From NCBI GenBank assembly GCA_021845665.1, contig JAJZVO010000050.1, positions 1 to 33,058 of the forward strand: DNA of 33,058 bases. Direction: 5' to 3'. Below the pieces are notes generated by a model. The model was not told the DNA's origin. It made no database searches and saw only the letters and a list, made by a program, of their open reading frames with translations. This document shows positions 1-33,058 of the stretch, piece after piece; the stretch's first letter is position 1; each line of letters starts with the position of its first letter. A program made the translations under genes and the position numbers. This stretch comes from Bacteroidota bacterium. GTDB lineage: Bacteria > Bacteroidota > Ignavibacteria > Kryptoniales > JAKASW01.

Positions 1-314
1 CATATCGTTCTTTTCAACATACTCAAGCATCGTGGTCGCGGCGTGTTGATCATTGGTGGTAAATGGAGTTATTTGGAAATAACAGAAGTGCTCTTGCAGG
101 AGATCATAAGCCGTCTGGATTTTCAATTAAGTGACCTACCGCCACCAAGAACCGTAACAAACAACGCAGCTAACAGTTCTCTCGGATTGATCTTCCTCGA
201 CAGCTTGCGCTTCACAAAACCGCTTTTGACGGCCAACTCCATCAGGTCCTCGCGGTCTTCAATCTTCGCCAGCAGTCTATCCACCATACCTTCTGTTTTC
301 ACAAATTTCGCCAT
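1..314 (-). pseudogene. IS4-type transposase remnant, internally deleted, runs off left edge
   Basis: Reading leftward from an ATG at 314, 63 codons give a lysine-rich N-terminus (MAKFVKTEGMV...) and a segment with FVKRKLSRKINPRELLAAL, which resembles the N-terminus of IS4-family DDE transposases. The frame stops at about 123. In another frame the next codons read LLKIQTAYDLLQEHF and then ITPFTTNDQHAA...YVEKNDM. This resembles a more central transposase segment, after the first catalytic Asp. About 100 residues that should lie between the two blocks are absent, so this looks like an internal deletion plus frame change, not a simple frameshift. The gene continues beyond position 1. The family assignment is from remembered motif style only; a fragment of another DDE family is possible. 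Confidence 0.55.
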
Positions 315-522
315 GGCCTAACCTCTTATTTAGCCTCCTCTGTGAATGTAGGTTAAACCAATCTATTAAATGCTCAGCCTATTTGCTTGCAGCCCAAATA
401 ATTAGGTTGACGCCTATGCGCTCTTGCGGGACAATCCCCTACACGACTCCTGTCATTGCAATCCCATACTTAGTGGTACAACGTCAGGGATGTGCTGTCC
501 CGATTCGCAGGTTTCATTCAGG

Positions 523-582
523 GGATTGCCACGTCGTCCGTCCGCTCGTTACGAACGGTCGGACTCCTCGCAATGACTGGTT
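523..582. repeat. Hairpin cassette, unit B1
   Basis: The flanks GGATTGCCACG and CCTCGCAATGACTGG enclose an imperfect palindrome (GTCCG...CGGAC arms around CTCGTTACGAAC). The same flanks recur at 1669-1724 and 7352-7414 around different palindromes. It resembles the widespread extragenic palindromes containing TCATTGCGAGG. Confidence 0.7.
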
Positions 583-614
583 GTTGGCAGGGACAATTCC
601 TAAAAGTCACCTGG

Positions 615-650
615 CATCGTGAGTCCCGACGAAGTCGGGACGTGACGATC
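615..650. repeat. Hairpin cassette, unit D1
   Basis: The frame CATCGTGA-...-CGTGACGATCC surrounds the perfect hairpin GTCCCGAC-GAA-GTCGGGAC. It recurs unchanged at 1756-1794, and at 1501-1546 the same frame carries a different hairpin. Confidence 0.7.
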
Positions 651-688
651 CACTACTTAGTAGATCCGCGGCTGCCACTCTGCCCGGC

Positions 689-886
689 TTGCTGACGAAC
701 ACTCCGAAGACATCCACCAGCATATTCCTCCTTTTCCTGTACGTTGCCGTCAGCTCGAAGGTGGCGCTGCATTTCGGGGAACAGCAGATGATTGCGGGAC
801 CAGCGGTTCTGGTGTTTTACACGCTGGCCTTGAGTCTTTTGATTGCCTTAGCCTGGGGGATGGCGGAGGAGTATGGAGAAAGATAA
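689..886 (+). CDS. Possible small membrane protein or decayed fragment within repeat copy 1
   Basis: An open frame of 65 codons starts at a TTG and carries two hydrophobic stretches, one with IFLLFLYVAVSS and one with VLVFYTLALSLLIALAW, ending GMAEEYGER. No convincing ribosome site precedes the TTG. The frame stays open upstream with no better start, so it could be the tail of an older gene. The matching segment of repeat copy 2 keeps the first hydrophobic stretch but then loses the frame, so the sequence is not maintained there. Function is unknown; it may not be a gene. Confidence 0.2.
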   Translation: MLTNTPKTSTSIFLLFLYVAVSSKVALHFGEQQMIAGPAVLVFYTLALSLLIALAWGMAEEYGER

Positions 887-907
887 AAGTTAAGTTCCGG
901 TAAATGC

Positions 908-926
908 CTTTTTACGGCGTAAAAAG
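908..926. terminator. Stem-loop downstream of the toxin gene
   Basis: Perfect 8-bp stem CTTTTTAC-GGC-GTAAAAAG, lying 15 bp beyond the toxin stop on the minus strand. The T-rich arm gives a terminator-like element, although no clear T-tail follows on the minus strand. Confidence 0.4.
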
Positions 927-940
927 AGTTGGTGGTGGAA

Positions 941-1207
941 TTACGGGAACACTTTATAGATATCTTTTCGGTGAACTATTCTTGCAAACTGTGCCAGGTC
1001 CCCTTCGACGAAAATTCCGACCCGGTAATCACCAAGTCTTATTCGATACGCCGATTTGAACCCGGTGAGCTTTTTGACCTGTGGAATGTTGCTGATTGAT
1101 TCGGCTGCTTCAATCTGGAGGATTAATCTTGCAAGCGACCTCTTGACGCTTATTACAGGAATCTTGTCTATGTCCCTGCTAAACCTCTCGAGGAATTCAA
1201 CGCGCAT
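941..1207 (-). CDS. RelE/ParE-type toxin
   Basis: This 88-residue protein fits the size and pattern of RelE/ParE-superfamily toxins: an amphipathic N-terminal segment (EFLERFSRDIDKI), a helical region, LTGFKSAYRIRLGDYRVGIFV in the central sheet, and a C-terminal HRKDIYKVFP strand typical of this fold. RelE members cleave mRNA on the ribosome and ParE members poison gyrase; the sequence alone does not separate the two. The gene begins 2 bp after the stop of the upstream small gene, the usual antitoxin-first arrangement. The pair sits between two ~450-bp direct repeats, so it may have arrived with, or been duplicated around, repeat DNA. Confidence 0.85.
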   Translation of the reverse strand: MRVEFLERFSRDIDKIPVISVKRSLARLILQIEAAESISNIPQVKKLTGFKSAYRIRLGDYRVGIFVEGDLAQFARIVHRKDIYKVFP

Positions 1208-1209
1208 TA

Positions 1210-1407
1210 CTATTTCAACTTTTTCATTACAGACTTGCGACTGACTTTTTTAGTCCTGTCGGTTTCTTTCATCAGTGAAGATAGTCCCGCATCCTCGATA
1301 GCCTCTTCATCGATAAGGCTCGATTTAATTCCAAGCTTGTGCAGGAGATCGGATAGAAACTTCAGGTCGGATTGTGTTTTCGGTTTGACGACAAGTGCTT
1401 TGCCCAT
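1210..1407 (-). CDS. Antitoxin of the RelE-type toxin
   Basis: This is a 65-residue, charged small protein (MGKALVVKPKTQSDLKFL..., ending MKETDRTKKVSRKSVMKKLK). The pattern of a short N-terminal strand, then a helix with KFLSDLLHKLGIKS and a lysine-rich tail is common in antitoxins that precede RelE toxins in Bacteroidota-like genomes. The start is supported by AAGGA about 8 bases upstream of the ATG. It probably neutralises the toxin by wrapping it with its C-terminal half and may autoregulate the pair. No specific antitoxin family was confirmed; the call rests on size, charge and its place directly before the toxin. Confidence 0.75.
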   Translation of the reverse strand: MGKALVVKPKTQSDLKFLSDLLHKLGIKSSLIDEEAIEDAGLSSLMKETDRTKKVSRKSVMKKLK

Positions 1408-1500
1408 TGCTTTTCCTTTCTATGCCTAAAAAATACAAAAACTCTCGGCACCTTGCAATTGCCCGGTGAATTGAGGACCGATTTCCCCTTTCTGACCTAC

Positions 1501-1546
1501 TGTCATCGTAAGTCCGTCCCGACAACGGAGGGACGGACGTGACGAA
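1501..1546. repeat. Hairpin cassette, unit D3 with a different palindrome
   Basis: The frame TGTCATCGTAA-...-CGTGACGAA is shared with D1 and D2 but encloses GTCCGTCCC...GGGACGGAC instead of GTCCCGAC...GTCGGGAC. It abuts the start of repeat copy 2. Confidence 0.65.
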
Positions 1547-1561
1547 CCCCTACACGACTCC

Positions 1562-1611
1562 TGTCATTGCGATCCCGAACACGCGACAGCGTGATCGGGA
1601 GTGGCAATCCC
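1562..1611. repeat. Hairpin cassette, unit C2 (present here, absent in copy 1)
   Basis: TGTCATTGC and GTGGCAATCC are the B-unit flanks in reverse orientation, around TCCCGA...TCGGGA. At the equivalent place in copy 1 (451-465) the sequence reads straight through, TGTCATTGC-AATCCC, lacking 35 bp. Confidence 0.7.
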
Positions 1612-1668
1612 ATACTTAGTGGCATTACCCGACGGGTTTACTCGCACCGTTCACAGGCTTCATTCAGG

Positions 1669-1724
1669 GGATTGCCACGGCATACATCGCGCTTCGCGCG
1701 TCGTATGCCTCGCAATGACTGGTT
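1669..1724. repeat. Hairpin cassette, unit B2
   Basis: B-type flanks (GGATTGCCACG / CCTCGCAATGACTGG) enclose GCATACATCGCGC-TT-CGCGCGTCGTATGC, a near-perfect palindrome unrelated in sequence to the cores of B1 and B3. Confidence 0.7.
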
Positions 1725-1755
1725 TATTGGCAGGGACACTCCTCCCAAACCTCCC

Positions 1756-1794
1756 GTCATCGTGAGTCCCGACGAAGTCGGGACGTGACGATCC
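1756..1794. repeat. Hairpin cassette, unit D2
   Basis: The same frame and the same GTCCCGAC-GAA-GTCGGGAC hairpin as at 615-650, in repeat copy 2. Confidence 0.7.
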
Positions 1795-2015
1795 ACTATT
1801 TAGTAGATCCGCGGCTGCCACTCTGCTCGGTTTGCTGACGAACACTCCGACGACATTCACCGCCATATTCCTCTTCTTTCTCTATGTTGCCGTCAGCTCG
1901 AAGACGGCACTGGATTTCGCGGGATGGCAGCGATTGCGACACGAGCCGTCGTTGCGTCTTACGCACTGGCTGCGTGTTTTATGATTGTTCTAAGCTGGCG
2001 GAGGGAGAGATAGAG

Positions 2016-2279
2016 GATGATGAGGGATGGAAACTAGCTACAAGAGAAACTTCGTATGTGATTCGGGGGATATTACGAGATCCAACCTGCCAGTTCCCTC
2101 TATACCCCGAAAGTAATAGTCATCGCGATTAGTGATCCATCCACGACGTACTGACGTGAAGGATCGAGGGGAGAGCGACCACGCTGAAGCACGAAGTTGA
2201 ATGCCAGTTCCGGAATTGCTTCGGATAGCGGTCTAAACGACGCTTGAGTGATTTCCACTCATGGCAGAATGAAGGCAGT
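2016..2279. other. Gene-free spacer downstream of the PRTase-fold gene
   Basis: About 260 bp between repeat copy 2 and the stop of the PRTase-fold gene. The only structure seen is a 6-bp stem TGAGTG-5-CACTCA at 2245-2261, without a T-tail. A roughly 50-codon open frame on the minus strand (ending near 2110) has no recognisable homology and no clear start. Confidence 0.4.
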
Positions 2280-3104
2280 TTAATGACGGGGAAATAGGCC
2301 GCGCCAGGCGCGGCTAACTGTATGAAGAATCGGGATACTGTCATTTGGACATTGATGTGAGAGGACAACAAGTAGTCCAGCATCACCAAAGCCTTTTGGA
2401 GTGATTTGATCAGCGCGGTGGCAATAGTGAAGGATTGTCTGTTTCTCACCTGGGGAAAAATGGGAGCATGTGGAATGGAAAACGTTGTACCCATCATCCA
2501 GGATTCTCGTACAGATTGGCATTATCTCAGTCTCATTTTCAATTCTAGTTAAGGCCTGAGCGGTAGCAGCGACAAGAAGTATGAAGACTCTAGAACCACC
2601 CGAGAGTAGCTCCTGGAATATGTCGTTCCAGTAGTCGCAGACTTGCTTGCCAGTGCCGGAAAAGTCGTCGATAAGCACAACTGTGTCATCTGGCCCGAGC
2701 TTCTTCTCCACAATCTCGCTGCGATGGATAAACAGGTCGGCGTACTTCTTCTGCGTCAACGAGGCTGCGATGCGGAATAGATGCAACATTGAGTCACCGC
2801 TTTCCCCAACGCTTCCAGAATAAGGGACAAAGAACCACCTGCCTCTTCTTTGAGATGCATTGGTACTCCAACCCTCCAAGCTATTAAGACCGTCTAGAAA
2901 CGAAGCCTTGACTGCCTGCGCTGGGATAAACAAAACCGAGTCAAGAATTCTTGCTGCGAGATCTCGATCCACTTTTCGAAATTGCCTTAGCCACATCTCC
3001 AAAATGCTATTTGTGACCGGGTCGTGATAGCCGGAGAATTGGGCCATCCAACGGTCATACCGTTGCTGGTCAATAGGTGTACCCCGATTCAAAGGTTGGC
3101 GCAT
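2280..3104 (-). CDS. Phosphoribosyltransferase-fold protein, last gene of the dam-parB operon
   Basis: This is a 274-residue soluble protein. Residues 142-153 read VVLIDDFSGTGK: a hydrophobic strand followed by two acidic residues and a GTG loop, matching the PRPP-binding signature of type I phosphoribosyltransferases (general pattern hhhhDDxxxTG). The N-terminal ~130 residues are helical with tryptophans and resemble no purine or pyrimidine salvage enzyme. The C-terminus (LLVVLSHQCPNDSIPILH) is distinctive, and similar proteins are found as 'PRTase-like' members of predicted prokaryotic conflict loci. The start ATG lies one base after the stop of parB, so translation is probably coupled. Substrate and reaction are unknown. 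Possible roles are modifying a nucleotide or base, or sensing PRPP or nucleotides. Family naming is by motif only. Confidence 0.6.
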   Translation of the reverse strand: MRQPLNRGTPIDQQRYDRWMAQFSGYHDPVTNSILEMWLRQFRKVDRDLAARILDSVLFIPAQAVKASFLDGLNSLEGWSTNASQRRGRWFFVPYSGSVGESGDSMLHLFRIAASLTQKKYADLFIHRSEIVEKKLGPDDTVVLIDDFSGTGKQVCDYWNDIFQELLSGGSRVFILLVAATAQALTRIENETEIMPICTRILDDGYNVFHSTCSHFSPGEKQTILHYCHRADQITPKGFGDAGLLVVLSHQCPNDSIPILHTVSRAWRGLFPRH

Positions 3105-3105
3105 T

Positions 3106-4068
3106 CTACCGGTGTTTGTCAGCTTCGCGAAGCTTCTTTTCGAGGATCTCTAACAGCCTCTCGATAGCCTCCCACAGCTCCTCCTCTCCGTAGTACTGCT
3201 GGACGTCGAGATTAACCATCTCGCTTTCAAGGGCATTCATTCTCTTGACGATTGCTCTTGTCTCTGCGTGTATGCTTGCTTCTTCGATTTCCAGGTAACT
3301 GAGCGGTGTCTGATGAGATTCAAAGAACTGTTTGAGACGTCGAGAAAATTCCTTGATTCGTCCGATTCTCTTTGCGTTCGCAATGTGTTGCTTTATTAAC
3401 CTAAAATCAGTAACTGCTTTGATTGTTCTTGGCTCCACCAGGTATTTCTCCAGCATGGCCTTTATAAATTTCTTCTCGGAGAACCATGGGAACTTCGTGA
3501 CCTCGCGATCGCGGATTACCGAATACATCTCTATGAAGAAATCAGCTTTGATCCTTTTTACCGGCTCAGGATCCAACATCAGGTCTTGGAATTCCTTGGG
3601 GTAATAGATCAATTTCTTGCAACGGGCTATCACCGCTATGTCCAGGCCTGTGAGTTCAGCGAGTCTTGAGTCGTTTCTGTCACCGGTCTCTTTCATCAAT
3701 AGCTCCACCTTGAGCGCTGTTGGCATCAACTCCCAATCTTCTCGAAGCTTATGTATCTGAAACATGGTCACTATGTTCTGGACCACTGTGGGTTCGGCAA
3801 CTTGATTCACTGGCACTGACTCGAGAGCGAGATCCTTAGCGCAAATCCACCGGCGCTGTCCATCAAGAATCACCAGCCGTCCTTTCGATGCCTCCCTGTA
3901 AACTGTAAGAGGCACCAGAATACCTACTCTCTTTATGGATTCCTTCAGTGTCTGCAGAGGCAGCCGATCAAAGAGCATCCTCGGATTATGTGGGTTCGGG
4001 TTGAGGTCTCCTGTTTTTACGTGCTTCACCCCGATTGAACTTTCTATAATATTCTTTCCCTTTGCCAT
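3106..4068 (-). CDS. ParB/Srx-fold domain protein
   Basis: This is a 320-residue protein. Residues 17-80 form a ParB N-terminal-like domain: NPHNPR, then a helix ending in GILVPLTVYRE, then RLVILDGQRRW at 64-74. DGQRRW takes the place of the GERR nucleotide-binding box of chromosomal ParB. A helical middle region could hold a DNA-binding segment. The C-terminal 60 residues (ending EELWEAIERLLEILEKKLREADKHR) should form a coiled coil. No parA neighbour exists, so chromosome partition is unlikely. ParB-like domains elsewhere act as CTPases, nucleases or small-molecule kinases and are often joined to adenine methyltransferases in phages and islands. Nine bases separate it from the dam-type gene and one base from the PRTase-fold gene, so the three should act together. 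Confidence 0.8.
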   Translation of the reverse strand: MAKGKNIIESSIGVKHVKTGDLNPNPHNPRMLFDRLPLQTLKESIKRVGILVPLTVYREASKGRLVILDGQRRWICAKDLALESVPVNQVAEPTVVQNIVTMFQIHKLREDWELMPTALKVELLMKETGDRNDSRLAELTGLDIAVIARCKKLIYYPKEFQDLMLDPEPVKRIKADFFIEMYSVIRDREVTKFPWFSEKKFIKAMLEKYLVEPRTIKAVTDFRLIKQHIANAKRIGRIKEFSRRLKQFFESHQTPLSYLEIEEASIHAETRAIVKRMNALESEMVNLDVQQYYGEEELWEAIERLLEILEKKLREADKHR

Positions 4069-4077
4069 GATTTTTGT

Positions 4078-4869
4078 TCAGTAATTTGTTATTAAAAGTT
4101 CTCTGCTTTTTCTCCGGTTCTCACTGAATCCGGCAATGACGCGCTGAACAGTCACCAACCTAGCATGGAAGCCTTTTGCCAGGTCATTGCCTTCACGGCT
4201 TAGTCCGTAACTCACGAGAAATGGAATCCCCTTTCTATCCAAGTGTTCTAATTGAGAGCGCAGATTCCTTAGGTCTTTTGAGCCAAAGTCAGACATGTGG
4301 TACTCGCGAAAAACACGCCGAGATGATATGCTGTATGGTGGATCCAAATATACAAAGTCACCTTCTTTGACCTGCTCAAGCGTTAATTGGAAAGAGCCTG
4401 AGATCAAATTCGCTTTCTTCAATTTCTTTGAGTAGTGAGACAGCATATCGACCGATGGCAGGGTTCCCGGCTTGGAGCCTCCATAAGGCACATTGAATTG
4501 TCCGCTTCGATTTGTCCGATAGAGTCCATTAAAAGAAAATCGATTAAGGTATATGAACCTTGCCGCGCGCTCCTGCGGATCCAGGGCTTTGGGATTCAGT
4601 TCTCTAAGTCGGTAATACTCCCTCTTCCCATGTTTGAAGCCTGCCAAGTAACGAGCCACATCGATTGAGTGTCTCTTCACTTGACGATAAGTCCCGATCA
4701 ATTCAGAATTAATATCTCCGAGTAATGCCTTAAGCGGGTCGAGAGCAAAGAACAGGCACGCTGATCCAGCAAACGGTTCGACATATCGCTCAAAATCCTT
4801 TGGCGCTATTGTCGTTAGAATAGGAAGCAACTTACGCTTACTGCCAGCCCATCTCAAGAGTGTATTCAT
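4078..4869 (-). CDS. Dam-family DNA adenine methyltransferase
   Basis: This is a 263-residue class-alpha N6-adenine methyltransferase. RWAGSKRKLLP (6-16) is the Dam-type motif X, EPFAGSACLFFAL (31-43) is the AdoMet-binding motif I, and YLDPPY (174-179) is the catalytic DPPY motif. LNRFSFNGLYRTNRSGQFNVP (108-128) is typical of the Dam/DpnM group. Length and motif order agree with an intact enzyme. The group usually methylates GATC, but the target here is not shown by the sequence. Its ATG shares four bases (ATGA) with the stop of an upstream 40-codon ORF. It is followed closely by the parB-like and PRTase-fold genes. No cognate restriction gene sits in the operon, although Mrr-like and HNH nucleases lie just upstream. 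Confidence 0.9.
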   Translation of the reverse strand: MNTLLRWAGSKRKLLPILTTIAPKDFERYVEPFAGSACLFFALDPLKALLGDINSELIGTYRQVKRHSIDVARYLAGFKHGKREYYRLRELNPKALDPQERAARFIYLNRFSFNGLYRTNRSGQFNVPYGGSKPGTLPSVDMLSHYSKKLKKANLISGSFQLTLEQVKEGDFVYLDPPYSISSRRVFREYHMSDFGSKDLRNLRSQLEHLDRKGIPFLVSYGLSREGNDLAKGFHARLVTVQRVIAGFSENRRKSRELLITNY

Positions 4870-4988
4870 TTTGTATCTTGAAAAATGTAGTTGAATCTCC
4901 GAACTATTACAAACTCGGGGTTTCTACTGGCCTCCCCCTTGTTGTTGCGGTTATTCTTGCCGAATGGTCGAGCTTCGATTGAACGCAA
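4866..4988 (-). CDS. 40-codon leader ORF coupled to the dam-type gene
   Basis: On the minus strand a TTG at 4988 is preceded, nine bases upstream, by GGGAGG. It opens a 40-codon frame starting MRSIEARPFGKNNRNN and ending VRRFNYIFQDTK. Its TGA overlaps the methyltransferase ATG as ATGA, a typical translational-coupling junction. A promoter-like pair lies just upstream at 5018-5046. The peptide is basic and asparagine-rich and matches no family known to me. It may be a leader controlling the operon, a small functional partner, or the tail of a lost gene. TTG initiation and the absence of any homologue in hand keep confidence moderate. Confidence 0.45.
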   Translation of the reverse strand: MRSIEARPFGKNNRNNKGEASRNPEFVIVRRFNYIFQDTK

Positions 4989-5017
4989 GAATTCGAACCT
5001 CCCATGTTATTGCATTG

Positions 5018-5046
5018 TCTATACCTGAAACACTGTGAGGTGTCAG
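5018..5046 (-). promoter_or_regulatory. Sigma70-like promoter of the leader ORF-dam-parB-PRTase operon
   Basis: On the minus strand, CTGACA (5046-5041), 17 bp and TATAGA (5023-5018) match -35 and -10 elements at 5/6 and 4/6 positions. Transcription would start near 5011, only a few bases before the GGGAGG site. The interval also holds an imperfect inverted repeat (CTGA.AC...GT.TTTCAG) that could bind a regulator. The rest of the 4989-5175 gap shows nothing else. Confidence 0.5.
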
Positions 5047-5175
5047 CGAGAACCATCCCCCATCAGCCCCCTTCCCAATGAGTCATTGTCTCGTATCGTT
5101 CCACCACTTCGATCAACAAACTTCTAGCTCAATCCTATTGACATCCCCGAGCAAGAAAATGAAGAGTAATTCATT

Positions 5176-6078
5176 TCATTCTTCCTCAAAGTAGTCGTTG
5201 TCAATTCTCTTAATTTCATATGAGCTAGTAGTTGAAACACCTATACCATGGTCTATCATAAGCTGTGTCAGCTGCTCCCCATCTATCAAAACGATTTTCG
5301 TCTCGTTCTTCGGCGTGTATTCTCTCGCCTCTTTAGAAAAAGTCGACGTGGTTATGAATATCCCTTTCTTTGCGCCTTGACCGGCCAACGCCCCTACGAA
5401 TTTATGGATCTCAGGTCTCCCGACGACGGTGTCAGGTTGCCACCTCTTGGCCTGTACGTAAATTATGTCGAGCCCTAACTTGTCTTCCTTAATAGTCCCA
5501 TCGATTCCCTCATCGCCGCTCTTTCCGATCGCTTTTCCGGCGTCCTTGAAGGATCCGCCATATCCCATCTTTACTAGCAGTTCCACCACGAGTTTCTCAA
5601 AAAATGACGGCGGCAGTTCAGTCACCCTTTTCAGTAATTCCTTTGCCAGAGATTCCCTTAAGCCTTGATAAGCGGAGTAAAGGCTCTCCTCTGGGGTCTG
5701 GCTAGAATCAACGTCAACTTCCTCTGACTGATCATACTTAGCAGTCTGGAATTCAAGGAATTCAGGATACTGCCGTAGAAAGGCAACGTTGATTTGGGCC
5801 GGTTTACGCCGGAGCACCTCTTGCCCGCGTTCAGTAATGACAACTGAACCCCTTCGCGGCGAATCAAGCAGGCCGGCTTTCTTCAAATAGGTGCGTGCCC
5901 ATCCGACTCTGTTACCAAAGATGAATTGCTGTCCGCTCGGCAACAGCTCCTTGCGCTCCTCCGCTGTTAGCTTGAACTCCGCTGCAAGAGTCTCAGTCAA
6001 ATCCGTCATCCGATGCTCTTTGCCGTCAGAGGCAGCCTTTAGCAAAGGTAGCATTACTGATTGATAATCCGGTATCAT
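5176..6078 (-). CDS. mrr: Mrr-type restriction endonuclease
   Basis: The 300-residue length is close to E. coli Mrr. The N-terminal ~95 residues form a winged-helix-like domain (LPSGQQFIFGNRVGWARTYL, then KKAGLLDSPRRGSVVITERG) typical of Mrr_N. The C-terminal PD-(D/E)xK-like nuclease domain spans about 150-285, with GDEGID (188-193) and IIYVQAKRW (205-213) carrying the catalytic Asp and QxK residues. Mrr enzymes cut DNA carrying foreign methylation (type IV restriction) and act as intracellular DNA nucleases. The gene is intact, with AAAGGAG upstream of its ATG. It is followed about 190 bp later by the dam-type operon promoter, so it must tolerate that enzyme's mark if both are active. Confidence 0.92.
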   Translation of the reverse strand: MIPDYQSVMLPLLKAASDGKEHRMTDLTETLAAEFKLTAEERKELLPSGQQFIFGNRVGWARTYLKKAGLLDSPRRGSVVITERGQEVLRRKPAQINVAFLRQYPEFLEFQTAKYDQSEEVDVDSSQTPEESLYSAYQGLRESLAKELLKRVTELPPSFFEKLVVELLVKMGYGGSFKDAGKAIGKSGDEGIDGTIKEDKLGLDIIYVQAKRWQPDTVVGRPEIHKFVGALAGQGAKKGIFITTSTFSKEAREYTPKNETKIVLIDGEQLTQLMIDHGIGVSTTSSYEIKRIDNDYFEEE

Positions 6079-6160
6079 GTCCCTCGACTCCTTTACTTCT
6101 TATCTTCAGAAACTCTGCAACCAAGTAAATAGGTTTGCAAGTCCGTTTCGTCAACAAACA

Positions 6161-7063
6161 TTATCGCGCCCTTCTAAACTCCTCATGCCTCATCTCTAAT
6201 CTCTCCCTATCCGGCCAGTCGGACTTGTGACGCGGGAGAATGATCTTATGGTCGTGGAGCTCCTGGAGGCCGTGCCTCAGCATCGGCCCGTCGTGCTCCT
6301 CGAGCACGTCGCCACGCACATGTATGATATAGTCGGGATTTATGCCGAGAATGTTGGTGTCAAACGCGGCGTGGTGAATCTTGCAGAGTGAGAGGCCGTT
6401 TGGCACAACCGGCTCGCCGTGAGGCTTGCCGTCTGGAATTATATGCGCCGCGTCGAGAAGCTCGCTGTGCTTGATGTGGCAGACGGTGCAGTTGTCGCCG
6501 TAGGCGTCGAGCACCATCATGCGGAACGCCTGCTGGTGAAGCCTGGCCCTTGTCTGCGTCGCGACGTATCTTCTCAGGTCTGTCTCGCCGACCGCAGCTG
6601 CGGTCTCCTCGACCGCGTCCGGGAAGTAAGCCGCCTTGATCTCCGCAACGACACTGAGCGACTCCGGGTGATCTTCAATGATGTATATCGGGCAGACAGC
6701 CTGGTAGCGGCCTGGCCGCACGCTGTGAAAATACACCAGCGGTGTCTTTGTCAGCATTGCCTGCCTGAGTCCGGCGTTGTCACGGTGATGAGGATCGCTT
6801 CCGCGATAGCGATAATTGATGAGTCCATCCTTCCCGATGGAATCGTCGTATGGGCCATCGCTGACGGTGGTAATGGATATCGGCATTGTTTCGAATTGCC
6901 TCGGCTTCCAAATACCTGTGGGACCCACAAGTGCAATCGTCTCCCCGCCGACCGAGAAGCCGGTCTCGAGCTCCTTCCTCGTAAATATCCCGGCGTTCCG
7001 TGAGCTCTCCTTCTCCAGCCACGCGAACAGCGCGGCCCTAACCTGTGATTCATCAAAGCCCAA
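6161..7063 (-). CDS. HNH endonuclease with an N-terminal putative reader domain
   Basis: In this 300-residue protein the C-terminal HNH domain (about 180-250) shows CTVC (192-195), DAAHIIP with the catalytic His207, VPNGLSLCKIHH (220-231) and the CxxC/CxxH zinc pattern. The N-terminal 150 residues (IFTRKELETGF..., LINYRYRG, TPLVYFHSVRPGRYQAVCPIYI) look beta-rich. They resemble the PUA/SRA-like front halves of modification-dependent McrA-type nucleases, but this is an impression. The start is a TTG with GAGGG a few bases upstream; an in-frame stop lies just before it and no in-frame ATG fits. It is co-directional with mrr, 82 bp apart, suggesting a shared type IV-like defence role. Confidence 0.75.
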   Translation of the reverse strand: MGFDESQVRAALFAWLEKESSRNAGIFTRKELETGFSVGGETIALVGPTGIWKPRQFETMPISITTVSDGPYDDSIGKDGLINYRYRGSDPHHRDNAGLRQAMLTKTPLVYFHSVRPGRYQAVCPIYIIEDHPESLSVVAEIKAAYFPDAVEETAAAVGETDLRRYVATQTRARLHQQAFRMMVLDAYGDNCTVCHIKHSELLDAAHIIPDGKPHGEPVVPNGLSLCKIHHAAFDTNILGINPDYIIHVRGDVLEEHDGPMLRHGLQELHDHKIILPRHKSDWPDRERLEMRHEEFRRAR

Positions 7064-7078
7064 AAGAAGGCCCTCTTT

Positions 7079-7205
7079 TTAAACGCAAAGTTCGCAAAGT
7101 AACCTTCTTGTTATATGAAAAAATACAACGGGCGCAAAGGACGCAGAGAGTAGAACGATCTTCTTTTGCGATCTTAGCGACTTCTTTGCGCGCTCTGCGG
7201 TTAAT
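7079..7205. repeat. CGCAAAG-rich dispersed repeat
   Basis: The segment holds AAACGCAAAG-TTCGCAAAG, then GGCGCAAAGGACGCAGAGAG, and later its complement as TTTGCGATCTTAGCGACTTCTTTGCGCGCTCTGCGG. The short motif CGCAAAG/CGCAGAG recurs at 8-10 bp steps on both strands. Similar intergenic repeats are familiar from many environmental bacterial genomes. No gene is supported here; the rest of the 7064-7475 gap holds unit B3 and a terminator. Confidence 0.5.
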
Positions 7206-7351
7206 ACCATTTGGCGATGCTGCCGCCGTGATTCGTCCACCAATATTTGCCCGGAAAATTTTAAAGAATGTATCGCACATGACCCGGATAAGCAAACGTC
7301 GCGATTAAATTTCCCATCCACCGGCTCTGTCCGGAGTGGAGATTTCACTGA

Positions 7352-7414
7352 GGAGATCGCCACGTCGTCCCGATCACGCGAATGCGCGATCGGGACTCCT
7401 CGCAGTGACAGGTT
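7352..7414. repeat. Hairpin cassette, unit B3
   Basis: B-type flanks (GATCGCCACG / CCTCGCAGTGACAGG) enclose TCGTCCCGATCACGCG..CGCGATCGGGACT. This third member of the family lies alone, 5.6 kb from the paired long repeats, so the cassette also exists outside them. Confidence 0.65.
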
Positions 7415-7452
7415 TGTTCATGAAGGCTAAGTTTGACTTTGTTTTCCCCTTG

Positions 7453-7476
7453 CGAAAACAGCCTCCGCGAGGAGCT
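7453..7476 (-). terminator. Probable terminator of the kinase-mtnA operon
   Basis: Read on the minus strand, AGCTCC-TCGC-GGAGGCT (one bulged G) is followed by GTTTTCG. The stem touches the mtnA stop codon. Confidence 0.4.
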
Positions 7477-8558
7477 CAGCGCCCTATTAACCTCGCGATG
7501 TTCTCCACGAACGGCGGGCGGATTATCCCCCTCTCCGTTATGAACGCGGCGATGTTCAAAGCGGGCGAGACGTCGAACGCCGGTGCGAAAACCGAAATGT
7601 CTTCGGGCGCCGAACGGCAGTCGCGGAAGTGCGTTATCTCGTCGGGGTTTCTTTCTTCAATTGGAATGTCGTCCCCCGACTTTGCCGATAGATCGAAACT
7701 CGAAGCGGGAGCCGCAATATAGAAAGGTATGTTGTGCGCCTTGCATAGAACGGAAAGATTGTAGGTCCCGATCTTGTTCGCGGTGTCGCCGTTCGCCGCG
7801 ATCCGGTCGGCTCCGACGACGACGAGGTCCACCTTGAAGTTTTTCATAGTGATCCCCGATGCGCTGTCGACGATCAGCCTGAAGTCGATCCCGAGTTTCT
7901 TCAATTCCCAGGCGGTGAGTCTCGCACCCTGAAGGAGCGGACGCGTCTCGTCGGCAAATACTTTAACTTTCTTTCCAGCTTCGTGCGCCGCGCGTATCAT
8001 CCCGAGCGCCGTACCATAGCCGCCCGTTGCGAGTCCGCCGGTATGACAGTGCGTCAGTATGGTGGCATTATCCGGAATAAGATCGAGCCCGAACTGTCCT
8101 ATCTTCCTGCATGAATCGATTTCTTCGGCGAGTATCTTATGCGCCTCTTCCAGGAAAACCTCTCCGACGCTTCGTCCCGCGATGTCGAGTCTCCTCAGCC
8201 TGGCAAGTATGTTCCGGATGTTGACGGCTGTGGGCCTGGTATCATTGATCTCCTGAAGCGCGCCTTTCAGCCTCGCGTCGATCTCACCTTTCGATCCGAA
8301 TTCGAAGGCGGCGAGCGCGGCGGCATAAGCGGCTGCTATACCTATCGCTGGTGCACCGCGGATACGAAGCGATTTGATCCACTCGCAAACGTCGCGGTAA
8401 TTCTTCGATCGCAGGAATTTTTCTTCTAACGGGAGACGTGTCTGGTCGATTATTACGGCCTCGCCATTCTCCCACTTTATAGGGTCGGGTAAATCTTCCG
8501 GTTGAGTTCCGGTCCTTAAAGAATTATTCTTTGAACCTTGATAAGTCGATGAAGTCAC
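7476..8558 (-). CDS. mtnA: S-methyl-5-thioribose-1-phosphate isomerase (MtnA)
   Basis: This 360-residue protein of the eIF2B-like/aldose-ketose isomerase family converts methylthioribose 1-phosphate to methylthioribulose 1-phosphate in methionine salvage. Signatures are RIRGAPAIG (66-73), THCHTGGLATGGYGTALG with catalytic Cys171, VFADETRPLLQGARLTAWEL (200-219) and GADRIAANGDTANKIGT with catalytic Asp251. The family's usual length is about 350. The ATG overlaps the end of the upstream kinase gene by 35 bp in another frame; no later in-frame ATG is plausible. No mtnB, mtnC or mtnD gene is present in the window. The enzyme may instead serve a truncated shunt in which related 5-deoxypentose phosphates are isomerised. 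Confidence 0.93.
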   Translation of the reverse strand: MTSSTYQGSKNNSLRTGTQPEDLPDPIKWENGEAVIIDQTRLPLEEKFLRSKNYRDVCEWIKSLRIRGAPAIGIAAAYAAALAAFEFGSKGEIDARLKGALQEINDTRPTAVNIRNILARLRRLDIAGRSVGEVFLEEAHKILAEEIDSCRKIGQFGLDLIPDNATILTHCHTGGLATGGYGTALGMIRAAHEAGKKVKVFADETRPLLQGARLTAWELKKLGIDFRLIVDSASGITMKNFKVDLVVVGADRIAANGDTANKIGTYNLSVLCKAHNIPFYIAAPASSFDLSAKSGDDIPIEERNPDEITHFRDCRSAPEDISVFAPAFDVSPALNIAAFITERGIIRPPFVENIARLIGR

Positions 8559-9438
8559 GGTAGCGCCCCATTATTTCGATGTCGGATAATTCCTTTAAAG
8601 CTTCTATACCGAACTTCGCCACCGAGAATGAAGCCATGACGCTTCCGTAAATCACGGCACGTCTGAGATTCTCATCTGAGAGGTCTTCTGTGCGGGCGAG
8701 GTGTCCGATGAAGCCGCCGGCAAATGTATCGCCGGCTCCTGTAGGATCATATATATATTCAAGCGGGAAAGCGGGGGCTGAGAACACCGTGCCGTTGGTG
8801 AATAGAAGAGCACCGTGCTCGCCCTTCTTTATTATCACGATTCGCGGACCCATCTTCATGATTTGTTTCGCTGCCTTGACCAGGTTCGGTTCTGCGGAAA
8901 GCAGCCTCGCTTCCGAATCGTTTACTATAATGACATCGACAAGCTTCAGAGTTCGCAGCAGCTCGTCGCGCTTTCCTTCTATCCAGAAGTTCATCGTGTC
9001 ACAAATCACGAGCTCCGGCTTCTGCTCCATCGATTCGATGACCCGTCTCTGCAGGACCGGGTCGATGTTGCCGAGGAGGACGTACCTGCTCTTCCTGTAA
9101 GCGCCGGGTAGAACGGGGTCGAATTTTTCAAAGACATTCAAATGAGTTTCCAGCGTGTCGCGCTCGTTGAGATCGTAATGATAACGGCCGCTCCAATGAA
9201 AGGTCTTTCCGTCTTTCACTACCTGGATGCCGGCGGTGTCGATTCCGCGCGATTCGAGGAACTCGATCTCGGATTTCGGGAAATCGCTTCCGACCACTCC
9301 TACGATTCGTATCGGAGCGGTGAAATACGAGGCGGCGGCGGAAATATAAACAGCGCTTCCGCCGGCGACCATGTCTGCGCGGCCGAAGGGGGTCTCGATA
9401 GTGTCGAGCGCTATCGACCCGACGACAAGTAAACTCAT
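8524..9438 (-). CDS. PfkB-family carbohydrate/nucleoside kinase
   Basis: This is a 304-residue ribokinase-fold kinase. GGSAVYISAAA near 26-36 is the substrate-side glycine motif, VNDSEARLL (172-180) the typical central strand-helix, and YDPTGAGDTFAGGFIG (230-245) PfkB signature 2, with Asp237 as catalytic base. Specificity cannot be read directly. It overlaps mtnA, so a sugar or nucleoside step feeding MtnA (for example phosphorylating a pentose or nucleoside salvage product) is a reasonable inference. GGAG about 10 bases before the ATG supports the start. Nothing suggests truncation. Alternatives are an adenosine-kinase-like or a general sugar kinase that is only co-transcribed. Confidence 0.85.
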   Translation of the reverse strand: MSLLVVGSIALDTIETPFGRADMVAGGSAVYISAAASYFTAPIRIVGVVGSDFPKSEIEFLESRGIDTAGIQVVKDGKTFHWSGRYHYDLNERDTLETHLNVFEKFDPVLPGAYRKSRYVLLGNIDPVLQRRVIESMEQKPELVICDTMNFWIEGKRDELLRTLKLVDVIIVNDSEARLLSAEPNLVKAAKQIMKMGPRIVIIKKGEHGALLFTNGTVFSAPAFPLEYIYDPTGAGDTFAGGFIGHLARTEDLSDENLRRAVIYGSVMASFSVAKFGIEALKELSDIEIMGRYRDFIDLSRFKE

Positions 9439-9473
9439 TTGTTAAACTCCAATGAAGGTGATTTGCGAGAGCT

Positions 9474-9502
9474 AATTTAACAAGCGCCCAAGGGAATCCC
9501 AA
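9474..9502 (-). promoter_or_regulatory. Candidate promoter of the kinase-mtnA operon
   Basis: On the minus strand, TTGGGA (9502-9497), 17 bp and TAAATT (9479-9474) give a reasonable sigma70-like pair. The predicted start is about 30 bases before the kinase ATG. Confidence 0.4.
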
Positions 9503-9504
9503 AT

Positions 9505-9524
9505 GCCGGGACAAGCGCCCCGGC
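9505..9524. repeat. GC-rich extragenic hairpin
   Basis: GCCGGGACAAGCGCCCCGGC forms a GCCGGG/CCCGGC stem. A near-identical hairpin occurs at 23352-23372 (GGCCGGGATAAGCACCCGGCC). A second ACAAGCGCCC lies 31 bp upstream at 9480. The remaining gap up to 9832 holds no supportable gene. Confidence 0.4.
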
Positions 9525-9832
9525 CCCCGCTCGAGTCTTGGACTTACCGATTGGACAGTCACCCACGAAAACACAGAGTTCTTTTCTCTGTGCCTGCCCG
9601 CAGCGTCCCCGCTGACGGATCGAAGTGCTTTCGCCTGCACAGGGTCTCGGCGAACTGGTCGACACACACGTATGGTTCTCTCCTTTCTTTCTCGGCGGCT
9701 CTCCCCAAAGGACCTTCGGATAGTATGATTGTTAAACACCTGCCTGGCTTCGAACATTTCACGGAGTTCCAATGAGGCTGGCCCGGAAGTGACCATCCGA
9801 TGAATCGGGCTGCTACCAACATTGCACAAAGC

Positions 9833-9861
9833 TTGAATTAGACGCACTGGCTGTTTAACCT
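9833..9861 (+). promoter_or_regulatory. Weak candidate promoter of the GH35 gene
   Basis: TTGAAT (9833-9838), 17 bp, TAACCT (9856-9861). The -10 match is poor. The strong AAGGAG ribosome site follows shortly before the ATG at 9889. Confidence 0.28.
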
Positions 9862-9888
9862 GATTGAACGCAGAGCAAGGAGAGTTAC

Positions 9889-12800
9889 ATGAAAACACTC
9901 AAAGCATTCTCTATTTTCCTGTCAATCCTGCTTGCCGGACTCGCCTTCGGCGGCACCCCAAAGGGGGATAGCAGCAACGAAATCCCCGTCAGATTTTCCC
10001 ATCCCGATATCATCCGCTATAACCATGACGGCTTCATCATTCACGGCAAACCGGTATTCATTTACAGCGGGAGCTTCCATTACTTCAGGTGCGACCATTC
10101 GGAGTGGATCGACCGGCTCGAAAAGATCAAGGCGGCGGGCTTCAACACCATCGAGACTTACGTGCCATGGAACTGGCACGAGCGGACCGAGGGCCATCCC
10201 GACTTCGCGCCGCTGGTGAAATTTCTGGACGACTGTAAGGAAGAGGGACTCTACGTAATCGTCAGGCCCGGCCCATACATTTGCGCGGAGTGGAACACCG
10301 GCGGCTTCCCCGATTGGCTCGAAGGAAAAGATATCGGCTTCAGGACTGCATCTCCCGCCGATATTAGATGGTCGAAGTACTGGTACGACGAAGTCCTCCC
10401 CGTCATCCGCCCTCACCTCATCACGAACGGCGGCTGCGTAATCCTCATGCAGATCGAAAACGAGTACAACTATTTCGACCTGCCCAACAGGGATAAAATC
10501 ATTTACCTCAAATCTCTCTACGAGACCGCCATGAAGAACGGGATCGACGTTCCGATAATAACATGCTGGACGACTCAGTCGCGCGACAATTCGGACTCGA
10601 TATTCTCCCAGATCATGGACGCGTGCAATTTTTATCCCGGCTGGAACATCACCAGCACTCTCCCTGCGATCGAGGAAATGAAACGCGAAGAACCCGACTC
10701 GCCGCCGATGATAACGGAGCTCCAGGGAGGCTGGTTCTCGAGCGTCGGTGACAAGAGCGTAAGACGTGTGGACGATTTCGGGCCCCATCAGATCACCGCA
10801 CTGACCGATTATGTGATCGCACACGGATTAAAGGCAATCAACTACTACATGCTGTACGGCGGAACGAACTTCGGCTACTGGGGATCGAAGGATAGGACCA
10901 CGAGTTACGATTATACCGCCCCCATCTCGGAGCCGGGCGGTCTCTGGGCAAAATACAGGGCGGTAAAATTGATCGGCGATTTCATAAAGCTCGAAGGTCC
11001 CCATCTCATCGCCGCGCACGAAGTCAAAGATGGCGCCGAATGTGAGCCGCCGAACGTGGAAACCGTACTTCGCTCGGACGGCCAGACGGGCTTTCTGTAT
11101 GTCTGGAACAAAAATGACAGGACAGTCGACGCCAAGGTCCGCTTCAGACCTCCGATCGGTTCCGCTGTAACGATAGACATTAAGCTTCGCCCGAGGGCCG
11201 CGTACATGCTCCCGGTCGACCTTCCTCTCCCCGGCGGCGGAACTCTCTTCTACACCAACGTTCCCGTGTCCGCGATATCCGAGTATGACGGCAAGCCTCT
11301 CATTATTGCGTACGGCAATCCCGGAGACGAGGCGACCATTTACGCGGGCTCCAGCATGTGCACGGAGGAGATAAAGGATGCAGACCAGCTCTTCAACTGG
11401 GATGGAGTGTACATCCTCCTCACCACTGAGGAGAGGGCGGCCGGATCGAGGGTGTTCAGGACTCCGTCGGGGTCGGTCTCACTTGTATCCGGCACTTATC
11501 TTGAACTCGATAAGGGAACAACAGGAAAGAAGACTACTGTCAATATCCAAACCAAACCGGGGTTAGACACGTTTTCCATTCTGGCATCGGACAAAGTCGC
11601 GTCCGTCTCGGTGGATGGAAAACGGGTTAAGACTAGCGTCGGGGGACGGCCGGCGCCCATGAAATTCTCTTTGAAAACTCCGCCGTTAAATATGCCGAAT
11701 ATCCGGATCGAAAATGTCCGTGCAAAGGCAGACGCGGATGCGCCACAGGCTTCTTCCTGGAAACGGCTGGAATCATCCGGAGATACACTCGCGCCGCTGG
11801 AAACCCGGGGAGATTACGAAAGCGGTTACACCGTTTACTCCGGGACATTCTCGACTGTGGCCGATGGGCTTTTGAAGACCGATTACTATTTCGACGACTG
11901 GCATTCCGTACTTATAGATGGAAAGGCCGTTCCGGGACTTACAGGCATCGGCAAGGAAAACATCTCAGGGACGAAGATCCCTGCGGGAACACATTCGATC
12001 GAAGTCATTTATGAAAACCAGGGATGGCCAAACGGCGGGAACATGGAGGAACATAAGGGACTGAAGTCGATCTCGTTTTCCCACGCGGCGGGGATCGAGC
12101 GCCTCGACACATGGAAACATGCAAGGACACCTTCGCCTGTACCGGGCAACGACCCACGCGAAGCGTCGGCTTCCTACGATGACGCACAATGGAGCACGGT
12201 CACCGTCGGAAATGGTACCCAGTCGTTCATACAGCCCGACCAGGGATGGTGGTTCAGGACGCATTTGACAATCAGTAATGAGGCGCTCAGCGAGCACGCC
12301 TCGCTTACGTTCGGAGCCGTCGACGATAACGCGCTCGTGTACGTTGACGGGAAGCTCGCCGTTACGCACAAGGGATATGACGCTCCATTTACCATACAGC
12401 TTGACGGTCTCGCCAGGAAGGGAGACAACGTGATCGCCGTCTACGTCGAGAACCAGGGCGGAGGAGGGGGCATCTGGAAGCCTGTGGTCTTCAGATGGGG
12501 AAGTTCGGTCCCGCTGAAAATCGAAATGCGGATCCATCATTCGCTCGGCGGTGCACTCGCCGGCTGGGATAAGCCGGCCTTCAAAGACTCGGACTGGAAA
12601 ACATCGAAGAACTGGACGGCGGTGCGATCGCAGGACGGGATAACGTGGTACAGAGGAAATTTCACTGTTCCCTCGAAGTCCGGTTGGGTCATTCCGTGGA
12701 GGCTCCACTTCATTTCCACCGGAAGCGCACAGATATGGATTAACGGGCGACTCCTCGGGAGGTACTCATCGCGCGGACCGCAGGAAGATTTCTATCTTCC

Positions 12801-12957
12801 CGACGGCTGGCTTAACATGAACGGGAAGAATTCTGTCGCGTTCGTCGTCCGGCCCGGTGCAGACGGGAATGAGTCCCCGGTCATTAAGGAGGCCTACGTT
12901 GCTCCGTACCGGGAATACATTGTGCAGAAACACGAATTGACGGTCACGACGAAGTAG
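9889..12957 (+). CDS. Secreted GH35 beta-galactosidase
   Basis: This 1022-residue protein starts with a signal peptide (MKTLKAFSIFLSILLAGLAFG). The GH35 TIM barrel covers about 40-370: FIYSGSFHYFR (57-67), TIETYVPWNWHE (87-98), RPGPYICAEW (126-135), the acid/base Glu192 in QIENEYN and the probable nucleophile Glu277 in ITELQGGW. LYGGTNFGYWG follows further on. The C-terminal 600 residues are beta-rich, with at least two jelly-roll-like modules (around 650-740 and 800-1010) containing GTHSIEVIYENQGW and GDNVIAVYVENQGGGG, as in large GH35 enzymes. It removes terminal beta-galactose from polysaccharides outside the cytoplasm. AAGGAG directly before the ATG fixes the start. It stands alone between terminators, with no sugar-transporter neighbours. 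Confidence 0.93.
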   Translation: MKTLKAFSIFLSILLAGLAFGGTPKGDSSNEIPVRFSHPDIIRYNHDGFIIHGKPVFIYSGSFHYFRCDHSEWIDRLEKIKAAGFNTIETYVPWNWHERTEGHPDFAPLVKFLDDCKEEGLYVIVRPGPYICAEWNTGGFPDWLEGKDIGFRTASPADIRWSKYWYDEVLPVIRPHLITNGGCVILMQIENEYNYFDLPNRDKIIYLKSLYETAMKNGIDVPIITCWTTQSRDNSDSIFSQIMDACNFYPGWNITSTLPAIEEMKREEPDSPPMITELQGGWFSSVGDKSVRRVDDFGPHQITALTDYVIAHGLKAINYYMLYGGTNFGYWGSKDRTTSYDYTAPISEPGGLWAKYRAVKLIGDFIKLEGPHLIAAHEVKDGAECEPPNVETVLRSDGQTGFLYVWNKNDRTVDAKVRFRPPIGSAVTIDIKLRPRAAYMLPVDLPLPGGGTLFYTNVPVSAISEYDGKPLIIAYGNPGDEATIYAGSSMCTEEIKDADQLFNWDGVYILLTTEERAAGSRVFRTPSGSVSLVSGTYLELDKGTTGKKTTVNIQTKPGLDTFSILASDKVASVSVDGKRVKTSVGGRPAPMKFSLKTPPLNMPNIRIENVRAKADADAPQASSWKRLESSGDTLAPLETRGDYESGYTVYSGTFSTVADGLLKTDYYFDDWHSVLIDGKAVPGLTGIGKENISGTKIPAGTHSIEVIYENQGWPNGGNMEEHKGLKSISFSHAAGIERLDTWKHARTPSPVPGNDPREASASYDDAQWSTVTVGNGTQSFIQPDQGWWFRTHLTISNEALSEHASLTFGAVDDNALVYVDGKLAVTHKGYDAPFTIQLDGLARKGDNVIAVYVENQGGGGGIWKPVVFRWGSSVPLKIEMRIHHSLGGALAGWDKPAFKDSDWKTSKNWTAVRSQDGITWYRGNFTVPSKSGWVIPWRLHFISTGSAQIWINGRLLGRYSSRGPQEDFYLPDGWLNMNGKNSVAFVVRPGADGNESPVIKEAYVAPYREYIVQKHELTVTTK

Positions 12958-12971
12958 GCCTTGGAAGCTGT

Positions 12972-13005
12972 GGCGGCGCGGCCATTTGCCCGCCGCCCAA
13001 TTGTT
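12972..13005. terminator. Bidirectional terminator between GH35 and ywiC-like genes
   Basis: GGCGGCGCGGC-CATTT-GCCCGCCGCC forms a long GC-rich stem (one mismatch), followed on the plus strand by AATTGTTTAG. The genes converge here. Confidence 0.6.
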
Positions 13006-13009
13006 TAGT

Positions 13010-13792
13010 CTACCTGAAGAAAATCCCAAGCACACCGAGGAATACGACGGACTCGAGCACCAAGGCGACACCGAGCCTTGAGAAGCTCATCTTCGTTTTG
13101 GCGGAGAAGGTCCCCCCGATCACCTGCACCAGCACCGGTATGAAGCCTACGAGAAGCCATGGACTAAACAGGTTCAGCACGGCCGCCGAAATCAGGATCG
13201 CCACCAGGAAGACGTGATAGCCCACCGTCATGGCAAGAGCCTTCTTTGCTTCGCCTTCCCACTTCCCCTTATTTTTCAGGAACTCGATTCTCATCTTCAC
13301 GTAGAAGACGCTGCTTCCGAAGAAAAGGAAATTCATCAGGAAAAGTTCTGCGGCTATCGAATTAAGCTCCCCCGATACGACGTAGTAAGCGGCAGGCGCC
13401 GTGAGCGTAAGGGCGACAACGATCTCCAGTTCATTTATAAAAGAGCGCTGCTCCCTGTCGAGAAAATTATTCACGCTCACGGTAAAGAGAAGTATCTCGA
13501 TGGCGCCAAACACGATAAGCCAAAGACGCCCGGCGAGGATCACGGGCGCCAATCCCATCAAAAATGCCGGGAGAGCAAGTCCTGCCACTTGCCGGAATTC
13601 GTTCCGGTCCGGCGGCTTTTTGCGCTTTACAATCCGGACTATTGGATGATGCACGACGTAGAGAAGCGCAAATGCAAGAAAGAAATCGAAGAACCATCCT
13701 GAAAATCGCGTGGCGATTGCACCCGACAGCATGGGGACTATCCACATTGCCCATGCGCCGTGCTCCTTAGGTATGAATTCCCTGAGAGTCAT
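13010..13792 (-). CDS. YwiC-like integral membrane protein
   Basis: This 260-residue protein opens with FIPKEHGAWAMWIVPMLSG, the hallmark start of the YwiC-like family. It then has roughly seven or eight hydrophobic segments, including FFLAFALLYVVHHP, LWLIVFGAIEILLF, LIVVALTLTAPAAYYV-like and SVVFLGVLGIFF stretches. A UbiA-like architecture is possible from the segment spacing. The molecular function is unknown; relatives often lie beside anaerobic or nitrogen-oxide respiration genes. Its ATG overlaps the hemerythrin stop (ATGA), placing it last in the Rrf2-led operon. Given that context, a role at the membrane in nitrosative or respiratory stress is a plausible inference. Confidence 0.8.
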   Translation of the reverse strand: MTLREFIPKEHGAWAMWIVPMLSGAIATRFSGWFFDFFLAFALLYVVHHPIVRIVKRKKPPDRNEFRQVAGLALPAFLMGLAPVILAGRLWLIVFGAIEILLFTVSVNNFLDREQRSFINELEIVVALTLTAPAAYYVVSGELNSIAAELFLMNFLFFGSSVFYVKMRIEFLKNKGKWEGEAKKALAMTVGYHVFLVAILISAAVLNLFSPWLLVGFIPVLVQVIGGTFSAKTKMSFSRLGVALVLESVVFLGVLGIFFR

Positions 13793-14257
13793 AGATCGAC
13801 GCCTTTCCGTGAAGCAAAATTGATGCGCGGGATATCCGCCTGAGCCGGCGAGAGAATTTCAGCCGAGCCTTCGAATACCCTTTTCTCTTCCAGCACAAAG
13901 TGTTTCTCGAGTTCCTCTCTAAGAACAGCGAGAACACTTGCGCGCGTTCCCCAATTATCGGTCGGCACGGTAGCCAGGAGCTCGTCAGACGAACGAAGGA
14001 ATTCGAGGTGCTGCCTGCCGGATCCCATCGAATGAGCCGTCGTCCAGGCGCGAAACAAGCGGGAGGAGAAATCTCTCTTCGGCTTCCTGGTGCAGTTCGA
14101 GAAACCTGAACACAGTGGAGATTTTGTTTTCCATGTCGTGAGACTCATCAGGGGTGATGCTTGCAGCATGGCAGAGTCGTCCGACTTCGTCGAGAAGCCT
14201 CGCGTGCTCCCATTTCAGACGCTCGATCGGTTGAATGGAATGTTCATCAGAAGGCAT
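13789..14257 (-). pseudogene. Hemerythrin-like (HHE) gene broken by a 4-bp tandem duplication
   Basis: From the ATG at 14257 (11 bp inside the end of the upstream polyferredoxin gene) the first frame gives MPSDEHSIQPIERLKWEH..., then FLELHQEAEERFLLPLVSRLDDGSF, carrying the first His and the HxxxE ligands. It then runs out of frame. The next frame supplies QHLEFLRSSDELL...LEKHFVLEEKRVF with the remaining His and HxxxE ligands, and ends at 13789. The break falls in a tandem CTGCCTGC at 14011-14018. Removing one CTGC restores one continuous ~155-residue protein across GIRQHLEFLR. Hemerythrins bind a di-iron centre and can sense or carry O2 or NO. Whether this is a real mutation, a phase-variable tract or a sequencing/assembly error cannot be told here. 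Confidence 0.8.
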
Positions 14258-15344
14258 GGCTAATCGAACCGAGGCTCCTGAACAGGACCAAATACTCATT
14301 GAAAGTTATTGAATTCTGCCAGAGTCCCGCCAGCACCGCGACCCCTACGACGCCAAAATAGATCCCGAACAGGAGCAGTGCGTACTTATTTTGAGATAAC
14401 CCTTTCCTACCTGACCGGGCCGACATGTTCAGAGTGTTGTTCACGGGACACGCTTCGACGCATGAATAGCATGTGTTGCACTCCGCGGAGCTCACAGAGT
14501 CAAGCTTGTCTACGGGAAGTCCGGACGGGCACGCCTGTGAGCAGAGACCGCAATCGATGCATGACTCCTTCACCCTTCTTATTTTCAGCGGGCTGACGAG
14601 GCTCGCGATTCCGAGAAGAGCGCCGTAGGGGCAGGCATAACGGCACCAGAAATTCTTGTAGAACAAAGATAGTGCTATCAGAAGACCGATTATCACAAGC
14701 GAGAATGTCGAGATCTGAGCGAAGAACATATACATCTTGATATCCGCGGCCTTGTTGAAATCGGAATGAATGAAGGAGCCGAGCTCCTCGACCGAAAGGG
14801 CGGAGACTGAAACGAAAAAGAACGCGAGCAGGATATACTTGAGCGACCGCAGCGGGACATCGACCCATTTGGGGAAAGCGAAGTTTCTTCCGAAAAGCTT
14901 CGCGCCGAATTCATACAAGGACTCGGAGATCAATCCCACCGGGCAAATCCAGCTGCAGAAGCCCTTCTTCATGAGAACAGAAATCAAAATTGCCGCGACA
15001 AAGATGAAGAAACCGGCGGGATGAATATGGTTCACTATGCCCGTGAGAATGAAGTACCTCACGCTCATCAGCGCGCTGATAGGCAGGAAGCCTTCCACTC
15101 CGGGAGGCCGCGTTACGGTCGAAGGTCCTCCGTTCACGAGCGCGTTCATGAAGAGATAGAAATCCACTCCTATCCAGATCGTAATAAGGAGAAAAAAGAG
15201 CTGGACATAACCCCTGATGTCGGGTCCTCCTTTTCTCATAAAGCTCCTGTCGGTGATCTTCTTGATTTGCCTTCCATCCTTGAGCCTCACGGTTCTGACT
15301 GGAGGCACGGGAGTTTCGGATAATTTTGTCCTATATAAGCCCAT
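14247..15344 (-). CDS. NapH/CcoG-type 4Fe-4S membrane protein
   Basis: This is a 365-residue inner-membrane iron-sulfur protein. After a basic N-terminus come transmembrane segments (VQLFFLLITIWIGVDFYLF, AGFFIFVAAILISVLM), the CxxxCP motifs FCSWICPVG and CRYACPYG, two ferredoxin clusters CIDCGLCSQACP and CNTCYSCVEACP, and a final membrane span (LLLFGIYFGVVGVAVLAG). This layout matches polyferredoxins of the NapH/NosR-tail/YccM group that pass electrons across or along the membrane. The start chosen is the ATG at 15344, six bases beyond the Rrf2 stop; an upstream ATG at 15464 would lie inside that gene. The partner oxidoreductase is not in the window. Operon context suggests electron supply for detoxification. 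Confidence 0.85.
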   Translation of the reverse strand: MGLYRTKLSETPVPPVRTVRLKDGRQIKKITDRSFMRKGGPDIRGYVQLFFLLITIWIGVDFYLFMNALVNGGPSTVTRPPGVEGFLPISALMSVRYFILTGIVNHIHPAGFFIFVAAILISVLMKKGFCSWICPVGLISESLYEFGAKLFGRNFAFPKWVDVPLRSLKYILLAFFFVSVSALSVEELGSFIHSDFNKAADIKMYMFFAQISTFSLVIIGLLIALSLFYKNFWCRYACPYGALLGIASLVSPLKIRRVKESCIDCGLCSQACPSGLPVDKLDSVSSAECNTCYSCVEACPVNNTLNMSARSGRKGLSQNKYALLLFGIYFGVVGVAVLAGLWQNSITFNEYLVLFRSLGSISHAF

Positions 15345-15349
15345 AAAAG

Positions 15350-15799
15350 TTACGGAAGCCTCAATTTTGTCCGAAGCTGTTTGCTGCCGGTGATTTCCTT
15401 CGATATGTCGGCGATAGTCTTGTTGGCAAGCATCTGGTAGACGCGATCCCGCAGCGTTCCCCACTCAGAATGGACCGGGCATGGATTCTTGCTGGAACAT
15501 TCGGGAAAACCTAGGACGCAGGAAGTAAGAAAGTCGGTCCCGTCAATCGCGTCGACGACGTGAAAGAGCGCGATCTCATCCAGGGATTTCGCGAGCTTGA
15601 ATCCTCCGCGCGGTCCCTTCTGCGATTGAAGCACTTTGTGCTGGACAAGGAGCTGGAGCGTTTTACCGAGGAATGGCATCGGTATATCAAGTCGTTCACT
15701 CATCTCTATTATGTTCGTGAACTTGTTCTCCCCCTGCGCAGACATATAAAGGACCGCCTGGAGCGCGTATTCACATTGCCGGCTAAATATCAGAGACAT
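15350..15799 (-). CDS. Rrf2-family regulator with three cysteines (NsrR/IscR-like)
   Basis: This 149-residue winged-helix regulator opens IFSRQCEYALQAVLYMSAQ. The recognition helix region is PMPFLGKTLQLLVQHKVLQS and the wing is KGPRGGFKLAK. Cys94, Cys101 and Cys107 (CVLGFPECSSKNPC, spacing 6 and 5) match the iron-sulfur cluster ligands of NsrR and IscR proteins. Such regulators lose or alter the cluster on meeting nitric oxide or iron-sulfur stress and then release DNA. The downstream polyferredoxin, hemerythrin and YwiC-like genes favour NO or respiratory sensing over iron-sulfur biogenesis, because no isc or suf gene is nearby. A dyad over its own promoter points to autoregulation. Intact, normal length. 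Confidence 0.88.
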   Translation of the reverse strand: MSLIFSRQCEYALQAVLYMSAQGENKFTNIIEMSERLDIPMPFLGKTLQLLVQHKVLQSQKGPRGGFKLAKSLDEIALFHVVDAIDGTDFLTSCVLGFPECSSKNPCPVHSEWGTLRDRVYQMLANKTIADISKEITGSKQLRTKLRLP

Positions 15800-15806
15800 A
15801 TATCAG

Positions 15807-15849
15807 ACATTTCTATCTGAAATGTAGAGTTGATCGCAGGTAAAATCAA
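15807..15849 (-). promoter_or_regulatory. Rrf2 operon promoter with overlapping operator dyad
   Basis: Minus strand: TTGATT (15849-15844), 17 bp, TACATT (15826-15821). The -10 lies inside the inverted repeat ACATTT-7-AAATGT (15807-15825). A second dyad TCAGA...TCTGA (15803-15820) overlaps it. This is the expected layout for an autorepressor. A lone ATCAGACATT at 15995-16004, before the response regulator, resembles one half. Confidence 0.55.
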
Positions 15850-16045
15850 GTTGAAAAACAGCAGCACTCTTCGGCATCCGTCCCGGATTTTCACCAATTT
15901 GGTTAGCAGTGTTGAAGGAGCCGGTGGGCAGCGTAACAGATGACGACATCGATACAAAGATGTGGAGTTACCACCTGGTCCGAAGTGTAGTTCGATCAGA
16001 CATTAACATAAACAGCCGGTTTATCTTTGGAAGTGTGAGACAAAA

Positions 16046-16705
16046 GTGTTAAAGTTGGAAGATCAGGAAAATCAAGAAAAACGGGAAATGCTGGCGCACC
16101 AGACCTCACTGACGAAACCGTTAGCTGTTGGACAAGCAGCCGAAATTTGCCGCGTCACACCAAGGACCATAAACAACTGGATCAGAGCTGGCAAGCTCAA
16201 AGCATATACCACGCCGGGGGGGCATTTCAGAATTTGGCCGTCTGATCTCAGAAAATTTCTGAAAGCGCACAATATGGATATCAACTTCGAATTCCGGGGG
16301 GAACATCGAAAGAAGATACTGATTATCGACGATGATGAGAGTTATGCCGAAATGACTCGGGAGGTATTGCGCGAAAGAATCGACAACTGCGAAATTACGA
16401 TAAGCCATGACGGCTATGAGGCGCTGATACTTCTTGGCGAATTCAAACCGGACCTCGTGCTGCTGGATCTAATGATGCCGGGAATAGACGGATTCAAAGT
16501 GCTCGAACTCATCAGCAATCGGCAGGCGACTCACCAGATGAAGGTCCTCGTTCTGTCAGGCAACCTATCCGCCGCCGCTGTAGAACGGCTCAAACGATCA
16601 CGGGCAGATCATTGGCTGGCCAAGCCCGTGTCAGTCGCCGAACTTCTTCATTCGGTTCTGAACCTCCTGACGAGTGAAGGACTTGGCGGGAGAGGCCTTT
16701 CTTGA
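16046..16705 (+). CDS. MerR-type HTH fused to a response-regulator receiver
   Basis: This protein has 219 residues from a GTG, or 205 from an ATG at 16088; neither start has a strong ribosome site. Residues ~25-75 form an excisionase/MerR/BldC-like winged helix (LAVGQAAEICRVTPRTINNWIRAGKLKAYTTPGGHFRI). From ~88 a receiver domain follows: ILIIDDDES acidic pocket, phospho-acceptor Asp141 in LVLLDLMMPG, VLVLSG and the Lys of LAKPVS. DNA-binding at the N-terminus and receiver at the C-terminus is the reverse of OmpR- or NarL-type regulators. Its TGA overlaps the TTG start of the hybrid kinase, so the two are co-produced and probably partners. The target genes are not shown. Confidence 0.85.
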   Translation: MLKLEDQENQEKREMLAHQTSLTKPLAVGQAAEICRVTPRTINNWIRAGKLKAYTTPGGHFRIWPSDLRKFLKAHNMDINFEFRGEHRKKILIIDDDESYAEMTREVLRERIDNCEITISHDGYEALILLGEFKPDLVLLDLMMPGIDGFKVLELISNRQATHQMKVLVLSGNLSAAAVERLKRSRADHWLAKPVSVAELLHSVLNLLTSEGLGGRGLS

Positions 16706-19512
16706 GCCACTTGAGCTTCATCATCTCTGCCATCTTACTCTTCTCCCATCCCGCCCAACACATCATTCCATTAAGTGAAGCCGTTAGTATGGTACCGAGG
16801 GATTCGGTATCATCGAAGACGCGCACGACCGTTACCGTAACAGGAGTCGTCACCGTTCCTTCGACTAGAACCGACGGCACTTTGGTGTCGTTCATACAAA
16901 GTCACGATGCAGGAATTCAACTTTTCAAATACAATTACAGCGGCCCCACGCTCTTTATCGGGGACAGCGTGCTCGCAACCGGGAAGCTCGGCATTTATTA
17001 CGGTCAGGAAGAAATCGACTCACCGCAGATAGACATAATAAAGCGAGGCATCAAAGTGACGCCGATCGAAGCTTCCGTGGAGCAAATCAGCAACGGCACG
17101 TACCATGGAATGCGTGTCACGTGTAATGGTACCATCGTCTCCATGAAATACCACCCCAACGGGCTGTCGATCCACTTCGTCGGCCGGACGAGGGACACCA
17201 CGACTGCCTATCTGGATTTCAGGATGGACCCGCAAACTGATGTCACCCAGTTCCATGATGGAGATAAGGTATTATTAACAGGAATCTCGACGAGGTTTTC
17301 TTACGATAAACCGTTCACAGACCGTAACGACCTTCTCCTGAGGTCATCGTTCGACATTCACGTTCTGCCGGAGAGCTTCTTCGATCGGTATTCCGGACAA
17401 ATAGACTTCTTTCTCGTAATAGCAACACTGATCGTTGTCACACTGGGAGGCTTCACGGTGCTGCTTCGACTCAAGGTAAAACAGAAGACAAGACAGCTCG
17501 AAGGGCAGACCACGATACTCAAACTTTTTTCCGACAGCGTGGCCGAATTGACTGGGGTTCTCAACCGCGACGATATCCTGACATTGGCGCTCAAGAGAGC
17601 ACATTCGCTGGTCGGGACGCGATCGGTAGTATTCGCCCAAAACGTTGACCCGGATAAAGGTGCGCGTCTCACCGTGTTCGTGATGAAAGACGATAACCCG
17701 GTGACCGAGACGAAACTTCTCGGGACTAGCGACATTTCCAAGCTTATAGGCGACATCCCTGATGCTGGAGCACGCTGGAACACGACGATCGATAAGCTGT
17801 TTCCGATTGCGGAGGCGAATAAAGGCGAATCGTTCAAGGAGTTCCTGAATAGTCATTTAGCGGAAAGATGGCTGAGCGTTGCGGCTCCGGGAAAAGACTT
17901 GCTCGTGATCTTCGATCACCCCGCTCCCATCTCGAACAGCATTCCACGCGAAATCATAATGTCGTACGTTATCCACGTTTATTCCGCGTATCGGGCAGCC
18001 GAACTCTTCGATCTGGCGAAGGAACAGGGCTCGGCGCTCGAGAGACTTTACAACAACTCGGTTTTCGGGCTGATGACGATTTCCGCAGAGGGAAGAATAC
18101 GGACAGCCAACAGGATCGCCATGCTAATGTTCGAGGACGATGCAATGGCAGGCAAGAAAGTCACAGACTACCTGACTGCCGAAGGTGCCGACCGCTTTGA
18201 CGATCTGCTGTCAGGCGTCGCTTCCGCGTCAGAGGAGAAGTTCGTCAGGTTCGCGGCAGAAGCGAAGAAAGGCCGCGGGACAAGAGACGTGGAATTCGCC
18301 CTCCAGTTCGATCCCTCATTGCGGATTTTTTATGCCACCGTCCAGGATACGAGCGATAGACACTACTACGAGGACTTTGCGGCTAAAGAGAACAAGATTG
18401 AGACTCTCGAGAAGCTGGCGTCCTCCCTTACTCACGATCTGAACAACATAATCGGCAGCATAACCGGGTACGCTTCACTTCTCAAGAGGAAACTCCCTGT
18501 CGAGTCAAAAGAGTACCACTATGCCGACATCATAGAGAACTCTTCTCGCAAAACCACGGAGCTCGTGAGAGAAGTCCTGGGATTCGCCCAGGTGGACGCG
18601 AAAAGCCTGGAAGTCGTAGACCTCAATCAGTTTACAGGAGAGGTTAGCGCCGATTTCAAGAAAACCCGCAGCGACAAATATTCCATTCTTACGATCCCTT
18701 TCAATAGACCGGTCTACTCGCGGGTAGCCACCTCTCAGATACGACAGGTGATCTTGTCTGTCCTCGCCAATGCGGCGGAGTCAATGGAAGGCGGTGGATC
18801 CATAGTTTGTTCGATAGGCATCGGAGATGTACCGGGATCTGCCCCTTCATACGTAAAGAGAGGGCCGCACTGCTATATAGAAATTGAAGACCACGGTCTC
18901 GGCATGGACGACGCGATCAGGCGCAGGATTTTCGAGCCGTTCTTCACGACAAAGAAAGTGAAGAAATATACCGGGCTGAGCCTAAGCATGGCTTATAACA
19001 TAGTGAAGCACCATAACGGATTCATCAGTGTGGATTCGAAATCCGGAACCGGTACGAAGGTGAGGATATTCCTTCCCTGCTATTCCGAGCAAGTAAAGGT
19101 CACAGAGAAGAGGCGGGAAGCGGAGTTCTCCTACGGAGAAGGGACAAAGATACTGGTCGTCGATGATGAAGATGGTGTTCGCCAGCTTGCCTCTGATATT
19201 CTCCTGGAACACGGCTACAGTGTCGTGACCGCCAACGACGGTACGCAAGCCCTTGAACGCTTGAAATCGAACCCCGACATCAGACTCGTGATATTGGATA
19301 TGGTCATGCCCGGGATGGGCGGGAAGGATACCTGCATCGAAATCAAGCGAACGCCGAACCCGCCGAAAGTGCTCATATGCACGGGGTACAGCGAACTTGC
19401 CGACCTCGAGAGCATACTCGGGAAACACGCCGACGGGCTTCTACAAAAGCCTTATAACACGAACGACATGGCGAGCGCCGTCGAGAATCTTCTAAGTTAC
19501 ACCTCCCAGTAG
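16702..19512 (+). CDS. Hybrid histidine kinase with predicted OB-fold extracytoplasmic sensor
   Basis: 936 residues from a TTG overlapping the upstream stop (TTGA). Order: signal/anchor segment (1-20); extracytoplasmic region 40-225 with two OB-fold-like units (TVTGVVTV...GIQLF...GDSVLATGKLGIYYGQEEI, then MRVTCNGTIVSM...GDKVLLTGIS); transmembrane span ~234-256; GAF-like domain ~280-430; PAS ~447-560; HisKA with His578 in LTHDLNNIIG; HATPase with LANAAES (N box, from ~685), DHGLGM and EPFFTTK; C-terminal receiver 815-930 with Asp866 in VILDMVMPG. It should sense an extracytoplasmic signal and pass phosphate to its own receiver and to the HTH-receiver partner. GLSLSMAYNIVKHH replaces the more usual GLGLS loop. 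The ligand is unknown. Confidence 0.88.
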   Translation: MSHLSFIISAILLFSHPAQHIIPLSEAVSMVPRDSVSSKTRTTVTVTGVVTVPSTRTDGTLVSFIQSHDAGIQLFKYNYSGPTLFIGDSVLATGKLGIYYGQEEIDSPQIDIIKRGIKVTPIEASVEQISNGTYHGMRVTCNGTIVSMKYHPNGLSIHFVGRTRDTTTAYLDFRMDPQTDVTQFHDGDKVLLTGISTRFSYDKPFTDRNDLLLRSSFDIHVLPESFFDRYSGQIDFFLVIATLIVVTLGGFTVLLRLKVKQKTRQLEGQTTILKLFSDSVAELTGVLNRDDILTLALKRAHSLVGTRSVVFAQNVDPDKGARLTVFVMKDDNPVTETKLLGTSDISKLIGDIPDAGARWNTTIDKLFPIAEANKGESFKEFLNSHLAERWLSVAAPGKDLLVIFDHPAPISNSIPREIIMSYVIHVYSAYRAAELFDLAKEQGSALERLYNNSVFGLMTISAEGRIRTANRIAMLMFEDDAMAGKKVTDYLTAEGADRFDDLLSGVASASEEKFVRFAAEAKKGRGTRDVEFALQFDPSLRIFYATVQDTSDRHYYEDFAAKENKIETLEKLASSLTHDLNNIIGSITGYASLLKRKLPVESKEYHYADIIENSSRKTTELVREVLGFAQVDAKSLEVVDLNQFTGEVSADFKKTRSDKYSILTIPFNRPVYSRVATSQIRQVILSVLANAAESMEGGGSIVCSIGIGDVPGSAPSYVKRGPHCYIEIEDHGLGMDDAIRRRIFEPFFTTKKVKKYTGLSLSMAYNIVKHHNGFISVDSKSGTGTKVRIFLPCYSEQVKVTEKRREAEFSYGEGTKILVVDDEDGVRQLASDILLEHGYSVVTANDGTQALERLKSNPDIRLVILDMVMPGMGGKDTCIEIKRTPNPPKVLICTGYSELADLESILGKHADGLLQKPYNTNDMASAVENLLSYTSQ

Positions 19513-19692
19513 TATTTGCGCCCGTGCGGCACGCGCAGGACCTGGCGATGTGCGATTTTGAACGTCCCCAACTTGTCAGTTCCACCATTCGACACGCAAG
19601 GTCCCGCTCCTGAAGCGATTTCTGAGGGACGCTTGAAAGCCTTCCTCAAAACCGTCGCAAAACACCAAACAAAGTTTTTGTTGAAGTCAATT

Positions 19693-19736
19693 CTCAAGCT
19701 AAATTCCTTGACTTTCCTCAGGCTTGAGGATAATTT
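19693..19736 (+). promoter_or_regulatory. nrdJ promoter with nested inverted repeats
   Basis: TTGACT (19708-19713), 17 bp, TAATTT (19731-19736) is a good sigma70-like promoter. CTCAAGC (19693-19699) and GCTTGAG (19722-19728) flank the -35, and CCTCA-4-TGAGG (19716-19729) lies in the spacer, suggesting a repressor site. No NrdR box or cobalamin riboswitch was recognised. The other parts of the 19513-19898 gap hold nothing supportable. Confidence 0.5.
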
Positions 19737-19898
19737 GCAAACCGACTCTCCACCGGATGGAGGCGGAGGATTGGTCGTAGAGCTCAATCGAATCATATCT
19801 GGCAAATGTACCGTTTTAGGATCTGCATTTCGAGTTTAAGTCCTCTTACCGAATGCACCGAAATGGCGAATTCTTCAAGATAAAAGGGAGGAGTGTCA

Positions 19899-22628
19899 AT
19901 GGGATACACTGATGCTTTCGTTTCAGAGGACACTAAGGCACAATCTAAGTGGGGCGGCCTTACAGTGCGGCGTCTGTATACGAAAAAAGGAGTACATCCC
20001 TTCGACGAGATCAACTGGGAAAAAAGAACAGCGTTGATCTCGAGTGAAAAAGGGGAAGTAATATTTCAGCAGGATAACGTGGAAGTTCCGGATTTCTGGA
20101 GCATGACCGCCACGAACGTAGTGGTGTCCAAATATTTCCACGGACAGCTCGGTACGCCTGACCGAGAGAACAGCGTGAAACAGCTTGTAGACCGTGTAGC
20201 CCGCACCTTCACAAAATGGGGAATTCGCGGTGGATACTTCGCTTCGAGTGAAGACGCCTCCGCCTTCTATGATGAGCTGACATTCCTGCTGGCCAACCAG
20301 TACGTCGCTTTCAACAGCCCCGTTTGGTTCAATGTCGGTATAGAAGAGAGGCCCCAGTGCTCGGCTTGCTTCATTAATTCGGTCAAAGACACGATGGAGT
20401 CGATACTCGATCTTGCAAAGACCGAAGGGATGCTGTTCAAGTGGGGAAGCGGTACCGGAACGAATTTCTCGAGCCTCCGCTCTTCGAAGGAAAAACTCTC
20501 GGGCGGCGGCACGGCCTCCGGTCCCGTGTCTTTCCTTCGAGGTTTCGATTCTTTCGCCGGCGTGATCAAATCGGGCGGCAAGACACGCCGCGCCGCAAAG
20601 ATGGTGATACTCAACGCCGATCACCCCGACATCCTCGAGTTCATCAAGAGCAAGTCCGACGAAGAGAAAAAAGCGTGGGCGTTGATCGAGGCAGGCTACG
20701 ACCCGGGCTTCAACGTGCAGGGCGGTGCTTACGACTCTGTGCAGTTTCAGAATGCCAACCACAGCGTTCGAGCTACCGACGATTTCATGCGGGCGGTACT
20801 CGAAGACAAAGAGTGGAACACGAAAAACGTCCGCGACGGCAAACCGGCAGGGACATACCGCGCGCGCGAACTGATGCGCGAGTTATCCGATGCCGCGTGG
20901 ATCAGCGGCGATCCGGGAATGCAGTTCCACACCACCGTGAACAGCTGGCACACCTGCCCCAACACCGCACCCATCAACGCTTCCAATCCATGCAGCGAGT
21001 ACATGTTCCTTGACGACAGTGCCTGTAACCTCGCTTCGCTCAATCTGATGAAGTACAGGAAGGAAGACGGCGCGTTCGACGTCGAGTCGTTCCGGCATTC
21101 AGTTGAACTCACAATCACTGCCCAGGAAATAATCGTCGGCAACGCAAGCTATCCTACCAAGGCCATCGAAAAGAACAGTCACGCATTCCGGCCGCTCGGA
21201 ATCGGTTACGCCAATCTCGGTGCGCTTCTGATGTCGCTCGGACTTCCATACGACAGCGACGGCGGCAGAGGATATGCCGGCGCGATTACGGCGCTCATGA
21301 CGGGCGAAGGTTACAGACAAAGCGCCCTCATCGCTAAGACTATGGGCACCTTTGATGGATACGAAGTGAACCGGGAGCCGATGCTCGGCGTGATAAGAAA
21401 ACACAGAGCTCATGTCGATAAGATCAAAGCGAGCGCAATACCGGAGTATCTCCTGGAATCCGCAAAGACCGTCTGGGACGATGCCCTTACGATAGGAAAG
21501 GAATACGGCTATCGCAATTCACAGATTTCCGTGCTGGCACCGACGGGGACGATCGGATTCATGATGGATTGCGACACAACCGGCGTCGAGCCCGATATAG
21601 CTCTCGTCAAGTACAAGAAACTTGTCGGCGGCGGCTACATGAAAATCGTGAACAACACCGTTCCTCTTGCCTTGAAGACCCTGGGATATTCCGACGGACA
21701 GATCGACGAGAACGTTAAGTATATCGACCAAAATGGCACAATCGAAGGCGCTCCACATCTGAAAGAAAAACACCTTCCGGTCTTCGACTGCGCGTTCAAG
21801 GCAGTCAACGGAGACCGCTCTATTCATTACATGGGTCACATCAAGATGATGTCGGCGGTGCAACCGTTCCTTTCGGGCGCGATATCCAAAACTGTCAACC
21901 TTCCGACCGAGGCCACGGTGGAGGACATCGAGCAGGCTTACGTCGAAGCATGGAAGCTTGGCCTCAAGGCGATCGCAGTATATCGCGACGGCTCCAAGAG
22001 GACACAGCCCCTCAACACCAAGAAGGAAGACGGTTCTAAAGAGGAAAAGGCGGTCTCGGCGACGCGCGTGAGCAGAAGAAGGCTCCCCGACGAAAGAAAT
22101 GCCGTGACTCACAAGTTCAGCATCAGCGGTCACGAAGGCTACATAACTGTAGGCCTTTACGAGGACGGTACACCCGGCGAGATATTCATAACGATGTCCA
22201 AGGAAGGATCGACGATAAGTGGTCTTATGGACGGGTTCGCGACCGGAATCTCACTAGCCCTCCAGTATGGAGTGCCCCTGAAGGTGCTGGTCGACAAATT
22301 CAGCCATATGCGTTTCGAGCCGTCCGGCTTCACGAACAGCAAGGAAGTCCCCATCGCCAAGTCGGTACTCGATTACATCTTCAGATGGATGGGATTGAAA
22401 TTCCTTCCGCGTGAAGAACAGCCGGCATCGGTGGTGGTCGACTCGATAGCGGCGGAACCCAAGTCGGAGCAAAAGAGCGAGTTCAGCATTACGCTCGAAC
22501 AGACCGAGAAGAAGGTCTTCCAGGAACAAGCCGATGCGCCTCCCTGTCATGAATGCGGATCGATCATGATAAGAAGCGGCTCATGCTACAAGTGCCTGAA
22601 CTGCGGTTCGACGAGCGGCTGCTCCTGA
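19899..22628 (+). CDS. nrdJ: Adenosylcobalamin-dependent (class II) ribonucleotide reductase
   Basis: This 909-residue enzyme reduces ribonucleotides to deoxyribonucleotides with an adenosylcobalamin-generated thiyl radical, independent of oxygen. Signatures: FNSPVWFNVG (138-147), CSACFIN with Cys154/157, LFKWGSGTGTNFSSLR, NPCSEYMFLDDSACNLASLNL (363-383) with the NxCxE radical core at 363-367, APTGTIGFMMD, an SRRRLPDERNAVTHKF linker leading to a TSCPD-type domain, and a C-terminal zinc-ribbon/thiol tail CHECG...CYKCLNCGS..GC. Length and order match vitamin-B12-dependent NrdJ proteins. GGGAGGAG precedes the ATG at 19899, which is preferred over a GTG two codons earlier that lies inside that ribosome site. 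Monocistronic, with its own promoter and terminator. Confidence 0.96.
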   Translation: MGYTDAFVSEDTKAQSKWGGLTVRRLYTKKGVHPFDEINWEKRTALISSEKGEVIFQQDNVEVPDFWSMTATNVVVSKYFHGQLGTPDRENSVKQLVDRVARTFTKWGIRGGYFASSEDASAFYDELTFLLANQYVAFNSPVWFNVGIEERPQCSACFINSVKDTMESILDLAKTEGMLFKWGSGTGTNFSSLRSSKEKLSGGGTASGPVSFLRGFDSFAGVIKSGGKTRRAAKMVILNADHPDILEFIKSKSDEEKKAWALIEAGYDPGFNVQGGAYDSVQFQNANHSVRATDDFMRAVLEDKEWNTKNVRDGKPAGTYRARELMRELSDAAWISGDPGMQFHTTVNSWHTCPNTAPINASNPCSEYMFLDDSACNLASLNLMKYRKEDGAFDVESFRHSVELTITAQEIIVGNASYPTKAIEKNSHAFRPLGIGYANLGALLMSLGLPYDSDGGRGYAGAITALMTGEGYRQSALIAKTMGTFDGYEVNREPMLGVIRKHRAHVDKIKASAIPEYLLESAKTVWDDALTIGKEYGYRNSQISVLAPTGTIGFMMDCDTTGVEPDIALVKYKKLVGGGYMKIVNNTVPLALKTLGYSDGQIDENVKYIDQNGTIEGAPHLKEKHLPVFDCAFKAVNGDRSIHYMGHIKMMSAVQPFLSGAISKTVNLPTEATVEDIEQAYVEAWKLGLKAIAVYRDGSKRTQPLNTKKEDGSKEEKAVSATRVSRRRLPDERNAVTHKFSISGHEGYITVGLYEDGTPGEIFITMSKEGSTISGLMDGFATGISLALQYGVPLKVLVDKFSHMRFEPSGFTNSKEVPIAKSVLDYIFRWMGLKFLPREEQPASVVVDSIAAEPKSEQKSEFSITLEQTEKKVFQEQADAPPCHECGSIMIRSGSCYKCLNCGSTSGCS

Positions 22629-22648
22629 TCCACAGCCGGTTTCAATTC

Positions 22649-22684
22649 AAAGCCGTTCCGATCGCTTCAGGACGGCTTTTTTTA
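22649..22684 (+). terminator. nrdJ rho-independent terminator
   Basis: AAAGCCGTTCC-8-GGACGGCTTT (stem with one mismatch) runs into a seven-base T tract, 20 bp after the nrdJ stop. Confidence 0.85.
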
Positions 22685-22759
22685 TTCCCCCGCCGTTCAT
22701 ATCATTGAAATTGAAAATAAAACTCTCGACGAAATCAGAAACCAACGGATGCAAACGAA

Positions 22760-23332
22760 ATGGCGATCAATACGTTCATAGCTCTGCTACTCTTCATGGC
22801 GCCTCCTCAGGCCAAAATAACGAAGGCCCCCTTCCCTGAGCCGAAGATAATCAGCCACCTCCTCAGCTGGGGCTACACAGCTGTCGACCATCCCCGCAAG
22901 GTCGAGGCAATAATCATACACTCTTCATACAATGCGTTGACCGCAGACTCATTCAGCGTTGCCGGGGTCATCCGCGAATACAAGGAATACGGCGTTAGTC
23001 CGCATTATCTCATCTCACGGGATGGAACCATATACCAGCTCGTGAAGGACCGGAATATCGCCTACCAGGCAGGAAAGAGCCGCCTCCCAAACGGGATCAC
23101 GGATGTAAATGCGGTATCCATCGGAATCGAACTCATCAACACGCCGCACGACTCTCCAACCGCACAGCAGTACAATTCGCTGGCTTCCCTGGTGGCATGG
23201 CTCGAAAGCAAGTACCCCGTGAAATACGTTCTCGGACATAAGGACATAGCCCCCGGGAGAAAAACCGATCCGTGGAATTTTGACTGGAAGAAATTCGACG
23301 GGATGCTGCAGGAGCAGAAACGAATGAGGTAA
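22760..23332 (+). CDS. Secreted N-acetylmuramoyl-L-alanine amidase (amidase_2)
   Basis: 190 residues beginning with a short hydrophobic export signal (INTFIALLLFMAPPQA). The amidase_2/PGRP fold follows: His54 in IIIHSS, SPHYLISRDGTIYQLV (80-95), NAVSIGIEL (117-124), and LGHKDIAPGRKTDPWNFDW (158-176) with His160, Lys168 and Asp170, the usual zinc and catalytic residues. The enzyme cleaves the amide between muramic acid and the stem peptide of peptidoglycan and probably acts in the periplasm, in wall turnover or recycling. The ATG at 22760 gives a good signal sequence but no strong ribosome site. It stands alone and converges with the HAD gene. Confidence 0.9.
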   Translation: MAINTFIALLLFMAPPQAKITKAPFPEPKIISHLLSWGYTAVDHPRKVEAIIIHSSYNALTADSFSVAGVIREYKEYGVSPHYLISRDGTIYQLVKDRNIAYQAGKSRLPNGITDVNAVSIGIELINTPHDSPTAQQYNSLASLVAWLESKYPVKYVLGHKDIAPGRKTDPWNFDWKKFDGMLQEQKRMR

Positions 23333-23351
23333 ATGAAAGCCGATCACACAT

Positions 23352-23377
23352 GGCCGGGATAAGCACCCGGCCGTTTC
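23352..23377. terminator. Bidirectional hairpin between amidase and HAD genes
   Basis: Perfect GGCCGGG-ATAAGCA-CCCGGCC stem followed by GTTTC on the plus strand. The loop and stem echo the hairpin at 9505-9524. Confidence 0.5.
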
Positions 23378-23420
23378 AATATTCTATTGGTCCAACAATC
23401 CCCGAAGGGTCCTGCCGACG

Positions 23421-24092
23421 TTATTCCGTTGTTCCCTTGCTTCTTCCACCGGTGGCAGATACCGGTCGGCCCGCTCTCTTCCATTTGATTCCCCGTTTGT
23501 CGAACTCGGCGAAGAGCTCCTTATTGCCGACGAACTGGACTGCATCCCATCCCATTTTCTTTCCGCCGGCCACATACTCGGCGATATCGTCGACGTAGAA
23601 ATGCTCTGCAGGAGGGACACGGGTGAATTCCATGACCGCACGGTAAATTTTCTCTTCAGGCTTCACTGCGCCGACTTTATGCGAAAGCACGAGCTTGTCG
23701 AAGAGCTTCAGGAATTCATTCTTGCGCCATCCGAATCGCTCGTGGATATCGTTCGTGTTTGAAAGAAGCACGAGCCTGTAATTCTCCTTAAGAACGGGAA
23801 GCACGGCAACAAGGTCTGCATTTACACTGAACATGTCCGAATAAATCCTGATGAGTTGTTCCTTACCCACCTTATGATCGAGCACACCGAGAAGAATCTC
23901 CGTGAACTGGTCTGACGACATTTCACCGCGCTCATATTTCCTGTGGATATCGTAATTGTCCCTGTAGTACTGCGCGAACTTCTCGCCCAGCCCCTTTTCG
24001 ATTTTGTCCAACTTCTCCAAGATTACCTTGTAGTCGAACGGCAGCAGCACGTTGCCAAGATCGAATACCATAACTGAATATTTCTGATCCAT
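23421..24092 (-). CDS. HAD-family hydrolase, YihX-like
   Basis: 223-residue haloacid-dehalogenase-fold phosphatase. Motif I is MVFDLGNVLLPFD with nucleophile Asp11; the DLGNV form (no second Asp at +2) is that of YihX-type sugar phosphatases and related epoxide-hydrolase-N-like HADs. Motif II is LVLLSNTND, motif III is the Lys of VGAVKPEEKIY, and motif IV is FYVDDIAEYV. The helical cap lies between motifs I and II. It probably dephosphorylates a small sugar phosphate in the cytoplasm; the substrate is not determinable. The last ~20 residues (RPVSATGGRSKGTTE) are low-complexity. Divergent from the following gene. Confidence 0.88.
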   Translation of the reverse strand: MDQKYSVMVFDLGNVLLPFDYKVILEKLDKIEKGLGEKFAQYYRDNYDIHRKYERGEMSSDQFTEILLGVLDHKVGKEQLIRIYSDMFSVNADLVAVLPVLKENYRLVLLSNTNDIHERFGWRKNEFLKLFDKLVLSHKVGAVKPEEKIYRAVMEFTRVPPAEHFYVDDIAEYVAGGKKMGWDAVQFVGNKELFAEFDKRGIKWKRAGRPVSATGGRSKGTTE

Positions 24093-24150
24093 TTCCTGAT
24101 TACTCTCCGAAGATTTTAGTGATCGGGCCCTGTTCGCCGATCCATACTGA

Positions 24151-24179
24151 TTGACTTGTTAGAAATTGTTGTTTAGTTT
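24151..24179 (+). promoter_or_regulatory. Candidate promoter of the 24201 gene
   Basis: TTGACT (24151-24156), 17 bp, TAGTTT (24174-24179), with a start near 24186 and a weak GAGGT before the ATG at 24201. Confidence 0.45.
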
Positions 24180-24200
24180 TCTGTGAGGTAGCGATTATCA

Positions 24201-24899
24201 ATGATAAATAATACAAACGATCCGCATAAATTGGAAATAGGAGGCATCGTCTTCGTTCTCCTTATTTGCTCAATTGCAAGTGCGCAATCCATCAACCCAG
24301 AATCTCCGACAACACGTTTTGATTCAACCGCAGTGTGGCATCCGCCTGCCGACTTCAGGAAGGCATTTGATTCTAGGTGCGATACACTACGGGGTACCGC
24401 CTTTCAGGATTGTTTCCTGAAACTGATGAGAAAAATGGGGGCAACGCGGGAAGCGCTCGGTTTTGCCGAACTGACCGACACGACCGGTTACGTTCGTCGC
24501 CTTGTCAATGCGGGAACAGTCGACATTGCCTATGTGTGTTACCCCTTTCGCGCGAATGAAAATTATGGAGTAACTCTTGTTAACGGTCGACCCGGCATGA
24601 TCGATGTGGACGACTTTCAGTATGTCGACCTCACGTTGCTCAAGAAAGACACAACCTATCTGAACATCTTGAATGATTTTCCGGATGCCGCTGTCTGGCC
24701 GGGGGACAGGTATCTTTTTGACCAACCTGGTTATAAGACTCTGCCTGACGGCGGGCAGCGCTTCATCGTTGAATATATGCTCAAGAACGGCTGTCACGCG
24801 TGTGCCAACTTAGCGGCTGTGAGCTTCGCATTCGATTTCGACAGCGCGGGTAATTTCATAGGTACGCGCCTTGTCAGTGTGACAAGGTTGGGGCAATGA
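24201..24899 (+). CDS. Secreted protein of unknown function with a C-terminal CxxC
   Basis: 232 residues, not recognised. An N-terminal export signal (IGGIVFVLLICSIASAQ, cleavage near residue 29) implies a periplasmic or surface location. The mature part has a cysteine pair in FDSRCDTLRGTAFQDCF, a single cysteine in YVCYPFR, and GCHACAN near residue 198 in a thioredoxin-like CxxC spacing, although the surrounding fold is not evidently thioredoxin. VDVDDFQYVDLTLL-type strands and DFDSAGNFIGTRLVSV suggest a mixed alpha/beta domain. Neighbours diverge or converge, so context gives no role. Its own promoter is likely. Confidence 0.6.
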   Translation: MINNTNDPHKLEIGGIVFVLLICSIASAQSINPESPTTRFDSTAVWHPPADFRKAFDSRCDTLRGTAFQDCFLKLMRKMGATREALGFAELTDTTGYVRRLVNAGTVDIAYVCYPFRANENYGVTLVNGRPGMIDVDDFQYVDLTLLKKDTTYLNILNDFPDAAVWPGDRYLFDQPGYKTLPDGGQRFIVEYMLKNGCHACANLAAVSFAFDFDSAGNFIGTRLVSVTRLGQ

Positions 24900-24912
24900 C
24901 AGGCGACGAATC

Positions 24913-26814
24913 TCAATCCAGACTGTAACCTATCTCTAGGCTAATGCCCGTCGTCCCAGGCAGCAGGCGTGAAGACGCTCCGACGGAAATCTCCCTGCTA
25001 CGGCTGTATATGTCCCTGGAAATCTTTACGCTGGCGGTCAACGAACCATTGGCTTTCCAGCTGCCCAGCAAGAAAAGACGGGCACCGTCTCCGTAGAGGA
25101 CTGTAAACTCGGCAACATGAGGCAGATCCTTTTCGACGGTGTAAAAGGCAGCAGAGTATGAGTCTGTTCTATAGAAACAGATTCTGGCGGCAAGCTCAAT
25201 CCTTCCTGGATTCCAACCGGTATCGATGACCAAGAGCTCGCCTTTCTCACCGGACGATAGATAATTCCGCTCGATTCTTGATCTGAACGAGAAAGGTGCC
25301 GAAAATTTATGCCTGAAATCCAACCTAACCGTTTGTTTGGAACCTGCGATCACCGACAAGGCGGCTGGAATATCCACCGCCGGTATATACGAATCTTCCT
25401 TCGTCTTATATTTATAACGAATGTAAACAAGCGTGCTCGATCCATCGGACCTGTTTTTCCGACGCAATGTCAAATACGAGTCGGCAAAGATTTCTTCCCC
25501 ATCCCGTTCGGGCTTGCCGGAGCGCGACTTGATTGCAAACCTATCGTAATAGAGACCGAACTTCAGAAAATCGGTCGCGTGCATTGTGGTGCCGATATAG
25601 ACGCCGCTTTCGAGCGCGGATGGAAAGCTTTCTGAAAGAGGCCCGCTGTAGTTTTGAAGAATCCTCGATCTCAATTCGCGCAACCCCAGTGCAAACCTGG
25701 CATCGCCGTAATCGACGCCGAAGGTGGCATTGTACGAAAACGCTTTGTCGTAGAGGAGTTCGCCAGCAAAAGAGATATCGTCGAGTCTCAGTCTCGTGAA
25801 TGATTCAAGTGCAATAGACCGGTTCAGGTAGTCGTTTTGGAACTTATGGTCGTAGGAGAAGAGCGTGCCGGAAACCCCGGCGTTCAACTCTGGAGACTCA
25901 TAACGCAAGATTCCGCCGGCAATTTGCTCGAGAAGACTTTCACGGGGCGATTGTGATGGGAGGTGCAAACCCGAATAGTCCACGGACGTGACCGAGCCAG
26001 AATCGCTCACTACGGCGGAGAGACTCTTGCTCGAACCGAACACCGTAACCCGAAAAGGACCTGCTGGCAACTCGAATGCGACTCCTCTCATGAACTTGTT
26101 TTCGCCTTTGGATTGATAAGGCTTCAGAGAATTAGATCGCGACGTGAATAGCGGTGTTACCGCACCGGCAGATTTCGAGATCATGCCGCCGCGCGAGAAT
26201 AGCAAGCCGTTCCCCAGACTCAGCGTATAATCGCCTGCCACGATGTCCGAGAAACACCACAGACGTCCAATCCGAAGCGACAGTGAATAGAAATCCGCAT
26301 AGCTCGATTCTCCCGGATCCTTGTCTGTTACGGCAAAGGCTTTGAAGTCGCCGTAAACAATATTGAACCTCTGGAAATTCATTACGCCGTATTCGCCGTA
26401 CGACTTCTCAAAAAGTGGCGATCTTTGCAGTGAAACGCTTGCGTACGACATCACATTCAGGTTTAGTGTGCTTCGCATCGATATCACAGCCCGCCGCCTG
26501 AGCGATGACAGGATTTCGGTCGTCATCCCTTCTATATGGGAAAGATCATCAAACCTGCGGATGATCCCATCTCTCTTCCTGAAAGAGACGATCGAAGCGG
26601 CGCAAGTGGTACTCATTTCGGGTATCGAGAGGAGCTCATATTCCGAGGCCTCGTTGAGATCTACGGGGACAAACGTGTCGGCGACATCATCGGAATTCGT
26701 CAATACCGATTCGAGTATGTTTTCGTCTATGGCCTCTTCCTCGGCAGACTGTGCCGCGCAAATGCCAACTCCGAACGCCGACACAACGATTATCGAACAG
26801 ACTATTCCGCGCAT
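24913..26814 (-). CDS. Outer-membrane beta-barrel protein with N-terminal helix-hairpin-helix
   Basis: 633 residues with a signal peptide (MRGIVCSIIVVSAFGVGICAAQ). Residues ~50-110 read VDLNEASEYELLSIPEMSTTCAASIVSFRKRDGIIRRFDDLSHIEGMTTEIL, a ComEA/PulK-like double helix-hairpin-helix. Such domains bind DNA or pack in secretion pseudopilins. From ~115 on, alternating polar/hydrophobic strands (SLRIGRLWCFSDIVAGDYTLSLGNGLLF, TFGVDYGDARFALGLREL) and a final ISLEIGYSLD indicate an outer-membrane barrel. Members of this architecture are found in FCB genomes, but their function is not established to my knowledge. It follows the PorV-like gene by 35 bp, probably as one operon. DNA uptake or surface assembly are competing guesses. 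Confidence 0.72.
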   Translation of the reverse strand: MRGIVCSIIVVSAFGVGICAAQSAEEEAIDENILESVLTNSDDVADTFVPVDLNEASEYELLSIPEMSTTCAASIVSFRKRDGIIRRFDDLSHIEGMTTEILSSLRRRAVISMRSTLNLNVMSYASVSLQRSPLFEKSYGEYGVMNFQRFNIVYGDFKAFAVTDKDPGESSYADFYSLSLRIGRLWCFSDIVAGDYTLSLGNGLLFSRGGMISKSAGAVTPLFTSRSNSLKPYQSKGENKFMRGVAFELPAGPFRVTVFGSSKSLSAVVSDSGSVTSVDYSGLHLPSQSPRESLLEQIAGGILRYESPELNAGVSGTLFSYDHKFQNDYLNRSIALESFTRLRLDDISFAGELLYDKAFSYNATFGVDYGDARFALGLRELRSRILQNYSGPLSESFPSALESGVYIGTTMHATDFLKFGLYYDRFAIKSRSGKPERDGEEIFADSYLTLRRKNRSDGSSTLVYIRYKYKTKEDSYIPAVDIPAALSVIAGSKQTVRLDFRHKFSAPFSFRSRIERNYLSSGEKGELLVIDTGWNPGRIELAARICFYRTDSYSAAFYTVEKDLPHVAEFTVLYGDGARLFLLGSWKANGSLTASVKISRDIYSRSREISVGASSRLLPGTTGISLEIGYSLD

Positions 26815-26849
26815 CCAGCCCCCGCCGTTACGTCTCCTGCATTCTTCTT

Positions 26850-27737
26850 TTATCTCCCCTTCAGTGAATTTCTATATTTCTGTATTTGTTCAAATTCTGA
26901 ATTCCCATCGTTGCCGAATTCGAGAGAGACGCTGAACGAGTGTGTGGCCCCGAGTATCCGGTGGTACATGCCGCCATATCCTATTTCGAATCGGGAAAAC
27001 CTGAGCGACAGCCCGGCATTGATCGAATTCGCACCGCTTGCCGTCCCGGTCCTGAAGGTTATGAAATTGAACGGAGAGTATTCAGCCGCTATTCTCAATG
27101 CAGATGGAAAACCGATCTCTCTGTAGTAATCAAGTCCGATGTTCAGTTTTTCAGAGACGTAAGCGACTCCTGCCGCGAGGGCCTGCGGAAGCGGATCGTT
27201 CGATAAAGTCATAGTGCACGAATTTAGATTCGTGACACTGAATCCAGTAGAAAGATTTTCCGACACAAACACCCTCGCTCCAGCATCGATGCTCAGCGCG
27301 AGGCCGGACCCATAATCTTTTATAAATAAATGATTGAGGTTCGCATTCGAGCCCAAGAAGAGAAAGTCGTAGACAGGAAGGGATGAATTGAGGCTAAACA
27401 CGGTTTCGCGATAGAGTTCAAACCCGAAAGTGTGAACGGCAGCCGCGTAGTTTATGCCGAAGGAATTATTGCTTATGGAAATACCGGTCGATTTTATTTC
27501 CTGCAAACCGAAAATGGCGGGAGAAAAGAAAGCATCGATCTGACTTGTCTCTGAGGACCGTGCCGGGTTGTAATAGAAAGACCATGCCCCATCGCCGAAC
27601 GCGGTCAATGCACCCGAAGCGCCGAGCGCGCGGGTACCGAGAAACCTTCTTTCAAATCCGGCAAATGCCCGGTTCGACAAGCAAAAGGAGAACAACAGCA
27701 TGATCACGGCAAATGCCAAATGCCTTGGAGTGCTCAA
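26850..27737 (-). CDS. PorV/PorQ-type outer-membrane barrel protein
   Basis: 295 residues. A signal peptide (LAFAVIMLLFSFCLSNRAFA) is followed by RRFLGTRALGASGALTAFGDGAWSFYYNPA, the start typical of PorV/PorQ-like (UPF0164-related) barrels. The remainder is strand-rich (GINYAAAVHTFGFELYRE, LNIGLDYYREIGFPSALRIAAEY, INAGLSLRFSRFEIGYGG). PorV and PorQ are 14-stranded FadL-fold proteins of type IX secretion; more distant members have unknown roles. The TTG start at 27737 gives a full signal peptide and has AAGGA upstream; a downstream ATG at 27701 would cut into it. First gene of a pair with the HhH-barrel gene. Confidence 0.75.
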   Translation of the reverse strand: MSTPRHLAFAVIMLLFSFCLSNRAFAGFERRFLGTRALGASGALTAFGDGAWSFYYNPARSSETSQIDAFFSPAIFGLQEIKSTGISISNNSFGINYAAAVHTFGFELYRETVFSLNSSLPVYDFLFLGSNANLNHLFIKDYGSGLALSIDAGARVFVSENLSTGFSVTNLNSCTMTLSNDPLPQALAAGVAYVSEKLNIGLDYYREIGFPSALRIAAEYSPFNFITFRTGTASGANSINAGLSLRFSRFEIGYGGMYHRILGATHSFSVSLEFGNDGNSEFEQIQKYRNSLKGR

Positions 27738-27838
27738 GCCTTCTATCCTTCTTTTTCAATGAAGCTATAAAGAAAATGCGGATCAGGCTTTAATGCGATT
27801 GTTAGTTTTGTCCTACGGTGAACCGGCTGATGAACCAA

Positions 27839-27872
27839 AGGGGAGCCCCAGGTAAAATTCCCAGGGCTCTCC
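27839..27872 (-). terminator. Terminator hairpin after the porD-like gene
   Basis: GGGGAGCCCCAGG-TAAAATT-CCCAGGGCTCTCC pairs over about 13 bp with wobbles. It lies 17 bp beyond the stop, with a short CTTTGG tail on the minus strand. Confidence 0.55.
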
Positions 27873-27888
27873 GATCTCTATCACTAGA

Positions 27889-28770
27889 TCAATTCAGGTA
27901 CTTGGCGTATGTAGACTGGTGTGCCTGATCTACTATCGAGAGCTTCTGTAGGATTGCCTTATCCGGATATCCCACAAGAGCGTTTGCTATTTCCTGGTAC
28001 TTAGCATCGAAGAAAACTCTGATCAGGGTGCTCCGCGTCCCCGATTGCAAAACCAGGTTTGCTATGCTATTCAGCGCTTTCGCGATCGTTGCCTGAGCGC
28101 TGTCCCGCTGAGTGCTCAGCAAATCTATCCCGTTATATTCGTATTCGTAAAACGCTTTCCTGAAAACATCGTATTTACCTGAAAGGACTTCATTCACGAG
28201 TGAATACCTTGAATAGCTTCCGGATGATGTCGGCTGCCATCCTTGTGAATATGTCGAGTTTTGACCCTGCGCCACTATGTTCGAGGCATCCTGGAAATAT
28301 TTCGTTCCGCCCATGGGATCGTATGAATCGTAATCGAAACCGAGGATCATGTACATATAATAGTCTATGAAACCGGTGAGCGAGTTGAAATGGAACTGGT
28401 CATGAAGAAGCGGCTGGCCTTTCGTATACGCAAATTGCCAGGCATTATCCATGACGCGCAGCATTGGGGAAACGCTGCTCGACTTGTAAACGGGGCGCTG
28501 GCTTCCTACGAATGCCTGCGCGGTATAAACACCGTTAGATCCGGACATGAGATAAATATTCATAGTGACCTGTATCTTCGGCCCCCTGAAGTCCTGTCCC
28601 GTCCACTGGTAAGTGTTAATGTAATTCTGGATCGCGGGTCCAAGATCCGTTACATTCTCTCTATCCGTGCCGCCGAGGGCGTCGTAGTTCAATGTGACAG
28701 TAGCATTGATCTCCTGTGCAGCTGCAATGGAGAAAGAAGCGAAAGTTAACAGCAATACGAGCCATTTCAT
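27889..28770 (-). CDS. porD: DUF4835 family protein (PorD-like, type IX secretion-associated)
   Basis: 293 residues from the ATG at 28770, which follows GGAGGA. Signal peptide MKWLVLLLTFASFSIAAAQ, then INATVTLNYDALGGTDRENVTDL, a central QFHFNSLTGFIDYYMYMILGFDYDSYDPMGG and a C-terminal ANALVGYPDKAILQKLSIVDQAH. The DYDSYDPMGG...F..A..I and final segments are the recurring features of DUF4835/PorD proteins as I recall them. PorD is required for type IX secretion in Porphyromonas, but its exact part is unclear, and no core T9SS genes (porK-N, sov) lie in this window. It is well separated from the PorV-like pair by the terminator at 27839-27872. Confidence 0.75.
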   Translation of the reverse strand: MKWLVLLLTFASFSIAAAQEINATVTLNYDALGGTDRENVTDLGPAIQNYINTYQWTGQDFRGPKIQVTMNIYLMSGSNGVYTAQAFVGSQRPVYKSSSVSPMLRVMDNAWQFAYTKGQPLLHDQFHFNSLTGFIDYYMYMILGFDYDSYDPMGGTKYFQDASNIVAQGQNSTYSQGWQPTSSGSYSRYSLVNEVLSGKYDVFRKAFYEYEYNGIDLLSTQRDSAQATIAKALNSIANLVLQSGTRSTLIRVFFDAKYQEIANALVGYPDKAILQKLSIVDQAHQSTYAKYLN

Positions 28771-28956
28771 GTGTCGTTCCTCCGCGTCCAATTTAGCTTC
28801 AGCCTGCCAACAAGGCAACTAATTGCACCCTACCTGCCAGCTATGAACGAAAAATAATATAACATGAATCTCTTGCCAAAAAGGGGCGATCTCCTTACTT
28901 TTATCGGAAATTTGTGGCAAGTGATTATGATGAACAAAACAAATAAGGAGGAATTA

Positions 28957-29682
28957 ATGCCGAGAACTTTAAAGATTGCCGGAATCCTGGCAACTGCTGC
29001 GGTGCTGCTTGCCGGCTGCTCAAAGAGTTCCAGCCCAACTTCTGCTTCTTCAGCAAACGCACCAAATCTCTCCGCTCCGGTTTTCAAAGGACCAGGAACG
29101 AACGCTGCAGGGGCGGACACAAGTTATGGGGCTCTGACAGTGAACGGTTTGGCCGCAACCTTCAGCGGTGTTTCGGCCGGATACACTGCGCTCTTCACTC
29201 AGGCGGGAACTCCGAAGCAGTCCGGCAGCACGTGGACGTGGTCAATCAACGGTTCAGGATACACCATTACATTCAGCGCCACGAAGAGCGACACCACATA
29301 CCAGTGGACAGACATCATTAATGGCAACTACCAGGGGACGTCCTACAGCAACTGGACAGCCTTCGCGGGTGCTGAAACCGAGAGCGGGTCGAACGGCAAT
29401 TGGACATTATATAACCAGAACGCAAAAACCATGTTCGCACAGGTAAGCTGGACGACAGATGCCAGCGGTAACCTGACAGGTAACATTGTGACCTATGATT
29501 CCACCGGTGCTCAATCCGGGAAATATGTGTTCGTTAATGACAAGGATAACAGCGGTTCGCTCGAACAGTACACCACGGGAACCAATCCGATCCTGAAAGT
29601 TGTCTGGACCTCAAGCGGCACAGGCCAATGGTGGGAATATGACGATCAGGGGGATATAATAAGGTCAGGCAGCTGGTCTTGA
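28957..29682 (+). CDS. Lipoprotein of unknown function, rich in Thr/Ser/Trp
   Basis: 241 residues. The ATG at 28957 is preceded by AAGGAGG. An upstream in-frame ATG at 28864 would add a non-signal tail and is not favoured. The signal MPRTLKIAGILATAAVLLAGC ends in lipobox LAGC, lipidated Cys21, followed by a Ser/Thr/Ala-rich linker. The mature domain is made of short strands with regular tryptophans and tyrosines (STWTWSINGSGYTITFSATKSDTTYQWT, NWTLYNQNAKTMFAQVSW) and ends WWEYDDQGDIIRSGSWS. This looks like a beta-sheet or meander surface protein. No family recognised. Followed at once by a strong terminator; divergent from porD. Confidence 0.75.
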   Translation: MPRTLKIAGILATAAVLLAGCSKSSSPTSASSANAPNLSAPVFKGPGTNAAGADTSYGALTVNGLAATFSGVSAGYTALFTQAGTPKQSGSTWTWSINGSGYTITFSATKSDTTYQWTDIINGNYQGTSYSNWTAFAGAETESGSNGNWTLYNQNAKTMFAQVSWTTDASGNLTGNIVTYDSTGAQSGKYVFVNDKDNSGSLEQYTTGTNPILKVVWTSSGTGQWWEYDDQGDIIRSGSWS

Positions 29683-29716
29683 TCTGTCATAGGTAGAAAT
29701 TGAAGAGATGCTGTTG

Positions 29717-29749
29717 GTAGCCGTCCGGTTCATCGGATGGCTACTTTTG
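29717..29749 (+). terminator. Rho-independent terminator of the lipoprotein gene
   Basis: GTAGCC.TCCG-GTTCAT-CGGA.GGCTAC stem followed by TTTTGTG, 35 bp after the stop. Confidence 0.75.
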
Positions 29750-29789
29750 TGAGACAGCCTCTTTTCTTCGCAGCCCAGAACTACCTGTT

Positions 29790-30560
29790 CTACTTCTTTC
29801 CTCCGGCTTTCTTATCATCGTCTCTTGAGAGGAACGGCGTCAGCAAATCTATCGGCACCGGGAAGAATGTCGTGGTGTTGTTCTTAGTCGCAATCTCCGA
29901 CATTGTCTGGAGGAACCTCAATTGAACCGCGGTCGGGAATTCTCCGATGACTTTTGCGGCATCCGCAAGCTTCTGTGATGCCTGGAACTCTCCTTCTGCG
30001 TTTATGACCTTCGCCCGACGATTTCTCTCGGCTTCAGCCTGGCGCGCCATGGCGCTCTGCATCTCGACCGGAAGGTCGATTTGTTTCACTTCAACGTTCG
30101 CTACTTTTATACCCCATGGCTCGGTGTGGCTATCGATTATGGACTGCAGCTCCTTGTTGATTTTGTCCCTCGCAGAAAGAAGCTCATCCAGGTCTGACTG
30201 CCCGATCACGCTGCGCAGCGTCGTTTGCGACATCTGGCTTGTCGCGAATAAATAATCCTCGACCTCCACGACAGCCTTTCGTGCTTCCATCACCCTGAAA
30301 TAAATCACCGCGCTCACCTTCACCGATACATTGTCCTTCGTGATTATGTCCTGAGGTGGAACGTCGAGGGCGATCGTCCGGAGGCTGATGCGTACCATCT
30401 TATCGATTATCGGTATCAGGATTATCAGGCCGGGGCCTTTAGATTCGATGAGCCTTCCAAGTCTGAATATCACTGCGCGTTCGTATTCCTTCAGAATCTT
30501 TATCGCGCTGAGCAGGAAGAAAATTACGAAGATTACAATAATAGCTAAGACTGCAGGCAT
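29790..30560 (-). CDS. Slipin (stomatin/SPFH-domain membrane protein)
   Basis: 256 residues. An N-terminal membrane anchor ([19 protein letters not shown]) is followed by the SPFH/Band-7 domain: [56 protein letters not shown], and the [37 protein letters not shown] region. A helical [24 protein letters not shown] coil drives oligomerisation. Slipins organise membrane microdomains and are substrates or partners of NfeD-type proteases. It lies 9 bp after the nfeD stop, the conserved slipin-nfeD pairing. Both ends look complete. Confidence 0.93.
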
Positions 30561-30569
30561 AATAGCCTC

Positions 30570-31850
30570 CTAATATTTTGGTTTGACTTTAAGAGTCCAG
30601 TTTTCAAAAGAGTCTACGACAACGTGATCGCCGGCTTTGAGCTCACGATCGGAAGTTGCCTTCCAGATTTCGCCATGTACGGTGACCTGCCCCGGAGACC
30701 CCGGCTTCATATCCGTAATTACCGTGCCGGTTTCGCCAACCATCGCCTCCTGTCCCGTTGCTGGCTTCCGTTGTTGTGCTCTCAATCCGAGCCCTACGAC
30801 CCAAAGGAAAAAGACCGTTGCCACGAGGACAGTTGTGATTATCAGCGTCAGAGAGATGCTCACGAGCTCAAACGGAGATCGTATCAGCATAATAGATCCC
30901 AGAAACATAGAGACCACTCCTCCGATAGCAAGTATGCCATGGCTCACTATCTTTATCTCCGCGACGAAGAGAACGACCGCGAGGATTATAAGGGCCAGTC
31001 CGGCATAGTTGACCGGCAGCGTCTGAAAAGCATAGAACGCCATGATGAGGGAAATTGCACCGACCACGCCCGGAAGTATCGACCCGGGGTTGAATAGCTC
31101 GAACATGATCCCGAAGATCCCGATCATCATGAGGATGTATGTTATGTTCGGATCGCTGATGACGCCGAGTAATTTATCGCGCCAGTTCATCGGGACAAAC
31201 TCTACCTGAGCGTCCGCGGTGCGGAGGACCACCTTTCCAGTATCCGTCTCGACCTGTATGCCGTTGATCTTGTTCAGCAAAGAATCAAGGTTCGGCGAGA
31301 TAAGATTTATTACTCCCGCTTTTAGCGCTTCAGAGTCTGAGTTGGAGATGCTCCGGCGGACAGCTGCTTCAGCCCAGGTCACGTTCCTGTGTCTCTTCTG
31401 GGCAATTGCCCTGATGAAGGCGGCTGCGTCGTTGGTAATCTTCTTAAACTCCACTGAGGCGGTGTCGGACCCAACGCCTCCGCCGACAGGATGAGACGCG
31501 CCGATGTTCGTCCCCGGCGCCATCGCGGCTATGTTGGCGGAAAGAGTGATAAAGGCACCCGCGGAGCCTGCCCTTGACCCCGGAGGATATACGTAAACGA
31601 TAACCGGCACAGACGAAGTTAGAATACCCTGAACTATCCTCCTGGTGGATTCGAGCAAGCCCCCCGGAGTATTCATCTCTATTACGAGCGCAGAGGCTTG
31701 TTCGTTCTCAGCCTTGTTGATGGAAGAAAGGATATACTCCGCGCTCGCGGGGCTTATCGGCCCATCAATGCGGATGAGCAATACCTTCTCGCTCGCGTGC
31801 AAGCCTCCTGCGGCAATTAGCGAAAACAGCAGAGCAACTGTAAGCTTCAC
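30570..31850 (-). CDS. NfeD-family serine protease (ClpP-like plus NfeD domain)
   Basis: 426 residues. A signal peptide is followed by a ClpP-class domain: VLLIRIDGPISPASAEYIL, ALVIEMNTPGGLLEST, VYPPGSRAGSAGAFIT with Ser96 as probable nucleophile, and a FKKITNDAAAFIRAIAQ helix supplying a catalytic Lys (136 or 137). Four or five transmembrane segments follow (NITYILMMIGIFGIMFELF...LALIILAVVLFVAEI...), then the C-terminal OB-fold NfeD domain (MVGETGTVITDMKPGSPGQVTVHGEIWKA). It matches the long archaeal/bacterial 1510-type protease that cuts stomatin tails. First gene of the slipin pair, transcribed away from rnhB. Confidence 0.93.
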   Translation of the reverse strand: MKLTVALLFSLIAAGGLHASEKVLLIRIDGPISPASAEYILSSINKAENEQASALVIEMNTPGGLLESTRRIVQGILTSSVPVIVYVYPPGSRAGSAGAFITLSANIAAMAPGTNIGASHPVGGGVGSDTASVEFKKITNDAAAFIRAIAQKRHRNVTWAEAAVRRSISNSDSEALKAGVINLISPNLDSLLNKINGIQVETDTGKVVLRTADAQVEFVPMNWRDKLLGVISDPNITYILMMIGIFGIMFELFNPGSILPGVVGAISLIMAFYAFQTLPVNYAGLALIILAVVLFVAEIKIVSHGILAIGGVVSMFLGSIMLIRSPFELVSISLTLIITTVLVATVFFLWVVGLGLRAQQRKPATGQEAMVGETGTVITDMKPGSPGQVTVHGEIWKATSDRELKAGDHVVVDSFENWTLKVKPKY

Positions 31851-31932
31851 TTCCCTATCTTAACAAACAGCCCCTGAAATATCAATCATTCAGATAACAA
31901 ATCTCGGGCGGTTTGCATAAATTATTGATAAT

Positions 31933-32535
31933 ATGAGCGTTTCCCCAACGTCTGACTTCGAGAATCTCCTCGCTTCCGGTGGCATAGAGTACATTGCAGG
32001 GGTAGACGAAGCAGGACGCGGACCTGCTGCCGGTCCGGTTACTGCGGCAGCAGTGATACTTCCCCTTGATGCCATCATCGAGAATGTCCGCGATTCGAAA
32101 CTGCTAACGGAGCGCAAAAGGGAATCTGTGGCGGCATCTGTAAAGGAAAAGGCGTTAGATTATTCCATCGCGCACATACCGAATGCAACGATCGATTCCG
32201 TCAATATATTGAATGCCACGCGCCTCGCAGTACGGACTGCCGTAGAAACTCTCAAGATAAAGCCGCAGGTCGTTCTCATCGATGGAAAATTCCTGAATAT
32301 TAAAGACTTGACGTGCATTTCGGTTGTGAAAGGCGACTCGACGGTCTTCTCTATCGCGGCAGCCTCAATCATAGCCAAGACGGCTCGCGACGAGTTGATG
32401 TATTCTTACGCAAAAGAGTTCCCCGAGTATTCGTTCGAAAGGAACAAGGGCTACCTGACGGCGAAACATCTGGAAGCGATACGAAGGCATGGCTTTTCGC
32501 CCATTCATAGAAGAAGCTTTAAGGTAATGCTTTAA
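31933..32535 (+). CDS. rnhB: Ribonuclease HII
   Basis: 200 residues. AGVDEAGRGPAAGPVTAAAVIL (22-43) with Asp25 and Glu26, RDSKLL (53-58), VVLIDG with Asp117 and KGDSTVFSIAAASIIAK with Asp135 (132-149) give the four acidic catalytic residues of RNase HII. The C-terminal HGFSPIHRRSF is also typical. The enzyme cuts RNA in RNA/DNA hybrids and removes single ribonucleotides from DNA. Its start has no clear ribosome site, so initiation may be weak or leaderless. Followed 6 bp later by yraN, a common pairing. Confidence 0.96.
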   Translation: MSVSPTSDFENLLASGGIEYIAGVDEAGRGPAAGPVTAAAVILPLDAIIENVRDSKLLTERKRESVAASVKEKALDYSIAHIPNATIDSVNILNATRLAVRTAVETLKIKPQVVLIDGKFLNIKDLTCISVVKGDSTVFSIAAASIIAKTARDELMYSYAKEFPEYSFERNKGYLTAKHLEAIRRHGFSPIHRRSFKVML

Positions 32536-32541
32536 GAGCGG

Positions 32542-32892
32542 ATGATGAGCAAGGCTCTGGGCGATAGGGGCGAACTTCTTGCGGCGGAATTCATGAGTCG
32601 TCACGGGTATGAGATCGTGGAACGCAATTTCCGATACAATCGCGCGGAGATCGATTTGATAGCGAGGAAAGACGACGTGATTGTGTTCTGCGAAGTGAAG
32701 ACGAGAAAAAGCAATACGTACGGAACGGGCGAAGAAGCAGTTGACGGCAGGAAGCAGCAGCAGATACGGAAGGCCGCAGACGGGTATGTCACCGCGAGAG
32801 AAATCGAAAACATCGAGTTCAGATTCGATGTAATTGTCGTCGACGTCAGGGAAAAGACCACAAGCATCCGTCACATCATGGATGCGTTTTGA
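32542..32892 (+). CDS. yraN: YraN/UPF0102 endonuclease-like protein
   Basis: 116 residues with the whole family pattern: LGDRGELLAAEFMSRHGYEIVERNFRYNRAEIDLIARKDDVIVFCEVKTRKS, where Glu-Ile-Asp-Leu and Glu-Val-Lys supply the nuclease-fold triad, then EEAVDGRKQQQIRKAADGYV and a final FRFDVIVV. It is a Holliday-junction-resolvase-like (PD-(D/E)xK) fold with no settled function. Coupled to rnhB. The start is either of two adjacent ATG codons. The group II intron end begins 40 bp after its stop. Confidence 0.94.
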   Translation: MMSKALGDRGELLAAEFMSRHGYEIVERNFRYNRAEIDLIARKDDVIVFCEVKTRKSNTYGTGEEAVDGRKQQQIRKAADGYVTAREIENIEFRFDVIVVDVREKTTSIRHIMDAF

Positions 32893-32931
32893 TCGAAGCT
32901 GCGTCGATCTGTTTCGCACAAGATCTCTGTG

Positions 32932-33058
32932 ATCGAGTAGGAGGCGGGATTCCACCCGCCGTCCTCTCACACCACCGTACGTACGGTTCCGTATACGGCG
33001 GTTCGTGAATGATTCTGGATTTTGAGCATTGTGTCAAGGAGCGAGACGAGTCCCATCC
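32932..33058 (-). mobile_element. 3' end of a group II intron (domains V and VI), body beyond right edge
   Basis: Minus strand. Domain V at about 33004-32969: ACCGCCGTA pairs with TACGGTGGT around ACGG-AA-CCGT. One pair is a G-T wobble only on this strand, fixing the orientation; the catalytic triad would be CGC. Domain VI at 32968-32932: GAG-AGGA pairs with TCCT-A-CTC, leaving a bulged A at 32938, the expected branch point seven bases from the probable 3' end (...CTCGAT). It is capped by GGCGGG-TGGAAT-CCCGCC. The 3' exon starts CACAGAGATC. 33005-33058 belongs to the intron interior or the end of its reverse-transcriptase ORF; too little is present to tell. Confidence 0.82.

Follow-up and report, generated by a model that had tools for sequence, protein, structure and literature searches.

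Introduction

Type III-A retrons combine a phosphoribosyltransferase (PRTase), a winged-helix protein and a reverse transcriptase, with PRTase-CE occupying the effector slot (PMC12548924). ParB-like proteins have also been found in unusual settings: Kaljevic et al. 2025 (PMC12704722) describe orphan ParB-CTPase-fold proteins outside parAB, linked to mobile elements and diverse in NTP preference, and a table line in Anantharaman et al. 2013 (PMC3710099) lists an operon of HEPN (MAE_28990), ParB and DNA methylase genes as a conflict system. The locus analysed here, in a 33,058-nucleotide stretch of Bacteroidota DNA (the window; contig JAJZVO010000050.1), brings together an adenine methylase, a ParB-family protein and a PRTase-CE protein.

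Each of these precedents overlaps with the locus in part. The window PRTase belongs to the same effector family as that of the retrons (PADLOC PRTase_III-A, PDLC02934, 1e-30), but it is accompanied by ParB and a methylase, and no reverse transcriptase was recognised in the genes tested near the cassette. The MAE_28990 operon is similar in pairing a DNA methylase with a ParB-fold protein, next to an RNase-type effector, yet it includes no PRTase and is a single table line that defines no system. There is no HEPN gene in the window cassette, and neither our ParB nor our methylase types lay beside any of six MAE_28990 matches in this phylum, so that the ParB of that operon is at most a possible member of the present family. 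The emphasis of Kaljevic et al. 2025 is on fusions, whereas the partners here are separate genes, and neither "phosphoribosyl" nor "HEPN" was found in the main text of that paper.

A second group of cassettes, found for example on the Klebsiella plasmid OW968094.1, at locus L063 and, as a variant, in Acinetobacter phage MD-2021a, likewise joins PRTase-CE to an adenine-methylase-type gene on mobile elements. Their sensor, however, is an ORC/CDC6-like ATPase (PF24389) with a CARF protein (CARF6) rather than ParB, their methylase is of another family, and their PRTase is just ~22% identical to that of the window. The ORC-CDC6-like and CARF6 genes are absent from the window cassette; both occur in L061 and L062. 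Type II restriction-modification offers a looser parallel, in that a methylase accompanies an activity that is toxic or restricting; to this the cassette adds a nearly invariant ParB and in which the third protein is usually no nuclease. DndB of the Dnd systems is a ParB-fold protein associated with DNA modification, but dndACDE genes were not recognised at the window, and modification here would be carried out by an adenine methylase. No description of the methylase-ParB-PRTase trio, and no named system containing it, was found in the literature, as the original prediction had supposed.

Results

Cassette layout and neighbours

The cassette at 2280-4869 consists of three genes (Table 1), with gaps of 9 bp between the methylase gene and parB and 1 bp between parB and the PRTase-CE gene. 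The original prediction, a four-cistron operon under a single promoter, holds for this three-gene unit and is not supported as to the leader ORF and the promoter. Promoter-like sites were no more frequent than in shuffled sequence, and none precedes dam on the minus strand. The proposed leader, whose frame shares 4 bp with the start of the Dam gene, cannot extend to 5046 because a stop at 5009-5007 leaves the frame open only from 5006; the sole start is the TTG at 4988, with GGGAGG immediately upstream. A tblastn search (E<=1) of the other fetched loci gave no match beyond the ORF itself, which thus probably lies outside the system.

Table 1. Genes and candidate ORFs of the cassette and its upstream flank
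Feature	Coordinates	Strand	Size	Basis
PRTase-CE gene	2280..3104	minus	274 aa	PF24390, PADLOC PRTase_III-A, AF2 model
ParB-family gene	3106..4068	minus	320 aa	PF02195, TIGR00180, 27-sequence alignment
D12/Dam adenine methylase gene	4078..4869	minus	263 aa	TIGR00571, PF02086, motifs
Claimed leader ORF	4866..4988	minus	40 aa (TTG start)	no Pfam match, not conserved
Mrr-type (type IV) restriction enzyme	5176..6078	minus		PF04471 7e-35, PF14338 3e-34, PADLOC mREase_IV 1e-94
HNH endonuclease	6161..7063	minus		PF13391 9e-9, PADLOC HNH 1.4e-20

Further upstream, the Mrr gene is a separate defence gene beside the cassette, and the HNH endonuclease distantly resembles phosphorothioate-dependent SBD-HNH enzymes (NF045808, 65 bits, under its cut-off of 180). 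Both were considered as cassette members and rejected, neither being a conserved neighbour of the relatives; with a PRTase as the third gene, the cassette has no cognate restriction endonuclease.

The three proteins

The methylase is a predicted D12-class (Dam-type) DNA adenine-N6 methyltransferase, as originally proposed: it matches TIGR00571 (dam) at 4.1e-66 (223 bits vs a cut-off of 115) and PF02086 at 1.5e-48, with intact WAGSK (residue 7), FAG (33) and DPPY (176) motifs.

The ParB-family assignment is borne out by PF02195 (ParB_N, 3.9e-12) and, barely above its cut-off, by TIGR00180 (58.50 vs 58.45 bits, residues 14-167), with an N-terminal ParB nucleotide-binding domain followed by an HTH region. 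In a 27-sequence alignment, N28 P29 R30 of box I and D69 G70 and R72 R73 of box II are invariant, so that the box I NPR and the box II GxRR arginines of the ParB-CTPase fold are present. DGQRRW, singled out earlier as a replacement of GERR, is there but is ordinary for the family (DGQRR in 10/27 members, DGERR in 17/27). The departure lies in box III, where canonical ParBs have ENxQR in 27/27 and the family has it in 0/27, with M[FY]xIH in all 27. The ParA-binding motif LG[RK]GL is likewise found in 0/27 members vs 18/27 canonical ParBs of the same phylum, and no ParA-type gene was recognised beside the cassette or in the neighbourhoods of relatives. This agrees with the absence of parA noted earlier, and a ParB of ParABS segregation was rejected on these grounds. 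The cassette ParB is an extra one, since six genomes and G000 each have a further ParB that matches much more weakly.

PF24390 matches the third protein at 2.6e-40 (139.3 bits vs a cut-off of 27) over positions 2-253 of 253. The AF2 model (pLDDT 95.8, pTM 0.90) and PDB comparison agree on the predicted PRTase fold with its DDFSGTG loop: all 50 of the 50 PDB matches listed have the phosphoribosyltransferase fold (UPRT/OPRT/HPRT), the best being a uracil PRTase (Z 10.7, rmsd 3.8 over 158 residues). The PRPP-loop-like DDFSGTGKQ spans residues 146-154 (DDFSGTG 146-152); across 33 sequences D147 and G152 are invariant and D146 and G150 are conserved in at least 90%. The protein is likely the effector of the cassette, and no account of PRTase-CE chemistry was found in the literature. 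PRTase-CE evidently has other contexts, because PF24390 exceeded its cut-off in 16 of 296 genomes of the phylum and, in short flanking loci from these 16, our ParB or Dam lay beside it only in the window's own genome.

Recurrence, exchange and mobility

A blind search with ParB alone recovered 46 genome loci spanning ~15 phyla, most of them on longer bacterial contigs. Co-occurrence of the trio, set beforehand as a refuting test, proved widespread: methylase, ParB and effector recur in the same order and with tight spacing in most of these loci, and an effector-like gene directly follows parB wherever the contig is long enough. The distribution is patchy, with the cassette in 3/299 genomes of one family and 2/297 of another, and defence genes accompany relatives (Dsr1, HEC-01A/B, TmtA) as they do the window locus (Mrr, HNH).

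The slot downstream of parB usually holds PRTase-CE; elsewhere it is filled by a nuclease-fold protein with HEPN, by an Mrr-like nuclease or by another protein with RxxxxH. In the HEPN replacement the nuclease fold is of PD-(D/E)XK type and the RxxxxH motif is invariant; among the HEPN-like effectors of L116-L125, seven scanned gave no PF18737 match (E<=1). At L121 and L153 a D12 methylase and ParB are joined to an Mrr_cat-like nuclease. Effector state changes three times on the ParB tree, and ParB and PRTase co-diverge (Spearman 0.85 for pairwise divergences). The methylase adjoins ParB in 41/46 loci (33 Dam-like, 8 of another D12 type), and changes state nine times on the same tree; for ParB and Dam the Spearman coefficient of pairwise divergences is 0.14. 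ParB and the effector make up the core, with the methylase as the exchangeable component. No methylase lies near L101, L102, L104 or L105, and L103 has just a weak candidate at a distance of 2.6 kb; flavobacteria carry ParB and PRTase without a methylase in integron-like cassette arrays. Methylation is therefore not strictly required within the cassette.

The flavobacterial ParB-PRTase pair moves as an integron-like cassette; an Rfam search of the array loci gave no match. Four trios with the same order and tight spacing lie on viral contigs (IMG/VR), with an integrase and endolysin near L077 and a portal protein near L080. Prophage-associated copies exist, and an established role for such a cassette was not found. 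Viral scans with the single proteins P0001 or P0002 and with the two-sequence ParB alignment A3 gave no match, the PRTase alignment A1 contained no sufficiently conserved block, and tblastn of P0002 against plasmids and phages gave only partial (<80% coverage), low-identity ParB matches.

Discussion

Same-order recurrence across phyla and prophages, together with effector replacement, suggests that the cassette is probably a mobile phage-defence system not described before. The defence reading of the original prediction, reduced from four genes to three, is favoured by effector exchange, sporadic distribution, defence neighbours and the place of PRTase-CE in retron III-A. We put at about one in two the probability that it is a mobile module against phages (or other mobile elements), with exchangeable effectors, ParB as sensor and the methylase marking self. 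In such a module the D12 methylase would N6-methylate host copies of a DNA site, and ParB, as an NTP-gated clamp, would load on unmarked or otherwise foreign DNA. Tight linkage and co-divergence suggest that loaded ParB would turn on the co-inherited third protein; PRTase-CE may then act on PRPP or nucleotides, halting growth or phage replication. In sister systems an RNase-like protein of HEPN type, or else an Mrr-like nuclease, takes the effector slot. A more specific version remains tentative and somewhat doubtful: that in an undescribed immunity class self and foreign DNA are told apart by a ParB-type NTP-gated clamp, and not by a nuclease, an ATPase or a sensor of cyclic nucleotides. The clamp would read the adenine methylation that an exchangeable methylase lays down and would license PRTase-CE, HEPN, REase or DUF4062-like effectors. 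The loci and flavobacterial cassettes that lack a methylase count against the module reading as a whole. Repeated methylase exchange is likewise awkward for a ParB that reads one methylated site, unless the methylases share a target, and the box III departure in 27/27 members also speaks against this reading.

Prophage carriage fits anti-restriction or element maintenance as well. In an addiction or toxin-antitoxin-like module, ParB, with or without operator methylation, would repress or hold a toxic third protein that is freed when the element is lost; prophage contigs and integron-like arrays are typical places for such modules, the third gene is toxin-like (HEPN, nuclease) and exchangeable, and the ParB and effector genes overlap tightly. 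We consider this unlikely, as methylase and ParB have not descended together and some loci have no methylase, a short antitoxin is absent, and a large, nucleotide-binding ParB of DNA-clamp type differs from known antitoxins. Phages commonly carry Dam and ParB genes, and the four viral copies, one near an integrase and endolysin and another near a portal protein, would suit simple housekeeping, in which the methylase shields element DNA from host restriction, ParB partitions or regulates, and the PRTase tunes nucleotide pools for replication. This is improbable given the missing ParA-binding motif, the predominance of longer bacterial contigs and the fact that genes for replication or partition are largely not conserved neighbours in the family; it also leaves unexplained the defence-gene neighbours and the replacement of PRTase by HEPN or REase proteins. 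The Mrr_cat-like variants at L121 and L153 speak for ordinary type II restriction-modification, with ParB a mere regulator and the third protein attacking unmodified DNA or the cell directly. That reading is also quite unlikely, since the third protein is mostly a PRTase or HEPN domain with no recognised DNA nuclease, and no member is as constant as ParB, whose divergence runs parallel to that of the effector.

If the sensor-effector reading is true, ParB-fold proteins also serve as modular sensors in immunity, and the PRTase-CE family of defence effectors is found in a tractable system of two or three genes. The cassette is carried by isolates (Sphingomonas sp. JC676, Mesorhizobium sp. ES1-1, Paracidobacterium acidisoli, Oceaniglobus trochenteri, Polaribacter and Tamlana; in its HEPN form, Leucobacter celer, Luteimonas and Conexibacter), so that its function, methylation dependence and PRTase substrate are directly testable. 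Among metagenomic loci, L084 and L085 are one and the same sequence of 9,961 bp, binned under two phyla, and MAG taxonomy is therefore not always reliable. At L151, ParB is interrupted by IS-like insertions.

Anatomy and recurrence of the cassette

The three minus-strand ORFs of the original prediction are present, separated by gaps of 9 bp (methylase/ParB) and 1 bp (ParB/PRTase), and Pfam, NCBIfam and PADLOC agree in assigning them to Dam-type methylase, ParB and PRTase families. The leader ORF and single promoter proposed ahead of them are unsupported: an in-frame stop lies at 5009-5007, the sole start is a TTG at 4988, tblastn against the other fetched loci found no relatives of the ORF, and a promoter scan gave nothing above shuffles. 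A leader is still conceivable, because a Shine-Dalgarno-like GGGAGG precedes it. The Mrr and HNH genes directly upstream are defence genes, yet they are not conserved as neighbours of the trio and were rejected as parts of a conserved unit.

Features of the window and of fetched loci (L-numbers; other genomes, plasmids or viral contigs)
Feature	Coordinates	Strand	Match or content
D12/Dam-type methylase	window 4869-4078	minus	TIGR00571 dam 4e-66 (NCBIfam)
ParB-family protein	window 4068-3106	minus	ParB_N 3.9e-12 (Pfam)
PRTase-like protein	window 3104-2280	minus	PRTase-CE PF24390 2.6e-40; PADLOC PRTase_III-A 1e-30
Mrr-type type IV restriction gene	within window 5176-7063	minus, as trio	
HNH gene	within window 5176-7063	minus	distantly like phosphorothioate-dependent restriction enzymes
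Two degenerate direct copies, ~1.1 kb apart	window 427-1930		gene-poor; blocks of 207, 85, 39 bp, 75-90% identical
Second recurrent PRTase-CE cassette	L061:3629-8731, L062:4255-9713, L063:6858-11998		N6 methylase, PRTase-CE, ORC-CDC6-like ATPase, CARF6 protein
PRTase-CE fusion, 1060 aa	L064:5500-8682		PRTase-CE C-terminal (residues 776-1059); no family named for upstream part
ParB, then P0006	L076:6937-8801		divergent ParB of cassette family
Integron-like arrays, two flavobacteria	L105:5823-11963, L103:2144-6788		single-gene cassettes, attC-like repeats
New locus	L152		YMGTK methylase, ParB, L126-like protein
New locus	L153		Dam, ParB, Mrr_cat nuclease
New locus	L151		ParB broken by IS-like insertions

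The trio recurs in the same order in other genomes, as the original prediction had asked. Viral contigs scanned with the PRTase alignment A2 yielded four loci, all in Dam-ParB-PRTase order, one near an integrase and endolysin (L077) and one near a portal protein (L080). A genome scan conditioned on ParB alone, with a ParB alignment itself derived from trio loci, gave 46 loci: a D12 methylase is adjacent in 41 (33 Dam-like, 8 belonging to another type that begins YMGTK/YMGNK and matches PF02086 at 7e-14), and PRTase-CE directly follows ParB in 32, typically overlapping by 4 bp, the contig ending too early to judge this gene in four. The methylase lies 3' and convergent in L088, L097 and L099, and 3' on the same strand in L096, L098 and L100; five of the 46 (L101-L105) have no close methylase, L103 carrying a weak Dam-like gene 2.6 kb off.

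ParB and effector as the mobile core

The minimal mobile unit is ParB plus effector (the gene directly 3' of parB), often accompanied by a methylase that can be replaced, because on the ParB tree methylase state changes nine times and effector state three, pairwise divergences of ParB correlate with those of PRTase at 0.85 and with those of Dam at 0.14 (0.64 and 0.35 inside the window's clade), and a 2,031-bp block, 98.4% identical between Polaribacter (L103) and Tamlana (L105), spans ParB and PRTase only. Repeats ~125-145 bp long, whose ends resemble RYYYAAC...GTTRRRY, flank the block. Significant folding as single-stranded DNA was seen for several of the copies (z ~ -2.5 to -3.2) but not for others. 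Judged by these repeat features, the arrays look like integron attC arrays, with ParB+PRTase as one cassette nearly identical between the two genera; in L104 a repeat resembling these lies between a HEC-01A/B pair and ParB+PRTase.

Ten loci (L116-L122, L124-L126) carry a non-PRTase gene directly after ParB, and in eight it belongs to one family with an invariant RxxxxH. In the model of this family the N-terminal part matches PD-(D/E)XK folds (Z 11.1) and the C-terminal part HEPN folds (AF0298 Z 10.2, MntA-HepT ~9, Csm6 ~8.6); these values are middling, and on fold and motif the modelled family is assigned to HEPN. The L121 effector is a Mrr_cat-like nuclease and that of L126 a further protein, whose L152 relative contains an R-x4-H motif, read by eye. 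Following up in two families with the ParBs of L100 (Sphingomonas sp. JC676) and L122 as queries gave three new loci, both intact ones (L152, L153) having the predicted gene order. P0006, from L076, a distant relative in the window's phylum, has a weak DUF4062 match and may represent yet another kind of effector.

Phyla are intermingled on the ParB tree (21 changes for all groups, 14 being the least possible), and carriers include isolates as well as MAGs, with a prevalence of ~1% in two families. Some MAG labels are wrong, since L084 and L085 (9,961 bp, 100% identical) sit in bins labelled Chloroflexi and Actinomycetes; this duplicate is a binning artefact. Defence-gene neighbours include Dsr1 (L094), HEC-01A/B (L104), TmtA (L126), and Mrr and HNH in the window; "defence island" is a purely descriptive term here.

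Folds of ParB and PRTase

The cassette ParB is not the segregation ParB: additional, much weaker ParB matches occur in each of six cassette-carrying genomes and in genome G000; the ParA-binding motif is found in 0/27 cassette versus 18/27 canonical ParBs; and M[FY]xIH stands in all 27 where every canonical ParB (27/27) has ENxQR. The cassette ParB is predicted to bind a nucleotide, of a specificity not assignable from sequence, since its box I NPR and box II arginines are invariant and a 2025 survey of the ParB-CTPase fold reports loss of nucleotide binding on box II R->A and a nucleotide choice that is not predictable from sequence (PMC12704722).

The PRTase structure predicted from 33 cassette PRTases (pLDDT 95.8, pTM 0.90) retrieved phosphoribosyltransferase-fold entries in all rows listed by Foldseek and VIA-align (UPRT, OPRT, HPRT, APRT, PyrR; best Z 10.7, rmsd 3.8 over 158 residues). 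Because of these matches and a conserved PRPP-loop-like DDFxGTGxQ (D147 and G152 unchanged in all 33, D146 and G150 kept in at least 90%), the PRTase-fold assignment on which the original prediction was staked holds.

Proposed mechanism and relation to known systems

Alongside the observed anatomy, folds, recurrence, ParB/effector co-inheritance, effector and methylase exchange, and mobility, a mechanism may be proposed in which methylation would mark self, ParB, acting as a nucleotide-dependent clamp, would sense DNA that lacks the mark or is foreign and would activate the effector, and the PRTase would act on PRPP or nucleotides. The methylation link is the weakest step, since methylases are freely exchanged and are missing from some cassettes. 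A single target common to all the methylases, or sufficient methylation by the host, could account for this.

Retron III-A has PRTase-CE as its effector family (PMC12548924), and the cassette shares this family, as the PADLOC match indicates. The nearest published remark on such an operon is a 2013 table entry placing the HEPN protein MAE_28990 "in operon with a ParB nuclease and DNA methylase genes" (PMC3710099), although no link between that operon and the cassette ParB family was established. A literature search, with subscription papers mostly outside its reach, found no published description of the trio. Given this outcome, these two parallels and that of a CARF6 cassette, we place the trio with modification-associated and effector-based defence; something categorically new is the minority case.

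The CARF6 cassette (MTase+ORC-CDC6-like+CARF6), the second recurrent setting of PRTase-CE, is carried by plasmids and also occurs in an Acinetobacter phage record. Like the window's cassette it combines a methylase with PRTase-CE, so that methylase, DNA-associated sensor and PRTase may form a more general pattern. Its L062 variant has a dUTPase_2 gene in front and the methylase last, and the outer genes of L063 are assigned from size and order only. This cassette lies on Klebsiella conjugative plasmids, and its PRTase is matched by 127 records.
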